Shown in pieces: positions 1-64,000 of a DNA stretch of 64,000 nucleotides. The stretch's first letter is position 1. Every line of letters starts with the position of its first letter. The notes under the pieces were generated by a model. It ran no database searches, was not told where the DNA came from, and saw only the letters and a program-made list of their open reading frames with translations. The position numbers and the translations under genes are program-made. The stretch covers positions 124,001 through 188,000 of the forward strand of contig NZ_PGGM01000012.1 in NCBI RefSeq assembly GCF_003010965.1, in the 5' to 3' direction. This DNA comes from Phyllobacterium sophorae (GTDB lineage: Bacteria > Pseudomonadota > Alphaproteobacteria > Rhizobiales > Rhizobiaceae).

Positions 1-1
1 C

Positions 2-3000
2 CTGAAAGCTTACCAGGACCAGCTTCATGGCTCAAAACTGACGCCTGGCGAGGTTTCACTGTTCAACCGGCTGGCAGGGAGTATCGCATTTGCCAATCCG
101 GTTGTGCGGCAGGCGACTGCGGTCAAGAAGAACCGTTCGGGTAGGGCGGCCCTGTGGTCTCATGGAATTTCCGGTGCCCTTCCGATTGTGCTGGTCCGCA
201 TCCAGGGCGTCGGGGATAACGCTCTCATTCGCGACGTGACCATGGGGCACGATTTCAGTTGTCGCCGGGGTTTGGGATTTGACCTCGTCATGTTCGACGA
301 ACGTGGCGCTGCTAGCGCCAGGCGATTGGCCAAAAAACTGCAGGCGGGTTCGGACGCTGAAATGCAAGGCAAATCAGGAGACATCTTTGTCCTGTCCGCG
401 GCCACCGCTTCAGACGATCACATGGCCAGCATCGCCGCCGCCGCACGCATTGTCTTGCTGGGCGGCGGCGGCTCACTCGCCGATCAGCTTGTCCCGCAAT
501 CCCCGATCGCGTCACCTCTTTCACAAATGCCGTCCCGTCAAATGAGCGAGGAACTCGCTGAACCTGCTTCCATCGCGGGCGTCGCGGTCAAAGATTTGTT
601 GTATTGGAACGAATTCGGTGGCTTTACCCCTGACGGACGCGACTATGTTGTCGTGGTAGACGGCGTCAATTCCAGGGTGCCGGCCTTGCCGCCGGCACCC
701 TGGACCAACGTCATAGCAAACCCGGACTTTGGCTGCCTGACGACTGAAGCTGGCCTTGGTTACACCTGGTCGGGCAACTGCCAAATGAACCGGCTAACAC
801 CGTGGTCGAACGACCCGGTTTCGGATACGCCAGGCGAGGTCGTTTATCTGCGGGACGAAGAAAGTGCAGAGGTGTGGACACCAACGCCTCTGCCCCTTGG
901 ACATGGCGCGGTGGTGACCGTTCATCACGGCCAGGGTTACAGCCGCTATACAAGCCACAGCCGACACCTGCAGCAGGAGTTGATGGTGTTTGTTCCGCCC
1001 AAGGACGCAGTCAAAATCATGCGCCTTAAGCTGAGGAACGACCACACCCGAACTCGTCATTTAACAGCAACGTATTTTGCCGAGTGGGTCCTGGGAACCC
1101 ATCGCGAGGACGCTGCGATGCAGGTCGTTTGCGAGCGGGATGCAAAATCGGGAGCCATCATAGCGCGGAACGCATGGGCAGGCGATTTCGCCGGAAGACT
1201 GGCTTTCGCGGCCGCCAGTCAGCCGGTGAGATCAACGACCTCCGACCGTACGGAGTTTCTTGGCAAATACGGGTCCGTATCTCGGCCAGCTGCTCTTGCC
1301 CGAAGCAATCTGGCAGAACGCTTCGGTCCACTGCAGGACCCCTGTGCGGGGCTGATGGTTGATATCTCCCTGGCACCAGGCGAAAGCAAGGAGGTCACCT
1401 TTGTTCTTGGACAGGTTGCGGGCCTCAAGCAGGTCCGCAGACTTGTTCACGATTATACCGACGTGACACACGCGCGTGCCAGCTTCTTGGCTGTATCGCG
1501 CCAATGGGATGACATCCTCGATACGATCCAAGTTTCAACGCCGGACGTCGGCTTGAACTTGATGGTGAATCGTTGGCTATTGTACCAGGTCTTGGCGTGC
1601 CGCGTTTGGGCGCGCACTTCCAACTATCAGTCTGGCGGTGCATACGGGTTCAGGGACCAGCTTCAGGACGTGATGGCGTTGGTCTGCAGCGCGCCGAGTG
1701 AAACCCGCTCGCACATCCTGCGGGCGGCAGCACACCAATTTGAGGAGGGAGACGTCCAGCACTGGTGGCACCCTCCATCCGGCATCGGCGTGCGCACCCG
1801 CATCACTGACGACTTGTATTTCCTGCCTCTTGTTGTTCACTACTACGTTTCCACCACGGGCGACGTTCGAATACTTGATAACACAGTACCCTTCATCAAG
1901 GCACCGGTATTGCGAGACGATCAGGACGAGGAGTTCAATCAACCCAAGACCAGCGAACAGACGGGCACCGTTTACGACCATTGTATCCGTGCGCTGGAAC
2001 GTGGTTATCGACTGGGCAGTCATGGCCTCCCACTCATGGGAACGGGCGACTGGAACGATGGCATGAACAAGGTCGGAGCGGAAGGAAAGGGAGAAAGCGT
2101 CTGGAACGGCTGGTTCTTCCTTACAGTGCTGAAGTCATTTGCCACGATCTCGGCCTCTCGTGGAGATGCCAGCCGCGCCGCGTGGTGCCGCGAACGCGCC
2201 GAGGCATTGCGCGTGGCCCTTGAAGCCGAATCCTGGGACGGCGCTTGGTATCGTCGGGCGTATTTTGACGATGGCACTCCGCTCGGGTCGAGCCTCAACG
2301 ACGAATGCCAGATCGACGCCATCCCGCAGGCCTGGGCCGTCATTTCGGGTGCGGCTGATGCGCAGCGGGCCTCAAGGGCGATGAAGTCGGTTCAGGACAG
2401 GCTTGTCCGGCATCAGGACATGCTGATCCAGCTGTTCGACCCGCCATTTGATAAAGGCTCTTTGTACCCCGGCTACGTCAGGGGCTACGTACCCGGCATC
2501 CGCGAAAATGGCGGCCAGTATACGCATGCTGCGACCTGGGTCGTCTGGGCGACTGCATTGCAAGGCAACGGCGATCTTGCTCTGAAGCTTTGGAACTTGA
2601 TCAACCCGATTTGCCACGGTGCGACAAAAGATCAAGTCGAACGTTACAAGGTGGAGCCGTATGTGGTCAGCGCTGATGTGTATGGCGCGCCTCCCCACGC
2701 GGGCCGAGGTGGATGGACGTGGTACACCGGATCGGCCGGCTGGCTGTATCGCATAGCGCTGGAGGCCATTCTTGGTTTCCGCCGACAAGGCCAATTTTTG
2801 CGGTTTGAGCCATGCGTTCCGGCCAGTTGGCCGGGCTATGAGCTTGTCTACAGGTATGGGTTGGCGACTTACCGTATCAGTTTCGACAACTCAAAGGGCG
2901 TCGGCCGCGGCGTGCACTCGGTCATGCTGGACGGGAGACCGATGACTGATGGAAACGTACCTCTTAGAAAAGGCGGACACACGCATGATGTTCGCGTCGT

Positions 3001-3010
3001 AATTGGATAG
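2..3010 (+). CDS. Cyclic beta-1,2-glucan synthase-like GH94 protein, 5' truncated by window edge
   Basis: The frame is open from base 2, so the first Met/Val codons in the window are internal and the gene starts upstream. About 1,002 residues are visible. The region after residue ~200 reads as a GH94 (former GT36) phosphorylase-type domain: a substrate-facing segment with WTNVIANPDFGCLTTEAG, then a loop GTGDWNDGMNKVG near base 2040 that carries the Asp expected to be the general acid in this family. In NdvB/Cgs proteins this domain is the C-terminal part of a ~2,800-residue membrane enzyme that makes periplasmic cyclic beta-1,2-glucans and controls chain length. The start of the gene, including any GT84 synthase domain, lies outside the window. 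The next gene follows after 5 bases, so the two are probably co-transcribed. Confidence 0.88.
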   Translation: MKAYQDQLHGSKLTPGEVSLFNRLAGSIAFANPVVRQATAVKKNRSGRAALWSHGISGALPIVLVRIQGVGDNALIRDVTMGHDFSCRRGLGFDLVMFDERGAASARRLAKKLQAGSDAEMQGKSGDIFVLSAATASDDHMASIAAAARIVLLGGGGSLADQLVPQSPIASPLSQMPSRQMSEELAEPASIAGVAVKDLLYWNEFGGFTPDGRDYVVVVDGVNSRVPALPPAPWTNVIANPDFGCLTTEAGLGYTWSGNCQMNRLTPWSNDPVSDTPGEVVYLRDEESAEVWTPTPLPLGHGAVVTVHHGQGYSRYTSHSRHLQQELMVFVPPKDAVKIMRLKLRNDHTRTRHLTATYFAEWVLGTHREDAAMQVVCERDAKSGAIIARNAWAGDFAGRLAFAAASQPVRSTTSDRTEFLGKYGSVSRPAALARSNLAERFGPLQDPCAGLMVDISLAPGESKEVTFVLGQVAGLKQVRRLVHDYTDVTHARASFLAVSRQWDDILDTIQVSTPDVGLNLMVNRWLLYQVLACRVWARTSNYQSGGAYGFRDQLQDVMALVCSAPSETRSHILRAAAHQFEEGDVQHWWHPPSGIGVRTRITDDLYFLPLVVHYYVSTTGDVRILDNTVPFIKAPVLRDDQDEEFNQPKTSEQTGTVYDHCIRALERGYRLGSHGLPLMGTGDWNDGMNKVGAEGKGESVWNGWFFLTVLKSFATISASRGDASRAAWCRERAEALRVALEAESWDGAWYRRAYFDDGTPLGSSLNDECQIDAIPQAWAVISGAADAQRASRAMKSVQDRLVRHQDMLIQLFDPPFDKGSLYPGYVRGYVPGIRENGGQYTHAATWVVWATALQGNGDLALKLWNLINPICHGATKDQVERYKVEPYVVSADVYGAPPHAGRGGWTWYTGSAGWLYRIALEAILGFRRQGQFLRFEPCVPASWPGYELVYRYGLATYRISFDNSKGVGRGVHSVMLDGRPMTDGNVPLRKGGHTHDVRVVIG

Positions 3011-3015
3011 CGATC

Positions 3016-4335
3016 ATGCCCCAAATGCCCTCGACCGATGCCGATCTCGACCGTTTGCCGACCGACCAGGACCTGGGGCGGCTGCAATTCACCACTTTGC
3101 TGTACTATCTCCACTGCACCAACCCCGACAACGGGCTGGTGCGCGATAAGACCGAACCGAATGCCCCAGCAAGCATCGCGGCAATCGGCATGGCTCTGGC
3201 CACGATCCCCGTTGTTGTCGAGCGGGGGCTCATTATCCGCGAATTCGCCGCCAAGATCACCCGCAAGCGACTGCGAAATTTGATGGCAAGCCCGCAGGGG
3301 CCCGAAGCGGATTCATCAGGATACAAAGGCTTTTTCTATCATTTTCTGGACATCGAAACAGGGCGCCGGGTCTGGCAATGCGAGTTGTCGACCATCGATT
3401 CGGCGTTCCTGTTTGCCGGCGCCTTAACCGCTGCGACCTACTTTGATCGCGACACATCCGATGAGGCACAGATCCGTCAACTTGCTACGGCGCTCTATGA
3501 GCGTGCAGACTGGAAATGGGCCTGCGATGGTGGTCCTACTCTGACCCACGGCTGGCGCCCGGAAAGCGGATTCATTCCTTATCGATGGCGCGGGTATGAT
3601 GAAGGTTTGCTGCTCTACATTTTAGGCTTGGGGTCGCCAACCCATCCATTACCGCCCGAGTGTTTTGCCGCTTACACCGAAACCTATGAATGGAAAAGCA
3701 TCTACGGCCGCGAGTTTCTGTATTCGGGGCCGCTCTTTACGCACCAGCTATCGCACATGTGGATCGACTTTCGGGGCATCCGCGACGAGTTCATGCGGCT
3801 GCACGACAGCGACTACTTCGAAAACAGCCGGCAGGCAACGTTTGTGCAGCAGGAATATGCAATTCGCAATCCAATGGGCTTTGCGGGGTACGGGGAGCAC
3901 TGTTGGGGCTTTACCGCGAGTGACGGACCCGGTTGGTTCAAACGAACAGTCAATGGTGTGGAGCGGGAGTTCTTCGACTACGTCGCGCGCGGGGCTCCGT
4001 TCGGGCCTGACGATGGGACGGTCGCGCCATGGGTTGTCGTTGCCTCATTGCCCTTCGCGCCGGAAATCGTCGTGCCGACAGTGCGAAACTTTGCACGGAT
4101 GAATCTCGGCATGACACGACTCTACGGTTTCAAACCGTCGTTCAATGCGACATATGCAGTGGAAACCAGTCCGAGCGGATGGTGGGTAAGCCCCTATCAT
4201 TTTGGTATCGACCAAGGGCCAGTCGTGCTGATGATCGAAAATTATCGGACGGGCCTGATCTGGAACATCATGAGTAAATGTCAGCCGGTCGTGACTGGAT
4301 TGCGCAAAGCCGGATTTTCCGGTGGCTGGCTGTAG
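3016..4335 (+). CDS. Glucoamylase-like (GH144-type, PF10091) protein
   Basis: This 439-residue protein resembles the glycoamylase-like domain family that includes endo-beta-1,2-glucanases (GH144) and the middle domain of cyclic glucan synthases. Recognisable blocks are GFFYHFLDIETGRRVW (~residue 105), STIDSAFLFAGAL, GWRPESGFIPYRWRGYDEG and GYGEHCWGFTASDGPGW. There is no clear signal peptide, so a cytoplasmic location is possible. It starts five bases after the upstream GH94 gene, which argues for one transcript and a shared beta-1,2-glucan substrate. In classical Cgs this domain is fused to GH94; here it is a separate polypeptide. The enzymatic activity is inferred from family and context, not from identified catalytic residues. 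Confidence 0.8.
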   Translation: MPQMPSTDADLDRLPTDQDLGRLQFTTLLYYLHCTNPDNGLVRDKTEPNAPASIAAIGMALATIPVVVERGLIIREFAAKITRKRLRNLMASPQGPEADSSGYKGFFYHFLDIETGRRVWQCELSTIDSAFLFAGALTAATYFDRDTSDEAQIRQLATALYERADWKWACDGGPTLTHGWRPESGFIPYRWRGYDEGLLLYILGLGSPTHPLPPECFAAYTETYEWKSIYGREFLYSGPLFTHQLSHMWIDFRGIRDEFMRLHDSDYFENSRQATFVQQEYAIRNPMGFAGYGEHCWGFTASDGPGWFKRTVNGVEREFFDYVARGAPFGPDDGTVAPWVVVASLPFAPEIVVPTVRNFARMNLGMTRLYGFKPSFNATYAVETSPSGWWVSPYHFGIDQGPVVLMIENYRTGLIWNIMSKCQPVVTGLRKAGFSGGWL

Positions 4336-4404
4336 ATTGCATGGAGGCGTTGCGCCCCGGGCATCGCGCCCAGCCCGACTGACCGCCCCCTGGTTGTACG
4401 CATT

Positions 4405-5613
4405 CTACCGTTGGCCGGCGGTATTGTGCTTTTTGTCTCCCTTGACCAGTTCTAGCGTGTGCAGCGCGATCATCAGTTCTTCGTCAGTTGGAACGACCAG
4501 TAAAGCAAGCCGGCTTTCCTTGCTCGATATCAGAAGTTTCCGCGCCATGTTGGCGGCTGGGTCGAGCGTGGCACCGAGCCACGCAAGCTTCTCGGCGATG
4601 CGTGCCCGAACCAGGGCCGAGTTCTCTCCAATCCCGGCGGTAAATACGAAGGCGTCAAGCCCGCCCAGGGCCGCCGCCAACGTCCCTGCGTACAGACCGA
4701 CGCGGTAGACGAAATAATCGATGGCGAACCTGGCACGAGGATCCGTGTTCTCCTGCAGTTCGCGAACGTCGTTGCTGATTCCGGAGAGGCCCTTTAAACC
4801 GCTCTGGCGGTAAAGCAGGTCCTGCACGGTCTCAACCGTCATGCGCTTTTCCGCGATGAGATAGAGGACCACGCCCGGGTCGATCTGCCCGCACCGCGTT
4901 CCCATGGGCAGGCCGTCGAGCGCCGTGAATCCGAGCGTGCTTTCGATGCTACGGCCATCCGACAGGGCGCACATCGAAGCGCCGCTGCCCAAATGCGCGA
5001 CGATCACCCGTCCGCCGGCGAGGTCTGGCGCGACCGTCCGCAGGCGCTCTGCAACGTACTCGTAGGACAGGCCGTGAAAGCCGTATCGCCGCACGCCCTG
5101 CGCATAGAAGCGTTCCGGGATCGCGTAGTGATCCGCAACCGCGCTTTGACCGCGATGAAATGCCGTGTCGAAGCAGGCTACCTGCGGTAGTTCCGGACGC
5201 CGTTCGAGCAGCGTGCGAATTGGCGCCAGATTGTTTGGCTGGTGGAGTGGCGCGAGGGGGACGTAGCGTTCGAGACGTTTCAAGACGGCCTTGTCCACGC
5301 GAACGGGCCGGGCGTAATCAGGCCCGCCATGAACGACACGGTGACCAACGGCCACAAGATTGACATCCGTCGTCTCACGCAGCCAATCTCCCGCAACCCG
5401 CGTGGCAGCCTTGAGATCCGAAACATCGTCCGGCAGATAGTTCCGATCCAACAGCGGCTTTTCATCCGGCCCTGTGGCCCGCAGCCGCGGTGACGTGCCG
5501 ACGCCATCGATCTGGCCCTTGACCAATCTTTGCAAATCCCCGGTCCCGCTGATCCCGAATACCTGAAACTTCAGGCTCGAGGAGCCAGCATTGAGAACCA
5601 GGATCGCGTCCAT
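4405..5613 (-). CDS. ackA: Acetate kinase
   Basis: The 402-residue product matches acetate kinase in length and signatures: N-terminal [11 protein letters not shown] (phosphate-binding), [21 protein letters not shown] and the C-terminal nucleotide-binding FTAGIGEN. It interconverts acetate plus ATP with acetyl phosphate plus ADP in the cytoplasm. The gene lies five bases after the phosphotransacetylase-like gene on the same strand, so the pair forms an acetyl-CoA/acetate route that yields ATP by substrate-level phosphorylation, useful under oxygen limitation. Nothing is missing from the reading frame. The convergent gene on the left ends about 70 bases away. Confidence 0.95.
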
Positions 5614-5618
5614 CGCGG

Positions 5619-6584
5619 CTACTCAGCCGGCAGTGCTGCTGCGCGACGCCGCGCGTCGGCAAGCAGCACTGCAACGGCGCAGGAAGCCAGGCGTGTGCGA
5701 ACAGAATCGGCACGCGACGTGAGGATGATCGGGACGCGCGCGCCCAGCACAATGCCGGCAGCGTCTGCCTTGGAAAGGAAGGTGAGGTTCTTGGCCAGCA
5801 TGTTACCTGCTTCCAGATCGGGAACGACCAGAATCTGCGCGCGTCCAGCGACGGGGGAGTGGATACCCTTGATCCTCGCTGCCTCCGGGTCAATTGCGTT
5901 GTCGAAGGCGAGCGGACCGTCGAGCACTGCGCCTGTGATCTGGCCGCGCTCGGCCATTTTGCACAAAGCCGCAGCCTCAATGGTCGATGGAATCTTCGAC
6001 GTAACGGTTTCGACGGCAGAAAGGATCGCGACCCGAGGCTCGCCGAGTCCGACCTGGGTGAAGAGGTCGATCGCATTTTGGATAATGTCGCGCTTGGCAT
6101 CGAGATCGGGAAAGATGTTGATGGCTGCATCGGTGATGAACAACGTCTGGGCATAGGTTGGTACGTCCATCACAAAGACGTGGCTAACCCGCCGCGCCGT
6201 ACGCAGCCCCGTCGCGGACGCGGTGACGGCCCGCATGAGCTCATCAGTGTGCAGGCTGCCCTTCATCAGCAGTTCGCCCTTCGCCTCGTGTATGAGCTGG
6301 ACCGCCCGTGTGGCCGCTGCCTCGCTGTGCGGCACGTCGACGATTTCGAACCGACCCACGTCAAGCGTGTGCTCTTGCGCAACGGCACGGATTTTGCGGC
6401 TCGGCCCCACCAGGATTGGTACGATAATGCCGGCCTCGGCCGCATCAATTGCGCCTCGCAACGATGTCTCGTCGCAGGGATGCACAACCACCGTTGTCGC
6501 TGCAGGCGTCTCTTTCGCCCGCGCAATTAAGCCCTCGTATTTCGCATGCATCTTTGGCGCCTGAGCGACCTGGCGAACTGACAT
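5619..6584 (-). CDS. pta: Phosphate acetyl/butyryltransferase family protein
   Basis: The 321-residue protein belongs to the PTA/PTB fold (PF01515). Visible family blocks are [61 protein letters not shown] and [18 protein letters not shown]. This short form lacks the N-terminal regulatory domain of large Pta enzymes and is often annotated as phosphate acetyltransferase or as the C-terminal half of an enoyl-CoA hydratase/Pta fusion. The tight pairing with ackA supports acetyl-CoA as substrate, but butyryl-CoA cannot be excluded from sequence alone. It is the first gene of a two-gene operon; the ATG at 6584 has a GGGGAGC-like site upstream. Confidence 0.88.
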
Positions 6585-6660
6585 CGTAAAAGCTCCCCAT
6601 TCGTGCCGGTTCGATAGCGAACTCTACCGGGTGTGAGGTCATGGCAAGCTTGCTTCATCC

Positions 6661-6880
6661 CTAAACGTTCTGGCGGTAAGGGATAGTTGGCAGGCCAGCT
6701 GCAACGACCTCGGCGGTCAGGATCCGCACCTCATATCCGTGTTCGTCTGACTGCCCTCCACCCAGCGCTTTGCACCGATCTGCGGATGAGAGCGATGACC
6801 CGATCGAGGAACAACGTCTTTGCCCGCGCGGGCAGCCGAGGGTCTGTACTGTTGAACGGCTGCTTCGTGCCAGCGGTCAT
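6661..6880 (-). pseudogene. Small unknown protein with one frameshift
   Basis: An ATG at 6880 follows a good ribosome site (CAGGAGACATAAA) and opens a frame starting MTAGTKQPFNSTDPRLP and continuing through AKTLFLDRVIALIRRSV, then stops early. A second frame on the same strand, offset by one base, continues with YEVRILTAEVVAAGLP and ends at 6661. Joined, they would give a protein of about 73 residues. I do not recognise the family. The gene lies directly upstream of pta on the same strand and could have been part of that transcript. Joining the frames is my inference from the protein-like character of both halves. Confidence 0.35.
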
Positions 6881-7506
6881 TTTATGTCTCCTGCGCAAAG
6901 CACCGGCAGCCTATCAAATGTCCATAACGGGACGACAGGACCCTTCGAGCTTAAGCGCGATTCAAACTTGCCTGGCTGGCATTGCACGCAATCAAGTCCA
7001 ACAAACCATGCGCTGATAATGTCGCAGGTATGGCACACGTAGTCAATCGGCGTGGAGCTTTCGACCCTCCATCTGACCCAGTGTTAATGCATCGCGCAGT
7101 TGGATGGCCCATTGGTCTGGCTTGGAGCAAATCGAGCTCTCCGCGACCGCTGGTTTGGCGGCTTGAGTTTAGCGATCTGCCCTTCGGCCAGGCGTTCGGC
7201 CGAGGTGGGCGATTGCCGCGTTGACGGCTGACGCTGTCAGCGAAAGGCGACCCAGACTTGTACTAGCCTGGCCATTGCATGGAGTAAGTTCCCGTCGCCA
7301 AGCCGGGATTGGCACGGCAGCGAAAAATCTTAGCCGAACAATGAATTAACGCGGATGCGGGCACAGGCCACCAGGCGTAGGGCTTGCCCGCACGGTCGCG
7401 AAACGTCCCGCGCTGCAGCACTGGTATCATTGTGCATTACAATCCGAGGCGGAAGCGATAATATGCGGCGGTTTCGGGGAGTTGATGGGAACAGGGGTCC
7501 TCCATT
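6881..7506. other. Intergenic stretch without a supported gene
   Basis: About 620 bases between the broken small gene and the CYTH-CHAD remnant. Open frames are short and none has both a ribosome site and protein-like composition. On the minus strand around 7050-7150 a fragment reading KPDQWAIQLRDALTLGQMEGRKLHAD looks protein-like but has no start, so it may be another decayed gene. Confidence 0.4.
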
Positions 7507-8704
7507 GTGACAGAGCAGGATCGCACTGCGGGCAAGCCATCGCGCATCAATGGTGCTGCTGCGTTGCTGCGGCCCCTGTTGAGACCGAGCTAAAGCTCCT
7601 TGCCCCTTCAGGTGCTCTGGATCAGCTTCGAACCTCGCCCGCCATTTTGCAATCCGCCCGCAACAAGGGGACAGTCCGTCGGCTGGAAACGACGTATTAC
7701 GATACGAACGACCATCATTTGTTTGATGCCGGCCTGTCCCTGCGGGTTCGGCGCAGCGGCAGACATCTTACGCAAACAATCAAAAGCTTTTCGGTCAATG
7801 GTGCGTTGACACGTGCGGAATGGGAAGCGCCAGTCAAGACGTTGGCTCCTGACCTCAGTGTTGCCAACCGCCGAGATTTCCGAGGTTTTCAATCAGATTG
7901 CTGTCCACGAACTCGTGCCGACCTTGTCACCAGGGTCCGCAGGCACGCAATTGTCGTCGATGTGCCGGATGGCCGGATCGAAGTCGCCTTCGACGAGGGT
8001 GTGATAGAAGCCGGAGTCCAGCGAGAGCCGGTGCCGGAAATCGAACTTGAACTGAAACAGGGCAAGGCTGCTGCGCTTTACCAGTTCGGCCTCGGCTTGA
8101 TGGATGTCTCGCAACTGAGGCTGGGAGCCCAGAGCAAATCCGATCCGGCGGCGGTGAAGGCTGGTCCGTCGAATCTTCGCGGCGACGACAGCGTCGTTGA
8201 GGAGATTGCCAAACTGTTGTCGGCCTGTCAGCAACAGATACTGTCCAATCTTTACCCCGCCGCAAGCGGCCGTGAACCCGAAGGCGTCCACCAGTTGCGT
8301 GTGGCCCTGCGGCGGCTGCACACGGCTTTCTATTGTTTGCGGCGGGAGATGGACGCGCCTTCTTTGCAGGCGCTCGATGCCGAAGCAAAGCGCTTCGCGC
8401 GAACACTGGGACCGGCACGCCTGCCAACCTCGAGAAGGCCAATCTCCCGGATATCGAGTTCTCCGCCTTGCGCAACGCCAGCGCTCCCTTGCGGGATAGA
8501 GCCTATCAGGAAGTGCGTGAAAGCATTGCCGATGGGCGAACCAACCGCTTTTTGTTGTCTCTGGGACTCGCGATCGAGCAGAGGAGCTGGCGCAACGACG
8601 GCGCCATCGGTGCGGTAACCGGCTGGCAGGGACATCTCGAGCTTGCCGGGGCCTGCCGGCTCCAGGGCAGGTGGCACAAATTCAAGCGTATGGCTGCCAA
8701 ATAA
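7507..8704 (+). pseudogene. CYTH-CHAD domain protein, decayed by several frameshifts
   Basis: The CYTH domain (inorganic triphosphatase fold) is recognisable from VETELKLLAP and the tract LRVRRSG to ELELKQGKAA; a CHAD domain, thought to bind polyphosphate, begins at GVHQLRVALRRLHTAF near base 8290. The natural protein has to be read across at least four frame changes: about 7575 (from a GTG start at 7507), about 7865 and 7920 (a short stretch LPTAEISEVFNQIAVHELVPT lies in another frame), and about 8415, where the expected ARDWDVF-type segment is missing and the frame switches to NLEKANLPDIEFSALRNAS. The CHAD domain then ends early. The intact homologues are single ORFs of about 500 residues. 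A working enzyme is unlikely unless these are sequencing errors. Confidence 0.75.
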
Positions 8705-9345
8705 ACATAATTGAGCAAACGTTCCAAAAATATCAATATAATCAATAGTTTATTTTGCAGTAGGCCTTGGCTCGCGGAACGGCTGCCGACATATTCGAAT
8801 TGACGCCGGGGACACGCGACGAGGTCAAACGCATGGAGAGAATGCAAGTGGCCGCTGAACCTTTACGGACGGGAGGTACAAATTCGCTTCGCCCTGCCAG
8901 CTACATCCTTACCAATCATCATGTCGTGGCCAACATGACCGAAGACGAAAGCGGCTTAAAACTGTGTGCTTTGGTGTGCAAACTTCGCGATACACTATGA
9001 TCCAAGCCCTCGACCATGAGCTTGTCGATGCCAATGGACGGTAAGCCCGCAATGCCTCGCCGATGTGTACTGGCGAAGCAAAAACGTGGATGCTCGTGGC
9101 GACGGAAGCGGCTGCCTGCCCGCTTAGGGCCAATGCGATCGATCGCCATCAATCCAAATCAATCAGAATTTTTTGTCGAGCCGGGCCTACAGGCCAATGA
9201 TCTACCCACATGCTTATCCTGGTGGAATAGCGTGGGGTGTGGCCATACGGCGACAGTATTGACGCTGCCGTGGTGCTATACCTTGCTCAGGTTGCTTGAG
9301 GGTTGCTGCGACTCACTTGATTGAGTGCAACCGATGGGGGATGCC
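8705..9345. other. Intergenic stretch, possible remnant
   Basis: About 640 bases separate the CYTH-CHAD remnant from the porin. An AT-rich tract at 8700-8760 follows the CHAD end. Overlapping minus-strand frames at 8909-9152 have mixed protein-like pieces but no clear start or family. I see no RNA gene or strong promoter motif here. Confidence 0.4.
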
Positions 9346-10443
9346 ATGGATTTTCGAGCTCTTCTTCTCGCCGTTGCAGGAACAGTCGTTGTCGCATCAG
9401 TGGCACGCTCAGCTGACGCTGTGGTCGTCGCTGAACCTGATTCCATGGAATATGTTCGTGTATGCGATGCCTATGGCGCCGGCTTCTTCTACATACCCGG
9501 CACCGAGACGTGCCTAAAGGTCAGCGGGTATCTGCGTTTTGACCTGGCAGGAGGTGATGACGTGTTCACCGGCGGCCCCGTCGGCGCAGACGAAAACGAC
9601 ACCTGGTATGCTCGCTCGCGCGCCGAACTTCGATTCGATGCTCGCTCCGAGACCGAGTTGGGCACTCTGCGATCCTTTGCAGACACCCGTGTTCAGAATA
9701 CGAACGGCGATAATGCGGAGTCCCTGCATCAAGCATTCATCGAACTCGGCGGTTTCCAGATCGGCCTCAACGATGTGCTGTTCGGCTCCTGGTTGGGCTA
9801 TGCCGGAAGCAGCATCATTCAGGACGACGTGATCCAGTACGGTTCCGACAGCATTTCCAGCAACCAGATCAGCTATACTTTCAAGGGCGGCAACGGATTT
9901 TCGGCCATTATCGCCGCCGAACAGGGCGAAATATTCAACGGATACGACTACATCATTGATGACTATATGCCACACGTTCTTGCGGGCGTGAAACTGCAGC
10001 AGCAGTGGGGACAAATCGGTGCGGTCGTCGGCTACGATTCGGTGCAGGAGGATGTGGGAATCAAGGCACGCCTGGATGTGAGTTTGAGCGACGCGATATC
10101 GGTTTGGGTGATGGGTGGATATCAGTCAAACTACGACGCTGACTCCTTCGTCACCAACCAGAACCGCAACTGGTACGGCCTCTGGGAAGGCGACTGGGCT
10201 GCCTGGGGCGGTTTTGCCTTCAAGGTCACCGAAAAGGCGACGATTAACGGGCAGGCCGCCTACGAAGAACAGGGCACCTTGGCTCTCGCCCTCAATGTGA
10301 ACTATGAAATTGTACCTGGGCTCATCATCAGGCCCGAACTCAACTATACCAAATTCGGGGGCGCGCGGGAGGATGAGGCTGTCAGCGAGTTCGGCGATGA
10401 TGACGCCATCGGGAGCATCGTCCGCGTCCAGCGCAACTTTTAG
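9346..10443 (+). CDS. Porin of the rhizobial Omp2b/RopA type (Porin_2)
   Basis: The product has 365 residues from the ATG at 9346, chosen because it follows a G-rich site (GATGGGGGATGCC) and opens a signal peptide (MDFRALLLAVAGTVVVASVARSA) cleaved near ADA. The mature N-terminus has the hallmark VEPDSMEYVRVCDAYG-like block and GAGFFYIPGTETCLKVSGY, seen in alphaproteobacterial porins. The sequence then alternates short beta-strands and acidic loops and ends in an aromatic residue (VQRNF), as beta-barrel outer membrane proteins do. It should form a 16-strand trimeric channel for small hydrophilic solutes. It stands alone, with about 200 bases to the next gene. Confidence 0.93.
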   Translation: MDFRALLLAVAGTVVVASVARSADAVVVAEPDSMEYVRVCDAYGAGFFYIPGTETCLKVSGYLRFDLAGGDDVFTGGPVGADENDTWYARSRAELRFDARSETELGTLRSFADTRVQNTNGDNAESLHQAFIELGGFQIGLNDVLFGSWLGYAGSSIIQDDVIQYGSDSISSNQISYTFKGGNGFSAIIAAEQGEIFNGYDYIIDDYMPHVLAGVKLQQQWGQIGAVVGYDSVQEDVGIKARLDVSLSDAISVWVMGGYQSNYDADSFVTNQNRNWYGLWEGDWAAWGGFAFKVTEKATINGQAAYEEQGTLALALNVNYEIVPGLIIRPELNYTKFGGAREDEAVSEFGDDDAIGSIVRVQRNF

Positions 10444-10648
10444 GCGCACCTGCTGCCACTCGTTTCGCGCAAAGGGGAAGGCCGATTTCCGATCGATATA
10501 TGCCGTGTTGTGTAAGACCAGAACTTGGTAATGTTGTGCGAATGGTCCGAAAGGCCAATGGGATGACTGACGCGGCCGGCCGATGGGCTGCCATCATGCT
10601 TTCTCCAGGTCTTGACAGCGCCTGCCCGATCAAGAATTTTACGCCTCA

Positions 10649-11338
10649 ATGAACGCCGCCATCAACACGTTCGCTTTGGTGCTTGCATCGATCTTTCCAG
10701 TCGTCAATCCACCTGGCTCTGCGCTCGTCTTTCTTGGATTTACAAGGGGCGCTACGCCCGAACTTCGCGCTTTCCTCGCCCGGCGCATCGCCCTGAACTC
10801 GTTCATCCTCCTGGTGTGCTCGTTTTTGCTCGGCGCGCTCATCCTGCAGTTTTACGGCATTTCCATCCCGATCCTTCGCGTTGGTGGGGGATTTATTGTC
10901 GCCGTATCGGGATGGAAGCTTCTCAATGAAGGAAGCCACAAGGAACTGGAGACGCCGGCAGACGCAGCTCCTCGCACCCGTCTGCTTGATCAGGTCTTCT
11001 ATCCGCTGACTCTCCCGCTCACCACGGGCCCAGGCTCGATGGCAGTGGTGATCAGCATCGGACTTTCGGAGGCAACGATCAACAGCCCGGCTGACAGGCT
11101 CATATTCGTCGTGGCGAGCGTCGTCGCCATTGCTGTTCTGGCGCTGACCATCCTGCTTTGCTTCACTTACGCGGATCGCATTCAAAGGATCCTCGGCAAA
11201 GGCGGCACCGATATCGCAGTGAGGCTTTCGGCATTCATTCTGTTTTGCCTTGGCTTGCAAATCCTCTGGTCGGGCGGCAGCGAGCTGTTGAAATCCATTT
11301 TGGTCGCAGGTTCTGCGCCATCGGTACCAACGCCGTAA
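10649..11338 (+). CDS. MarC family integral membrane protein
   Basis: The 229-residue protein has six predicted membrane segments and the MarC (UPF0056) signatures: FPVVNPPGSALVFLGFT near residue 16, GISIPILRVGGGFIVAVSGW, and PLTLPLTTGPGSMAVVISIG in the middle. MarC proteins sit in the inner membrane; their substrate is not settled, and the old multiple-antibiotic-resistance role is not supported by later work. The gene converges with the antiporter gene to its right, with a 23-base gap, so the two must share a terminator region. No operon partner is seen. Confidence 0.9.
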   Translation: MNAAINTFALVLASIFPVVNPPGSALVFLGFTRGATPELRAFLARRIALNSFILLVCSFLLGALILQFYGISIPILRVGGGFIVAVSGWKLLNEGSHKELETPADAAPRTRLLDQVFYPLTLPLTTGPGSMAVVISIGLSEATINSPADRLIFVVASVVAIAVLALTILLCFTYADRIQRILGKGGTDIAVRLSAFILFCLGLQILWSGGSELLKSILVAGSAPSVPTP

Positions 11339-11361
11339 CCGGCGATGGCGTCGGTCGGGGT

Positions 11362-13059
11362 CTAACCGGCCATGATGCCCACGATCACGGTTCCCCAAGT
11401 CGTCAGCAGGATGTGGCCGATGGGGACTGCCGGGGTGTAGCCAAGGACGGCAACCGGGCTGCCCGAGCGTTCCTGTACTGCGGCCATGGCGGCGGTCATT
11501 GTCTGCGATCCTGCCAGACCACCCAGGAGCAGTATCGGGTTCATGCCGAGCAGATAGCGTCCGACGTAGAGGCCGACGATCATGGGCATCATCGTAACCA
11601 CCATACCGCCGAACAGCAGGCCGATACCCGCCTCTGCGATGGCCGACAGGAAGATGGGTCCGGCATGGAGGCCGGTCATGGCAACGAAGGCGGCGAGACC
11701 GAGTGCCGTCATCAGCGAGACGGCTCCATCCGGTATGCGGCCGAACAGCGGGAAGCGCGTGCGCAGATGCCCGACGACCAGCCCCGCCAGCAAGGTTCCC
11801 ACGCTGGTGCTCAAAGAGATCCGCATGTCCCCCACTGGAATGGTGACAAGCACGCCGACAAGCCCGCCAAGGAAGATAGCGAGGCCAAGGACGAAGAAAT
11901 CGGTGGCGGTCGTCGGTGCGACAATGACGCCTACCCGCTTGGCGGCGCGCGAGACGACGGCTTCCGGCCCCACCAGCCGGAGGAGATCGCCACGCTGCAC
12001 CGCGACCCCCGGGGCAAGGGGAAGCTCCTGGCCCCCGCGCGTAATGGCTCGCAGATAGAGGTTGCGAGTCCAGTCCTCCTTGGCCGCGTCAGCGATACTG
12101 CGACCGTCCAGGTCCCGGCTTGTTACCAGCACCTCTGCAACTGACACCGGAATATCGAGGAGTTCGCGATCTTCTACTTCGGTGGCGCGCTGACCGAGCA
12201 ACTCCACCAGGGCCTCTCTCCTGCCAGACACTGCGACGACGTCCCTCGGGCTCAATACGAGGTCCGGGGTCGCCTCGAAAATTCGCTCCCCGCGCCGCAC
12301 ACGCTGGATGAACAGCCGGTGCTCGGGAAATTTTGCCTCAGCAGCGGCAACAGACAGTCCTGCGCTTGGCGCGTCTTCCGCGATCCTGTAGGAGCGCAAC
12401 TCGAACCTGTGCCAGGCAGACGTGACTCCCGACGCTGTCCGCTTGATGCCTAGCTCCTGCTCCAGCTTTAGTGCCTCGGCGGCCAGGTCGATACCAAGCA
12501 GTTTCGGCGCTACCAGACTGCAGAACAAAATGACGCCAACGGCACCGAACACATAGCACACGGCATCGGCCACCGCGACGTGTGCCACCAGCCGCGCGCG
12601 TTCATCCTCCAGGAGCGGCAGGGCATTGATGGCTTCTGTCGCCGTGCCCATCGCCGGACTCTCCGTGAGCGCGCCAGAAACAAGTCCCGCAGCAAAGCCG
12701 GCATCAAGCTCAAGAGCCTTGGCAATGACAATAGCAGTGAGCAGTCCTGTCACGCATACGACCACGGCGAGCAGTACCGGCTTTAACCCGTCGCGCTTCA
12801 GCGCCTGCAGGAATTGCGGTCCGACCGAATAACCAATGCCGAACAAGAACAGAAGGAAGAGAAAAGACTTTGCCATGCCGGCAATCGGAACGTGGGCGAA
12901 TTGACCAATCAGAATACCGGCGAAGAGTGAGCCGGTAACGGGCCCAAGGCCAAAGCCCCTGACCTTCACGCCGCCGATCACATAGCCGATACTGATGGCA
13001 AGAAACACGGCGAGCTCCGGATATTTGACCAGGAACTGCTCCAACCAAATCATTGGCAC
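11362..13059 (-). CDS. AspT-type amino acid antiporter (AAE family), copy 1
   Basis: The 565-residue protein has the architecture of the aspartate:alanine exchanger family: an N-terminal membrane half (~1-170) with the repeated pattern GSLFAGILIGQ and LFLFGIGYSVGPQF, a central cytoplasmic region (~205-370) with two RCK_C/TrkA-C-like units (for example LVLSPRDVVAVSGRREALVE), and a C-terminal membrane half with GLLFGGMVVTMMP and LAGSQTMTAAM. AspT swaps external aspartate for alanine made by decarboxylation and so builds proton-motive force. This gene is the third of a probable operon behind a second AspT-like gene and an amino acid decarboxylase, which suggests substrate/product exchange for that decarboxylase. 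The true substrate cannot be read from sequence. Confidence 0.88.
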   Translation of the reverse strand: MPMIWLEQFLVKYPELAVFLAISIGYVIGGVKVRGFGLGPVTGSLFAGILIGQFAHVPIAGMAKSFLFLLFLFGIGYSVGPQFLQALKRDGLKPVLLAVVVCVTGLLTAIVIAKALELDAGFAAGLVSGALTESPAMGTATEAINALPLLEDERARLVAHVAVADAVCYVFGAVGVILFCSLVAPKLLGIDLAAEALKLEQELGIKRTASGVTSAWHRFELRSYRIAEDAPSAGLSVAAAEAKFPEHRLFIQRVRRGERIFEATPDLVLSPRDVVAVSGRREALVELLGQRATEVEDRELLDIPVSVAEVLVTSRDLDGRSIADAAKEDWTRNLYLRAITRGGQELPLAPGVAVQRGDLLRLVGPEAVVSRAAKRVGVIVAPTTATDFFVLGLAIFLGGLVGVLVTIPVGDMRISLSTSVGTLLAGLVVGHLRTRFPLFGRIPDGAVSLMTALGLAAFVAMTGLHAGPIFLSAIAEAGIGLLFGGMVVTMMPMIVGLYVGRYLLGMNPILLLGGLAGSQTMTAAMAAVQERSGSPVAVLGYTPAVPIGHILLTTWGTVIVGIMAG

Positions 13060-13126
13060 CCCCCACCAGGACCTTCGCTTTTGAGCGCGATCAGCTCATT
13101 GTCACAGGGCGCCGTGGCGGTCCCGC

Positions 13127-15838
13127 TCAACGCCTTGCTCTTGCAGCGATGGCATCAGGTAGCAGCAACTTTAGGCCCTTGGCTTTCTCGTAGCCGTGAA
13201 TTTCCTTCACATCCAGCTTTCGCATGAAATCGATCGTTTCCTGGGTCAGCACCTGACCCGGCACCATGATCGGGAATCCCGGTGGATAGGGTATGACGAA
13301 ATTGGCCGAGACCATTTCCGGTCCCTTGCTCAGCCGGCGGTCGCATTCTGCGCCGAACAGCGGCACGTATTCGCATATCGAAGGATCGTAGGCGCCAAAA
13401 AAGGCTTCACGGATATTGCCCTCCGGCGTCGTTTTCCCCGCGTCGCGGCGAAACACATCGTGGAAGCGGCTGAAATTGGGCAGGTCGGGCACGTCGGTCA
13501 TCAGCGATTTTACCCGCGCCTTGAATGCGGTCCGCTCGGCCTCTCCCCCGTCGGCCAGCCGTTTCTCGATGACATGGCAGATCTCCACCAGAACGCGGAC
13601 CAGATGGGCGACATCGCTGCGCGTGTTGTTGATGTTCGATTGCAGCAGCACACTGTTGCGCGACGTCTTGTTGAGCTGGATACCGTATGCGCTCGCCAGA
13701 AGGCCCTTGAATTGCGTTCCGTCAAAACCGGCCCTGCCGCAGACCAGGGTCATGCGTGTTGGATCGAGATAGAACTCGTCTTCCCGCATCGCCTTTACGA
13801 CCGTTGCCCAGGTAGCCTCTGTTGCCAGATAGTCCGTAAATCCCGATTGGCGAAATGGTGCCGGGATCATCTCATCTGCTCCAAGTACCCGAAAGTACTT
13901 CGAAATCAGCGGATGCTCGTTGATGGCCCGCCGGATCTTGAGCGCAATCTCTATGGCGTTCATGACCAGGCCATAGCCTTCGAGCTCCATTTGCCGGCGC
14001 GCCGTGTCCAGGCTTGCGATCAACTGCTGGTTGGGACTGGTCGAGGCGTGAGTGAACACCGCTTCATGGAACTGCGCCTCGACCGTGGGGAAATCGACAT
14101 CCTTGACGAGCAGCATGGAACCCTGGCGGATCGCTGACATCGATTTGTGCGTGGAGTTTGTCTGATAGACGCGCAGCCGGACCTGGCGCGGATCCGGGAT
14201 CAGCCGCGTTGACAGCAGTTTGTTGTCGGATGGTTTCTTGCCCAATGCTTCCTGCTGATTCTCATATGCCTTCATCGACGCCGGATCGCGCAGCCATTCC
14301 TCAATTTCCGTCGCCGCGCCCATGGCAGTTCGCGGACGCAGGAATGGCGAAAACCGGGCAAAGCCAGACCACGCCTCGTCCCAAAGGAAGATCAGGTCCG
14401 GTTTAATGGCCAGACATTCCTCCATGACCCGTCTGACGTTGTACATATGACCGTCAAAAGTGCAGTTCGTCAGGTCGAGAAGTTTAACGCGCTCCAGACG
14501 GCCCTCTGCCCGCAGCGCCAGCAGCGCGCGCTTTATGGTGTCGAGCGGAACTGCCCCATACATAGAATATTCCGTCATGGGGAAGGCTTCGACATAATAT
14601 GGCTGAGCGCCGGTCAGAACCATGCCGTAATGGTGCGATTTGTGACAGTTGCGATCCACAACTGCGATGTCGCCGGGAGCCAGCAGCGCCTGCACTGCCA
14701 TCTTGTTTGAGGTCGAGGTGCCGTTCGTGACAAAGAAAACATGATCGGCGCCAAAAGCACGAGCGGCCATCTCCTGTGAGCGCTTGATATTGCCCGTCGG
14801 CTCCAAAAGGCTGTCGAGGCCACCCGTGGTCGCACTGCTTTCCGCCAGGAAAAGATTGATTCCGTAAAATTCGCCCATGTCACGAATCCAGTCGGAATGA
14901 AACACGGATTTGCCGCGAGCGATGGGCAATGCGTGGAACGTGCCAATCGGCCGGCGGGCATAGTTCTTCAGATTGTCGAAGAACGGCGTTTCGTAGCGTG
15001 CCTGCACGCCCTCCAGGATGGCAAGGTGCAGTTCAAGCGGTTCCTCGACGGCATAAAAGATACGCCGCACAGCATCGGCTGCCGAGTCGCCAGCAAGCTT
15101 TTCCACCTCGCGATCGGAAAGCAGATATATGTCAAGTTCCGGCCGGATCCTCTTTAGAGTGCGTGCAAGCCGAAGCGCTGATTTGTCGGCTGTTTCCGAT
15201 TCGGCAAGGGGATCGAGCACGGAGCGCAGGACCGGCACATCATAACGCGACCGGTAGGGGAAGCCTTCAGCGAGGACGACCGAAACAATGTCGGGGTTCA
15301 CAATTGCCGCGCATAAGGCATCCTCGAAAGAACCAACGAAGATGGGTTCATAGATGAAAGTATCCTCCGGCCGGCGCAGGCGTCGAATTTCGCCGGCAAG
15401 CGCGGGCCAACGCGCCGCCGGCTGGCTGTTGACGAACAGCACTTCGAAATAGGGCCGGCGAGCGCCCGTCTCACCCGTGGCAGTCGGCATGACATCCGCC
15501 ACTTCGCTGGGCGACATCTCGTCATGAACATCCCACTCCGCCGGACGGCCACGGTAGACACGGGTCAGCAGACCATTGGAGATGCGCCGCGCGAGTTTTG
15601 CAGCACCCCCCGCGTCGTTGCTGGCTATGCGTTCGCTCAGCGCCCCGAGCAGCCGTGCGCCCGGGTAGGCGTGATATTCCTCGCTGGCCGATAAGGCAGC
15701 GAGCGCGCCTTCCAACGCAGCCCGTTCGCCTTGCTTGGCCGCCCAGGCATCGGCTAGCGTCGTGATCTCGCGCCAGTTGTCAGCCCGAGCAGAATGGATG
15801 AGCAGAAATTGATCATTGTGTTTGGTTTCGCGGGGCAC
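13127..15838 (-). CDS. Orn/Lys/Arg-type PLP decarboxylase, long form
   Basis: A 903-residue fold-type I PLP enzyme of the Orn/Lys/Arg decarboxylase group. The core starts near residue 290 with FFDNLKNYARRPIGTFHA, then FFVTNGTSTSNKM and DRNCHKSHHYG (PLP-phosphate contacts), FLWDEAWSG (Asp to the pyridine nitrogen), and NSTHKSMSAIRQGS with the PLP-linked Lys at about residue 565. The C-terminus has the family block PYPPGFPIMVPGQ. Typical bacterial biosynthetic or inducible enzymes have 710-760 residues; the extra length is N-terminal, containing a receiver-like region. It removes CO2 from a basic amino acid, consuming a proton. It sits between two AspT-like antiporters, with 67 and 116 base gaps. 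Which amino acid it uses is open. Confidence 0.88.
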   Translation of the reverse strand: MPRETKHNDQFLLIHSARADNWREITTLADAWAAKQGERAALEGALAALSASEEYHAYPGARLLGALSERIASNDAGGAAKLARRISNGLLTRVYRGRPAEWDVHDEMSPSEVADVMPTATGETGARRPYFEVLFVNSQPAARWPALAGEIRRLRRPEDTFIYEPIFVGSFEDALCAAIVNPDIVSVVLAEGFPYRSRYDVPVLRSVLDPLAESETADKSALRLARTLKRIRPELDIYLLSDREVEKLAGDSAADAVRRIFYAVEEPLELHLAILEGVQARYETPFFDNLKNYARRPIGTFHALPIARGKSVFHSDWIRDMGEFYGINLFLAESSATTGGLDSLLEPTGNIKRSQEMAARAFGADHVFFVTNGTSTSNKMAVQALLAPGDIAVVDRNCHKSHHYGMVLTGAQPYYVEAFPMTEYSMYGAVPLDTIKRALLALRAEGRLERVKLLDLTNCTFDGHMYNVRRVMEECLAIKPDLIFLWDEAWSGFARFSPFLRPRTAMGAATEIEEWLRDPASMKAYENQQEALGKKPSDNKLLSTRLIPDPRQVRLRVYQTNSTHKSMSAIRQGSMLLVKDVDFPTVEAQFHEAVFTHASTSPNQQLIASLDTARRQMELEGYGLVMNAIEIALKIRRAINEHPLISKYFRVLGADEMIPAPFRQSGFTDYLATEATWATVVKAMREDEFYLDPTRMTLVCGRAGFDGTQFKGLLASAYGIQLNKTSRNSVLLQSNINNTRSDVAHLVRVLVEICHVIEKRLADGGEAERTAFKARVKSLMTDVPDLPNFSRFHDVFRRDAGKTTPEGNIREAFFGAYDPSICEYVPLFGAECDRRLSKGPEMVSANFVIPYPPGFPIMVPGQVLTQETIDFMRKLDVKEIHGYEKAKGLKLLLPDAIAARARR

Positions 15839-15954
15839 GGGGTTGTCCTCCCTTCGCGTCTGTGTTCGAGTAAATCCGAGCCGTCGTTGTCACGTCGATC
15901 TCGTCGCATCCAATGCTCTTGGTAATCCCCAGCCAACCTGGAGAGCCGGCACAC

Positions 15955-17646
15955 TCACGCCATCAGCAGGACAAGGACCATACCCCAGACGGTCAGCAGG
16001 GTATTGCCCACCGCATAGGTCACTGTGTAGCCAAGCCCGGGAATCTGGCTCTTTGCCCGGTCATTGATCATGCCGAGTGAGGCGGTCGTCGTGCGGGCGC
16101 CCGAGCAGCATCCCAATAGGATCGCGGGGTGGAAGCGAAACACATATTTTCCCACATACATTGCCAATATCAGCGGGACTGTTGTGGCGAAAATGCCCCA
16201 AAGAAACAGGCTGAAGCCCAATTGCTGCAAGCCGGCAATGAAGCCCGGTCCTGACGAAATTCCGACCACGGCAATGAAGATGTTCAAGCCGACGGAATTC
16301 ATAAACCATACTGTCGATGACGGAATTCGTCCGAATGTCGGATGGACGGACCGCAACCAGCCGAAGACAAGTCCGGAAATGAGCGCGCCCCCGGACGTGG
16401 ATAGCGTCAACGGTATATCGCCGACCTTGTAGACAAATGCTCCGACCAATGCGCCGATCGCTATCGCGGCACCGATGAAGGCAACGTCAGCGATATCGCT
16501 CGGGCGATCGGCAACGCCTAGTGCCTTGGCCGCGGCGCTGGTATCCTGAGTGCGGCCGACCAATGTCAATATATCGCCGCGATGGATCTTGGTGTTGGGC
16601 AGGATGGGGATTTCCGTCGCTGTTGCACCGCGAACAATCCTGCGCAGGAACACACCGCGGGCGGACGGTAACTGCGCAAGGTCGGCAAGTGTCTTGCCGT
16701 CGGCGTGCTTGCTGGTAACCAGCACGTCCACACCTTCGACCGGCACCGCCAGAAGCTCGCGATCGTCCACCTCTTCGGCGGCTGCGCCGATCAGACTGAC
16801 CAGGACTTCGCGGCGTCCGGCGACTGCCACGATGTCACCAGCCTGGATAACAGTGTCTTCGGTCGCGTCGAGGATCTTTCCGCTCCGTCTTACACGCTCG
16901 ACAAAAACCCGCTGCCCCGGGATCAGCGCCTCGGCCTGCCGCGCCGTGAGGCCGACAACCCTCCCGTCTTCCTTGACGCGAAAGGCGCGCAATTCGTAAT
17001 TGTGCCAAGCTGTTCCGGCACCGCCTATTTCCTTCTTGCCCCCGTGCTCTTCCTCATAGCGCTTGCATTCCGCTTCGAGGTCGATGCCCAGCAATGCCGG
17101 ACCTAGCAACGCCAGTACGATAGCCGAGCCCACAGTGCCGAAAATATAGGTCACGGCATAGGCAACCGGCATGGCGTCGAGTAGCCGCTTGGTTTCCTCG
17201 GGTGCAAGGCCAAGGCGATTGATGGCGTCCGTCGCGAGGCCCATAGAAGCCGAAATGGTCTGCGAACCGGCGTAGAGGCCCGCCGCCGATCCGACATCGT
17301 AGCCAGCCACCTTGGCGGCAATGAAAGGTGCACCGAGACAGAACACGCACACGATTGCGGCAAACAATGCTTGCGGCACGCCGTCCTTGGCGATGCCCCG
17401 GACGAATTGCGGACCGACGCCGTAACCGACTGCGAACAGGAACATCAGGAAGACGGTCGCCTTGAGCGGCGGGGAAATGGTTATGCCAAGCTGGCCAATG
17501 ATAACGGCGGCAATTAGGGTCGCCGTTACGGCGCCGAGACCGAGGCCCTTATACGTAAAGGAACCGAAGTAATAGCCCAAGGCTAGGGAAAGAAAGATAG
17601 CGATTTCAGGATAGGTGCGGAGTGTGTTTGCGAACCAGTCGAACAT
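15955..17646 (-). CDS. AspT-type amino acid antiporter (AAE family), copy 2
   Basis: The start at 17646 ([18 protein letters not shown]) is preferred over the longer frame because a G-run ribosome site (GATGGGGGGCATC) precedes it and it aligns with the copy-1 start. The 563-residue protein has the same layout as copy 1: membrane half, two RCK_C-like cytoplasmic units ([33 protein letters not shown]), and a second membrane half ending with [16 protein letters not shown]. It is the promoter-proximal gene of the three-gene cluster and is divergent from aspD, 384 bases away. That position makes it the best candidate for the true aspartate:alanine exchanger that serves AspD. This is an inference from neighbourhood. 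Confidence 0.88.
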
Positions 17647-18030
17647 GATGCCCCCCATCAGCCAAACGGCACGCTGCCCAAGCAGCATACGCCGTTCACC
17701 CCGAATACCCAACTGTATTGACAAGCTTACACTGTTGTGTGCACGATTCCAAGCAGAAGTATTTTGGAAAAAAATGTAAATATTGCCTCTTCTATTTTAC
17801 TGTTTGAATTTGACTTTATGCCGCGTTGGGACTTTCTGCATGCATTTGGGACGGATCGACTCTAGTCTTTCCGTTTGCGGATCTTTGATGTTCTTGGAAC
17901 GAGGTGGCGATGCCAGTATTTCCTGGGCGCGATGAGGCTGACGCAGTCGCTGCTTGCGAGCAGGAGCCCGTCCCACACCGGAAAGAGATCCGTACCGTGT
18001 TGGCTTGGTGACAATTGTGGGAGGAATATC

Positions 18031-19644
18031 ATGACGACGATTGACTACCGCGACTATGAGAAAATGAGCCCGTTCGAAATCAAGGACGCGTTGATCAAGT
18101 TGGCCAAGCGCAGTTCGCAGAAGTCGACCCAGGTCCTGCTCAATGCGGGGCGCGGCAATCCAAACTGGATCGCGACCAAGCCGCGCGAAGGTTTCTTCCT
18201 GTTCGGCCAGTACGCTCTGTCCGAATCGCGCCGTACGATGGATAATCCTACGGCCGGTGTTGCCGGGATGCCGCAACAAAAAGACATCGCCGAGCGTCTC
18301 AAAACCTGGCTGGAGAAGCACGCAGAAATGGAAGGGGCAGATTTTCTGTCGCGAATGGTCGACCATGCGGTCAGGGGGTTCGGTTTTGATGCGGACGCGT
18401 TCGTGTTCGAACTTACCGATTCCATTATCGGCGATAATTACCCTGTTCCCGACCGCATGCTGGTGCATGCCGAACAGGTGGCGCACCGTTATCTGATGTG
18501 GGCGATGTGCGGAGACAAGGTTCCGCCAGGCAAATTCGACCTTTATGCGGTGGAAGGCGGCACTGCCGCCATGTGCTATATCTTCAAGTCGCTGATTGCT
18601 AACCGTATCCTGAAGAAAGGCGACACCATTGCCCTCGGAACACCAATATTCACGCCTTATATCGAGATTGCCGAACTTGAGGACTATGCATTCAAGGCGG
18701 TGCACATAAAGGCGAAGCAGGAGAACCGATTCCAATATTCCGACGAGGAGATCAAGAAGCTTGAGGATCCGAAGATCAAGGCCTTCTTCGTGGTGAACCC
18801 GGGCAATCCGACATCGATGGCGATCGACGCCCCGACAATGAAGAAGATCGTGGACCTTGTGAAGAAAAAGCGGCCGGATCTGCTGCTGCTCACTGACGAT
18901 GTCTATGGCACCTTCGTGCCAGGCTTCCGCTCGCTGATGGCAGAACTGCCGGAAAACACCATCGGGGTCTATTCCTATTCGAAATACTTCGGTTGCACCG
19001 GCTGGCGACTGGGCGTCATCGCCATTCATGAGAAGAACATTCTCGACAGCATGATTTCCCAACTGCCCGCCAGGGATCTCGAAGCGCTCGACAAGCGCTA
19101 TATTTCGATCACGCTTGAGCCGCGCAAGCTCAAGATGATCGACCGCATCGTCGCCGATAGCCGTGACGTCGCGCTCAACCACACCGCGGGTCTGTCATTG
19201 CCGCAACAGGTGATGATGACCATGTTCTCCATCAGCGAGTTGATGGACACCGAAAAGCTTTACCAGAAGGCTTGCATGGATATCTGTCACAGCCGCGTGG
19301 ACAGCCTGCTCGAAGGGTTGCCACTTGATGTCCAGCCGAACCCCAACTTCGCGTACTACTACGGCACGATCGATTTCGAGTTCTGGCTGCGCCGATATGT
19401 CGGCGAAGATATGGTAAAGTGGCTGAAAAAGAACGTCCATCCGCTCGATCTCGTTTTCAAACTCGCCGAAGACCATGCAATCGTGCTCCTCAACGGTGGT
19501 GGATTCGATGCGCCGAACTGGAGCGTGCGCGTTTCCTTCGCCAACTTGACCGACGATGTCTACGACGATATCGGCAGGGCGGTTCGCGCTGTCGGCCGCA
19601 GTTATGTCGATGCATTCAACGCTTCGACGAAGAAGGGAAAATAG
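18031..19644 (+). CDS. aspD: Aspartate 4-decarboxylase (bifunctional aspartate aminotransferase)
   Basis: The ATG at 18031 follows GTGGGAGGAATATC and gives 538 residues, the usual AspD length; the frame is open further upstream but without a ribosome site. The enzyme converts L-aspartate to L-alanine plus CO2 using PLP. Visible features: LNAGRGNPNW near the N-terminus, VVNPGNPTS, LLTDDVYGTF (Asp-Tyr of fold type I), and SYSKYFGCTGWRLG with the PLP Lys at residue 318. The C-terminus has VLLNGGGFDAPNWSVRVSFAN, the substrate-carboxylate Arg block. The gene is divergent from an AspT-like antiporter, the classic partner: aspartate in, alanine out, one proton consumed inside. Together they can generate proton-motive force and resist acid. 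Confidence 0.94.
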   Translation: MTTIDYRDYEKMSPFEIKDALIKLAKRSSQKSTQVLLNAGRGNPNWIATKPREGFFLFGQYALSESRRTMDNPTAGVAGMPQQKDIAERLKTWLEKHAEMEGADFLSRMVDHAVRGFGFDADAFVFELTDSIIGDNYPVPDRMLVHAEQVAHRYLMWAMCGDKVPPGKFDLYAVEGGTAAMCYIFKSLIANRILKKGDTIALGTPIFTPYIEIAELEDYAFKAVHIKAKQENRFQYSDEEIKKLEDPKIKAFFVVNPGNPTSMAIDAPTMKKIVDLVKKKRPDLLLLTDDVYGTFVPGFRSLMAELPENTIGVYSYSKYFGCTGWRLGVIAIHEKNILDSMISQLPARDLEALDKRYISITLEPRKLKMIDRIVADSRDVALNHTAGLSLPQQVMMTMFSISELMDTEKLYQKACMDICHSRVDSLLEGLPLDVQPNPNFAYYYGTIDFEFWLRRYVGEDMVKWLKKNVHPLDLVFKLAEDHAIVLLNGGGFDAPNWSVRVSFANLTDDVYDDIGRAVRAVGRSYVDAFNASTKKGK

Positions 19645-19983
19645 GCCGAAAAGCTGCCAGAATGGCTGACGCCTACGGTCGAACATGCGCGTGGGTAGCT
19701 CCAACAGACCGTGTGCAAGCCGAGGTCACGGCCGTTGGCGTTCGCCAGCGCGGTCTCGTCGCGTTGAGGAGGTCTTCGCAATTGTTGATGGAAATTTGAC
19801 GCTCTTGGTTTGCTTAAGCGCAGTGAGACGAAACTTGAGGGTTCCGGTCGCTTCTTCCAATCTGGTTGCGTGAAGTTCTCTTGCCGATGACAGCTTCCAA
19901 TCGGGTGGATACATCGTCAGCGCGCGTCGCATGATCTAGGCGCACATCTTGGAGCGATGCCGTTTCACCTTGCAGCTGTGGGG
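19645..19983. other. Intergenic stretch without a supported gene
   Basis: About 340 bases between aspD and the convergent SulP gene. Short frames on both strands lack ribosome sites and family resemblance. No strong T-run hairpin was found, although a terminator for both convergent genes is expected here. Confidence 0.4.
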
Positions 19984-21732
19984 TTAGCTGGCTTGCGCCG
20001 AGAAGGCCCTGACCGCGTCCTCCAGATCATCGAAAATCATGTCGGCACCGACTCTGGCCACCACGCCTGAACGCTTCAATATTTCAAGCGGCTCGCTGTG
20101 CAACTCTACAATTCCAAACTTTAGCCCACGCTCCTGTGCGAGCAGGCGCATGTCGTCGAGCATGACGGCTGCCGTGGTGTCCATCTGGGCGGCCGCTCCG
20201 GCATCAAATATAAACCATTTGGTGTCCGGTGAGAGTTTTGCGATAACGTCTTCGATACGGCCTCTGACATAGTCGACATTGAAGAACAGCAAGCTGCCTT
20301 GGGGAAGGTAGATCGCCAGCCCCGGAATAGGCTGCGCTTGTGCGTACCGGTGGAGCTTGTAGAATCCTTCCCGCCCGGGAATACGACCGAGCATTGCGTC
20401 GCGTGGCCTTAACCCTTTCATGAGGAGATAAAGCAATGTGGCGCCCACTGCGATCACGACGCCCTTCAGGACGCCGAGGCCAATGACGCCCACGATGCTG
20501 ATCAGCGCAAATGAGAACTCGACCCGGCTGATCCGCCACAATTCCCGCAGGGTATGCAGGTCGATCAGACTGACAGCAGCCGAGGCGAGTACGGCGCCGA
20601 GTGCCGGTGTCGGGAGGATAGCCAACACATCGGTAAGGAACACAACCGTGAATGCCAGGGCAGCTGCAGAAACAATGCCAGCCAGCTGCGTTTTTCCGCC
20701 CATCAAATCATTGATTGCAGTACGGGAATCCGATGCGGTCACAGCGAAACCGCCGAACAATCCGGAGGCGACGTTTGCTGCTCCAAAGCCCAAGAGTTCG
20801 CGATTGGCATCAACGGGATATCCATTTTTCGCGCCGAAGCTTCGGGCGGTCACAATACCAGAGCCGAAACTTACAATCAGCACAGCCACCGCACCGAGAA
20901 CGAGATCGCCGATAGGGATGCCCTGGGGGATCAGCATTACCGGAGATGGCAGTTGCGAGGGGACCTCACCAACGACAGATATTCCTAATCCCGGAAAGTC
21001 AAACAAAAAGGACAGAGCGGCGGCCAGTCCCATGGCCACCAGTGGTCCGGGAACAGCTGGAAGCCATGCCCCTAAAAACCGAAGCAGGATGAACAGCCCG
21101 GTGCCGAGTGCCAGGGAGGGCCAGTGAATCAGTTCGACTTTCGCCGCGAGTTCGACAATGGGCCTCAACAGACCGTCGCTGTCGATCTTGACGCCGGTGA
21201 AGCGGCCCAATTGGCCGACAAGGATCGACAACGAAATACCCGTCATGAACCCGGTCAAGATCGGACGTGACAGGAAGTTGGCGATGAAGCCAAGCCGAAG
21301 GATGTTGGCGAGAAAGCAAAGCAGGCCGACCATAGCCGCAATCGCAGCGGATGCTACGATTCGCTCATCGGTCGATGACAGGCCGAATGACAAGAGAACG
21401 GCGGCCAAAACCGTTACCGTGCCCGCGTCCGGCCCCACAATGAGCTGCCGCGACGAGCCTAACAGGGCATAGCCAAGGAGCGACATGATGCTGGCATAGA
21501 GACCGACCTCAGGGGGCAATCCGGCCAGGGCAGGGTAGGCAATTGCACTTGGTAATCCGACTGCAGCAATGGCTAATCCGGACGTGACATCGTAGCGGAG
21601 CCATTCGGGCCGATATTCTCTTAAGCTGGATATCAGGGGCAGCGTTGGCATGGGTCGAGTATCCATCTTCCAGGTAGCGCTATCACGCGAGAGAAGACCA
21701 TGCTCAGTCCACGGGGCAATTGCAGTTGCCAC
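19984..21732 (-). CDS. SulP family anion transporter with STAS domain
   Basis: Up to 582 residues, with a GTG start at 21732; an internal ATG at 21666 (MDTRPMPTLPL) is an alternative and neither has a strong ribosome site. The SulP signature reads GLPSAIAYPALAGLPPEVGLY near residue 60, followed by about ten more membrane segments, including SDSRTAINDLMGGKTQLAG in the middle. The C-terminal ~110 residues form a STAS domain (WFIFDAGAAAQMDTTAAV, where a Ser is often phosphorylated in anti-sigma antagonists but here is Thr-rich). SulP proteins move sulfate, bicarbonate or dicarboxylates across the inner membrane. No carbonic anhydrase or sulfur gene is adjacent, so the substrate is unknown. Confidence 0.9.
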   Translation of the reverse strand: MATAIAPWTEHGLLSRDSATWKMDTRPMPTLPLISSLREYRPEWLRYDVTSGLAIAAVGLPSAIAYPALAGLPPEVGLYASIMSLLGYALLGSSRQLIVGPDAGTVTVLAAVLLSFGLSSTDERIVASAAIAAMVGLLCFLANILRLGFIANFLSRPILTGFMTGISLSILVGQLGRFTGVKIDSDGLLRPIVELAAKVELIHWPSLALGTGLFILLRFLGAWLPAVPGPLVAMGLAAALSFLFDFPGLGISVVGEVPSQLPSPVMLIPQGIPIGDLVLGAVAVLIVSFGSGIVTARSFGAKNGYPVDANRELLGFGAANVASGLFGGFAVTASDSRTAINDLMGGKTQLAGIVSAAALAFTVVFLTDVLAILPTPALGAVLASAAVSLIDLHTLRELWRISRVEFSFALISIVGVIGLGVLKGVVIAVGATLLYLLMKGLRPRDAMLGRIPGREGFYKLHRYAQAQPIPGLAIYLPQGSLLFFNVDYVRGRIEDVIAKLSPDTKWFIFDAGAAAQMDTTAAVMLDDMRLLAQERGLKFGIVELHSEPLEILKRSGVVARVGADMIFDDLEDAVRAFSAQAS

Positions 21733-21886
21733 CTTCAGCGCCCGTCGAAATCATGACTTTAACACCCGCCCGAGCCCGAAAACAGCCTTGTTCGGGGCAT
21801 TTCAATAATGTTGGCGGGCCGCATATTCTTTCAATGACGCAGCAATCTTGTACAGCCGACAAATCAAAATCCATGCTTGCGCAGGC

Positions 21887-22372
21887 TTAATGACGACGGA
21901 TTTCGCCCCAGCCCACAAAAAGACCAACATCGCCGGGCATTCCATTTGGCCATTCTACGATCATCGCTGACATGCGATAACCGTCCGGCTTCATACGCTC
22001 GCGCCACAATTCGAATAATTGCCTTGGGACACCCGTTAGAGTTTCGGGCCAATCGGGCTCATTGTTGTTGATCGCACGACCCGTGTCGGTGCAAAGCTCG
22101 ACGGGGAACTGAAGGACCATCAGTTCGTTTTTTCCATCCTCGGCGGCTTGCCTTACCTGGGTTCTGAAGTTGACCCGCATGTCCTCGGTAATCGTTAAGG
22201 GTCTTGACAGTTTGTCCAGCAGTTTTTTTCGCGCATCCTCTGCGACCTTCATGCTGCCGTACGCCTTGGACGCACGCGCCATGTCAATTTTGTCCGCGTA
22301 TGCACGCAGTTCCTCGGCCGACATGAACAGATTGGCCTTCGAATCCGCCGCACTTGATCCGCTTTGCTTCAT
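21887..22372 (-). CDS. Conserved-looking hypothetical protein, cytoplasmic
   Basis: The ATG at 22372 is preferred to the GTG one codon earlier because the GGGAGGAG site is then five bases away. The 161-residue product has no signal peptide or membrane segment. Its first half is charged and helical (SAEELRAYADKIDMARASK, VAEDARKKLLDKLS), and the second half is richer in aromatic residues (VELCTDTGRAINNNEPDWPETLTG, YRMSAMIVEWPNGMPGDVG). I do not recognise a family. It lies upstream of, and divergent from, the polyphosphate kinase gene with about 170 bases between them, so they could share a regulatory region. Confidence 0.7.
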   Translation of the reverse strand: MKQSGSSAADSKANLFMSAEELRAYADKIDMARASKAYGSMKVAEDARKKLLDKLSRPLTITEDMRVNFRTQVRQAAEDGKNELMVLQFPVELCTDTGRAINNNEPDWPETLTGVPRQLFELWRERMKPDGYRMSAMIVEWPNGMPGDVGLFVGWGEIRRH

Positions 22373-22541
22373 CACGACTCCTCCCGATACTTCCCAGTAC
22401 TCAGTGTCAAAGGCCCATTGCGGTCACCCCAGCCCCGATGTCAGGCCTGAATACTATCTTGGATCATAGGACTTTCCCTCTTGAGTATGATAGCATGTTT
22501 GGGCTTGTTGGCCAACGTTTGGTATACCGCGCGAGGGGCAG

Positions 22542-23480
22542 ATGAAACTTGATGTGGACTTTGACAAGAAGCGTGAAATTGAAGTTGGATCGAGTGGCAA
22601 AGTAAAGTTCAGATTCCGCGATATTGCGGTGGAACCCGGAAAATCTGTGTCGCTCAAAAAGGACTTTGCCCCGGATTTCACCGGCGGCTATGACGACAAG
22701 GCCGGGGCCCTTGAACAGGTGGCGGCAAACGTTCAGTCCCTTGCTGCCATGCAGGAGCTCCTTTATGCGCAGGACACCTACGCTCTGCTCATGATCTTTC
22801 AAGCCATGGACGCGGCCGGAAAGGACGGGGCGATACGCCACGTCATGTCAGGCGTCAACCCGCAGGGCTGCCATGTCACAAGCTTCAAGTCGCCGTCGGC
22901 CGAAGACCTGGATCACGGTTACCTTTGGCGGGCTTCCAAGGCGCTGCCGGGGCGTGGCATGATCGGCATCTTCAATCGATCCTATTACGAGGAAGTTCTG
23001 GTCGTGAGGGTTCACCCGGAATTTCTCGCAAAGCAAAAGCTTCCGCCGCTCGATGGAGGGGGAGACATCTGGCGGCGACGGTTCAAAGAAATAAACAACT
23101 TCGAAAAATATCTGCGCCAGAACGGCACGATCATTCTGAAATTCTTTCTCAATCTTTCCAAGGACGAGCAAAAGCGCCGCTTCCTTTCTCGGATCGACGA
23201 GCCGAAAAAACATTGGAAGTTTTCGGCTGCGGACTGTGAGGAGCGAAAATATTGGGATGACTACCAAAAAGCGTTCGAGGAGATGCTTGAGCATACCAGT
23301 ACGGAATGGGCTCCGTGGTTCGTCATTCCCGCCGACAACAAATGGTTTGCGCGGCTTGCTATCTCGCAAGTGGCATCGGCCGCCCTCGACAGGCTTGATT
23401 TGAGTATGCCCAAGAGCAGCGAGAAACGCATAGAGGAGCTGAAGGAAATACGTCGTCAACTTCTCGCTGAACTAGCCTGA
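22542..23480 (+). CDS. Polyphosphate kinase 2 family protein
   Basis: The 312-residue protein is a one-domain PPK2 (PF03976). The Walker A-like loop is AMDAAGKDGAIRHVM, with Asp90 and Lys94, followed by the lid segments SPSAEDLDHGYLWRASKALPGRG and GIFNRSYYEEVLVVRVHP, and Walker B-type FEKYLRQNGTIILKFFLNLS. PPK2 enzymes use polyphosphate to phosphorylate nucleotides; the N-terminal strand-rich extension of about 60 residues and the ERKYWDDY motif fit the class often called polyphosphate:ADP/AMP phosphotransferase. Substrate class cannot be fixed from sequence. The start follows GCGAGGGGCAG. A CHAD (polyphosphate-binding) gene existed about 14 kb upstream but is broken. Confidence 0.92.
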   Translation: MKLDVDFDKKREIEVGSSGKVKFRFRDIAVEPGKSVSLKKDFAPDFTGGYDDKAGALEQVAANVQSLAAMQELLYAQDTYALLMIFQAMDAAGKDGAIRHVMSGVNPQGCHVTSFKSPSAEDLDHGYLWRASKALPGRGMIGIFNRSYYEEVLVVRVHPEFLAKQKLPPLDGGGDIWRRRFKEINNFEKYLRQNGTIILKFFLNLSKDEQKRRFLSRIDEPKKHWKFSAADCEERKYWDDYQKAFEEMLEHTSTEWAPWFVIPADNKWFARLAISQVASAALDRLDLSMPKSSEKRIEELKEIRRQLLAELA

Positions 23481-23532
23481 TCGTGCGTGATTGTTGGTGA
23501 TCGATGCCGGAAATCCTTGGGGGACCTAGGCT

Positions 23533-23862
23533 TTGAAGTTGCGCCTTTTATTGTTCTTTTTGCTCTTGTCCTCGCCCGCCGGTGCCATGACCGCGGCAGA
23601 GCTCTTGGACGCAGAAAAGCGGTTTGCGACGGGGTACATATTCGGAGCTGTTGAATATCAGACTGGTGTAGCATTTAATGACGATTTTGCCGCACGTCGT
23701 CAGGAAATCCGCCAGTGCTTGCTCAGCGGCCAATTCACGTCCGACGCCCTCTATGTTACGGTAACGGCCTTTATTCGAAATCACCCGGGAACACGTCAAA
23801 ACAGTGCGGTCAGAGCGATAGTACAGGCAGTAAACGAAATTTGCCCGCAAGGCGGGAAATAA
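23533..23862 (+). CDS. Small secreted Rap1a/Tai-like protein, first of two
   Basis: A TTG start at 23533 after GGGGGACCTAGGC opens a signal peptide (MKLRLLLFFLLLSSPAGA) and a mature domain of about 90 residues. The pattern GYIFGAVEYQTGVAF, a Cys near IRQCLLSG, and the helix IRNHPGTRQNSAVRAIVQAVNEICP fits the Rap1a/Tai fold (PF18602), with two Cys that could form a disulfide. Members next to type VI secretion effectors act as periplasmic immunity proteins, but most rhizobial members stand alone and have no known role. No effector gene is visible nearby. The gene follows ppk2 by about 50 bases on the same strand. Confidence 0.7.
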   Translation: MKLRLLLFFLLLSSPAGAMTAAELLDAEKRFATGYIFGAVEYQTGVAFNDDFAARRQEIRQCLLSGQFTSDALYVTVTAFIRNHPGTRQNSAVRAIVQAVNEICPQGGK

Positions 23863-23962
23863 GGCGAACGGCGTCCTCCATCCAATGCAGAAAGAACCAG
23901 AAAAAACATCCATTCGAAACTAAATCGGCTTCGATTTCTTCAAGTCCAGGAAGGTGGTGCGG

Positions 23963-24310
23963 ATGAAAACTCCGGTGCTTTCAGCGACCAGTTCACTAGC
24001 CGCAGTCCTGTTGCTGTCGTGCTTCGGCAATCTCGCGCTTGCCGAAGAGCCGACATTCGCCAAACTTCAAGGGATGTGCCGGAATGAAGCAGATCCGTTG
24101 CAATATGGATACTGCATCGGTTTTGTCGAGGCGATCGCCTTGCGGATTGCTCACGAGAACAAGAACTGCACATTCCTCCAGGACTTCATCGACAGCACAA
24201 ATGGAAATCTTGCGTTTCCCGATTTGATCGGCGATCTCGATCCTAAAGAATATTCCAAAGACGCGTTCGGGGCGGTGGAGAAATTCTTCTACAGCAAAGG
24301 GTGCTCCTAG
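23963..24310 (+). CDS. Small secreted Rap1a/Tai-like protein, second of two
   Basis: The ATG at 23963 has an AGGAAGG site eight bases upstream. The 115-residue product starts with a signal peptide (TSSLAAVLLLSCFGNLALA) and contains four Cys in the mature part: MCRN, GYCIGFVEAIA, NKNCTF and a final KGCS. The GYCxGFVEA block is typical of Rap1a-like proteins (PF18602). It is related in plan to the preceding gene but not a recent duplicate. A periplasmic location is expected; function is unknown. It may be co-transcribed with the gene 100 bases upstream. Confidence 0.68.
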   Translation: MKTPVLSATSSLAAVLLLSCFGNLALAEEPTFAKLQGMCRNEADPLQYGYCIGFVEAIALRIAHENKNCTFLQDFIDSTNGNLAFPDLIGDLDPKEYSKDAFGAVEKFFYSKGCS

Positions 24311-24582
24311 GGGCGCTCCTGAGCGGGCTTGCTGGCGCTGTTGATTGGCGATTTTTGCCCTGCCATGGGTATCGATATGAACTGCCGATTTAAACGTTTC
24401 GCCAGCCGCATGCGGCCGAAAAAGCACAGAGGCCCGGCAGTGCGACTGCGGCGGCGGCCGTGCTACGCCGCATGCAACCGGCCGCGTGGGGTCTGCCAAG
24501 ACGTGTCGTGAATGAACGCATGGGAATCCTATCAGTGACATCTGTTTGCATCGAATCTGCATCTGAATTAGAGGCGAAGAAA

Positions 24583-25659
24583 ATGGTTCAACCGCGTCAG
24601 GATATTACTCGGGTGACGCTCGCGGTGCTTTTCATAGGCGGCTTGCTTGTTAGCAGTGCCTGGGTGTTGCTTCCATTCCTGCCTGCCATTGTCTGGGCTT
24701 TGACTTTGGTTATTGCCACCTGGCCGTTGATGATTTGGGTGGAACGTCATGTCGGCAATCGCCGCGGCACGGCCGTCCTGGTAATGACGCTTATTCTCTT
24801 GTTGGTGCTCATTGTACCGTTCTGGCTTGCCATCAATATGATCATCGACAACGTGGATAATATCAAAGGCTTCATACGAAGCGCCTTCGCGCTGAAACTC
24901 CCACCGGCTCCCGAATGGTTGGCTCGTGTCCCAATTGTCGGGGCACGCGCGAGCGACGTCTGGGGTAGACTGACCGCTGCCGGAATTCCCGAATTGGCAC
25001 CGAAGCTTGATCCCTATGCCGGCGAAGTGGCTCAATGGTTCGTATCCGCAGCAGGTAGTCTGGGCGGCATGTTCTTACACTTCCTGCTAACGACCGCGAT
25101 AGCCGCGGTGATGTACGCTCGGGGCGAACAAGGAGCTGCCACAGCTATCCGGTTCGGCCGCCGTTTGGCTGGCGATCGCGGCGAAATGGCAATACGCCTG
25201 GCAGGACAAGCCATTCGCGGCGTGGCGCTCGGCGTCGTGGTTACCGCCGTTGCGCAGAGCGCTTTGGGCGGCATCGGGCTGCTCGTTGTCGGTATGCCCT
25301 TTGCTGCGGTATTGACAGCTTTGATATTTATCTTGTGCTTGATGCAGATTGGCCCCGCACTGGTGTTAGTCCCGGCCGTTTTTTGGATGTACTATTCTGG
25401 TGATACGATATGGGCAACGGTTCTTCTGGCGTTCACCCTTGTCGCCGCAACGATGGACGGCTTTCTACGCCCTTTTTTGATTCGCAAGGGTGCGGACTTG
25501 CCGTTACTGCTTATTTTTGCCGGGGTCATAGGCGGGTTGGTGGCATTCGGGATCCTGGGGATCTTCGTTGGACCAACACTCCTGGCGACCGCCTACACCC
25601 TGTTGCAAGCATGGATGGCGGAGGCCGACGAGGAACAGTCCGCGCCCGCGGACGACTAA
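24583..25659 (+). CDS. AI-2E (PerM/YdiK) family membrane protein
   Basis: The start at 24583 (MVQPRQDITRVTLAVLFIGG) follows GAGGCGAAGAAA and matches the usual start of the family; the longer frame upstream looks untranslated. The 358-residue protein has about eight membrane segments: two at the N-terminus, a soluble loop around residues 100-170, then a C-terminal bundle with LRPFLIRKGADLPLLLIFAGVI and the family end GILGIFVGPTLLATAYTLL. Some members export autoinducer-2, others exchange Na+ for H+; the family name does not establish the substrate. It stands between secreted proteins and ion transporters of the opposite strand. Confidence 0.88.
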   Translation: MVQPRQDITRVTLAVLFIGGLLVSSAWVLLPFLPAIVWALTLVIATWPLMIWVERHVGNRRGTAVLVMTLILLLVLIVPFWLAINMIIDNVDNIKGFIRSAFALKLPPAPEWLARVPIVGARASDVWGRLTAAGIPELAPKLDPYAGEVAQWFVSAAGSLGGMFLHFLLTTAIAAVMYARGEQGAATAIRFGRRLAGDRGEMAIRLAGQAIRGVALGVVVTAVAQSALGGIGLLVVGMPFAAVLTALIFILCLMQIGPALVLVPAVFWMYYSGDTIWATVLLAFTLVAATMDGFLRPFLIRKGADLPLLLIFAGVIGGLVAFGILGIFVGPTLLATAYTLLQAWMAEADEEQSAPADD

Positions 25660-25747
25660 TGAATGGCAATCCCTAGACCCATTGATGCGCACCCTGGTGC
25701 GTTGAATATTGTTGGGCAGCACCACGTGGTTATGCCAGGGGGTGCGC

Positions 25748-26854
25748 TTACAGGATTTTTGGCGGCAACAAATAAAGTGTCATGGCGAAAATCAGATACA
25801 CCATCAACAGCAGCACTCCAACGAACCACGCGGAACGGCCACTGTTGGTGACTATCGTGGCCGTCATTGTGGCAATGAGCACCATGATGACTGCGCCTGG
25901 CCAAAACTGCAAGTCCATCGGCGCGGGGCCAATGACGTAACTAAGCAGCACCAGGATCGGAGCAACGAAGAGGGCGATCTGTGCTGCGCTACCCAGCGCG
26001 ATGCCGACACTCAGGTCCAGACGATTCTTGCGGGCGCCGGAAAACGCCGAAGCCATTTCCGCGGCCCCCCCTACCAGCGCCACAACGATAAAACCCACAA
26101 ATGCCGGTGTCATTCCGAATGTCACCGCCGCCTGCTGCACCGACTCGACGAACACTTCGCTGACGAGCGCTACCAGAACCGTCACGGCGGCCAACGCAGC
26201 AAGGGCCACATTTAGCGGCCATGGGGCCTCTTGCGAAGCGACCTGGTCTGCACCGCCGAACAATTCGCGATGGCTCCTGAGAGTGAAGACCAGGCCCAAG
26301 CCATAGGTGAGGATAAGAACAACAGACAGACCGAGACTGAGCTTTTGCATGAAGTCTGGCGCGGCTGCCACATCGACTTCGGCCAGTGCCGAGGGGACAA
26401 TCATTGCGATTGTGGCCAGAAAGAGCAGACTTGCCTGCAGACGAGCGTTCACGTGATTGTAATCCTGCACATGGTATTTCAGGCCGCCAAGCAGGAACGA
26501 TGCACCCAACATGAAGAGCGTGTTGGCGACGATAGCTCCCGCCACGGAGGCCTTCACCAAGGTGTATTGGCCCAGTCTTAGCGCGGCCAGCGCAATAATC
26601 AGTTCAGTCAGATTGCCCAGCGTGGCGTTGAGAAGGCCGCCAACCGCGTCGCCGGTCTTGGCAGCGACAGATTCGGTCGCATGGCTCAACAAGGTAGCCA
26701 ACGGAATGATAGCCAACAGCGAAAGCAGAAAAAGCAGGGTGTGTGCCTCGGGTAGGGCCCTTTGTGCCACAAGGACCACCGGTACCAGGGCCAATAGCCA
26801 AAGGACGGGGTTGTGCCGGATTTCCTTCCATAAATGCCCCATGATAAACCTCAT
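25748..26854 (-). CDS. Calcium/proton exchanger (Cax/ChaA type)
   Basis: The protein has about 368 residues from ATG 26854, or 364 from ATG 26842; the ribosome signals GGAGGAG and TGAGG permit either. Eleven membrane segments are predicted. Two alpha-repeats that bind the cation are clear: GGLLNATLGNLTELIIALAA (near residue 85) and GGAAEMASAFSGARKNRLDL with GIALGSAAQIALF (near residue 255), each with the acidic residue of the CaCA superfamily. It probably exports Ca2+ (or other cations) in exchange for H+ in alkaline or calcium stress. A K+ channel gene lies upstream on the same strand, 136 bases away. Confidence 0.9.
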   Translation of the reverse strand: MRFIMGHLWKEIRHNPVLWLLALVPVVLVAQRALPEAHTLLFLLSLLAIIPLATLLSHATESVAAKTGDAVGGLLNATLGNLTELIIALAALRLGQYTLVKASVAGAIVANTLFMLGASFLLGGLKYHVQDYNHVNARLQASLLFLATIAMIVPSALAEVDVAAAPDFMQKLSLGLSVVLILTYGLGLVFTLRSHRELFGGADQVASQEAPWPLNVALAALAAVTVLVALVSEVFVESVQQAAVTFGMTPAFVGFIVVALVGGAAEMASAFSGARKNRLDLSVGIALGSAAQIALFVAPILVLLSYVIGPAPMDLQFWPGAVIMVLIATMTATIVTNSGRSAWFVGVLLLMVYLIFAMTLYLLPPKIL

Positions 26855-26990
26855 GCTCCTCCAGGCGCGTTGACTGGCTGGCGGGTGGAACCGGCCAGGC
26901 CGGTCGTCGTCCAACTGGAATTTTGCGCCGCGTTGAGCGCGAGTCCTTGGTGGCGCTTGCCATGTGAACGGGCGTGCATTGGGTGGACGC

Positions 26991-27317
26991 TCACTCGGTG
27001 CGATCAATGGCTGTCGCCCGCAGCGCCTGGACGCTGACTGCCGCAACGAGTCCGGTCAAGACAATACCTGCAAAGCCAATCACGATGGCCAGAATGCGCG
27101 ATGAACTATGGCCCGGGGCCAGATCACCGTAGCCAATGGTGAGCCCGGTAACAAAAGTGAAATACAGCGTGTCGATCACCCGCCAACCTTCTATTTGTCC
27201 AATCAAGAGCCCGCATCCAACCATCACCACAAGAACGCCGGACAGGATTGGCCAGATAACCCCAAGCTGGTGATAAAGCTCTCGAAAAAAGATGCGTCTT
27301 GTTTGCCTCGATCCCAT
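26991..27317 (-). CDS. Two-TM potassium channel protein
   Basis: The 108-residue protein is a minimal K+ channel subunit: one membrane helix (IWPILSGVLVVMVGCGLLI), a pore helix (TLYFTFVTGLTIGYGDLAPG, with the TIGYGD selectivity filter), and a second helix (ILAIVIGFAGIVLTGLVAAV). It has no cytoplasmic RCK domain, so gating must be intrinsic or through another protein. Four copies should form a pore in the inner membrane. The ATG at 27317 is preceded by AGGTAGGG. It could be co-transcribed with the Ca2+/H+ exchanger downstream, fitting a role in ion homeostasis. Confidence 0.88.
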   Translation of the reverse strand: MGSRQTRRIFFRELYHQLGVIWPILSGVLVVMVGCGLLIGQIEGWRVIDTLYFTFVTGLTIGYGDLAPGHSSSRILAIVIGFAGIVLTGLVAAVSVQALRATAIDRTE

Positions 27318-27776
27318 CGGACCCTACCTGAGAAACGAAAGCCGTTCGGCTCATCAGCAGCACAATGACCACGCCGAACATGGTTAGCGGAAACATTCGC
27401 ATGCCCTGGCAGACACATTTGCCCACTATACCCGCACTGTGCTGACCTGTCTCAAGAATTTCGTCAGCGTGGGAGCCGCCAAAACCGGGGCGAACGGTGG
27501 CTGCAACGAAGTGCGTAGGCGCTGGAAATCAAAATGGCATTCGGTCAGAAACTGCCCCCCAACGTTACGCGATTGCCTTGCGCCCCTCGCGACGCTTTTC
27601 GGTTCTGTTGTCCGTTCCGGATCGTGACATGGACGAGTGGGCCAACAATGGTGGGTGACCGGTCAAGGTGAGTGGGCATGCAGATCAAATTGATCGGATG
27701 TGTGTCACATCAAAAAAACTGCAAATACGTTATCCCAAAGGAGGGGCGGCGAACGTTCATCCGTCACGTCGGCCCG
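27318..27776. other. Intergenic stretch without a supported gene
   Basis: About 460 bases upstream of the K+ channel and downstream of the LysR gene. A minus-strand frame from 27426 starts with a hydrophobic helix (MFPLTMFGVVIVLLMSR) but runs on into the channel gene in a different frame, so I do not call it. The promoter of the channel gene should lie here. Confidence 0.4.
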
Positions 27777-28688
27777 TCAGGCGCGAAGCGGCAACAGTTT
27801 TCTGGCAACATCGATGAAAGCGCGAAGCTTGGGCTGGGACTGGGCACGTTGCGGAAAATAAAGGAAAAGCCCCGGTGTGGTGGGCAAGAAGGGCTCCAGA
27901 ACACGCTCGAGCAGTCCAGCAGCCAGCTCGGGCTCGACCGCGATGTCTGCGACGTAGGAAAGGCCAAGTCCCGCCTTGGCAAAAGAGACCAGCAGTGCGC
28001 CATCGTTGACAATAATGGCTCCTGGCGGATCGACCGAGACAGAACGCCCGTTGCGTTCAAATTCCCATCGATAGAGCGCACCCGAGGCCGGGAAGCGGTA
28101 GCGTATGCTCTCATGACGGGTCAGGTCTTCAGGCGTCAGCGGGCGGCCATGGGCGGCCAGGTAGGAGGGGGCGGCGACCAAAGACCAGACGATATCGCGC
28201 GTCAGTCTTATTCCCACCATGTCGCGTTCGACATATTCGCCAATGCGGATGCCGGCATCGAAACCGCGTCCGAGCAAGTCGACCGTTGCGTCTTCGACCG
28301 CCACTTCGACCGCAATCCTCGGGTGAGCGCGTCGAAGCGCCGGCACCACGGGGTCAATAACAAGGGGCACTGCCATGCGCGGCACCGTGAGGCGCAACAG
28401 ACCCGATGGCTCATCTCCCATCGCGCCGGCAGCTTCGATGGCTCCCGCAATGTCGGCTGCCGCGGGACGCACGCGCGACAACAAGGCGGCCCCTGCTTCG
28501 GTGAGGCCAACGCGGCGTGTGGTGCGAACAAACAAAGGTGTCCCTAGCCGCCCCTCCAGGGCCTTGACTGCCTGGCTCACGGCCGCTGGCGAAACGCCCA
28601 GTCGCGCGGAGGCAGGTGTGAACCCGCCCGCATCCGCGACGGCCAGAAAGGCAGCCAGACCGGAAAATGGGTCACGTGTGATGCTCAT
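27777..28688 (-). CDS. LysR family transcriptional regulator
   Basis: The 303-residue protein has an N-terminal winged helix (residues 8-66) with the LysR pattern FLAVADAGGFTPASARLGVSPAAVSQAVKALE split across the helix-turn-helix, followed by a periplasmic-binding-like effector domain with VPALRRAHPRIAVEVAV and GFDAGIRIGEYVERDMVGI. It belongs to the subgroup close to CrgA/DNA-binding regulators of oxidoreductases. It is divergent from the SDR gene with a 101-base spacer; LysR proteins commonly bind such a spacer and control the neighbour. The effector is unknown. Confidence 0.92.
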   Translation of the reverse strand: MSITRDPFSGLAAFLAVADAGGFTPASARLGVSPAAVSQAVKALEGRLGTPLFVRTTRRVGLTEAGAALLSRVRPAAADIAGAIEAAGAMGDEPSGLLRLTVPRMAVPLVIDPVVPALRRAHPRIAVEVAVEDATVDLLGRGFDAGIRIGEYVERDMVGIRLTRDIVWSLVAAPSYLAAHGRPLTPEDLTRHESIRYRFPASGALYRWEFERNGRSVSVDPPGAIIVNDGALLVSFAKAGLGLSYVADIAVEPELAAGLLERVLEPFLPTTPGLFLYFPQRAQSQPKLRAFIDVARKLLPLRA

Positions 28689-28789
28689 GATTATAAAGCT
28701 ACACTAAATAGTTTTCAAAGATACCTGGGATTTATCCCCTCAATAAAATGAGACTATTGTTCCGGGAGTTTCCTGTTGGAGGATAAGCG

Positions 28790-29650
28790 ATGACGAACAG
28801 ATCTGGAGAAACGTTTGGGCGGCGTCAGGTTCTTGCGGGCATGCTGGCGACCGGCACGCTGGCGGGGCAGGATCTCATAACATCGGCAGCAGCCCAAACA
28901 CCGGGTGCCTTTGTGGACAAAGTGGTTCTCGTCACCGGCGCCACGTCCGGCATCGGGGCCGCAACCGTTGCAGCTTTCGCCAGTGCCGGCGCTAGAGTCG
29001 CCTTCAATGGAAGACGTGACGCACTTGGTAAAAAGGTGGAGGCAGACGTTCGCGCTGCCGGTGGTGACGCCATGTATCTTAAATCGGACGTGCGTGACGC
29101 TGGCCAGATGGAACAGTTTGTATCCGATGTGGTTGCGCGTTACGGAGGCATTGATGTCGCCTTCAACAATGCGGGCATTGACTTGCCGCCGGCGCCCATT
29201 GCCGATACCGATCTTGTGGGTTTCGATGACCAGATCGCAACGAACCTGCGCGGTGTGTTTGTCTCGATGAAATATGAGATGCCGCATCTTGTGCGTTCCA
29301 AAGGCGCCATGATCAACATGGCATCCATTGGCGGTCGCCATGCCTTCCCCAATATCGTTGCTTATGGTGCCTCGAAGGCCGCGGTCATTCATATGACGCG
29401 CGCAGCGGCGCAGGAATATGGCCGCAACGTGCGCATCAATGCGATCGCGCCGGGCGCGATTGAGACCCCGATGCTTGAGCGCGTGCGCCGGGACTGGAGC
29501 GTTACCAACGAACAACTCGTCGCCCCTTATCCGATGCGCCGGGTCGGTACGCCCGACGAAGTCGCAGCTTTGGTGCTGTTTCTCGCGGGTGACCAAAGTT
29601 CATATCTCAGTGGACATGTTATCGGAATTGACGGAGGTGATCTTCCTTGA
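28790..29650 (+). CDS. SDR family oxidoreductase with Tat-like N-terminus
   Basis: A 286-residue short-chain dehydrogenase. The Rossmann motif TGATSGIG (near residue 48), NNAGID, the catalytic Ser (NMASIGG) and YGASK (Tyr and Lys), and PGAIETPM are all present, so it should be an active NAD(P)-dependent enzyme. Unusually, the first ~37 residues contain twin arginines (FGRRQVLAG), a hydrophobic stretch and an AAAQT cleavage-type site, like a Tat signal, which would send a folded, cofactor-loaded enzyme to the periplasm. The divergent LysR gene probably regulates it. The substrate is not predictable. Confidence 0.9.
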   Translation: MTNRSGETFGRRQVLAGMLATGTLAGQDLITSAAAQTPGAFVDKVVLVTGATSGIGAATVAAFASAGARVAFNGRRDALGKKVEADVRAAGGDAMYLKSDVRDAGQMEQFVSDVVARYGGIDVAFNNAGIDLPPAPIADTDLVGFDDQIATNLRGVFVSMKYEMPHLVRSKGAMINMASIGGRHAFPNIVAYGASKAAVIHMTRAAAQEYGRNVRINAIAPGAIETPMLERVRRDWSVTNEQLVAPYPMRRVGTPDEVAALVLFLAGDQSSYLSGHVIGIDGGDLP

Positions 29651-29746
29651 AACGGCGCATGATAGCTTTTGAATGGTTGTGTCTGCAGGCAGCGCTGCAT
29701 CTTGTTGGAGAGTTGCTGGCGCCGCACGCCAGCACCGCATTCCGGC

Positions 29747-29968
29747 CTAGTTGACCTGCGAATCCGCCAACGGCACTTTGTCTAATCGCAAAACGCCATC
29801 ATCATCTTTGTCAGCCAAATATCTCCGCTGCAGATTTCCCCATTCCCCGAAGACGTTCTGGCAGTTCGGGCAGCGAATTATGCTGTGATCCGTCAGCAGC
29901 CGCGGGGATACAACAATCACCCGGCAACAAACGCCGCATTCAAACTCCGGATACAGCTTCGCGTTCAT
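29747..29968 (-). CDS. Small zinc-ribbon protein
   Basis: From ATG 29968 the product has 73 residues. It has two Cys pairs, CGVCCRVIVV and IRCPNCQNVFGEW, spaced about 20 residues apart, as expected for a single zinc ribbon. The remaining tail is acidic (ADKDDDGVLRLDKVPLAD). A longer frame reaches 30052, but the internal ATG has a GGAG-containing site 12 bases before it. It might bind nucleic acid or act as a metal-bound adaptor. It follows the GGDEF-EAL gene on the same strand, about 100 bases downstream. Confidence 0.6.
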   Translation of the reverse strand: MNAKLYPEFECGVCCRVIVVSPRLLTDHSIIRCPNCQNVFGEWGNLQRRYLADKDDDGVLRLDKVPLADSQVN

Positions 29969-30074
29969 CCTGGATGCTCCAGCTAAAGGATGGGACAATC
30001 TATCGACTCTTGGCTGGATTGGGAGTCGCCAATTGTAAGTATGGCTAACCAATTCATGTTAGGCGACCGGAGCT

Positions 30075-31922
30075 CTACATCATGAATGGACGATAAGCCG
30101 ATTGTGCATCGGAGACTTGCCCAGTTGCGCGCAGCAACTGTGTGGTGTCGGCAGCTGAGCAGGGTTTTCCGAAATAGTATCCCTGGCCGAGATGGCAGCC
30201 AAGTTCGCACAGCTGTCTGACCTGTTCGGCCGTTTCTATTCCCTCGGCAACAACGCGAATATTCAAACGTGTGGCGATATCCATTATTGCCGCAACAATG
30301 ATCGAACTTGGACTTTCCCGGGAAAGGCTTGCCACAAAAGATTGGTCTATCTTGATAATGTCTACCGGAAAGCACATCAGATGCGTCAGAGAAGCAAACC
30401 CGGTGCCAAAATCATCCAGCGCCACCAGAAGCCCTTTCTCTCGCAGGGCCCGGACAGCTTTTGCGACAAATTGATCCGTGCCACCCATGAAAACCGACTC
30501 ATTCACCTCGAGCAGGATATGTTCAAGCGGCACATTCTTCTTGGCAAAGCACCCTTCAATCTTGTCTTGCAAACTGCCGTAACGAAAATCGCCGGTCGTT
30601 ACATTGATACCGACATGCTGAACGGGAATTCCAAGATCAAGCCAGCCCCTGATATCTTCGGCCACCTGGTTCAGCATGGTTTCGGTGACCAGAGAGGCGA
30701 TCTTGGCATCGGTGAATGCCGTTGCGAACGAGCCGGCGGAGGCGATTTCGCCGTTTGAATCCTGCATTCTAACGAGCGCTTCCAACCCAACGATTTCTGC
30801 CGAATCCAGGCGTGCGATGGGTTGATAATATGCAACAATGCGCTGCTCAGCGAGGGCAGAATCGACGCTGCGCACGACGTTGATGCGCTCAATGATTGTC
30901 GTTCTCAATTCCGGCCGGAAATGCACGTATCCGCCCCGGTCCGTCTCTTTCGCATGATACAGGGCAAAATCGGCATTCTGCCGCAGCATTTCGGCATCGG
31001 CCCCATCAGCGCCGAACAGCGCGCCTCCTATGGTGACACTCGAAACCAGCGTTTCGACGCCCAAGGCAATTTGTCTCTTTGTCCTGTGAAGAATTTCCAA
31101 GGCGGCCGCGTCCAAGTCATCGGCCGTCTTGCAATTGTCGAGAATGACCGCGAACTCATCGCCGCCCAGCCTGTAAGCAAAAGTCTGCGTTTCATCGGAC
31201 CCGATCATGGTCGCCACACGCTTGATCAGGCGGTCACCTGCAAGGTGCCCCATGGTATCATTCACTGCCTTCAGGTGATCAATATCGACGAGCAGCAGGC
31301 CAAAGGGAGTTTTGGCAGCAATGCGTTCGCGCAGCATCGCGTCAAATCGGCTGCGGTTGGACAAGCCGGTTAACACATCGAAATATGCAAGCTTGTAGTT
31401 GCGAGCCTGTACTTCCTCATGCTCCATCGCGATTGCGCACAGATGAACACAGGTTTGTACAATGCGCTTTTCGAGCTCGTCCGGCCCTCTGGCGGACCGG
31501 TAATAGATGGCAAATGTACCCACCACACGCTCATCGCGAGACTTGATCGGCGTCGACCAACAGGCGCGCAGGCCAAGGGGCAGTGCAAGCGCCTTGAAAT
31601 CCTTCCATAAGGGATCCGTTTCAATGTCTGACACAATGACGGCTTGGCCACGCCAGGCAGCCGTTCCGCATGACCCTACAGACGGCCCAATTTCCAATCC
31701 GTCCAGCGCCCTTGAATAGGTGTCTGGCAAACTGGGACTGGCGAGAGGGTGAAGACGGTTTTTGTCGTCGACAGTGAGGATCGAGCAGATGATCCCCGGC
31801 ACCAGGTTTTCTATCCGCCGGCATAGAATATTGGCGATCTCCTCCAGCTTGTCACTGTAAGCAACAGCTTCCAGTATTTCATTTTGAATATGGAGCAGGA
31901 GATCGCTGACGCCAGGCTTCAT
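30075..31922 (-). CDS. GAF-GGDEF-EAL cyclic-di-GMP signalling protein
   Basis: The 615-residue cytoplasmic protein carries a GAF sensor domain (~20-165, with GPSVGSCGTAAWRG), a GGDEF domain (~180-335) with an intact RLGGDEFAV active site, and an EAL domain (~350-605). EAL residues look complete: EALVRM, GINVTTGD, LLEVNESVF, ALDDFGTGFASL, IKIDQSFV and VAEGIET. Both synthesis and hydrolysis of c-di-GMP are therefore possible, with the GAF domain choosing. It has no membrane segment. It is a single gene, with the desaturase upstream on the same strand 150 bases away. The signal sensed is unknown. Confidence 0.93.
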   Translation of the reverse strand: MKPGVSDLLLHIQNEILEAVAYSDKLEEIANILCRRIENLVPGIICSILTVDDKNRLHPLASPSLPDTYSRALDGLEIGPSVGSCGTAAWRGQAVIVSDIETDPLWKDFKALALPLGLRACWSTPIKSRDERVVGTFAIYYRSARGPDELEKRIVQTCVHLCAIAMEHEEVQARNYKLAYFDVLTGLSNRSRFDAMLRERIAAKTPFGLLLVDIDHLKAVNDTMGHLAGDRLIKRVATMIGSDETQTFAYRLGGDEFAVILDNCKTADDLDAAALEILHRTKRQIALGVETLVSSVTIGGALFGADGADAEMLRQNADFALYHAKETDRGGYVHFRPELRTTIIERINVVRSVDSALAEQRIVAYYQPIARLDSAEIVGLEALVRMQDSNGEIASAGSFATAFTDAKIASLVTETMLNQVAEDIRGWLDLGIPVQHVGINVTTGDFRYGSLQDKIEGCFAKKNVPLEHILLEVNESVFMGGTDQFVAKAVRALREKGLLVALDDFGTGFASLTHLMCFPVDIIKIDQSFVASLSRESPSSIIVAAIMDIATRLNIRVVAEGIETAEQVRQLCELGCHLGQGYYFGKPCSAADTTQLLRATGQVSDAQSAYRPFMM

Positions 31923-32074
31923 ATGTGCTTTCCGTTTTTAACAAACTCCGTGACAGTATTGCCTTTTTTGCCAAGGCCATAAGAACTAGCACTTTTCTAT
32001 GAAAAAATCATGGACAAGAAACCATCGTCGCGTGGCGATTTCATTATCGGCGACCCGGAATTGTTGCAAACAGG

Positions 32075-32992
32075 TCAACCGGGGCGTTCGCCATTGCTTG
32101 CCTGCCTGAGTTGCTCAATATATCTGGCATGGAAACGGACATACCCGGCTTCCGTTTCCTTCAGGTGTGTTCTTATCAGCGCATGAAATTCCGGCAGCCG
32201 GTAAAAGGGCACGCCCGGATAAGCATGATGCTCAGCATGATAGGGCATGTTCCACGCCAGTTTGCGGATCAACCAGTTCGTGGTGGTGGTCCTGCTGTTT
32301 TCCAGCATGTTGGCGACAAAGGGGCAGCGGCCATGCTCGGCGAGGAGATAAAGGCGCAGGAAGGGCTGTCCCAGTACTGCAGGCAAAATCCAAACATAGA
32401 CGAGGACGGCGGTCTGAAGGAAAACGGAAATCCCGATTATGAGGGCATATAAGATGAGCATCGTCTGAGCTTCGATGCGAACTTTTGCATGGCCCTTTGC
32501 CGGCACAAATGCATCGCGGCAACGGCCCGCAGCATTGATCGCAAGCGTCTTGATCTGCCCCCACCAGACCGTAAGCCCCGACAGATACACGAGATATTCG
32601 CGCAGCGTTTCCGGCTTGGGAAAGGCCAGCTCCGGATCGTTCTGCGGATCCTGCGTAAAGCGGTGATGAGCAAAATGGAAATAGCGAAACCAGTCGGATG
32701 GCAGCACAATCATGAAGCTGCACGCGCGCGCGACAATGTCGTTCAGCATCTGCGTTGCAAAGGCGGTGCGATGAATTGATTCGTGCAAAAGGGTGAACAG
32801 GAACACGATCAAAATGCCTTGTGGCAGCATGAGCAGCGGCCAAAAGGGCACCTGTACAGTGATGAGCCAGCCGAGCAAAACAATAGCGCCCCAGTGAACG
32901 GCGAGCTGAACAAGACCCACACTGTCTGATTTGGCCGTCAGACGGTCACGTTCCGCCGATGTCAGTGAAGCGATAATCGTCCGATGGTCCAT
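32075..32992 (-). CDS. Membrane fatty acid desaturase
   Basis: The ATG at 32992 (MDHRTIIASL) is preferred to a TTG 12 codons upstream. The 305-residue protein has four membrane segments and three His boxes for a di-iron centre: H70ESIH74, H106FAHH110 and a third HAEHH near residue 255. This is the membrane desaturase/hydroxylase fold (PF00487). It could desaturate fatty acyl chains of membrane lipids or hydroxylate a related substrate; family members include beta-carotene ketolase-like and sphingolipid enzymes. It lies between the c-di-GMP gene and catalase, all on the minus strand but with wide gaps. Confidence 0.85.
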   Translation of the reverse strand: MDHRTIIASLTSAERDRLTAKSDSVGLVQLAVHWGAIVLLGWLITVQVPFWPLLMLPQGILIVFLFTLLHESIHRTAFATQMLNDIVARACSFMIVLPSDWFRYFHFAHHRFTQDPQNDPELAFPKPETLREYLVYLSGLTVWWGQIKTLAINAAGRCRDAFVPAKGHAKVRIEAQTMLILYALIIGISVFLQTAVLVYVWILPAVLGQPFLRLYLLAEHGRCPFVANMLENSRTTTTNWLIRKLAWNMPYHAEHHAYPGVPFYRLPEFHALIRTHLKETEAGYVRFHARYIEQLRQASNGERPG

Positions 32993-33204
32993 AGTGCCGA
33001 GCCTGCCTGTGTTGAGACTGCCAATCAAGCATACACTATGCCAGTATTCGTCTTCGTTAAACGGTGTTTTCGGTAATCGGGGAAGATGCGCCTTTGGTAT
33101 GAGCGCGTCTTCCCTCTGCCCCGGAAGCCTTCAAGGCTGCTCCGGCACGGCGCAAGGACCAGCGTTGATCTCTGCGGCAGCAACGCCACCCATTGGTATG
33201 CGAT

Positions 33205-35301
33205 TTACGCCAGTGAGCGCACCTTTGGTTCGCGATCCCAATAGCGCCGGGCTGCCGCCTCAACGAAGTTGTCGTCAATCAAGACAACGCCCTGGTCCGG
33301 TTCTATCCCTGCCTTGTCGAGGAGTTGCTTGGCTTCCGGCCCATATCCGATGGCTTTAAGGTGCCCGAAGGCATCCATCACCCATTGGACGGCAGCCCCT
33401 TCGTTGATCAGCGTCCTTGTGGCGCCTTGAGAAAGAAGGATGGCAATGGCATCGAACAATTGCGATGGTGAGCCCATCAGCTGGCCGTCAGCTTTTACGA
33501 TTGTGCCGTCCGCCAATTTCGCACCGCCAATTTTTGGAGCGACCAGAAACACCCTGGCACCGGCCGTTTGAATCGCTTTGGTCAGCTTGGCCAAAGCGGA
33601 AGCATCCGTGCCATCGGCAACCAGAATGCCAATGGTCCGTCCCTCGATCGTCGCTTTCATGTTGGTGTGAATACTCAGCGCAGGCGACGGTTCCATGTCG
33701 AAGGGTGCACGGGCAGCGGGCGCCTTTTGGGGAAGCGCAAGACCCAATCCAGCAGCAACACGTTTCGCCAGGTCTTCGTCGACATTTCGCAGATTGCCGA
33801 CCATTCGTGGCGGCACTTGCGCCAAACCTACCTTTGAAAGTTCGAACACGAATGATGACGCAATGTGGGCTTGCTCTGATGGCTGTTGCGAGCGCCAGAA
33901 CAGCCTTGCCTGGCTGTAGTGATCGGCAAATAGTTCGGCACGAACACGCAGCTTGTCGCCCTGTTCTTGCTGCTGTGAGCGTCCCTGGAATGTGCTGAAC
34001 CCGCTCACAGGGCATTCGCGTGGGCCACCTTCTTCATCGTGCCCAGCGAGACTGTTCGGCTCGTAATTGGCGCGCCCCATGGGCACGTTCATCTGCATTT
34101 GCCCATCCCGTTGAAAATTCATGACGGGACATTTGGGTGCGTTGATTGGCAATTGATGAAAGTTTGCAGTGCCAAGGCGGGATTTTTGCGTATCGAGATA
34201 ACTGAACAAGCGACCCTGGAGCAGGGGATCGTTGGAAAAATCGATGCCAGGGATGATGTTTGCCGGGCAATAGGCGGCTTGCTCGGTTTCTGCAAAGAAA
34301 TTGTCCGGGTTACGGTCAAGGACCATGCGACCGACAATGCGCACCGGAATGATCTCCTCGGGAATGATCTTGGTTGCGTCGAGAACATCATAGGGTTGTG
34401 CATCGGCGAAATCCTGGTCGAACAGCTGAAGACCGAGTTCCCACTCCGGGAAATTGCCGGATCGAATGGACTCCCAAAGATCACGCCTGTGATAGTCATT
34501 GTCGGCGGCCTGGAGTTTGAGCGCCTCGTCCCACACGGTCGATTGCAATCCGAGTTTGGGCTTCCAGTGGAATTTGACGAAGGTCGACTTTCCCTTCGCA
34601 TTCACAAGTATGAACGTATGAACGCCAAATCCTTCCATCGTACGGAACGAACGGGGAATGGTGCGATCCGACATGGCCCACATGAGCATGTGGGTGGTCT
34701 CCGGCATTAAAGATGCCCAATCCCAGAACGTATCATGGGCGCTGCCGGCCTGCGGGAAGGCTCTGTCGGCTTCCATCTTCACCGCATGGACGAGATCTGG
34801 AAACTTGATTGCGTCCTGGATGAAGAAAACTGGAATGTTATTGCCAACCAGGTCCCAGTTGCCTTCCTTGGTGTAAAACTTGACGGCGAACCCGCGCACA
34901 TCTCTGGGGGTATCGACCGATCCCGCACCACCGGCGACCGTTGAAAATCGCGTGAATACCGGGGTTTTTTCTCCCGGGCGCTGGAAGAGGTCGGCTTTTG
35001 TAATATCGGAAAGGGATTCGAAGAGTTCAAAGAAACCATGGGCCGCCGAGCCGCGCGCATGGACGATGCGTTCGGGAATGCGTTCATGGTCGAAATGAAA
35101 GATCTTCTCCCGAAGGACGAAGTCCTCAAGCAGTGTCGGGCCACGCTCGCCCGATCGTAGACTGTTCTGGTTGTCGCTGACGTGGAACCCCTGATTGGTT
35201 GTCAGGTGATTGGTCCCCGTGTGCGTTCCCTTTTCAGGGACATGCTGGTGCGTTTCGCCGCCGGTTCCCCGATCGGTGTCGAAAGTATTATCGGTAGCCA
35301 T
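33205..35301 (-). CDS. katE: Large-subunit catalase HPII type
   Basis: The ATG at 35301 has GAGGGCGG upstream and gives 698 residues, as in clade II catalases. Catalytic residues are visible: His81 (IVHARG), Asn154 (LVGNN), and the heme-ligand Tyr368 (RLFSYLDTQ). After the ~500-residue core, a flavodoxin-like domain (~560-698: [17 protein letters not shown]) typical of large subunits follows. It breaks hydrogen peroxide into water and oxygen in the cytoplasm. Directly upstream lies a perfect EcfG-type promoter (35335-35359), which predicts induction by general stress and starvation, consistent with katE regulation in related bacteria. Confidence 0.96.
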
Positions 35302-35334
35302 AGTACCGCCCTCGCTGTTGGTGGAATGCAGTTT

Positions 35335-35359
35335 AACGAGGCGGGTGGGAGAAGGTTCC
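35335..35359 (-). promoter_or_regulatory. EcfG-type promoter of katE
   Basis: On the minus strand GGAAC (35359-35355) is followed after exactly 16 bases by CGTT (35338-35335), the full EcfG consensus. The -10 element ends 34 bases before the katE ATG. Similar matches occur six more times between 39 and 44 kb. Confidence 0.75.
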
Positions 35360-35394
35360 GGTTCTCTGCCAACACATGCCCGGCCAGGCAATTA

Positions 35395-35490
35395 TTTTGA
35401 CGTGGACAGGTTCAGTTCGTCTGGCCGTGTCTTCGAGCCCCCGTAAGGGACAACGTTCACCAGCTCATTTTGACGTAGACAGGTTCAGTT
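35395..35490. repeat. Two 23-base direct repeats upstream of katE
   Basis: Copies at 35395-35417 and 35468-35490 begin TTTTGACGT and end ACAGGTTCAGTT, differing at one base (G or A in the middle). Start-to-start distance is 73 bases. They lie 36-155 bases upstream of the EcfG promoter of katE. They could be regulator sites, or the ends of a lost insertion sequence. Confidence 0.6.
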
Positions 35491-35538
35491 TATTTGGTCG
35501 GTAAGTCGAGGCGGCTCAGTGAGAGAATGAAACGATTG

Positions 35539-35832
35539 TCAGCGTCCCCCAACCCCTTGGTTCTTCAGGTTGCGCTGCCATGCCGGCAGGGGTCGAGAAT
35601 ACTTGAGCGTACCGTATCTGGGATTGCGCATTTCGACGGTGCCATTAGCAAGAACCCGATAGGTAATTCCCGACCTGGTTGTGGCAACATCTCCCGGTTT
35701 GCCTTCTCCATTCAAGAATTTGGCGAGAACGCCAGATGTGGCATCTGGGGCAACGTATTGAGCTTGGGCAGATGCTGACATCGACATGGCCGCCCATGCG
35801 CCTACTGTTGCAGATATCCAATTCCGTTTCAT
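35539..35832 (-). CDS. Small secreted protein of unknown function
   Basis: From ATG 35832 the product is 97 residues with a signal peptide (ISATVGAWAAMSMSASAQA). The mature part reads like a peptidase-propeptide- or RcnB-like short domain: GVLAKFLNGEGKPGDVATT, then GITYRVLANGTVEMRN. It has no Cys, so it is probably a periplasmic or surface protein. An AAGG site precedes the start weakly. I do not recognise the family. It reads toward katE, with the direct repeats in between. Confidence 0.6.
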   Translation of the reverse strand: MKRNWISATVGAWAAMSMSASAQAQYVAPDATSGVLAKFLNGEGKPGDVATTRSGITYRVLANGTVEMRNPRYGTLKYSRPLPAWQRNLKNQGVGGR

Positions 35833-36624
35833 CGAAATGGCCTTCCAGTCTGATTGGTGGGTACACGGCATTGCCGGAACCTAATGTAGTCAGCGCGTTG
35901 AGCTTTTCTATATTTGCAGGGCAAATAGGTTGCATGCATTGACACGTCGCTTGTCAGCTCCGGCGCAACGGCGGCGGTCGCCACCGTTACCCATAAATTG
36001 GCATCCAGGATCAGCTCTTACCTGCTCTGGGCTGCGGCGACTACCAAGCCTCTGGATATTCCTGTTCCAGCGAGGCTCATCAGTCCTGTCCTTGCGATCG
36101 GGCGGCTTGTCTTAATCAGCATTTGACCGATGCGGCTGAGGCGGCTTGCGCCGGGACATGGAAGCATCCGAGCGCCGAGCTGCGCATGGGCGCGCTGGCG
36201 TCGGTATCGGCGGCACTGCGCTATGTGTCAGTATCGCCAACTCGTTCGAATGGTTTGCCAAGCTCTTCCACTGGTGAGGCTTGGCCTCATTGCGTCATGG
36301 AGGAATACATGCGGCCAAGCCTCTGCTGTGAGCGTCAACCCAGTCCGAGTCCCAGAGAGGATAAAAGTCGGGCCATTTCTGAACCCGTAAAATGTCCTCG
36401 AGGTCTTGCCAACAGTCAAATCACATTCCTGCCCGCTCGCGCTTTTTGCATTCCCAACGCACCAACTTGAGGCTGCTGATCAACGGCTCGCAATCACATC
36501 GTTGTCACAACCATCCTCGGGCTTTTGCGCTATAGTGTGGCTGCAACAGGATCGGACTTTCGGCTCGCCATTCCGTGCAGGCTGGGCTGGGTGCCGAAAG
36601 TTGCCTTGTTGGAGGAAACCACGT
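35833..36624. other. Intergenic stretch without a supported gene
   Basis: About 790 bases. Several frames of 60-115 codons exist on both strands, but all look like random frames in GC-rich DNA (Arg/Ser/Pro rich, no ribosome site). The last 40 bases hold the ribosome site of the Met-rich gene. Confidence 0.4.
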
Positions 36625-36897
36625 TTGTCCAGTTCATTGAAATTCCTTGGGATATCGGCCGCGATTGTGACGGGGCTGGCCCTCGCATCACCGATCGCTG
36701 CTGCCGAGGACAATCAGTCCCCCGGATCAAACATGGGATCTGGGATGATGGAGCACGGCGGCATGATGAACATGATGCAGCAGATGAGCCAGATGATGGA
36801 TAGCTGCAATACGATGATGCAACGCACTCCCGACCCCGGAAAGTCGATTGAGCAGCCTCCCAGGAACATGCCGATGCATCCCGAGAAGAAGGGGTGA
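36625..36897 (+). CDS. Methionine-rich small secreted protein
   Basis: A TTG start at 36625 lies eight bases after GGAGGA and opens a signal peptide (FLGISAAIVTGLALASPIAAA). The 90-residue protein then has a Met/His-rich core: GSGMMEHGGMMNMMQQ, MSQMMDSC and TMMQ, and a C-terminal MPMHPEKKG. Met clusters of this type bind Cu(I) or Ag(I) in periplasmic copper proteins. The stop overlaps the next gene start by one base (TGATG), a sign of translational coupling with a DUF411 protein. A copper role is inferred from composition and neighbour. The longer frame to 36406 is likely untranslated. Confidence 0.65.
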   Translation: MSSSLKFLGISAAIVTGLALASPIAAAEDNQSPGSNMGSGMMEHGGMMNMMQQMSQMMDSCNTMMQRTPDPGKSIEQPPRNMPMHPEKKG

Positions 36898-37373
36898 TGA
36901 AAATGATGAAAAGGCGTGAATTTATATGCACGGGCATGGCGGCGATCGCCGTGACGCTGATCGCCAAAAAGGCAGGCGCGGAGCAGCGTTGGTCGATGAC
37001 CGTTTATAAGGATCCCAACTGCGGATGCTGTAACCTCTGGTCCAAGGCCATGGAAAATGCTGGGTTCAGGGTCGAGCGGGTGGATACTGACGATTTGCCA
37101 GCCATCAAAAAACGCTTTGGCGTGCCCGCTGCAGTCGAGGGCTGCCACACGGCGATAATAGGCGGCTATTTCCTTGATGGCCATGTGCCGCTCGAAATGG
37201 TTAAAAAGCTATTGTCCGAAAGACCTGACATTGCCGGACTGGCGGTGCCTGGCATGCCCGTAGGTTCGCTGGGAATGGATTTCGATCCGAATGCCAGCTA
37301 CGATGTCTACGCCGTAGCCAAAGGGGCAGAGCAAAAGACATCAGTTTATTTCAAGGTCAGACCCAAGAATTGA
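36897..37373 (+). CDS. DUF411 metal-binding protein
   Basis: A 158-residue protein of the DUF411 family (PF04214, similar to CopG in copper/silver clusters). It has a Tat/Sec-type start (KRREFICTGMAAIAVTLIA) and the family motifs YKDPNCGCCNLW near residue 40 and VEGCHTAIIGGYFLDGHVP near residue 80, with Cys and His that could bind Cu(I). The later SLGMDFDPNASYDVYAV block is also typical. It is expected in the periplasm or envelope. It is coupled to the Met-rich gene upstream, so both probably act in copper tolerance. The ATG at 37906 is not part of it; the coupled ATG at 36897 is used. Confidence 0.85.
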   Translation: MKMMKRREFICTGMAAIAVTLIAKKAGAEQRWSMTVYKDPNCGCCNLWSKAMENAGFRVERVDTDDLPAIKKRFGVPAAVEGCHTAIIGGYFLDGHVPLEMVKKLLSERPDIAGLAVPGMPVGSLGMDFDPNASYDVYAVAKGAEQKTSVYFKVRPKN

Positions 37374-37394
37374 TCGGCGGTGTCATTCAGAACG

Positions 37395-37976
37395 TCAATC
37401 TAATCCCCCGAAAATAGCTGCGTAGTGGTACGGCGGCAGTTCCTGTACTCGAATGGTTTGAAACCCGGTAGGCTCAACGACAGCTTGGAGCGCTTCTGGC
37501 GACATTCGCAGGTCCGATTTGGATCCTCGCGGTTGGTTGAGCACTATTGTCAGTTCCCGCGGAAGGGCGTGCCAATTGACAACCCCAAACAAGCCATTCG
37601 GTCGGATCATGGCCCGAATGGCTTCCATTAACCCGGATTGGTCCGGCACACCGTGAAACGTGTTCGCCATAAGAACATAATCAACGGATTCGGTGATATG
37701 CTGTGGGGCATCTCGCGCATCGGCACAGATCCATTTTAGGACGGAGGTGTGCAGTCGTGCCACTTCCGCCTTGGCCAGTTCGATCATTAACGGATCGAGA
37801 TCGAGCGCATACACGTTTCCGACGAGTTTCGCGAGGGGAGCGGTGAAATAGCCGTCGCCACAGCATAGATCGAGCACGCTCATCTCGGGGATTACGCCAG
37901 GGCTTTGCACCACGTCACGTGGATCGGGCCACCTTAGTCCAAGGACTCGTCCAGTCGAAACAGGCTGGGTTCGCAT
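37395..37976 (-). CDS. Class I SAM-dependent methyltransferase
   Basis: The 193-residue protein shows the class I Rossmann motifs: VLDLCCGDGYFTAPLA (motif I, near residue 35), VYALDLDPLMIELAK (motif II, acidic residue that binds the ribose), ICADARDAP, and VDYVLMANTFHGV (motif IV). The C-terminal part (ALQAVVEPTGFQTIRVQELPP) is the usual post-motif region of small-molecule methyltransferases. The substrate is unknown. The gene converges with the DUF411 gene and is 33 bases from the cupin gene on the same strand, so methyltransferase and cupin may be co-transcribed. Confidence 0.87.
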   Translation of the reverse strand: MRTQPVSTGRVLGLRWPDPRDVVQSPGVIPEMSVLDLCCGDGYFTAPLAKLVGNVYALDLDPLMIELAKAEVARLHTSVLKWICADARDAPQHITESVDYVLMANTFHGVPDQSGLMEAIRAMIRPNGLFGVVNWHALPRELTIVLNQPRGSKSDLRMSPEALQAVVEPTGFQTIRVQELPPYHYAAIFGGLD

Positions 37977-38009
37977 TTCACGAGCCCAGCCGGAGAAACG
38001 CTAACTCGC

Positions 38010-38438
38010 TCAAGCAGGGATCAGAATGCCTATCGTATGAATCCCAACCCCGTTGCCTGTGTTTGTGGCCCCGTCCGTCTTGCCTTTGGCGCAAGCGTAC
38101 ATCTCGCCTTCTTTTACTTTGAATTCCCGATCTGGCTTCTTGATCGTGAACTCGCCCGCAGTGATGTAGCACAGCATGTCATTGTCCATCATGGTTTCCG
38201 GGGCCACCGCGCCGGGCTGAAACACGATATCGACCATGTCGATGCTCTTGTAGGCGGGGATGTCTGATTTAAATGTGCCCAACTTCACCAGTCTGACACC
38301 CGGGGCAATCTCCTCGCCATCGTTTTTGCCGTATTCTTTGGTCTTGGACAACGCTGGACTTGCGAATGTGAGCAGGGGTGTTGCGGCGGTCGCCGCCAGA
38401 CCGAGTGCCAATGCCGATCGACGGTTCATGTCTATCAT
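38010..38438 (-). CDS. Secreted cupin-domain protein
   Basis: The 142-residue protein has a Tat-like leader (NRRSALALGLAATAATPLLTFA, cleaved near SPALS) and a small beta-barrel cupin domain with EGEMYACAKGKTDGATN. One conserved His/Glu cluster is partial, so metal binding is uncertain. It might be a periplasmic cupin with a stress role. The GGGAGGAAGCC site supports the ATG at 38438. It is the first gene of a possible two-gene unit with the methyltransferase. Confidence 0.75.
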   Translation of the reverse strand: MIDMNRRSALALGLAATAATPLLTFASPALSKTKEYGKNDGEEIAPGVRLVKLGTFKSDIPAYKSIDMVDIVFQPGAVAPETMMDNDMLCYITAGEFTIKKPDREFKVKEGEMYACAKGKTDGATNTGNGVGIHTIGILIPA

Positions 38439-38973
38439 GGCTTCCTCCCATATCTATGATGCAGGATGCACCGAAGAGAGGAGTCCATACCCCGCGAAGC
38501 GATGTGTCAAAACAATTTAGCAGCCCGCAAGCATGGGCCGGTCCGTCGGAGCAACGAGATTCCGATGCGTGAGGCTTGGACTTCTAAACAGCTCGTGGTC
38601 AAAAAGAGGTCTGGCAACTGTGTGAAGCAAAGTCGGATCCCCAGCCTGTTGCTGAGCTCGCGCCTCGTCCGACTGTCGGTGCAGGCAACGGTTGCAATCG
38701 GAGACGATCGACCGATCGCTGAAGGAGGCCCAAAAAGTCTGCGCTTTTTTCCTCTGGGGAGGATCGGCGCGAGACTCCCGGGACCAGCGCGGGGCGGAGG
38801 AGAGTCAAGCATCGGATCCTGCTGGAATAGTGTTCCTTGACTATGGATTCCACAATTAGTTTTTTGGCCCAGCGCTAGGTGGCCCGGGCTTTTTGTGTTG
38901 ACGGCTCTAAACGAGTGCAGTGATCGCCGGTTGCGGAGCGCCCCGCAACCGCTTCGATGGTATAGCCGATTGG
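38439..38973. other. Intergenic stretch without a supported gene
   Basis: About 535 bases between the cupin gene and the DUF1236 gene. No convincing frame. A GC-rich segment with TTTTT near 38886-38895 (GCCC-loop-GGGC) may be a weak terminator. Confidence 0.4.
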
Positions 38974-39282
38974 TTATCTTTCGATGATGTGCACGACCTT
39001 GCGGGTCTGGGGGTCGATCAGCACGGTGCGACCGTCCATTTCGACGTACTGATACCTGGTCGGGACTGTATTTTCGGCAAGTTCGCCCGGTTTAAATATA
39101 TCCGGTATGATCGCCCCGAGTACCAGTTCAAAGTTGGACGGACGTTGGACGACGACGGGCTTGGTTTTCACATATTCGCGGATTACAGTTTCCTGCTCGG
39201 GCGTGACCACAACAGTCTGGGCAACCGCGACAGCGGTTCCAGCAAAAAGGATGGTAGCGGCAATCGTGCTTCGGAAAGTCAT
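38974..39282 (-). CDS. DUF1236 secreted protein
   Basis: The 102-residue protein has a signal peptide (FRSTIAATILFAGTAVAVA) and the DUF1236 pattern: VVTPEQETVIREYV, KPVVVQRPSNFELVLGAIIP, VPTRYQYVEMDGRTVLIDPQTRKVVHII. DUF1236 proteins are common in Hyphomicrobiales and sit in the periplasm; no enzymatic role is known, but several are induced by stress. An EcfG-type promoter lies 32-56 bases upstream, which agrees with that pattern. It is monocistronic. Confidence 0.88.
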   Translation of the reverse strand: MTFRSTIAATILFAGTAVAVAQTVVVTPEQETVIREYVKTKPVVVQRPSNFELVLGAIIPDIFKPGELAENTVPTRYQYVEMDGRTVLIDPQTRKVVHIIER

Positions 39283-39313
39283 ATCGGCCTCCTATTGTTT
39301 ATCGTCATTGTAC

Positions 39314-39338
39314 AACCGCTGTCGGGCGAAAGGGTTCC
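39314..39338 (-). promoter_or_regulatory. EcfG-type promoter of the DUF1236 gene
   Basis: GGAAC (39338-39334, minus strand) is separated by 17 bases from GTT (39316-39314); with the preceding base the -10 reads GGTT. This places the transcription start about 25 bases before the DUF1236 ATG. Confidence 0.65.
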
Positions 39339-39471
39339 GAAATCGCAAGCAGTTCCTATTGATGTGGTGACATTACTTCGCCTAAGCCTTGGATATAAAA
39401 CTGAAATTCATGGCTCTCGATAGAGAAAGGCTTGTCTTTGTATACAGCCGTATCGTTGATGAGATAATTTC

Positions 39472-39506
39472 GCCCGGCGCCGTTCAATCGGTCACCGGGC
39501 TTTTTT
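39472..39506 (+). terminator. Rho-independent terminator
   Basis: GCCCGGCGCCG, a loop TTCAAT and CGGTCACCGGGC form a hairpin, directly followed by six T. The plus-strand orientation fits only a short frame at 39389-39480 that I cannot confirm as a gene, so what it terminates is unclear. Confidence 0.6.
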
Positions 39507-39579
39507 GTGATTTCGTGGAAGAGTTTTCGCGACCTTCGATCCCTGGCCAAGGGATAGCACTTGCCCACCTCTGCAGCTT

Positions 39580-39703
39580 TCCGGGTCGGCGGCGAGCATG
39601 GCGTGGTGTCGACATGGTATACCAGCCTCCCTCGCAGACTCGATAGGGTAACGCGAGCAACCGCAATCTGCGACCGCGCAAAAAAACGGCGTGCTTGTGG
39701 CAC
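39580..39703 (-). pseudogene. DUF982 remnant, fragment 1
   Basis: On the minus strand a short frame reads CSRYPIESAREAGI, the C-terminal signature of DUF982 proteins (ARxAFIEAAREAGI). The start and middle are missing and the frame breaks after CRHH. It shares the following VDTTP-like DNA with the remnant at 39943, so the two derive from one ancestor. Confidence 0.45.
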
Positions 39704-39942
39704 ACCGTCTAATTTTCGAGTCCTGAATTTACGGGGGCGGAAATCAGGAGCTCAGCTGACCTGGAATTCAGCAGTGAATCAACCAACCAAGACCGATTTC
39801 GTTCCGTCTTTGTACGCTTCCGCACATAAGTGAGAGCTTCAGGGAGAGGGAACAGCGGCCAGGCCTCATGTCAGGGGATGATTGTCTGACTTGATAAGTC
39901 TCGAACCGTGCCCGCCCACAGTCAAATCACATTCCGACCGGT

Positions 39943-40175
39943 TTAAGATCGACGTCCCGGCTTGCTCTTGTGCCAGCGCTCCAGCTTTCCGATCGCGGGA
40001 GGCCGTGGCGTGGTATCGACATGGATACCGGCTTCCTCGCAGCCTCCACAAATGCCACCCGAGCAACAGCAGCCGGACATTCGCCAGCCAGGCACATCAC
40101 GAAAATTCCTTGGAGTTTGTCAGCTTCGGCCCGCGTCATCTGGCCAGTGATCCAATATGTATTTGGCTGCGTCAT
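39943..40175 (-). pseudogene. DUF982 family gene with a frameshift
   Basis: A frame from ATG 40175 gives MTQPNTYWITGQMTRAEADK, then GECPAAVARVAFVEAA, and shifts by one base near 40022 to EEAGIHVDTTPRPPAIGKLE, ending at 39943. The block AAVARVAFVEAA+EEAGI is DUF982. Joined length is about 77 residues. It has no strong ribosome site and is probably inactive. Confidence 0.45.
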
Positions 40176-40329
40176 AAGCGCAATCAATAGCAACGGCCTT
40201 ACTGCCCTGCAGCACTGAGACCATCTTAACGGTTTATAATCTTCCATCGCCAAGAAACGGTAGCAGAATGCGTCAGTTCGGGCATTAGACCCTTAGAACT
40301 GGTCAACCATCGCACAAAATTGAAGGTCG

Positions 40330-40596
40330 CTAAGATTTCGCTTCGGAGGCCAAGGAATCCTGGCGCAGCAAAGTGATTCCCAACAATACCGTTTCCTCGT
40401 TGACCGCCCTCGACGCCATGATGTTTTCATCACGCACACCCTGATCGAACAGCCTCATAACTGTTCGGGCAAGACGGTCAGCGTTTTCATGGGTCTTTGG
40501 ACAGCGATGAAGCATCTCAGATGCCGTGGTATGGGCACGCTGCATGAGGTCCCAATCTTCAGTCGAATAAGCATTTTCGGGTGATCTACGGAGCAT
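40330..40596 (-). CDS. Unknown small protein, paralogue A
   Basis: The ATG at 40596 has GGGAGGA five bases upstream. The 88-residue protein has DWDLMQRAHTTASEMLHRC and ADRLARTVMRLFDQGVRDEN, which align with the protein at 41155-41541. It is helical, without Cys pairs or membrane segments. The 5' leader, including GGCGGGAGC and CCATCTCTCAA on the plus strand, is also shared with the paralogue. I do not recognise a family. Helical repeats with LART-x-M-x-LF might mediate protein contacts; that is only a guess from composition. Confidence 0.7.
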   Translation of the reverse strand: MLRRSPENAYSTEDWDLMQRAHTTASEMLHRCPKTHENADRLARTVMRLFDQGVRDENIMASRAVNEETVLLGITLLRQDSLASEAKS

Positions 40597-40763
40597 AACG
40601 ATCCTCCCATCGCATAAGGCGGGAGCACGTTCCATCTCTCAAACGCCAGCGGCCGTTACATGCCTGGCGACTTTGGCATTGTCTGCCAGTGGACGATATA
40701 AGTCAATTGAACGGCAATAGCGCAATGGATTCCGGGGTTTGCAAGCAGTCGCTCCCTAGCGGT

Positions 40764-40788
40764 GGAACCGATATTGTGTGCTGACGTT
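40764..40788 (+). promoter_or_regulatory. EcfG-type promoter before the DUF982 gene
   Basis: GGAAC (40764-40768), 16 bases, CGTT (40785-40788): a full consensus match. It overlaps the first codons of the long reading frame (GTG 40762), so translation should begin after about 40795. Confidence 0.72.
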
Positions 40789-40796
40789 TCAAAGGA

Positions 40797-41055
40797 TGGA
40801 GTTCATTTATTTTCCCCGGTCAAATTGGTGACCGGAGACCGAAACAAGTTGCGAATCGTAAGTTCTGTCCAGGACGCGTGGAAGTTACTTGCAGAGGAAT
40901 GGCCGCCGGGTGAAACAACCCTACGTCATAAAGCCCTGACTATTTGCGCCCTTGCCCTTCGAGGGAAGGCTGGCGCGGACGTTGCCCGGGAGGTTTTGAT
41001 TGTAGCGGCAAAGAAGCGGGCATATTCGCATCGGCCATGTAATGCCAATTGCTAG
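40797..41055 (+). CDS. DUF982 domain protein, start region possibly frameshifted
   Basis: The domain is clear: FSPVKLVTGDRN, VSSVQDAWKLLAEEWPPGE, KALTICALALRGKAGADVAREVLIVAA, the DUF982 layout (PF06169) with a central WP and an AR...AA end. DUF982 proteins are small and of unknown function, frequent in rhizobia. The EcfG promoter at 40764-40788 excludes the GTG at 40762 as start. The best ribosome-site-bearing ATG is 40797 (AAGGATGGAG context, MEFIYF), but it is in a different frame; the two join across a TTTTCCCC tract near 40810. Either an indel sits there or a weak in-frame start is used. Coordinates begin at that ATG. Confidence 0.6.
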
Positions 41056-41154
41056 TTTGCCAACAGGGAACCAACGCCATTGGACCCGGTTGCGAAACAG
41101 CGCAGCGAGAGTGACTATTTTATAGAGGCAGCCGGGATGCATCAGTCGCCCACA

Positions 41155-41541
41155 TTACGTGAATTCAGCCTCCAACTCGCTCCATCTGGCAAGAACCCGT
41201 GCGCATGATTTACACTGTATGAGGGTGTGGTTCTGCACGTTATAAGGCCTACGCAGATAGAACGTTCCGCACGTTGGGCACTCCAGTTTGCGCATCAGAT
41301 TGTCTGGCATCTCAATGACGCGTTGATAGATGGTTTCGCGATGCGCTGCGAGCGATGCAATTATCTGGTAATCGCGTGTGCCTTTATTGAAGAGGCTCAT
41401 TATTGTTCGCGCCAGACGATCCTTATGTTCATAATAAGCCGGATGCAGACCGAGGATTTCGCACGCCTTGATGTGAGCGTCCTCCATGACATGCCAGTCG
41501 TCTTCGCTGTAGGTGAGTTTGTCGGAAAGATTCTGGATCAT
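41155..41541 (-). CDS. Unknown protein with zinc ribbon, paralogue B
   Basis: From the ATG at 41541, behind GGAGGAGG, the product is 128 residues. The first ~85 residues match paralogue A (DWHVMEDAHIKACEILG, KDRLARTIMSLFNKGTRD), and the rest adds a zinc ribbon: LECPTCGTFYLRRPY and LIQCKSCARVLARW. Two CxxC pairs are 20 residues apart. Paralogue A lacks this module, so one protein gained or lost it. The two leaders are alike, so they may be regulated in the same way. Function is unknown. Confidence 0.72.
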   Translation of the reverse strand: MIQNLSDKLTYSEDDWHVMEDAHIKACEILGLHPAYYEHKDRLARTIMSLFNKGTRDYQIIASLAAHRETIYQRVIEMPDNLMRKLECPTCGTFYLRRPYNVQNHTLIQCKSCARVLARWSELEAEFT

Positions 41542-41674
41542 CTTGGCTCCTCCTCCACCAATGGCGGGAGCCCGTACCATCTCTCAAGCGCCGGTTCGCC
41601 ATTAGCAGGCCCAGCGACCGAGATATTAAGAACCTCATCTTAGATTTCGTCAATGGACGGTCGGATCCGCAGAT

Positions 41675-41699
41675 GGAACCAAGTGGATCTGGCAGGGTT
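41675..41699 (+). promoter_or_regulatory. EcfG-type promoter of the 58-residue gene
   Basis: GGAAC (41675-41679), 17 bases, GTT (41697-41699), reading GGTT with the preceding base. The ATG of the small gene is 24 bases downstream. Confidence 0.65.
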
Positions 41700-41722
41700 T
41701 GAGGTGTCTAGGGACGCGCTCG

Positions 41723-41899
41723 ATGATGGACGATGAAAAGAAACAAAATCACGTACAGCAGGTTGTTCGAAGGCAATTAAGTCAGGACGACATGAGAGAG
41801 GCGTTTCGCAGCCAGTACAATGTTCGCGCGCCTAACGATCGATTCAAGAAATTGCTGGAGCGACTGGAGCAGGCGGAGATCGACCAAGCGCAGCGCTAG
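41723..41899 (+). CDS. Small charged protein, copy 1
   Basis: A 58-residue protein starting MMDDEKKQ, with VQQVVRRQLSQDDM, REAFRSQYN and FKKLLERLEQAEIDQA. It is helical, highly charged, and has no Cys, signal or membrane segment. A near copy lies at 45739-45912. This copy has an EcfG promoter 24 bases upstream; the other does not. A GGGA site lies about nine bases before the ATG. A short alpha-helical stress protein is likely; the partner is unknown. Confidence 0.7.
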   Translation: MMDDEKKQNHVQQVVRRQLSQDDMREAFRSQYNVRAPNDRFKKLLERLEQAEIDQAQR

Positions 41900-42202
41900 C
41901 ACTCAGCATCCCGCAACTAAGTTTGCTCCGGCTCAACGCTACGGCGACTGAGGCGAAAATGCGGTCTTGAAGGCTTGGGCTGCAAAGACAAGGCCAGCTT
42001 TGGAACACCCTCTGCACATAGCGGACGAACTGGATAACTAGTCGGCAACGCTGGAAAGCAGCTTCCACGGCGAAGATGCGCACCCGAGCGCGGCACCTCT
42101 GAGTGCTGCGTGGTGCCCCCTAACTTCACAATGGATCGACCGAATAGTCAAAGGCGACCGTCCGTTCACATTCTTGAGGATCGCCGTGCGATGAACAATT
42201 GC
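41900..42202. other. Intergenic stretch without a supported gene
   Basis: About 300 bases between the small gene and the next EcfG promoter. The frames here are short and GC-driven. Confidence 0.4.
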
Positions 42203-42227
42203 GGAACTAAAGCCGTGCACGAAGGTT
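42203..42227 (+). promoter_or_regulatory. EcfG-type promoter before a broken gene
   Basis: GGAAC (42203-42207), 17 bases, GTT (42225-42227), reading GGTT with the preceding base. The ATG of the next frame is at 42257. Confidence 0.62.
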
Positions 42228-42256
42228 GATTTACAAATAGTGGAGGGCGGCCTCTC

Positions 42257-42639
42257 ATGAGGATCATTGAAAGACGTAATAGTGCACGAGAAGACGGTGG
42301 CGGACACATCGTTGAGTTTGTCTACGAGGATGGAAAATTGTTCTCTCTGGTGCGGATTCTGTCGGCCTTGGCCAAGACGAGCTTATTCGGAAGGCAGAGC
42401 GCTTGCTTGACCAAATAGACGCTAGCGAGGCGCGAGGGGATATGCCTCCGTATGGCATCGGGGACGGACCGAATTCGCTGGGTGAGCAAACGGCCAGGGC
42501 GAAATCCTTGGGGACAGATTCCTCGAATACTCCGGATCAGCCGGAGGGGCCGGTTCCCCCGAAAAACCCGCTCCTGGACGAGCAAGATGAGAACGCCGAC
42601 ATTGTCGGGCTCAAGGGCGAAGGCCTTATTGAGCCTTAG
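42257..42639 (+). pseudogene. Stress-type hypothetical protein with one frameshift
   Basis: An ATG at 42257 after GGAGGGCGG opens MRIIERRNSAREDGGGHIVEFVYEDGKLF (shown as ends only: MRIIERRN, HIVEFVYEDGKLF), then the frame degrades. A frame offset by one base continues with SVGLGQDELIRKAERLLDQ and runs to 42639, with Pro/Glu-rich sequence NTPDQPEGPVPPKN. The two parts look like one protein of about 127 residues broken near 42330-42360. It carries its own EcfG promoter, so it was probably part of the stress regulon. Family not recognised. Confidence 0.45.
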
Positions 42640-42884
42640 GGGCAAGTTTGGCGGGGAGCAGTGTCATACGTTGGTGCAAATTAGGCAATGGATGCGCGTA
42701 AGTCGGCGCTTCCAAAAGCCTTCAGTGTCTCAAAACGCGATAATATGCTCCTTCATCGAAACCCCCATCCATTTGGGCTTGGATTAATCTGGCTCGGAGG
42801 CGCATACACGCCTATTAAGCACTTGCATCACTGCCTCCTTGTGGAGAGAGACGTGCCCACCCTGTAGGATGAGCACGAACAATG

Positions 42885-43385
42885 TTAAGCTGCCATTTCC
42901 TGGGCTTTTCTATTGATACCCCCTTCGGCCAGTTTGGTAAGTGCCCGATCCGTGGCAATCTCTTCTTCGAGGGTTTGAAGAAGAAGCGCCATCGCGTCTT
43001 TCAGTCCAAGCTCCGCTGCCCAGCGAGCCAACGTGCCATAGCGGGCGATTTCATAGTGCTCCACAGCCTGCGCCGATGAAACCAAACCGGCGTCTAAAGC
43101 CGGCTCGCCTTTGAATTCATCCAGAACTTCCTCGCCCTCGGCAATAATTCCTTCAATCGCATCGCATGTTTTTCCCTGGGCGCGCTTGCCGAAGATTTCA
43201 AAGACCTGTTGCAGGCGCTCGACATGCATTTCGGTTTCATCGCGGTGTTTTTCGAAGGCTGCCCTCAACTCGGAAGAAGCTGCCCCTTTAGCCATCTTCG
43301 GCAATGATTTCAGAATCTTGCGCTCGGCGTAGTAAACATCCTTCAGCGTCTCGTGGAACAATTTTTCCAATGTCTTTTCGACCAT
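42885..43385 (-). CDS. YciE/YciF-type ferritin-like protein (PF05974)
   Basis: The ATG at 43385 has GGAGGA seven bases before it; the longer upstream frame is discarded. The 166-residue protein has the DUF892 four-helix bundle: LEKLFHETLKDVYYAERKIL, KALPKM-like helix, HRDETEMHVERLQQVFEIFG, and VEHYEIARYGTLARWAAELG. Glu and His in these helices are those that bind a di-iron site in ferritin-like proteins. Members are widespread stress proteins without a proven reaction. An EcfG-type promoter (43435-43459) lies 50 bases upstream, matching regulation in other rhizobia. Confidence 0.92.
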   Translation of the reverse strand: MVEKTLEKLFHETLKDVYYAERKILKSLPKMAKGAASSELRAAFEKHRDETEMHVERLQQVFEIFGKRAQGKTCDAIEGIIAEGEEVLDEFKGEPALDAGLVSSAQAVEHYEIARYGTLARWAAELGLKDAMALLLQTLEEEIATDRALTKLAEGGINRKAQEMAA

Positions 43386-43434
43386 AATACGTTCCTCCAT
43401 AAATCCCGGCCACTTGTGTGACGAGTGCGAAAAG

Positions 43435-43459
43435 AACGAACCTTCATGGCGAATGTTCC
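43435..43459 (-). promoter_or_regulatory. EcfG-type promoter of the ferritin-like gene
   Basis: On the minus strand GGAAC (43459-43455), 16 bases, CGTT (43438-43435): full consensus. Confidence 0.75.
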
Positions 43460-43627
43460 CCGACCCTAGAGAAAAAGAACTTTGCGCTTGGGCGGTCAGC
43501 GGGATGCGAAACGTGAAGCAAGTAGACGAGACTGACCAGTCCACGGATGCCGAATGGCGAGTAATGTCCCGATCCTCGCAAGCCGCGTGGATGGCAGACA
43601 CCTCAGCACAAAAAACATTTCCGGCGG

Positions 43628-43652
43628 GGAACAAGAGGGGTTGGTCGTGGTT
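43628..43652 (+). promoter_or_regulatory. EcfG-type promoter of the DUF883-like operon
   Basis: GGAAC (43628-43632), 17 bases, GTT (43650-43652), reading GGTT with the preceding base. The operon start codon is 61 bases downstream. The opposite promoter (43435-43459) is divergent, so both face away from one 170-base region. Confidence 0.65.
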
Positions 43653-43713
43653 CGCCACCCAATAGACCTCGTCCTTCAACGCAGAGCGTTGGCGAGAAAT
43701 TGGGAGACCACAC

Positions 43714-44261
43714 ATGCAGGACCATTCGAAAAATCCGTCTAAATCCAGCCCCACGGCAGATCACCCCGCCGCGCTGTCTGGGACCATTGAAACGAAGACG
43801 AGCTTTGAGGAGCTCAAGCGCAAAGCGGCTGACGACGTTGGAACGGTAAAAGAAAAGCAAAGGCACAGGTGCGTGATGCAGCTGGCAAGGCCGAAGAAAT
43901 TGCATCGAAGCAAAAGAATATCGCCGCCCGTTATGCGGGCTCGATAGGCTCTGCCTTGGAAAAGGTGGGTTCCGAAATGCAGGGAGCCGATGATGCGGCC
44001 ATAGGGAAGTACGCGAAGGAGCTGGGTTCCACAATCCAATCGTTCGCCAAAGATGTCGAGGACCGTAAGCTCAGCGATGTCGCAGGTATGGCCGAAGACT
44101 TTGGCCGCAAACAGCCGCTGGCATTTCTTGGCCTCGCCGCATTGGCCGGATTGGTGGCCAGTCGGGTCCTTACAGCGTCCGCTGATAGGCGCGCTCCTGC
44201 CGCGTCGAGTCCGGGCTCGACGCAAGACGGCTCCAACACGCAAAGGGAAGGACAACGCTGA
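43714..44261 (+). CDS. DUF883/ElaB-like membrane-associated protein, frame change at an A-rich site
   Basis: The ATG at 43714 follows GGGAGACC. The frame reads FEELKRKAADDVGTVKEK, then a second frame (-1) continues AKAQVRDAAGKAEEI through a long amphipathic helix to one C-terminal membrane segment (FLGLAALAGLVASRVL). The shift falls in GTAAAAGAAAAGCAAAG near 43850. This is either an indel or a programmed -1 frameshift; the site is not the classical X XXY YYZ form, so an indel is more likely. The layout resembles ElaB/YqjD, ribosome-linked inner membrane proteins of stationary phase. It is the first gene of an operon with a holin-like and a DUF3618 protein. Confidence 0.6.
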
Positions 44262-44680
44262 TGTCCGATTTTAATCAAAACAAACCACTCCCCGAGTTGA
44301 TCGGGGGTCTGCTTACCGATGTGACGGGATTGGTCCGGAAGGAACTTGAACTTGCCAAGACCGAAGCTTCAGAAAGTTTATCGCGGGCTCTTGGTGGCAT
44401 TGAGTTTTTAGCCATCGGCCTGGTTTTCGCGATAGGTGCGCTCGGAGTGCTGTTGAGTGCCCTGGTAGCCGGGCTGGCTGCGTTCTTGATATCGCAGGGA
44501 TTCACTCAATCTGCAGGAAATGGCCTATCGGCCCTTATAGTCGCTCTCTTGGTGGGTATTACCGCTTGGGTCATGATTTCCAAGGGGATAACTGCGCTTC
44601 GGGCAAACAATTGGACATTCGAGCGCACCGCAGCCTCCATCGGCCGCGACGCCGAAGTGGTAAAGGAGAAAACGTCATGA
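44261..44680 (+). CDS. Phage-holin-like stress membrane protein (PF07332)
   Basis: A 139-residue protein with an N-terminal amphipathic segment (LIGGLLTDVTGLVRKELELAKTEA) and two membrane helices (FLAIGLVFAIGALGVLLSALVAGL-region and GLSALIVALLVGITAWVMI). This is the Phage_holin_3_6 / YqjE-like family. Its ATG overlaps the upstream stop by one base (TGATG), so translation is coupled. The family is common next to DUF883- and DUF3618-type genes and is thought to shape or protect the inner membrane in stationary phase. It is probably not a lytic holin. Confidence 0.82.
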   Translation: MSDFNQNKPLPELIGGLLTDVTGLVRKELELAKTEASESLSRALGGIEFLAIGLVFAIGALGVLLSALVAGLAAFLISQGFTQSAGNGLSALIVALLVGITAWVMISKGITALRANNWTFERTAASIGRDAEVVKEKTS

Positions 44681-45669
44681 CATCATCTTCTGAAAGACAA
44701 AGCGCGGCCGAAATTCAACGCGATATTGAGGATGACCGCCGAAGGATTGAAGAGAGTATAGACGTCATTCAGGAACGGATGTCCCCAGGCCAGTTAATCG
44801 ACGAAGTTCTCGGGTACCTGAAGAGCAGTGGGGGAGGCGCGTACGTCGCCAACCTTGGTAACGCGGTTAAGAACGATCCAATACCTGTCGCACTGATGGG
44901 AGTAAGTTTGGCTTGGCTCATGGCGGGGACGGGTACTGGCCGAGTTGACGACGGCAAATCGATCAGTTCATTCGACAAACGGCCTGAGCATCCTCTGGCG
45001 ACAGTCGATGGAGACATCCGTTGGATGGGTCCCGCACTGGATGAGGGGGACGCACAATACATGCACTTTGCCGACAGTGCCGGCAATCGTTTCAGAGCCT
45101 TGACCAACAATGCGGGCAAACGTGCAGGCCCGTTCCTGGACGACAGCGGCAAATCCTATCGGGGATTTGCAGATGCCGCTGGCAACCGCATTGAAGCCAT
45201 CAAAGACCAAGCGGGTGCCATATGGGATGATGCATCGGACTGGCTCTCTGACACGTATCAGCAGGTCAGCGATGCGGCGGCCGGAGTGGCGGACCGTGTA
45301 AGCAGCCAGGCCCGGTCTGTTGGAGACACCTCCGCTTCTGCGGGAGCCGCGATACGGGACCAGACAAAAAGGCTTAACGAAACGATCCTCACGCACTTTC
45401 GCGACCAACCCCTGGTTGGGGGTGCACTTGCCTTTGCAGTCGGTGCTGCGATTGGGGCGGCCCTGCCTCACACGGCGGCCGAGGATGCCGCCGTCGGAGA
45501 AGCAGCGCAAAACCTAAGGGATCGTGTTTCCGAAAAGGCGGAAGAAATTATCGACAAGGGCAAAGCCGCAGCATCTGACATTTATGAGCAGACCGTCGAT
45601 GTTGCAGATGATGTTTACGATGCGGCCCTCGATCGGATCAAGGATTCCGGCAACGCTGGTCAGTCGTAG
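44677..45669 (+). CDS. DUF3618 protein with internal repeats
   Basis: The ATG at 44677 overlaps the previous stop (ATGA). The 330-residue protein begins with the DUF3618 helix (AEIQRDIEDDRRRIEESIDVI, RMSPGQLIDEVLGYL), then has a membrane-like segment (VALMGVSLAWLMAG). A middle part repeats a 10-15 residue unit (DSAGNRFRALTNNAGKRAG, DAAGNRIEAIKDQAG), and a second membrane segment (GGALAFAVGAAIGAALP) precedes a helical tail. It is likely an inner membrane protein with a periplasmic or cytoplasmic repeat arm. Third gene of the stress operon driven from 43628. Confidence 0.85.
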   Translation: MTSSSERQSAAEIQRDIEDDRRRIEESIDVIQERMSPGQLIDEVLGYLKSSGGGAYVANLGNAVKNDPIPVALMGVSLAWLMAGTGTGRVDDGKSISSFDKRPEHPLATVDGDIRWMGPALDEGDAQYMHFADSAGNRFRALTNNAGKRAGPFLDDSGKSYRGFADAAGNRIEAIKDQAGAIWDDASDWLSDTYQQVSDAAAGVADRVSSQARSVGDTSASAGAAIRDQTKRLNETILTHFRDQPLVGGALAFAVGAAIGAALPHTAAEDAAVGEAAQNLRDRVSEKAEEIIDKGKAAASDIYEQTVDVADDVYDAALDRIKDSGNAGQS

Positions 45670-45738
45670 GATAGGTTTGCAATTTGGAGGGGGCGGTACT
45701 GCGCGTAGGATGGTTCGAGGCGTCCAGGGACGCGCTCG

Positions 45739-45912
45739 ATGATGGACGATGAAATGAAACGAAATCACCTACAGCAGGTTGTTCGAAGGCAATTAAGTCA
45801 GGACGACATGACAGAGGCATTTCGCAGGCAGTACAATGTTTTCGCGCCTGACGATCGCTTCAAGAAATTGCTCGAGCAACTGGAGCAGGCGGAGAAAGCC
45901 CGAAAGGCCTAA
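45739..45912 (+). CDS. Small charged protein, copy 2
   Basis: A 57-residue protein nearly identical to the copy at 41723-41899: MMDDEMKRNHLQQVVRRQLS, AFRRQYNVFAP, RFKKLLEQLEQ. The DNA similarity extends about 20 bases upstream (AGGGACGCGCTCG) but stops before the EcfG promoter of copy 1, so this copy may be expressed from the DUF3618 operon 70 bases upstream or be silent. It lacks recognisable domains. Confidence 0.6.
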   Translation: MMDDEMKRNHLQQVVRRQLSQDDMTEAFRRQYNVFAPDDRFKKLLEQLEQAEKARKA

Positions 45913-46010
45913 AGCCGTTTGTGTGTGATGTAGATGCCTGCCTCTCTGGCAGCTGCAATAAAGGCATTCCGACAGGCCGTGCATGTAGCTTTACCCGCAA
46001 CCGAATCAAT
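45909..46010 (-). pseudogene. DUF982 remnant, fragment 2
   Basis: On the minus strand a frame ending at 45909 reads GKATCTACRNAFIAAAREAG and IYITHKRL, the C-terminal end shared with the gene at 52888-53064 (ITCTKARSAFIEAAREADIYIDHKRL, split here). No start codon or N-terminal half is present, so this is a fragment. It overlaps the end of the small charged gene by four bases. Confidence 0.45.
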
Positions 46011-46056
46011 ACAGATGCTTTGCTTGCTGGTGTTGATCGCCGTTGCGCATCGGCGA

Positions 46057-46257
46057 ATGACGTGCCGCCAATGCGAGAAGGTTGGGTTCTTCGTCGCCAG
46101 CGATCTGGCCAATGTAAATGGCCACGGTCGATCGTTCGACAGTTTGGGCTTCCGGTGTAAGGAATGCGATGCAGTCAATTGCGAAGTCGTGCTCTTCGAA
46201 GATGACCGCGACAGGGTCAACAAGAAGCGAATTTTGTGGCGTCCGGTGCAGATGTGA
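46057..46257 (+). CDS. Zinc-ribbon protein, pair member 1, copy 1
   Basis: A 66-residue product from ATG 46057: MTCRQCEKVGFFVASDLAN, then FRCKECDAVNCEVVLFEDD and a basic end KKRILWRPVQM. Two Cys pairs (CRQC, CKEC) about 35 residues apart can bind one zinc. A closely related copy lies at 56433-56690; 41 bases are identical (46087-46127 and 56520-56560). In the second copy the reading frame begins earlier, so the N-terminus here may be shortened. The gene overlaps the next one by four bases. Nucleic acid binding is plausible but not shown. Confidence 0.6.
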   Translation: MTCRQCEKVGFFVASDLANVNGHGRSFDSLGFRCKECDAVNCEVVLFEDDRDRVNKKRILWRPVQM

Positions 46258-46508
46258 GCGGCCTATTGAGTCTCACTACCATCGGCGGATTGATCGACAA
46301 TGGATACGTTCTACGGGCGTCTTGCAGCGCTTCGAAATGCCGCCATTGCGCGCGACTGGATCTTGAGGCGTCCGCTGCTAAGCTGGGCCGAGATCATGGC
46401 AGCATGCACAAAGACCTCGTTCCTTTGCTCTTCTGCTCGAAATGCGGATCGAAGAATATCGCTTTGATCCTGTCGAGCAAGGAGACCAAGGGGCGTGGGC
46501 ACGCGTGA
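46254..46508 (+). CDS. Zinc-ribbon protein, pair member 2, copy 1
   Basis: Up to 84 residues, read from a GTG at 46254 that overlaps the previous stop; a TTG at 46266 is an alternative. It reads TIGGLIDNGYVLRASC, KCRHCARLDLEASAA, and FCSKCGSKNIALILSSKET. It has two Cys pairs and matches the protein at 56693-56935 over its whole length, but lacks the ATG found there. Weak start and extra residues (CSASKC) suggest this copy is less fit. The paired arrangement is conserved in both copies. Confidence 0.55.
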   Translation: MSGLLSLTTIGGLIDNGYVLRASCSASKCRHCARLDLEASAAKLGRDHGSMHKDLVPLLFCSKCGSKNIALILSSKETKGRGHA

Positions 46509-46532
46509 TTGTGGTTGAATTGAAATGCCGAT

Positions 46533-46726
46533 TTATCGGCCTGTCTCGGAATCTGCTGCGCCGCATCGCGCGCGTTCAGGGCTGATGGCCGAAATTCGTA
46601 CTTTTTCGGCTTCTTCGAGTGCCTCGGCGATCAGAGCAGCCCATTGCCTTCCTTGCTTGTCCTTGTGCGAAGATCAGAGAGCCTATCGCAAATCACCTCA
46701 ATCTGCTGTCGGTTCGTTTGATCCAT
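46533..46726 (-). pseudogene. Small unknown protein with one frameshift
   Basis: The ATG at 46726 opens MDQTNRQQIEVICDRLSDLR and then stops after a shift. A frame offset by one base goes on with GRQWAALIAEALEEAEKVRI and ISPERARCGAADSETGR, ending at 46533. Joined, about 64 residues. The helical character and length resemble the small charged proteins nearby, but I do not recognise a family. Confidence 0.38.
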
Positions 46727-46872
46727 TGCGCTACTCCAAACTGACGACCCGACCTCTTTACTCAACACAATTACAGATCGGGCCGCCACTGAGCATTGGG
46801 GCGTCAGCAATGTTACAATGCTCGCCGATGGTTAACGAATAGTTCGGTCGGCTCACCAAACTCCGGCATAGA

Positions 46873-48336
46873 TCACTGAGCCGTGAGTGAGGATACTGCG
46901 CTGGCCTTCGAGACCGGTGGCGGGTTCCACTTCCCTGTCAGAGCCTCAGCCTTGGGTGCGTAGAGTCGCATTGTCAAATTGTACGGCCCTTCGGGAGCCG
47001 GCAGCCAGTTCCATTCCTTATCCTTGCCAGGGCTCTCGTGCTGGAAGTAGAGATCGAGCGAACCGTCAGCGTTATACACGAACGGCATCCAGCTGCTGAC
47101 CGCAAATCGGTTGATTGAGTTGCCGACCTGGAATCCCTTGTCGTCATACAGCGTCACCGACCAGAAGGCGTGGGCGGGGGGAATTTCGGCCTTGTCGAAG
47201 TGAATTGTGTAACTGTTCTTGCCATCGAGCGGCTGGCCGGTTTCGTCGGCAAGATTGAGGGGATAGATGGCGTCTTCGGGCAGGTTGGCACCGAGACCCT
47301 GCTGCGCAATGATGGCGCGTTTCAGGTAGTAGTTTCCATACACTCCCATGGTGTCGGTGTTCATCGACCAACCGTTGGCGACCCGGGCAAGCGTTTTAAG
47401 CTTCCAGAGCATGAGCGCTTGTGCCTCCTGCGGAACGGTCGCGAGTGCCTTCTGGACAGCCGGATCCGCCTTGGACAGGTCAAAGCTCTTGCCCGGTTCG
47501 ATGCCGATCCGCTTCATCCGTGCCAGGATCGGCTCGTCGGTGCTATGCGGCGGGATCACCTTCAACAGCTCGGCGGCATAGGTGAAATAGCGGTCTGCGG
47601 GCATGGTATCAACCTGAACCTTCGGTGGCGTTTTCATGTCAATCGACGTGTCGATCTTCACTTCGGCCGGCTTAGGATCCTTGCCCCATTCCGAGAGCAG
47701 CGTGATCTTGTAGCCGTCCTGAACCTTGTGAACGGCTTCATAGTCCGGCGGTCCGTCCGTTTTTGTTCGCCCGATGATCCAGACATAGGGTGTCGGTGCG
47801 TCGATCCTCTGGGTCCCTTCCGGCAGCTTGAACTCATCAAACTTCACCCGCAGGTCAGGCCGCCAGTTGGGCGGTGCGATGAGGAAGTGGCCCGTCCCGG
47901 TCCCAGTGGTTCGCCAGCCCGGGGAGGCAAACACGTCCGTCCACATGTCGAGCATGGGCAGAAGATAATAGCGTGCGCCGGTGTCAGGAGCCGAAACGAC
48001 CACCGGCTCTTTCGTCAGATCGAGCCAGCCGCTCGAGTACAGCGTGTCGAAATTCGGACGTACCACCGCCTTCATATCCGCCGGCGGGAACTCGCGGATG
48101 TTGTTGAACTGATTGGCCGGACCACCAATGGCCCCCGACTTGGCCTCGACACTTGTCAGTTGCCTTCGGGTGATGTCCATCGACAGCAAGGGATAAAAAT
48201 ACACGTAGGCGTCCACACCTATCGCATGGGCCTCCTCCTCCGTGATCGCAGGCGGTGAGTTCTGGGCTATCGCCCCTTGCGTTAATATTGGGCCAAAAAG
48301 AACACTCAAGAAGAGTGCAGTCGCCGTCCTGTTCAT
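46873..48336 (-). CDS. DUF1254/DUF1214 secreted protein
   Basis: The ATG at 48336 follows CGGGAGAACGAC and opens a signal peptide (ATALFLSVLFGPILTQGAIA). The 487-residue mature protein has the DUF1254 block (AYVYFYPLLSMDITRRQL, RPNFDTLYSSGWLDLTKEPV) and a DUF1214 block at the C-terminus (AFWSVTLYDDKGFQVGNSIN, RFAVSSWMPFVYNADGSLDL, PEGPYNLTMRLYAPK). Proteins of this type are exported, of unknown reaction, and often occur as tandem families in soil bacteria. The mature protein is probably periplasmic or surface-bound. It is monocistronic. Confidence 0.9.
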   Translation of the reverse strand: MNRTATALFLSVLFGPILTQGAIAQNSPPAITEEEAHAIGVDAYVYFYPLLSMDITRRQLTSVEAKSGAIGGPANQFNNIREFPPADMKAVVRPNFDTLYSSGWLDLTKEPVVVSAPDTGARYYLLPMLDMWTDVFASPGWRTTGTGTGHFLIAPPNWRPDLRVKFDEFKLPEGTQRIDAPTPYVWIIGRTKTDGPPDYEAVHKVQDGYKITLLSEWGKDPKPAEVKIDTSIDMKTPPKVQVDTMPADRYFTYAAELLKVIPPHSTDEPILARMKRIGIEPGKSFDLSKADPAVQKALATVPQEAQALMLWKLKTLARVANGWSMNTDTMGVYGNYYLKRAIIAQQGLGANLPEDAIYPLNLADETGQPLDGKNSYTIHFDKAEIPPAHAFWSVTLYDDKGFQVGNSINRFAVSSWMPFVYNADGSLDLYFQHESPGKDKEWNWLPAPEGPYNLTMRLYAPKAEALTGKWNPPPVSKASAVSSLTAQ

Positions 48337-48740
48337 GTCGTTCTCCCGTTGCTGTTCTAAGCTGTGCCTATCCTCCAATTCGCAATCAGCTTGTTGCAAT
48401 CAGCTTGCCTTGAAAGCCACAATGCTAATGAAAAATTGCCAGGACTAGCGAATACAAGACTAGAAATTTGTGAAAGGGCGGGAAGTACGTTACGGTTACA
48501 AGGGCGCTATGAAACGCCAAGTGGCAAAGAAATACATCGAAGGTGCTACCGGTGTTCCCACACCTTTATTGCAGACAATACTTTAACAAGCGCCAAAGCC
48601 GGAAGCAGAAAGCTGCTCGGTATCAAGCCGAGCAACAGTCCTCCTCAAAGGAGCTGGGCCTCAGCGCGACGCCTATTGAGTGGTGGGTCAAGCGGAACAT
48701 TCTTCCGCGCTGATTTGTTCCGATCATAAGGAGAAACTGA
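48337..48740. other. Intergenic stretch with a possible broken gene
   Basis: A plus-strand frame ending at 48713 reads KAARYQAEQQ and ATPIEWWVKRNILPR, which looks like the end of a real small protein, but no matching start is found in frame. GGAAC at 48694 with 17 bases and TGTT (48716-48719) is a weaker EcfG-like match in front of the next gene. Confidence 0.35.
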
Positions 48741-48914
48741 TATGGGTGATCCGATACCTGCTCCGGAACAGAGCCAATACCGTTGCCTCATGAACCGCCC
48801 ACACAGTTCCGGGCCCGAACCAATACCTCCGTAAAGGAGCCACCGCCGGATCATGTGGCGGATGAGTCACCTCTACCAAACCCTGACGAGATACCGGAAC
48901 CGAAACATGTTTGA
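48741..48914 (+). pseudogene. Small proline-rich protein with one frameshift
   Basis: The ATG at 48741 after AAGGAGAAACTGAT opens MGDPIPAPEQ, which shifts near 48780 to PIPLPHEPPTQ and ends PDHVADESPLPNPDEIPEPK HV at 48914. The joined product (~57 residues) is Pro- and acid-rich and would be unstructured. A weak EcfG-like promoter (48694-48719) lies just upstream. Function unknown. Confidence 0.38.
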
Positions 48915-48958
48915 TCGATCTGGGTGGAACAATTAAAATTTGGAAGAGACCCCGTCTG

Positions 48959-49231
48959 ATGACTAAAGCCGATGATACGATAAAGGCTGAGCGTAAGGCC
49001 AAGGCGGCTGAAAGGATGCGTAAGTGGCGGGCCGCTAATCCGCAGAGCCCCGACCAAAAGACCAAGGCAGCAGAGAAATCTCGCAAGTGGCGGCAAGTGA
49101 ATAAGCAGCGCCACAACGCTTACATGCAGGCCTGGCGTGATGCTAATCGCGATAAAGTCAATTTCTACCAAAGGGCCCGCCGACAAAAGGCCCGGGCCGC
49201 GAAAAACGCGGCAAGCTCGAGCGAGTCGTGA
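48959..49231 (+). CDS. Small basic protein with WR repeats
   Basis: A 90-residue product from ATG 48959, behind GGAAGAGACC. It is basic and helical and has three copies of a motif close to A-x2-[MKS]-R-K-W-R-x-[AV]-N: ERMRKWRAANP, EKSRKWRQVNK and YMQAWRDANRD, 20-25 residues apart, and a Lys/Arg tail. Such repeats may bind nucleic acid. I do not recognise a named family. It is read after the proline-rich gene, separated by 44 bases. Confidence 0.6.
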   Translation: MTKADDTIKAERKAKAAERMRKWRAANPQSPDQKTKAAEKSRKWRQVNKQRHNAYMQAWRDANRDKVNFYQRARRQKARAAKNAASSSES

Positions 49232-49281
49232 CCAGTCGTTGACTCCGTGTGGATCAGAGCAGGGGCGTCGACGTTCCCTAC

Positions 49282-49461
49282 TTATTGTGGATCCTCGCCC
49301 GCAACATCATTATGACTCTGCCGGGGGGAGTCCACTTGATCCAATTCCAGTCGGTCACATTTGCCGCCGGCCAGCCGAAGGTCGCGCTTCCGGCCGTTCC
49401 ATGAACGTTTGTCCGGGTATGGCGGCCTGCGCGGGTCACTGATCAGCTCTATTTCCGACAT
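49282..49461 (-). CDS. Possible small protein, weak evidence
   Basis: From ATG 49461 a 59-residue frame starts MSEIELISDPRRPPYP and continues DKRSWNGRKRDLRL. The composition is protein-like, yet no clear ribosome site precedes it. The start lies inside a dispersed 47-base repeat whose second copy (50813-50859) does not continue into a frame. It could be real or chance. Confidence 0.3.
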   Translation of the reverse strand: MSEIELISDPRRPPYPDKRSWNGRKRDLRLAGGKCDRLELDQVDSPRQSHNDVAGEDPQ

Positions 49462-49503
49462 GCGCAGTTGAAAACAATTTGCCTTTCGAGGTCTCCACGC
49501 GAA
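49457..49503. repeat. 47-base repeat, copies at 49457-49503 and 50813-50859
   Basis: Two copies of a segment starting GACATGCG and ending GCGAA agree at 40 of 47 positions. One lies before the MWFGY gene, the other interrupts the XRE gene at 50700. Both have sequence on each side that does not match, so this is a mobile or recombined segment, origin unknown. Confidence 0.65.
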
Positions 49504-49592
49504 GGCTTTCCACGGAACGCTTCCTACGGTCATATCTGAAGCAGAGAAGCAATTGGGCGCTATCCGTTAAAGGGCGAGAGATCAAGGTCAAA

Positions 49593-49868
49593 GTGGGTGA
49601 AGGCGTGAGAATGTGGTTCGGATATGAGCTCTCGGAGGATGGCGTATGGGAGGCCGTCTGCTACCGCACAAACTTCGGTCGCCGTCCACCTTTGGAAGAT
49701 AGCCTACGCACTGAAATGGTCAAGCGCACTGGCCCAATGAGGGCCGGTGCGCTTTTAGCGCGTCGAGTTGCTTCCCGCTTGCTTATGGCCAGCGTGATTG
49801 AGTGCCAGAGCGACCAAACGCTCGCCAGCGGTCAAATACGAGAACTTTTTATCTCAGCCAAAGATTGA
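49593..49868 (+). CDS. MWFGY-type small protein, copy 1 with replaced C-terminus
   Basis: A GTG at 49593 aligns with the ATG of copy 2 (58954) and gives 91 residues. The core GVRMWFGYELSEDGVWEAV, CYRTNFG, PPLEDSLRTEMV matches copy 2 (58954-59166). After EMV this copy diverges: copy 2 continues EVPADCIGADGEPIFAK, while here the frame runs through a hairpin (49723-49756) and yields KRTGPMRAGALLARRVASRL. The original end was therefore lost by recombination at that hairpin. It might be non-functional. Confidence 0.5.
   Translation: MGEGVRMWFGYELSEDGVWEAVCYRTNFGRRPPLEDSLRTEMVKRTGPMRAGALLARRVASRLLMASVIECQSDQTLASGQIRELFISAKD
49723..49756 (+). terminator. Terminator-like hairpin, copy 1
   Basis: AGCGCACTGGCCC, loop AATGA, GGGCCGGTGCGCT with one G-T pair, then TTTT. 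A near copy is at 52569-52600. It lies inside the reading frame of the MWFGY copy 1, whose homologue lacks it. Confidence 0.6.
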
Positions 49869-49939
49869 TACGACATTGATATAGTTTGATATTCTGTATG
49901 ATTAGTTTGTAGGATGGCCTGTGTTGGAGGTCTGTAGGA

Positions 49940-50650
49940 ATGATTGAGTACCGGCTGTTTAACACCAAGGTTGACGGCGACGTGGGGAAAATCGTGTCGA
50001 AGAAAATCCGTTGGCTGGTCACAATTTGTGTAATAGTAGCGGCCTTTTTGGGGTATGGTTTCTACAATTCTTCTGTTTTCAGATTCCGTTATCAAGTGAC
50101 TGTTGAGGTCGGAACTCCTGACGGTATTAAATCTGGCGTATCAGTAGTTGAGGCCGTTTATTGGAGAAACCGTTTTGGTCATCTGTTTCTCGGCCCCGGG
50201 TTCCCTTCGACTATTTTAGGGGAGGCTTTGTTCGTCGATCTCGGCCGCGGGCAGAATTTGTTGCCAACATTGACAACGATCGAATCAAATTCACGAAAGT
50301 TGACAAGGCCAGAGTATCTTCCGTTGCGCTTGTATAATTTGCCTTGGGGGCGAACAAACGCGGTTGACGCTATGAAAGATGCCATCCAAAGGGCGAATAA
50401 TAGCGGAAGCAGAATGTTAAGCTTCGATATGCTGCCTCTGTTGATTAGGTTTCGTGACATTAGGGATCCGACTTCTTTCGAAGAGCTCGATCCTAATGAC
50501 TTAGCGTCGAAATATGGACCCGGATACTCACTCAAGTCTGCCACTTTAAAACCCAGCACTGATGAAATTACAGATCAGCTTGATAGGATACTGGTTTGGC
50601 TTCCCGCGTTGAAAAACAGGCGCTCGATGGGGGAACTACAGAACGTATGA
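49940..50650 (+). CDS. Unknown membrane-anchored protein, AT-rich
   Basis: The ATG at 49940 follows GGAGG. The 236-residue protein has one N-terminal membrane helix (WLVTICVIVAAFLGYGFYN) and a large soluble region outside it, with EVGTPDGIKSGVSVVEAVYW and FLGPGFPSTILGEALFVDLG. Four or five charged segments follow, including RANNSGSRMLSFDMLPLLIRF. I do not recognise a family. The base composition is clearly AT-richer than the flanking genes, suggesting recent transfer. The next gene is a truncated XRE regulator 49 bases downstream, possibly in the same transcript. Confidence 0.72.
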   Translation: MIEYRLFNTKVDGDVGKIVSKKIRWLVTICVIVAAFLGYGFYNSSVFRFRYQVTVEVGTPDGIKSGVSVVEAVYWRNRFGHLFLGPGFPSTILGEALFVDLGRGQNLLPTLTTIESNSRKLTRPEYLPLRLYNLPWGRTNAVDAMKDAIQRANNSGSRMLSFDMLPLLIRFRDIRDPTSFEELDPNDLASKYGPGYSLKSATLKPSTDEITDQLDRILVWLPALKNRRSMGELQNV

Positions 50651-50699
50651 ACCCACTGATGATCGGATCTAATGATTTAAAGAAAGAGGAATAATAGCA

Positions 50700-50987
50700 A
50701 TGACAGACCCGCCGTTCTTCGTGCAACGCCGTGCAAAAGGTCTGTCAAAGACTCAAGTAGCCAAAACTCTCGGAAGGCATCAGCCTTTTATTGCCAATAT
50801 TGAAAGCGGCCAGACATGCGTAGTTGAAACTAATTTACCTTTCGAGGTGTCCCGGCGAAACCTTCTCGCAAGCGCGGGTTCGCCATTAAGGTCCAGCGAC
50901 AAAATGATTAAAAAACTGATGTTGTGTAGCGTCAATAGTTTGTCTGCCAGCGGACATTTCAGGCTGATGGCCGCCCTGACCGCTTGA
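50700..50987 (+). pseudogene. Truncated XRE-type regulator
   Basis: The ATG at 50700, behind AAAGAGGA, begins an HTH of the XRE/Cro-CI family: RRAKGLSKTQVAKTLGRHQP, FIANIESGQTCVVE. This matches the start of rhizobial XRE proteins, but after residue ~41 the sequence enters the 47-base repeat (50813-50859) and then unrelated sequence. A normal protein would continue with a short helix after the ESG block. The remaining 95-residue product may still hold an HTH, but dimer contacts are likely lost. Confidence 0.62.
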
Positions 50988-51027
50988 CCCTGATGACGTG
51001 CGAGAACCGCCGAAACAAGTTGAGGGT

Positions 51028-51068
51028 GAGGCCCAACGCTGGGGGTTTGGAGAGAGGCGCTGGGCCTC
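51028..51068. terminator. Hairpin without T-run
   Basis: GAGGCCCAACGC and GCGCTGGGCCTC form a 12-base stem with one mismatch and a 17-base loop. No T-run follows, so termination would need another factor; the element may be a structured RNA or repeat. Confidence 0.4.
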
Positions 51069-51383
51069 GGCTGAATCCCGGGGTGAGATAATCAGCTGCC
51101 GAATATTATTCCTTTTCAGATCTCCTTGATAGTAGCCACTTAGGTTGAAGAAATAGTTCTAAACTTGCTGTTTTTCGGAAAAAAACGATCGGCTAGTGGT
51201 CAGGGCGGCGGTGGTTTTCCTTCGCTGTCTGCAGGCCGGTTTCCGCCGGGACTGCAGTTGGTCCTTGCGCGTTTCTGAACATGCAAAAATAAGGCCGATG
51301 GGGTATTGCTCACATTATGCCCATTGACCTTCGCTACCGAACAAAGCGCTCAAGCTGGTCTTGTGCGCTTTTCCTTGTGGGAT

Positions 51384-52422
51384 TCAATGATCATGCTGGT
51401 GATGTGCGTCGGGAAAGTGGGCGTGCGAATGAGTGATTGGCTCATGCTTGTGTTTATGGCGATGCTTCACACCCGGCATCACAGGGAAATCATGGCTGTG
51501 CTGATGGTGTACGTCGTGGACGTGTTCGTGGTCATGCTCAATGGGCATATGCGCGTGCGAATGATCGTGCTGCTCGGTAAGATGCAGCCATATCCCCACC
51601 GCCATCAAAACGCCTGCGCATAGCAGGGGCAAGGTCACCGGCTCCCCCATGGCAACAGCAAGAATTGCACCGATGAACGGGGCAATCGAGAAGTACGCGC
51701 CCGTGCGCGCAGTCCCAAGATGCCTCAGTCCGATCACGAACAGCGCAAGACTTACGCCATAGGCCAAAAGCCCAACCACCATTGCTCCGGCTGTGTTCAA
51801 TACCGCGGGCAATACTGCACCAACAAGCATTGCAAGTGCGAGATTAACGCAACCTGCCACAAGCCCCTTAACGGATGCGATCCACGTAGCATCTGATAAC
51901 GAGACTTTACGCGTGAGATTGTTATCAATGCCCCAAGCCAGGCACGCACCGAGGACCGCCAAAGCAGGCCACAATCCGGCGAACTTCGCTTCGCCGGGCC
52001 AACTGAGGATCATTGCTCCCGCAACAATTGCTACCATCCCGAAAGCGATCCGACGGTCAAAATTTTCTTTGAAAACGAACCACGCGAGAAGTGCGGTAAA
52101 TACGCCTTCGGCATTCAACAGTAGCGAAGCGCCCGAAGCAGGCATGCCGGTTAGCCCAAACATCAGAAGAACCGGGCCTATCACTCCCCCGGATATCACA
52201 GCGCCGACAAACCATGGCAATTCGGCGCGAGAGAGCGCGGCGGCGGGAGATTGATTGACAAAACGATAGATCGTAAGGCCAACGCCCGAACCCAAATATA
52301 AAAGGGCGGCAAGCATCCACGGATTAACAGATGTAAGCAGTAGTTTTGCTAGCACCAAACAGTGCTGCCGCGCCTAGCGCTGCAAACAATCCCGTTTGTG
52401 ACAAGCTTTGTGGAAATCTCAT
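51384..52422 (-). CDS. DMT/EamA transporter with histidine-rich tail, N-terminal frameshift
   Basis: The intact frame (GTG 52358) holds 324 residues with about ten membrane segments (two EamA repeats, e.g. WGIDNNLTRKVSLSDATW and MGEPVTLPLLCAGVLMAVG). The C-terminal ~60 residues are very rich in His (EQHDHSHAHM, HDHEHVHDVHHQHSH, HKHKHEP), a putative metal-binding arm. The first segment is missing in this frame, but a frame offset by one base from ATG 52422 reads MRFPQSLSQTGLFAAL, AALFGAS, then joins at about 52345. So the gene begins at 52422 with an indel. It may export or import metal ions or metal-bound metabolites; the substrate is inferred only from the tail. Confidence 0.78.
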
Positions 52423-52568
52423 TGATCAATCTCGTATTGCAGTGGCGGTTCAGGGTAGCAGTTAGGAATTATGCTGCAAACTTACTGATACTAAAGGCAT
52501 CTAGTTTGGAGGGGGATCGAACCGGCTTCTTTGGAGGGACCGTCCGAAACGTACCTTCGCAACCGATC

Positions 52569-52600
52569 AAGCGCACTGGTCCGTTTGGGCCGGTGCGTTT
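52569..52600 (+). terminator. Terminator-like hairpin, copy 2
   Basis: AAGCGCACTGGTCC, loop GTTT, GGGCCGGTGCGTTT. Related to the hairpin at 49723. Upstream coding sequence on this strand is not evident, so this may be a mobile or repeated element. Confidence 0.5.
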
Positions 52601-52707
52601 CTAGCGCGCTGAGTTGCGACCGCGTCCTGCTTGATTATTTGCCCTGCGCCCTGAAGATGTCGGGACGATGGATCTCCTTGCTGCCAGCGTGCCTTCAAGG
52701 TCGGATA

Positions 52708-52821
52708 ATGAAAATCACTGCTGTCCTCTGGGTCGCCGCATGGATCATGCTGGCGGCGACTTCGCTCACGCATGCGGAGCAAAATTGCCCGGAACTGCCC
52801 CGCTTAAATCAGCGTTTCTAA
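52708..52821 (+). CDS. Very small secreted peptide
   Basis: A 37-residue product from ATG 52708: MKITAVLWVAAWIMLAATSL, then THAEQNCPELPRLNQRF. The first 22 residues form a signal peptide or a single membrane helix. AAGG seven bases upstream may be its ribosome site. One Cys remains in the short mature part. It might be a lost longer secreted protein. Confidence 0.4.
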   Translation: MKITAVLWVAAWIMLAATSLTHAEQNCPELPRLNQRF

Positions 52822-52887
52822 GCATGCGTGATTTACCATTCCATATGTGACGATATTGACCGGAGTACCCGGAAACAAACGAAACAT

Positions 52888-53064
52888 ATGCTCGGTGGCG
52901 GAAGCGGCCGAATGGCTCGTCATGTATTGGCCAAAAAGCTGATTGAGGCGCGCCAGGCGTGCCGTGACGCCCTGGCGGGACGAATTACCTGCACGAAGGC
53001 GCGAAGCGCCTTTATTGAAGCTGCGCGAGAAGCCGACATCTATATCGACCACAAACGCCTTTAG
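52888..53064 (+). CDS. DUF982-like small protein
   Basis: A 58-residue product from ATG 52888 (MLGGGSGRMARHVLAKKL). It reads LIEARQACRDALAGRITC, TKARSAFIEAAREADIYI and DHKRL, the C-terminal half of a DUF982 domain without the N-terminal strand part. A shorter start is possible at 52912. Whether it folds alone is unclear. The gene converges with a Cys/His-rich gene that ends at 53061, overlapping it by four bases. Confidence 0.55.
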   Translation: MLGGGSGRMARHVLAKKLIEARQACRDALAGRITCTKARSAFIEAAREADIYIDHKRL

Positions 53065-53198
53065 TTCTCGCCATCCGTCTTGTGCTCGCTGCAGTACCAT
53101 TCCTGGCCGTACCGCTTTTCAAAGCCGAACGCGCCCCACGCCCTGCAGTAGGGATGCATGCAGTAATGCTCAAACAGCCCGGCTGGAGCTTTCTCCAT
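53061..53198 (-). CDS. Small Cys/Trp-rich protein
   Basis: From the ATG at 53198, 45 residues: MEKAPAGLFEHYCMHPYCRA, WGAFGFEKR and WYCSEHKTD. Three Cys and two His, with CxxxxC and WYCxEH, form a probable zinc site like small rhizobial proteins of the pattern C-x-x-x-x-C-x-x-WGxFG. The frame stays open upstream (ILISEAPKPTYPEH), so the true start may be earlier, with a non-ATG codon. It follows the small membrane gene and SRAP gene on the same strand. Confidence 0.5.
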   Translation of the reverse strand: MEKAPAGLFEHYCMHPYCRAWGAFGFEKRYGQEWYCSEHKTDGEN

Positions 53199-53233
53199 AT
53201 GTTCAGGATAGGTGGGCTTGGGCGCTTCAGATA

Positions 53234-53419
53234 TCAGAATGGCTTCGACAAGATGGGATCTAAGTGGAAGGCAAGTGCCAACATGATCAGGATAGCGATG
53301 GCGACGCAAATCTTGCCGATGCCAAAAAGACGCGTGCCATAGACGACCCGAGGTCGGGGCGAAAGATCGGCCCATTTCGCCTTCACCTTAAACTGCTCGT
53401 TGTCGTCCTTTGAGCTCAT
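53234..53419 (-). CDS. Small membrane protein coupled to SRAP gene
   Basis: From ATG 53419 the product has 61 residues: a charged start (MSSKDDNEQFKVKAKWAD) and one membrane helix (IGKICVAIAILIMLALAF). The start overlaps the SRAP stop by four bases (ATGA), so translation should be coupled. Function is unknown. The two are in line with the small Cys-rich gene downstream. Confidence 0.6.
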   Translation of the reverse strand: MSSKDDNEQFKVKAKWADLSPRPRVVYGTRLFGIGKICVAIAILIMLALAFHLDPILSKPF

Positions 53420-54090
53420 ATGAGAAGGGGCTCCTCTTCCTCGGCCTTCGGTTGTGGCAAAATGATCAGGTCGTCGTCGGGCAGGGGCCTTTGCAACTCC
53501 AGCGCCTCTTCGGCCGGCGCATTCATCCAAACGTCGATTTCTCCCGCCGTCCGTAGAATGACAGGCATGGCCTGATGGTGGATCGGCTTGACCACGGCAT
53601 TCGCAAAGGTCGTCAGGAACGCGAAGATATCCGCCTGGACGGGTCCCTCCTTCTTTTTGCGAGTCCCGTACCAGGGTGTCCAGATGCCGGCGAACCAGAA
53701 CAGGGGCTTTTCCTCGTTGAGGGCAAACCAGTAGAGCGGTTTTTTCTTGGTCACAAGATCTGGATCGCGCCCATACTCGGCAAAACTGGTCGCCGGCACA
53801 ACGCATCGGTTGGCAGGTCCAATCCATGGCGACCAGTGCGCAGACTTTGGATTTCGAATATTGGTAATGCCGCCATCGACCGTGCCTTTGAGATATTGTG
53901 GCGGTGTCGGCATGCCCCATCGTGCTAACGCAAGCTCACGTTCGCCATCGGCGTTCTTCCTCCCGATCGGAGCATGATAATCCGGAAAGACATCCATCTG
54001 TGGCGTCAGGCGGTTGGTGAGGTCATTGATAGGCAGGAAGAGCTGCCGCATCGCTTCAAAAGTCGTGGTGGCGTTATAGAGGTTACACAT
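53416..54090 (-). CDS. SRAP (YedK/HMCES) family protein
   Basis: A 224-residue SOS-response-associated peptidase domain protein. The second residue is the catalytic Cys (MCNLYN), and conserved positions include the Asn near NIRNPKSAHW and the His in HHQAMPVIL; PATSFAEYGRD is also typical. SRAP proteins cross-link to abasic sites in single-strand DNA and shield them. It is followed by a small membrane gene coupled by ATGA and preceded by a four-helix membrane protein gene that overlaps by eight bases. Many mobile and plasmid elements carry SRAP, consistent with the accessory context. Confidence 0.92.
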   Translation of the reverse strand: MCNLYNATTTFEAMRQLFLPINDLTNRLTPQMDVFPDYHAPIGRKNADGERELALARWGMPTPPQYLKGTVDGGITNIRNPKSAHWSPWIGPANRCVVPATSFAEYGRDPDLVTKKKPLYWFALNEEKPLFWFAGIWTPWYGTRKKKEGPVQADIFAFLTTFANAVVKPIHHQAMPVILRTAGEIDVWMNAPAEEALELQRPLPDDDLIILPQPKAEEEEPLLI

Positions 54091-54541
54091 TTCTGTCCTC
54101 TAACTTGTAAAAGTTTGGCTTAGCAGCGAGAAAATGATCGCCAATACGAAACACAATGATCCAAAAAACGAACGCAGAAACGCCTCCTGCTGCTACGAGG
54201 GAGGCAAAACTCGTCGGGGCCCACAGTTCGCTACCAATGAGCAACGTAGATGCTCCGGCAGCGCCCACCAGTGCCCCCACAATCATGAACGCCGTTGGTG
54301 TCTTTTTCTTTTGCTTGGAACAGACTGCGGTGACGAACGCGGCAGGCAAAAATGAAATCGCTGCGATGAACTCCGCAAATAGAGTCAAAATGAAACCAGC
54401 GGCGGGCATTTCGCCAATATTGTACCCGGAGATAGCTGCAAGCAGCGCCATGCTTGCAATCATTGATGCTGCGGCAAGACCGATCAGGAAGAACGCTACA
54501 CGACCTATGAACATGAGGGTCAAGTTTTTGGATTGGTTCAT
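54083..54541 (-). CDS. Four-helix membrane protein
   Basis: From ATG 54541 the product has 152 residues with four membrane segments (VAFFLIGLAAASMIASMALL, FILTLFAEFIAAISFLPAAF, FMIVGALVGAAGASTLLIG, SLVAAGGVSAFVFWIIVF) and a short cytoplasmic tail. It has no known family motifs. Its 3' end overlaps the SRAP gene by eight bases, so the two are probably co-transcribed and translationally linked. Function unknown. Confidence 0.65.
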   Translation of the reverse strand: MNQSKNLTLMFIGRVAFFLIGLAAASMIASMALLAAISGYNIGEMPAAGFILTLFAEFIAAISFLPAAFVTAVCSKQKKKTPTAFMIVGALVGAAGASTLLIGSELWAPTSFASLVAAGGVSAFVFWIIVFRIGDHFLAAKPNFYKLEDRNV

Positions 54542-54637
54542 ATTGAAGGCCGATGATCTATTGTAAAGGTTGCACTTGAAATAACAGTAATTCAATCCTC
54601 GTCTTAAAGGCGAGACCTATCTGAGTGGAGGGCGGAT

Positions 54638-54855
54638 ATGCTTGAGCAGGAGACGATGAAATGTTGGAAAAAGATGCTCATCGTCTCTGCGGTCTATCTT
54701 ATAGTCGGAGTCATTTTAACGCGCAGTTTCATTTGTCCGGTGGCTTTCTTGCCGGCGCCCTGAGTGGCTTTTTTATCAACTACTCTCATCCCGGGTGGCA
54801 TTTCATCTCCCTTCTTCTGTTTTCGGTGATCGTGGATTGGAGGCGCATTGTCTAA
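54638..54855 (+). pseudogene. Two-helix membrane protein with a frameshift
   Basis: The ATG at 54638 has GGAGGGCGG and encodes a first helix (MLIVSAVYLIVGVILTRSFI), then stops. A frame offset by one base carries a second helix (FISLLLFSVIVDWRRIV) and ends at 54855. Together they would be an ~72-residue membrane protein broken near 54760. If only the first part is translated it is a 41-residue peptide. Confidence 0.42.
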
Positions 54856-55018
54856 TATCTGGAGTAATGAGGATTGGTTCGAAAAATACGAAAATGACCT
54901 TGATATGAAAATGCGGCTGATGACCATCGCACATATCATGCTTCAAGCGACCTTGGTAATTGGCGGTGTGTTCTTGCTTGCAGTTCTCGATATATCCGTT
55001 GCCTGGTTCAGCAAATAG
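54848..55018 (+). CDS. Small membrane protein
   Basis: A TTG start at 54848 is preceded by TTGGAGGCGC and overlaps the end of the previous frame by eight bases. The 56-residue product has a charged part (NEDWFEKYENDLDMKMRL) and one helix (LQATLVIGGVFLLAVLDI). It looks real and translationally coupled to the preceding gene. Function unknown. Confidence 0.5.
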   Translation: MSNIWSNEDWFEKYENDLDMKMRLMTIAHIMLQATLVIGGVFLLAVLDISVAWFSK

Positions 55019-55135
55019 GACAGACCTCTTTTCGTCATTCACCAAAAGGAGCCTGAGGCATCGTTGCCCTTGACGTTATGGGAATATTGGAGCTGCCCCC
55101 CCGCTCGATAACGGCCAATTTAGCTAGCCACTGCT

Positions 55136-55495
55136 TCATTCCACCCAATGCAAAGGGTTTGATGGATCGAACTCCTCGATCTCGTAAGTACCTATCGGGC
55201 CGAGTATCGCGGCGACCCGGGTTACGACGTCCCGATGTATGTGGAAGAAAGCGTAATAGTACGGATCGGCGACGCGTTTGATGTATTCTTCCGGCAGGTT
55301 TCTTGCATAGTCGTGATAAAACTCAAGCGATTTAGCAGTGGAATTGACCTCGCGAATATTTTGGGACGTTCGCTCGTCGTTGTTTCGATACGGATGCCGC
55401 ATAACAAAATGCATCCGCTCAATTGCGTCGGGATATCGTTCGAGGTGAATTCTCAGAAACTCGTTCACCTGATCATCGGTAAAGTATTTTCCCAC
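55136..55495 (-). CDS. Unknown soluble protein in a small-protein cluster
   Basis: From GTG 55495 (CGGAGC site) the product has 119 residues. It reads FTDDQVNEFLRIHLERYP, HPYRNNDERTSQNIREVNS and YHDYARNLPEEYIKRVADP, with an end FDPSNPLHWVE. It is helical, without Cys or membrane segment, AT-rich. A longer frame reaches 55633, but its start overlaps the upstream small gene out of frame. No family recognised. It is the third gene of an unusual cluster with two tiny membrane proteins. Confidence 0.6.
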   Translation of the reverse strand: MGKYFTDDQVNEFLRIHLERYPDAIERMHFVMRHPYRNNDERTSQNIREVNSTAKSLEFYHDYARNLPEEYIKRVADPYYYAFFHIHRDVVTRVAAILGPIGTYEIEEFDPSNPLHWVE

Positions 55496-55509
55496 GTTTG
55501 AAGCTCCGG

Positions 55510-55662
55510 TCACCGGTACACTGTAGCGCCAAGAAGGTAGATTAACGCTAGCAAGACGATCCCCACGATTACAGCGATGACCTTCAACAACCCTTTGAGT
55601 AATGCCCAATCTTGTTTGTCCATTGGAGCGCAATAACCGCCATCAGCTAAGACGCTGTTCAT
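55510..55662 (-). CDS. Tiny membrane protein, tandem paralogue 2
   Basis: A 50-residue product from ATG 55662: MNSVLADGGYCAPMDKQDW, then LLKGLLKVIAVIVGIVLLAL and a stop soon after. The N-terminal MNSxLAxGGYxAPMDxxDWxLLK pattern matches the preceding protein (55643-55894), so this is a tandem duplicate. Its start lies 20 bases inside the upstream gene. One helix is predicted. Confidence 0.6.
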   Translation of the reverse strand: MNSVLADGGYCAPMDKQDWALLKGLLKVIAVIVGIVLLALIYLLGATVYR

Positions 55663-55894
55663 AGGTTTGCACATCGACCACTGAGTATGGCGCTATATGT
55701 GGACTACCGACAAATCCATATTTTCCACTTGGGCTGGTAGGTTCCCCAAAAATGGCACCAAGAAAGGCGAAGATTGCCAGCACTATTATCCCGACGATAA
55801 TAATCGGGATTGCTATCAATATTTTTTTCAAAAGTTTCCAATCGCCTGAGTCCATTGGAGCAGAATAGCCGCCGCCAGCTAAGAAGCTGTTCAC
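55643..55894 (-). CDS. Tiny membrane protein, tandem paralogue 1
   Basis: Starts at GTG 55894 and yields 83 residues: MNSFLAGGGYSAPMDSGDWK, LLKKILIAIPIIIVGIIVLA, and a tail with GKYGFVGSPHIAPYSVVDV. One membrane helix. The conserved Gly-Gly-Tyr...Ala-Pro-Met-Asp start is shared with paralogue 2. The three genes at 55136-55894 form one probable transcript with a 20-base overlap and a 14-base gap. Function unknown. Confidence 0.6.
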   Translation of the reverse strand: MNSFLAGGGYSAPMDSGDWKLLKKILIAIPIIIVGIIVLAIFAFLGAIFGEPTSPSGKYGFVGSPHIAPYSVVDVQTYEQRLS

Positions 55895-55992
55895 AGGTTT
55901 TCTAAAATCTTAAACGACTGTTTCAACAGCGCATCGTTCATAGCGCGTTTACTCGTCTCTGCTATCTGAGAGTCACAACCTGAAGGTGATGG

Positions 55993-56115
55993 ATGGACAG
56001 GCTTAATCTTATTTGGAATGAGTTAACACTCGGACCGGTAAGCGTGTTTTCGGTCCTGTCGCTTTTAGGTGTCGCTGTTCTCGTCATATCGGGCCTGTCG
56101 CAACGTCAGTTTTAA
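55993..56115 (+). CDS. Very small membrane peptide
   Basis: From ATG 55993, 40 residues: MDRLNLIWNELTLGPVSVF, then a helix SVLSLLGVAVLVISGL. GAAGGTG before the start may be a ribosome site. Together with the next gene it may be a broken two-helix protein. Confidence 0.4.
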   Translation: MDRLNLIWNELTLGPVSVFSVLSLLGVAVLVISGLSQRQF

Positions 56116-56128
56116 ATGGGCCGTCCTG

Positions 56129-56296
56129 ATGGCCCTGGTGATCGCCTTGATACGAATACCGCTCACTCGATACAAACAAGAGTTGCTTGGCATTCACGAT
56201 GACGGGTTAGTCGCGTTTAATGCATTCATGACATTCTTCGTTATGGCCGCTGGCTTTGCCATTTTCCGATGGTTTCACAAGCGGACCGTGGCTTAA
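56129..56296 (+). CDS. Small membrane protein
   Basis: From ATG 56129, 55 residues with two hydrophobic parts (MALVIALIRIPL and AFMTFFVMAAGFAIF) around a polar loop (RYKQELLGIHDDGLVA). The frame extends upstream but overlaps the previous gene in another frame, so the start is uncertain. No family recognised. Confidence 0.42.
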   Translation: MALVIALIRIPLTRYKQELLGIHDDGLVAFNAFMTFFVMAAGFAIFRWFHKRTVA

Positions 56297-56432
56297 ATCT
56301 TCCCGGCGTTCTTGGTGCGAAAAAGGTCCGTTCCGAAAATAGCCACTTCGCTGGCGGAGGATCATCGTCCGCAAGCGTGTCCGAGGTGAATTTATTCTTG
56401 ACGCTCTGGGAATATGTTCTCATTCTGTTCGC

Positions 56433-56690
56433 ATGACAAGAACTATGCAGACACTAGGGCAGGCGGCTCGCCAAGGCATGCTGGTGCGGGTGACGTGCCG
56501 GAGATGCGAGAAGGTTGGCTTCTTCGTCGCCAGCGATCTGGCCAATGTAAATGGCCACGGCCGAACCTTTGAGAGTTTGAGGTTTCGCTGCAAAGAATGC
56601 GATGTGGTCGATTGCGAAGCCGTCGCCTTTGAAGATGACCGTGACCGGGTCAACAAGAAGCGGATTGTCTGGCGTCCGGCACAGATGTAG
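56433..56690 (+). CDS. Zinc-ribbon protein, pair member 1, copy 2
   Basis: An 85-residue product from ATG 56433: MTRTMQTLGQAARQGMLVRV, then TCRRCEKVGFFVASDLANVN, FRCKECDVVDCEAVAFEDD and KKRIVWRPAQM. It has two Cys pairs and is nearly the same as copy 1 (46057-46257) from the Cys pair on. This copy has a full N-terminus. It stops two bases before the next gene, so the pair is coupled. Function unknown; nucleic-acid or protein contact is plausible. Confidence 0.68.
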   Translation: MTRTMQTLGQAARQGMLVRVTCRRCEKVGFFVASDLANVNGHGRTFESLRFRCKECDVVDCEAVAFEDDRDRVNKKRIVWRPAQM

Positions 56691-56692
56691 CC

Positions 56693-56935
56693 ATGTCCAT
56701 TTCCCTCAATACAGTTGGTGCGTTGATCGACAACGCACACAATCTGCGCGCCTATTGCTGCTCATGCCATCATTGCGTGAAACTGGATCTGGAAGCCCTT
56801 GCCCTCCAACTTGGCCGGGGTCACGGCACCATGCATGACGATTTGGTGCCTAAGCTTAAATGCTCGCTTTGCGGCTCAAGGGATGTCGGCCTGATTCTAT
56901 CTACTAAGGAGACGGAAGGGGTGGGGCAAGTGTAA
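56693..56935 (+). CDS. Zinc-ribbon protein, pair member 2, copy 2
   Basis: An 80-residue product from ATG 56693: SISLNTVGALIDNAHNLRA, CCSCHHCVKLDLEAL, then DDLVPKLKCSLCGSRDVGL. Two Cys pairs (CxxC) lie about 30 residues apart. The whole product matches the protein at 46254-46508. Both copies keep the order ribbon 1-ribbon 2, so they likely work together. Confidence 0.68.
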   Translation: MSISLNTVGALIDNAHNLRAYCCSCHHCVKLDLEALALQLGRGHGTMHDDLVPKLKCSLCGSRDVGLILSTKETEGVGQV

Positions 56936-57153
56936 AAACGTTCCAATTTCTCATTGTTAGTTGGAACACGTTGATGTCACGCGGGAACGCTAACCGGGAC
57001 GAGCACGTTGCAAAAAGGTGGTCGCGTTGGTTCGCCCCTTGATTTCCGTTGGTCGCCTAGCTCGGGCAGTTTTGGAAACCTCGTGCGCTCAGCACCACTA
57101 TTGGCTTTTCCTCTATTCCCCTGCGATGTTGCGCTGATTGTTCACAAGACCGC

Positions 57154-58389
57154 TTAGTGCCCACCCAACACCAGAGTCTGGACGGGCAGCATCAGCGCCT
57201 GAATTCGAAGAATCATCGCATGCACGATCGCTACCGCATCCACGACGTGCAGGAAGAGCCAACGTGACGTGCTGATGTCTTTCGCCGCGAGCGCATCGTG
57301 GTTGTTGGTATACGCGTTTGCAATGCAACTACTGCCCGGCGGTAGGCCTGCCTGCTGCCCCGAATAGAGCGGCTCGAGGAACACGGTGAGCGTTCCCCCC
57401 TGCGCAATCTGTCTTACATCGACAAGCTGGTCTGTCGGCCGCAATTGTCCAGCGGCGATAACATCCTGTACTTCAGTGACGACCATGGGAATGATCGTAA
57501 ATGGCTTGCCGATGCACGTGGCCTCGGCAATCATCCCCTTTTTCATCACCTGCGCCCCGACCTGACCAAAACCGGCAATTAGGGCTACCCGTCCGGCTTC
57601 TTCGGGAACGAGGATCCCTGCGGGCCGGATCATCGTGTTGACCACGTCGCCGGGCCGAAGCGTGAACTGCTGGACGGTTCCAGCGACGCCGGCCCGAACC
57701 AGGGTCTTATCCAGCTCGACTTGTGCCTGCGCGAGCGCTGCCTCTGCACTCGCCTTCTGAGCAGGCAGGAGCGATTCCAGCTTTGTCTCGATCGTCCGCT
57801 TGTTTGCAACAGAGGCATCAAGCGCACCTTTCCGGCCGTCCGCGACGACTTGCAAGCGCTCAACCTCGCGGACCGAAACGTCCGCCTTGCGCCGCAGAAG
57901 CTCTTGCCTCGTCGCCAACTCGTCCAAAGCTTGCTGGTATGCGCCCTGCGCCTGCTGAATGAGACCGTCCGCCGCGGCCAGTTCTGTCTGCGCCACCGTC
58001 GTCTCGGCGACGATCTCAGCTATGCGGCGTTGCGCCGTCTCCCGCGCTGCCTCCTGTTCGGAGCTGTCGAGTCGGAATAGAGGGTCTCCGGCTTGAACCT
58101 TCGCATTGACGCCAACGCCAACAAACACTTCGGCAACGCGGCCGGTGGTTTCCGGAAGGATCGTCACGGTACGGAATACCGCGGTGACATTCTTCGTCGA
58201 CGGATGATAGTAGAAAATCAGGGTGATCAACGCAACGGTCAGCAGCAAGCATGCGGTGATACCCCAGCGTAGCTCGTACCACACGGTGTAAAGCGTGATC
58301 TCCCGACCGAGACGCTTGCCTTGCGCGTAGCGGCGGAAGAGATAATCGGGAAAGATCGTGAGCATTGAACAGAGAAGCAGCTCCAACAT
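57154..58389 (-). CDS. HlyD/EmrA-type membrane fusion protein
   Basis: A 411-residue periplasmic adaptor. It has an N-terminal membrane helix (GITACLLLTVALITLIFY), a lipoyl/barrel-sandwich part (GRVAEVFVGVGVNAKVQAGDP), a long coiled coil (~130-230, with AQTELAAADGLIQQAQGAYQ), the second half of the sandwich (TLVRAGVAGTVQQFTLRPGD), and a beta-barrel. The C-terminal end is hydrophobic. It is a partner for an inner membrane exporter, but no transporter gene is next to it; the small gene upstream is the only partner. Similar YibH-YibI pairs exist in enterobacteria. Confidence 0.86.
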   Translation of the reverse strand: MLELLLCSMLTIFPDYLFRRYAQGKRLGREITLYTVWYELRWGITACLLLTVALITLIFYYHPSTKNVTAVFRTVTILPETTGRVAEVFVGVGVNAKVQAGDPLFRLDSSEQEAARETAQRRIAEIVAETTVAQTELAAADGLIQQAQGAYQQALDELATRQELLRRKADVSVREVERLQVVADGRKGALDASVANKRTIETKLESLLPAQKASAEAALAQAQVELDKTLVRAGVAGTVQQFTLRPGDVVNTMIRPAGILVPEEAGRVALIAGFGQVGAQVMKKGMIAEATCIGKPFTIIPMVVTEVQDVIAAGQLRPTDQLVDVRQIAQGGTLTVFLEPLYSGQQAGLPPGSSCIANAYTNNHDALAAKDISTSRWLFLHVVDAVAIVHAMILRIQALMLPVQTLVLGGH

Positions 58390-58392
58390 AAT

Positions 58393-58812
58393 CTAGACAC
58401 TCTCACGCACAATCTTGATTTTCGGCTCAGGCTCGGGCTCGGGTGCGACTGTTGCCTCTTCGGCGGTATCGCGCCCCGACAGTTTCTCCAGCGACTGTGC
58501 AATTGAACCCATTGGCGTCGAAAAATCCGGCAGATCAATCAGCGCCAACAACAGGCCGGCGATCCAAAAGATATGGTTGTGGGTAAACAGGGAGATCAGC
58601 GCCAGGACGGCCACAATCTCCATTTGCACTTTTTTGCCGCGATGCGCCATTCGTTCGGGAAGAGCATGGATTTGAAAGTAGAGATTACCAATCATAAGAA
58701 CGGCGGCCAAAAGGACCACGGCGACCACGGTGAACAGCCAATCGCTTTGGCCGGGAGCAGTGATGAAGACCGGTAAGTGCTCAATCGCTGCCGGATGTAA
58801 AGTGTCAGCCAT
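58393..58812 (-). CDS. Inner membrane partner of the HlyD-like protein
   Basis: The ATG at 58812 (MADTLHPAAIEHLPVF) gives 139 residues with two or three membrane helices (WLFTVVAVVLLAAVLMIGNL and IVAVLALISLFTHNHIFWIA) and a charged tail with repeated Pro-Glu (EPEPEPEPK). It ends three bases before the HlyD gene, so both are in one operon. Members at this position (YibI-like) have unknown roles, perhaps in assembling the adaptor. An ATG/GTG upstream is unlikely to be used. Confidence 0.68.
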   Translation of the reverse strand: MADTLHPAAIEHLPVFITAPGQSDWLFTVVAVVLLAAVLMIGNLYFQIHALPERMAHRGKKVQMEIVAVLALISLFTHNHIFWIAGLLLALIDLPDFSTPMGSIAQSLEKLSGRDTAEEATVAPEPEPEPKIKIVRESV

Positions 58813-58953
58813 GTCGCGTATTCTCCCGGAATGCATGCCGCGACTAAGTTTCAGGATCACTCCTTGCACACGAATATGCATCTCGTCGGCATTAGAGGAA
58901 AGTACGTAACAGTAACTAACACGGCATCCCTTCGTCGAGAGGTCGAGATTGAA

Positions 58954-59166
58954 ATGAGTAAAGGCGTGAGAATGTGGTTCGGATATACGCTCTCGGAGGA
59001 TGGTGTTTGGGAGGCCGTCTGCTACCGCACAAACTTCGGCAATCCACCTTTGGAAAATAGCCTACGCACTGAAATGGTCGAGGTGCCGGCCGATTGCATA
59101 GGCGCCGACGGCGAGCCCATTTTCGCAAAGCTACGTGATCGGTTTCCTCTGGAGGTTGAGGAGTAA
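58954..59166 (+). CDS. MWFGY-type small protein, copy 2
   Basis: From ATG 58954 the product has 70 residues: MSKGVRMWFGYTLSEDGVW, CYRTNFG, ENSLRTEMVEVPADCIG, ADGEPIFAKLRDRFPLEVEE. It is the full-length form of the gene at 49593. It is acidic at the end and has two Cys. The GGTCGAGATTGAA site before the ATG is weak. It lies between the HlyD operon and the integrase. Function unknown. Confidence 0.6.
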   Translation: MSKGVRMWFGYTLSEDGVWEAVCYRTNFGNPPLENSLRTEMVEVPADCIGADGEPIFAKLRDRFPLEVEE

Positions 59167-59322
59167 CGACGACGGGAGCCCGCGTCATATCGATCTGTGC
59201 AGAGTATGGCATATCGTTGGCGGCCGGCTTATCAAGGCATCCGTCAGACGCTGGCAGTTGTGACCATGGAACGGATAGTAAGAAAAGGGATGGCGCGGAC
59301 TATCGGCCTGCCACGCCGGAAC

Positions 59323-60291
59323 TTAACCCGGGGACGTCATCTTTTTTAGCCACTTCCAATTCGCGTACTTGTCGCCTGTCTGCCGCAGGTGGGTGTAACG
59401 CTTCAAGCTGGTCCACGAACGATGTCCGGACACTGCAGCTGCATGCGGAATGTTCAATCCCATTTCGAACAGCCGGGAAACGCCCTCGTGCCGCAAATCA
59501 TGGAAGTGCAGATCCTCAATTCCTAACAATGGCCCTGCGCGCGTGAACGATGCGCTGATCGCATCGGGGCTATATGGGAATATCTCCGTACTGCCGCGAT
59601 CCATGGTCTGGATCACTTGCAGTGCCTCCGCAGGAAGGTCGCACCAGACATGGTTGCCGATCTTTTCGCCTGGGTTCTTCATATCGCGCACGAGAATGCG
59701 TTTTCCTTCCTCATCCAAATCCGACCAGGCAATCCGCGTGATCTCTTCGAGCCGGCGGGTCGAGAAGATTGCGAAGGCTATGATCTTCGTCATCGGAGCA
59801 GAATCCGGCCTGCGCTTTGTCCGGAGGTCGAAATGTTCCATGAACTTGTCGAGTTCTCCAAGGGTAGGGCGGCGGGACCGTGCCTGGCTCTTGCTCGTGA
59901 CACCCAGTCGGTTCGTGACCGCTTGCGCGTCCTTCATTGCCTGTTGGCTGAGCGGGTAATTCCATGCCGGGCGTGCGATGGCAAAAACCGACGCCAGATG
60001 CGAAATGTAGTTTCCGACTGTCTGGGGAAGACAATACTTCAAGAGCAGCTGTGCGAACTCGACAATGGCGGCACTGTCGATCTGTTCGCACGTTAACTTT
60101 GCTATGTCGTAAGTTCTGACAGAGGCGAGAACCTGCTTTTTGGTCTTGCCGAAATCTTTGGTCGATTCCCTGATATAGCGGTCAATGACATCGTCGAGAG
60201 TGACACCAGATGTTTTTGCTCTTTCGACCGCGCCCGGCACCGCAAGAATGCTCAATTGTGAGGTGAATATTGTGCAGACCACCATGCACAA
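59323..60291 (-). CDS. Tyrosine recombinase (phage-type integrase), N-terminus truncated
   Basis: A 322-residue protein with the C-terminal catalytic domain of tyrosine recombinases: Arg in FSTRRLEEITR, HDLRHEGVSRL (His-x-x-Arg), SGHRSW, and the nucleophile Tyr in LKRYTHLRQ. The core-binding helices (DRYIRESTKDFGKTKKQ) are present. The usual N-terminal arm-binding domain (~60 residues) is missing; the frame starts with an unrelated hydrophobic piece (MCMVVCTIFTSQLSILAV). It therefore may not bind att arm sites and is perhaps inactive. Its place at the right edge of the mosaic region suggests it belongs to the element that brought these genes. Confidence 0.82.
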   Translation of the reverse strand: MCMVVCTIFTSQLSILAVPGAVERAKTSGVTLDDVIDRYIRESTKDFGKTKKQVLASVRTYDIAKLTCEQIDSAAIVEFAQLLLKYCLPQTVGNYISHLASVFAIARPAWNYPLSQQAMKDAQAVTNRLGVTSKSQARSRRPTLGELDKFMEHFDLRTKRRPDSAPMTKIIAFAIFSTRRLEEITRIAWSDLDEEGKRILVRDMKNPGEKIGNHVWCDLPAEALQVIQTMDRGSTEIFPYSPDAISASFTRAGPLLGIEDLHFHDLRHEGVSRLFEMGLNIPHAAAVSGHRSWTSLKRYTHLRQTGDKYANWKWLKKMTSPG

Positions 60292-60410
60292 TTGCCTTGT
60301 GGGAAATCCCTTAAGAAGAGCGTCGCTGTCAAGATTGCCACGGCAACGCCGATTGCCAGTCCTGTTAATGCAATCTCTTGGGGAACGACCCGCTCGTGGG
60401 CCCCAGCCAT
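60252..60410 (-). CDS. Possible small membrane protein beside the integrase
   Basis: From ATG 60410 a 52-residue frame reads MAGAHERVVPQEIALTGLA, then a helix GVAVAILTATLFL. It overlaps the start of the integrase in another frame. The sequence may be the end of a lost gene at the point where the integrase was truncated. Weak evidence. Confidence 0.32.
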   Translation of the reverse strand: MAGAHERVVPQEIALTGLAIGVAVAILTATLFLRDFPQGNCAWWSAQYSPHN

Positions 60411-60550
60411 GGGGCAGGGCCTAAATCGCGACGCGCCCAATGCGGTATCGGCTGAAAAAAACTCGTTCGAGTCATGTCGGATTGTGGAAACGCCGTTCGT
60501 CTTTTAATCGGCGCCGGCATGGCCGCGCAAGATTACGAGGAGGTGTATCG

Positions 60551-61414
60551 ATGTTGCGAACCGTTCTGATTGCCGCGGCGATGCTTGTGGCCGGCGCTGC
60601 GGTCGCCGAACCCGAACCCGCGGGCAACCGGGTTGAGGTCAATGGGATGCAGATGTATTACGAGGTCTCAGGCGAGGGCGATCCGCTCGTCGTGCTACAC
60701 GGCGCCTACATGAACATTCCCTCCATGGGTGCGATCATCCCCAGGCTTGCCAGGACCCACAAGGTCTACGCGCTTGAGCTGCAGGGCCACGGCCGCACCA
60801 CCGACATAGACCGGCCGATCACCTATCCCAACCTGGCCGATGACGTTGCCGCTTTCATGAACGCCGTTGATCTGAAAAAAGCCGACGTCTTCGGTTACTC
60901 CATGGGGGCGGCGGCCGGCCTGCAACTGGCCATTCGCCACCCGGAAAAAGTAAACAGGTTGATTGCTGCTTCCGTCGCTTACGATGCTGAAGGCTGGCAG
61001 CCGGAGTTCAAGGCCTTTATCCCGCAGATGTCGGTCGAGATGTTTGTCGGCATGCCCTTTGCACAGGCGTATCGCAAGCTCGCCGCCGACCCCAACGGGT
61101 TTCCCGCCCTCGTCAAGAAGCTGATCGCGCTTGAACACGAGCCCATGGCGTGGGAAGCCGATGTCAGGGCGCTCAAGGCCCCAGTGCTGATCATCAGCGG
61201 GGACGCGGATGTGGCGACACTCCAACATTCAGTGGCCATGTTCCGGTTGCTTGGCGGCGGCGTCATGGGTGATATGGGCAAGCCGCTGCCGGCCTCACGC
61301 TTTGCCGTCCTGCCGGCGACGTCGCACACCGCAGTGATCAACCAACCCGATCTACTGTATTCGTTCATCGAACCTTTTTTGAAAAACGAGACGCCGAAAG
61401 GGATGTTTGAATGA
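60551..61414 (+). CDS. Secreted alpha/beta hydrolase
   Basis: The ATG at 60551 follows AGGAGGTGTATCG and opens a signal peptide (LRTVLIAAAMLVAGAAVA, cleaved before EPE). The 287-residue protein has an alpha/beta hydrolase fold: oxyanion HGAYMN, nucleophile GYSMGAAAG (Ser), acid SGDADV, and catalytic His in TSHTAVI. Periplasmic esterase or lactonase activity is possible. It is monocistronic, convergent with the LacI gene. The longer frame upstream (Arg-rich) is not translated. Confidence 0.87.
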   Translation: MLRTVLIAAAMLVAGAAVAEPEPAGNRVEVNGMQMYYEVSGEGDPLVVLHGAYMNIPSMGAIIPRLARTHKVYALELQGHGRTTDIDRPITYPNLADDVAAFMNAVDLKKADVFGYSMGAAAGLQLAIRHPEKVNRLIAASVAYDAEGWQPEFKAFIPQMSVEMFVGMPFAQAYRKLAADPNGFPALVKKLIALEHEPMAWEADVRALKAPVLIISGDADVATLQHSVAMFRLLGGGVMGDMGKPLPASRFAVLPATSHTAVINQPDLLYSFIEPFLKNETPKGMFE

Positions 61415-61467
61415 GGGCTTTTGCGGGGCGAAACGTGTTGTGAACGGTGTCGGCTCGCTCCGCCTTG

Positions 61468-62547
61468 TCAAGTCTTCTGCCCTGAGGGGGCCCCAACCGA
61501 GCCGCGCTCGATGATTGACGTGGGAATAACAACTCTTTGCGAAGGTCGAATTTCTCCCTTCAGCCGCCGGATCAGGAGTTCAGTCACGGCCTTGCCTAAC
61601 AGATAGGCCGGTTGGTCAACCACGGTAATCGGTGGGCTTGTCACACTTGTCCAGTCCGCATCGTGGAAAGTTATCAGCGATATATCTTCCGGGACGCGCA
61701 GTCCTCGTTGGCGAATGAGCTTGAAGATCTCAATTGCTATCAAACTGTCGGACGCGAGAATTGCCGTTGGCCGGTCAGGTGCCGACAAGAGTGTGTCGGT
61801 GATCGCTCGCGTCGCCTCCGGTCTCGTGGCGCCGAAGCGGACAAACCGTTCAGGCGTTACTATGCCCGCCTCCCGGCACACAGCAAGAAAGCCTTCGATA
61901 CGCTCGCGCACGGATGACGTATAAATCTGTTCAAGGCCGCGATATGCGTGCCCGGCGAAATCCACCGCCGTAACGTAAGCAATAGTGCGGTGCCCGATAT
62001 CCGTCAAAATCTTCGTTGCCCGCATGGCGGCATTGCGATCATCGACCGTCACCGTATCGACATCGAGATCGGGCAATGCCCGGTCCAGCAGAGCCAGTGG
62101 TCTGCCCGAACGGTGAATGTCACGCAGGTGCGAAACGTCGCGCGACTCCGATGGCGTCACGATCAACCCGTCCACGCGCTTGCCAATCAACACCCGCACA
62201 GCTGCTTTTTCCGCTTCGATCTGCTCACCGGAGTTGGTGAGAATGACATTGAAGCCGGCAGCACGCGCTGTGTCGCTGATGCCGCGCACGGCAAAGCTGA
62301 AGAATGAGTTCTCTATGTCACCGACAACCACCCCGATAATACCCGATTTGCCGGTGGTCATGCTTCTTGCAAGTTCGTTCGGACGGTAATCGAGCGCTTT
62401 GGCGGCTGCCAGAACATCTTGGCGCACCTTGTCACTGACCACGCCGTAGCCGCCCAAAACGCGTGCGGCCGTCGCCTTCGAGACCCTTGCCTCGCGGGCG
62501 ACATCGGCCACGGTCACTGAGCGGATCATTGGTGTTGAATTGTTCAT
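61468..62547 (-). CDS. LacI family transcriptional regulator
   Basis: The ATG at 62547 gives 359 residues: an N-terminal LacI HTH (VTVADVAREARVSKATAARV, residues 10-30) with the hinge helix (LARSMTTGKSGIIGVVVGDI), and a periplasmic-binding-type effector domain with DRNAAMRATKILTDIGHRTI and SVRERIEGFLAVCREAG. The divergent gene encodes an ABC solute-binding protein, with two identical palindromes between them (62607-62642). It probably represses the transporter and binds a related ligand, likely a sugar or amino acid. Confidence 0.9.
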   Translation of the reverse strand: MNNSTPMIRSVTVADVAREARVSKATAARVLGGYGVVSDKVRQDVLAAAKALDYRPNELARSMTTGKSGIIGVVVGDIENSFFSFAVRGISDTARAAGFNVILTNSGEQIEAEKAAVRVLIGKRVDGLIVTPSESRDVSHLRDIHRSGRPLALLDRALPDLDVDTVTVDDRNAAMRATKILTDIGHRTIAYVTAVDFAGHAYRGLEQIYTSSVRERIEGFLAVCREAGIVTPERFVRFGATRPEATRAITDTLLSAPDRPTAILASDSLIAIEIFKLIRQRGLRVPEDISLITFHDADWTSVTSPPITVVDQPAYLLGKAVTELLIRRLKGEIRPSQRVVIPTSIIERGSVGAPSGQKT

Positions 62548-62606
62548 GTGTTGAACGACTACAAGAGTTGTTGACTGAACGTCAATGTGAATATACAAAT
62601 CGCTAT

Positions 62607-62642
62607 TGAGACCGGTCTCATTATAAAAGAGACCGGTCTCTT
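62607..62642. promoter_or_regulatory. Two palindromic LacI-type operators
   Basis: TGAGACCGGTCTCA (62607-62620) and AAGAGACCGGTCTCTT (62627-62642) share the 12-base palindrome GAGACCGGTCTC, 21 bases apart start to start. The CG-centred form is typical of LacI-family operators. They lie between the LacI gene and the transporter, so a LacI tetramer or dimer could bind both. Confidence 0.8.
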
Positions 62643-62746
62643 AAACAAGTATCAAGGCGAACACTTCTTTGACGGCGTCATCCCCGCCGCCCAGGGACAA
62701 GTTTGCCACAGCCTTCATGGAACAGATTGTCAGAGGAGAAAGAGCA

Positions 62747-63589
62747 ATGCGTGCGAGTGGCGTTTTCAAGTCATCAGTGTCGTCGATCCGGGCGGGGGCC
62801 ATCACGCTCCTATTTGTTATTGCCGGATTTTATATGGTCTCTGGTGCTTCGGCTGCTGGAGACAATCCTTATGGCCTTATCGATCCCAAGGTGATCAGCG
62901 TTGGCACGATGGGTGATGCAAAGCCTTATACCTTCACGACGGCGGAGGGTGAATTTACCGGATTTGATATCGAATTCTTCCTCAATGTTGCAAGCCGTCT
63001 CGGATTTAAGAAGGATCAGGTCATTTTCACGGGGCAAGAGTTCTCAGCGCTCATGCCGTCGGTTGCAAATCAGCGTTTCGACGCAGCGGTCGCTGCAATA
63101 GGTACAACGGAAGCGCGCAAAAAGACGGTCGACTTTTCCGATGGCTATCTTGCCGGCTATCTCTCGGTTCTGACAGCCGACAAGACAATGACTTCGGCAG
63201 ATGGTCTGAAAGGCAAGCGCCTGGGTGTAGTGCAAGGTACACTGCAGGAAATCTATGCCGACAAGAACTTCAAAGAGACAGATCTGGTCAGGTTCCCCGA
63301 CAACAACTCTGCCGTTTCGGCGCTCAACAACGGAACTGTTGATGCACATTTCCTCGATTACGAGGCTGCCAAGCAATATGGCGAACGCTATCCGGATTTG
63401 AAGATTGCCGTCAACATTCCCTCTTTCGACGCCCCGGCAGGGTTTGTCATCCGCAAGGGCAATGATGCCTTCCGTGAGGCGCTGAACTCCGCTTTGCATG
63501 CAGCAATGGAAGACGGTACCTGGAAAACCTTGTACGAAAAATGGTTTCCCGGCTCGCCCATGCCGGATCAGTATCTTCCCAAGAAGTAG
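62747..63589 (+). CDS. ABC transporter solute-binding protein (amino-acid type)
   Basis: The ATG at 62747 has AGAGGAGAAAG before it and starts a signal sequence ([21 protein letters not shown]). The 280-residue protein is a family 3 solute-binding protein: [36 protein letters not shown], the D-F region [36 protein letters not shown] and [15 protein letters not shown]. It captures a polar amino acid or opine-like ligand in the periplasm. The next gene is a permease, and a LacI gene is divergent with palindromic operators between. Confidence 0.9.
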
Positions 63590-63599
63590 TCATTGCCTC

Positions 63600-63625
63600 G
63601 GCCGCCGGTCATCGGGCGGGCGGCC
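63600..63625 (+). terminator. Intercistronic hairpin
   Basis: GGCCGCC, a 12-base loop, GGCGGCC; no T-run. It lies between the solute-binding protein and the permease, where such hairpins stabilise the upstream mRNA and lower permease expression. Confidence 0.55.
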
Positions 63626-63693
63626 AGGACGAACGCCCATGACTGACTGCGGCACAAAGCGTCCCGTGCGCGTGAAACACCAAGGGGAATGCA

Positions 63694-64000
63694 ATGAACT
63701 GGCTTGAAAACCTGCGTCGCAGCTTCCTGGACTGGGACGCGATGGCGGCGGTGCTGCCAAATATGATCACCGTCGGATTGAAGAATACCTTGATCCTTGC
63801 GGCCGCGTCGACTGTCCTTGGGGTCGTCATCGGCATGATATTGGCGGTCATGGGCATTTCGCAATCGCTCTGGCTGCGAATTCCGGCCCGCGTCTACACC
63901 GATATCTTTCGAGGCCTGCCGGCCATTGTCACGATTCTTCTCATTGGTCAGGGTTTCGCCCGCATCGGCCGGGATTTCTTTGGCCCTTCACCTTTTCCGC
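63694..64000 (+). CDS. ABC transporter permease, 3' truncated by window edge
   Basis: The ATG at 63694 follows AAGGGGAATGCA and the frame stays open to the window end, giving 102 residues. It has the N-terminal parts of an amino-acid-type permease: VLPNMITVGLKNTLILAAAS, a membrane segment (TVLGVVIGMILAVMGI) and the start of the coupling region (YTDIFRGLPAIVTILLIGQG, with the FRGLP motif). It should pair with the solute-binding protein and an ATPase gene further right, outside the window. Confidence 0.88.
   Translation, partial: MNWLENLRRSFLDWDAMAAVLPNMITVGLKNTLILAAASTVLGVVIGMILAVMGISQSLWLRIPARVYTDIFRGLPAIVTILLIGQGFARIGRDFFGPSPFP

Follow-up and report, generated by a model that had tools for sequence, protein, structure and literature searches.

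Do the EcfG-type sites crowded into 8 kb of this DNA mark a general stress regulon, and what would the genes behind them contribute to it? We analysed the window (the whole stretch of DNA, 64,000 nt), for which a sequence-only reading had proposed seven such sites and a PhyR/NepR/EcfG regulon cluster. The features are listed here, with the sites as found by motif search.

33205..35301, minus strand: katE, a long catalase, 698 aa from ATG, frame open (Pfam Catalase, 6.9e-177)
35335..35359, minus strand: EcfG-type site of the CGTT form; the ATG of katE follows 33 nt downstream
38974..39282, minus strand: DUF1236 gene, 102 aa, frame open (PF06823, 9.6e-10)
39314..39338, minus strand: EcfG-type site with the ATG of DUF1236 31 nt downstream; identical in Phyllobacterium sp. 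A18/5-2
39686..39773, minus strand: candidate small RNA, about 90 nt, from the 39781-39805 site (predicted fold)
39781..39805, minus strand: EcfG-type site; conserved in A18/5-2
40764..40788, plus strand: EcfG-type site, CGTT form, 7 nt before ATG
40796..41055, plus strand: DUF982 gene (PF06169, 8e-16)
41067..41091, plus strand: EcfG-type site without an evident gene downstream
41675..41699, plus strand: EcfG-type site with the ATG of the NepR-like gene 23 nt downstream
41723..41899, plus strand: NepR-like microprotein copy 1, 58 aa (PF18557, E 0.0053, under cut-off)
42203..42227, plus strand: EcfG-type site, 29 nt before ATG
42257..42639, plus strand: hypothetical gene, broken by frame analysis
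42885..43385, minus strand: DUF892 (YciF-like) gene, 166 aa (PF05974, 3.1e-60)
43435..43459, minus strand: EcfG-type site of the CGTT form; the ATG of DUF892 follows 49 nt downstream
43628..43652, plus strand: EcfG-type site with the first operon ATG 61 nt downstream
43714..45669, plus strand: operon of a DUF883-like gene, a membrane protein gene and a DUF3618 gene (Pfam, frames)
44261-44680, plus strand: Phage_holin_3_6-like membrane protein of the operon
44677-45669, plus strand: DUF3618 protein of the operon
45739..45912, plus strand: NepR-like microprotein copy 2, 57 aa, 69 nt after the operon (PF18557, E 0.0015, under cut-off)

EcfG-type sites are concentrated in the island

We found all seven GGAAC-N17-GTT sites where, and on the strands on which, they had been placed. 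Each (7/7) has GGAAC, a spacer of 16-17 and CGTT or GTT, and three (35335, 40764 and 43435) have CGTT, as proposed. Two more sites inside the same 8.3 kb, at 39781 and 41067, had been overlooked. The gap from the last T of a site to the promoter-proximal ATG, previously put at 24-80 bases, measured from 7 nt (DUF982) to 61 nt (DUF883-like). In the left 35 kb, no matches had been noted before the genes inspected by eye; exact matches do exist at 22105 and 29110 (both plus strand), antisense to, or inside, long ORFs.

The window contained 11 motif matches, compared with a mean of 1.77 (sd 1.38, maximum 7) in 100 dinucleotide-preserving shuffles. Across the genome, there were 286 matches to the motif and 398 to a reversed control pattern. 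This lower count speaks against the explanation we favor below; because of it, a single match is weak evidence, and we dropped the genome-wide count as proof. The densest 8318-bp stretch in the genome was this island, with 9 sites, and the second densest separate stretch was the phyR-nepR-ecfG locus, with 6 (C/G-GTT form, among the matches listed, comprising 100 of 106 and 79 of 79 places). In 2000 random placements, the maximum was 5 per 8318 bp. Equal density everywhere, which the earlier reading had named as its refutation, was thus not seen.

Genes behind the sites

The katE and DUF1236 sites were also kept in A18/5-2, where the katE counterpart (22304-22328 of that locus) has three changes in the spacer region. 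In many further Phyllobacterium genomes, EcfG-type sites stand before the DUF892, DUF982 and 58-residue families. For DUF892, 28 of 30 loci, drawn from a longer list, had a site.

The gene at 42257 was correctly described as broken; two further broken frames had not been flagged. Frames from the promoter-proximal ATG are broken in 3 of 7 cases: that of DUF982 ends after 11 codons, that of the 42257 gene after 53, and that of the DUF883-like gene, first in the operon, after 77. These breaks in the present island copy count against our favored explanation. The DUF883 label is that of the earlier reading, and the present copy gave no Pfam match.

The 58-residue protein is related to NepR

We found that the 58-residue protein looks like a divergent NepR, judging from its sequence. 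This kinship had been overlooked, as had the second copy at 45739. The two copies are duplicates, 80% identical. Against PF18557 they scored 16.8 and 18.5 bits and did not reach the curated cut-off of 25.7. That family members score under the Pfam NepR cut-off counts against our favored explanation, as does the upstream check of copy 2, which found no EcfG-type site of its own.

In a profile-profile comparison (hhalign), the family matched canonical NepR with E 5.1e-9, and both helices were covered. The NepR-like alignment held 28 proteins (26 of 38 non-redundant proteins and the two window copies), with 12 excluded as remnant, over-long, near-duplicate or weak. The canonical alignment used 14 of 22, with near-duplicates excluded and one trimmed. 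The NepR-like profile recovered the genome's own canonical NepR (E 6.5e-6) and, at 24 of 28 loci outside the genus, NepRs that look canonical (sorted by eye). Its best PDB match was NepR 2lfw_B (E 0.0069), with bacterial DNA ligases close behind (E 0.028). The NepR L32 position was hydrophobic in 28/28 aligned members; the Y36 position was Y or F in only 14/28. At these places the window copies carry F and Y. The Y36 count is a further point against our favored explanation, as is the linker between the helices, which in most members is three residues shorter than in NepR. A structure model was of low confidence and non-discriminating (mean pLDDT 70, pTM 0.34).

These results might also indicate an ordinary EcfG regulon cluster, in which the 58-residue proteins are EcfG-driven, non-regulatory effectors with two amphipathic helices and the likeness to NepR is a similarity of short helices. 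The Pfam scores, the nearness of the DNA ligase matches to that of NepR and the poor structure model are consistent with such effectors. However, the profile-profile match spans both helices, the profile finds canonical-looking NepRs outside the genus and the canonical NepR of the genome itself, and the L32 position is hydrophobic throughout. We consider the effector explanation unlikely and favor kinship with NepR.

NepR-like matches were present in 20 of 20 Phyllobacterium genomes searched (2-10 each). In these genomes, 57 of 80 NepR-like genes had an upstream EcfG-type site, with a spacer of 17 in 39, 18 in 17 and 16 in 1. Spacings from 8 to 27, other than 16-18, gave no more than 2 sites each. 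An opposite-strand site was found in 11 of the 80 upstream stretches; neighbours transcribed divergently thus contribute some of the signal, which counts against our favored explanation. The own-copy count excludes a match at C45:16426 (E 0.25) inside a long ORF. A genome-contig scan with the four closest copies as query found no relative; with the core orthologue as query it gave 17 loci.

The genome encodes the PhyR/NepR/EcfG core

The host Phyllobacterium genome encodes PhyR, a canonical NepR and an ECF sigma factor. The canonical nepR directly adjoins the ECF sigma gene, and phyR is divergent from both and has its own GGAAC-N17-GTT site. The presence of these core genes, the uneven density and the conservation of sites before the gene families support a PhyR/NepR/EcfG regulon cluster, as proposed earlier. 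This is the best reading of the island, with EcfG presumably using the sites.

It is also conceivable, though very unlikely, that another ECF sigma factor serves them. The genome has 11 sigma-70 region 2 matches, and AAC in the -35 element is common to many ECF factors. However, the same motif clusters at phyR-nepR-ecfG itself, and it is the one listed for EcfG-dependent genes of S. melonis in the relevant part of PMC6599016. An origin of the sites by chance, or from a single promoter spread by local duplication, is hardly credible: the two NepR-like copies are duplicates, but the counts exceed those of shuffles and random placements, ruling out chance or composition as far as sequence goes, the seven sites have different spacers, ruling out one copied promoter, and sites are kept in A18/5-2.

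DUF982 genes start close to their sites

For the DUF982 gene of the island, an intact start was rejected; the promoter-proximal ATG frame is the one closed after 11 codons, and the DUF982 domain lies in a different frame. We examined a hand-picked sample of 60 copies (about every third row without a locus among the matches listed, another ten rows of this kind, and ten copies from the genome itself), and 30 had a site. In 29 of these 30, the ATG was only 7-10 nt downstream of the site, implying that the predicted mRNAs of the sampled copies are leaderless. Outside the genus, a site was present in 9 of 28 loci (of 29; one without upstream sequence was left out). Start codons there were at variable distances, and the leaderless rule is therefore limited to the sampled copies. 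Among the 30 best-scoring DUF982 loci, 6 had a site at spacer 17 or 18 and 9 had one at the off-spacing of 27, more than 17 and 18 combined; we take the spacing-27 loci to be orthologous copies. In one genome, DUF982 and a NepR-like segment share one ORF. The published literature searched contained no link of DUF982 to EcfG regulons.

A candidate small RNA

The site at 39781 probably drives a stress-induced small RNA, which the earlier reading had likewise overlooked. The predicted fold places an 11-pair hairpin and then a T run at its 3' end; a simple terminator scan did not list the hairpin. A18/5-2 has a counterpart with 97.7% identity over 88 nt, whereas all other fetched loci lack one. 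It matched no Rfam family, and a snoRNA match was rejected (14.4 bits, far under the gathering score of 45).

A probable stress island with proposed brakes of its own

We think it likely that the locus is a mosaic stress island that combines protective genes with stress-induced NepR-like feedback brakes. Its replicon is probably an accessory one in a Phyllobacterium. Under stress, PhyR would release EcfG from NepR, and the freed EcfG would initiate transcription at the island sites. The catalase, the DUF892/YciF-like protein, DUF1236 and the membrane proteins encoded in the operon at 43.7 kb would then protect the cell. In parallel, EcfG would make the NepR-like microprotein from 41723, with the copy at 45739 probably expressed by operon read-through. 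These microproteins would most likely provide delayed negative feedback: by mimicking NepR, they might act as competitors for PhyR or as ligands of EcfG, thereby weakening or terminating the response. The sequences compared show that the sites exist and cluster, that they are conserved ahead of the same gene families, and that the microproteins are kin to NepR. We infer that EcfG uses the sites, which partners the microproteins bind and that the feedback is negative; the analogy for both EcfG dependence and feedback is with NepR2 and META2_0735.

More tentatively, the brake may have become a swarm in Phyllobacterium, each genome having 2-10 NepR-like genes that are scattered across mosaic stress islands and transcribed, in most cases, by the very sigma factor that they would restrain. 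DUF982, which would travel with them on leaderless EcfG transcripts and in one genome shares its ORF with a NepR-like segment, may be a further PhyR-NepR-EcfG partner. The copies could differ in their thresholds or timings for leaving the stress state. A genus with a brake multiplied under the response's own promoter would allow tests of dosage and timing. The promoters also tie the DUF982 and DUF892 genes of Phyllobacterium to the general stress response, and they predict that stress induces a small RNA as well as a family of mRNAs without leaders.

Comparison with known systems

Negative feedback in the general stress response is described as little known in the pertinent part of PMC4814048. 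NepR2 of Sphingomonas melonis Fr1 is an EcfG-linked negative regulator that binds PhyR (excerpts of PMC6599016). NepR2 is small, under EcfG control and NepR-like in residues of its C-terminal part, and it exerts negative feedback; the Phyllobacterium proteins resemble it and may share this role. In contrast, NepR2 is one gene beside ecfG, whereas Phyllobacterium has several copies per genome, dispersed among mosaic stress islands, and in most of them the helices are joined by a shorter linker.

In Methylobacterium extorquens, META2_0735, likewise an EcfG-linked negative regulator, is stress-induced and binds PhyR, and its overexpression lowers resistance (excerpts of PMC4814048). The likeness extends to NepR paralogues, two of them with putative EcfG promoters; there, however, three paralogues are reported in one strain, whereas each of the 20 Phyllobacterium genomes gave between 2 and 10 matches. 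The EcfG (RpoE2) regulons of S. meliloti and S. melonis, as far as covered in excerpts of PMC3616915 and PMC6599016, share the promoter form with the island and likewise include many small hypothetical genes; in S. meliloti, sRNAs are also among the targets. Phyllobacterium differs from both in its dense island and in the recurring NepR-like, DUF982, DUF1236 and DUF892 genes.

EcfG-type sites are clustered in the island

We found that EcfG-type promoter sites are concentrated in an 8318-bp island, ~35335-43652 of the window. All seven sites claimed in the sequence-only reading were present. The text below refers to these features:

39781-39805 (-), additional EcfG-type site, overlooked earlier
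41067-41091 (+), additional EcfG-type site
41723-41899 (+), NepR-like copy 1, 58 residues
43628-43652 (+), EcfG-type site of the DUF883-like operon
45739-45912 (+), NepR-like copy 2, 57 residues

The exact pattern GGAAC-N17-GTT occurs 11 times in the window (shuffled sequence: mean 1.77, maximum 7). Its whole-genome count (286) is below that of a reversed control pattern (398), so isolated matches mean little, and clustering is more telling. We analyzed 179 of the 185 C/G-GTT sites of the genome. The densest 8318-bp stretch was the island, with 9 sites, and the second-densest separate stretch was the phyR-nepR-ecfG locus, with 6. Random placement of sites gave at most 5 per 8318 bp in 2000 trials, which upholds the earlier claim of clustering. 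Six exact sites are also grouped before small ORFs at locus L013 (G000:C33:222000-236000), possibly a further stress-gene cluster.

The genome encodes a single NepR above the Pfam cut-off (E = 1.8e-14). An ECF sigma gene directly adjoins this canonical nepR. Divergent from both, a gene that encodes a receiver domain together with the two sigma-like domains of PhyR begins 75 nt downstream of GGAAC-N17-GTT. Sites at this locus also precede a CsbD gene, a DUF883 gene and an HWE histidine kinase gene.

Setting and decay of the island

The genome is a 6.35 Mb draft in 49 contigs, and the window corresponds to C3:124001-188000. The closest named record found was NZ_CP104967.1, a plasmid of 1.59 Mb from Phyllobacterium sp. 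A18/5-2, ~95% identical to the window across 27.6-37.9 kb and 46.3-48.6 kb; the match is poorer or absent at ~40-46 kb. From this relative we infer that contig C3, which holds the window, is part of an accessory replicon. The katE, DUF1236 and 39781 (-) sites are kept in A18/5-2. The 40-46 kb part of the window is variable between the two genomes. G+C is 54.5-55.0% at 35.3-46.3 kb, compared with 57.9% in the left 27.5 kb.

The island copy is partly decayed. Reading frames from the promoter-proximal ATG are broken after 11 codons in the DUF982 gene, 53 in the gene at 42257 and 77 in the DUF883-like gene; assembly error is a possible alternative cause of these breaks. The frames of katE, DUF1236, DUF892 and both NepR-like copies are open.

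On the minus strand at 39686-39805, an EcfG-type site is followed by a conserved stretch of ~90 nt, also present in A18/5-2, that ends in a hairpin and T run. This is a candidate stress-induced small RNA.

A NepR-related family with upstream sites

Against the NepR family PF18557, copy 1 (E = 0.0053) and copy 2 (E = 0.0015) both scored below the cut-off. Of the other NepR-like copies in this genome, those at C33:467 kb, C33:623 kb and C45:219 kb are each preceded by an exact site, 23-31 nt from the start; the copy at C45:297 kb has only a GAAAC-N17-GTT variant upstream, and contigs C8 and C2 contain remnant-like matches.

NepR-like matches (E of 0.01 or better) were found in 20/20 genomes of the genus, 2-10 per genome and 80 in total. 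GGAAC-N16..18-GTT was present within 200 nt before the start in 57/80, a count inflated by related sequences, and in 24/38 of a non-redundant set. The spacer was 17 in 39 genes, 18 in 17 and 16 in 1; off-spacings from 8 to 27 gave at most 2 each. The opposite-strand control gave 11/80, above what the off-spacings suggest, an excess that likely comes from divergent stress genes. One orthologue is core to the genus (20/20 genomes, site in 19). In the named collection it was found at 17 loci (15 in Phyllobacterium and 2 in Rhizobiales bacterium records), a distribution that supports the genus assignment; 16 of the 17 have the site. A core subfamily nearer to NepR is without GGAAC; seven relatives and the C45:297 kb copy carry GAAAC-N17-GTT or GAAAC-N18-GTT at ~80-130 nt upstream:

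GAAAC-variant subfamily entries: L106, L107, L111, L120, L125, L126, L133, L136

Profile-profile comparison aligned the family with NepR over both helices (probability 95.9, E = 5.1e-9). The top PDB match was NepR chain 2lfw_B (E = 0.0069), followed by bacterial DNA ligases (0.028) and other NepR chains (0.15 and 0.23). PF18557 was matched individually by 14/28 members (best 3.9e-5), and the NepR-like profile matched the canonical NepR of this genome at E = 6.5e-6. In a reverse search with that profile, 30 of 121 genomes of the bacterial family matched, 28 of them outside the genus. Sorted by eye, 24 of these 28 loci resemble canonical NepRs, 6 with an ECF sigma gene just downstream by a crude motif check; the other four (G061, G092, G097 and G022) are NepR-like, each with an exact site upstream. 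In S. melonis, L32 and Y36 are important for the function of both NepR and NepR2 (excerpts of PMC6599016). The L32 position is hydrophobic in 28/28 members and the Y36 position is Y or F in 14/28. In contrast to NepR, the linker is three residues shorter in most members; a low-confidence structure model has helices at 2-32 and 39-57. Judging from sequence, we call the family NepR-related, outside Pfam's NepR. Our literature search, mainly of non-subscription journals, found no report of its expansion in Phyllobacterium, and NepR and Phyllobacterium together only in an unrelated review.

Companion genes

DUF892 had a site at 28/30 of the loci listed. DUF982 was found in 19/19 genus genomes searched, with 3 to 23 matches per genome among those listed. 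In a sample of 60 listed matches, 30 had a site (spacer 17 in 22, 18 in 8; opposite-strand control 1/60); among the best-scoring loci the site was present in only 6/30. An in-frame ATG lies 7-10 nt after the site in 29/30 sampled site-bearing copies (window 40764-40798; loci L201-L260), and no Shine-Dalgarno sequence was seen in these by eye. Transcription from ECF-dependent promoters usually starts some 6-8 nt downstream of the -10 element. Given this spacing, the sampled site-bearing DUF982 mRNAs should be leaderless. DUF982 appeared in the literature searched only in a domain table. In S. meliloti, 171 leaderless mRNAs are known (excerpts of PMC3616915). The terms leaderless and EcfG appeared together in a single paper of the literature searched.

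The trio of DUF982, DUF1236 and NepR-like genes recurs at C33:621.6-623.5 kb, with a separate site before each, as in the window. A DUF982 match lies within 2.5 kb of 5/8 NepR-like loci of this genome, remnants counted, and a single 148-residue ORF at L056 (G002:C76:28296) joins a NepR-like segment to a DUF982 domain. Stretches at 39540-39640 and 39950-40170 (-) that by eye resemble remnants of the DUF982 C-terminus suggest DUF982 turnover within the island. The DUF982 gene lies between two similar small genes, at 40330-40635 (-) and 41155-41580 (-), neither of which belongs to a known family; the second has a possible zinc-ribbon end.

Comparison with known systems

Copy 2 is without its own site and starts 69 nt after the operon that begins at 43628, so it may be transcribed by read-through. 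EcfG-linked extra NepRs elsewhere, META2_0735 of M. extorquens and NepR2 of S. melonis, are negative regulators that bind PhyR (excerpts of PMC4814048 and PMC6599016, respectively). By this parallel, the island would make protective products and its own off-switch at the same time. Both NepRs of S. meliloti bind RpoE2 and both PhyRs (excerpts of PMC4814048).
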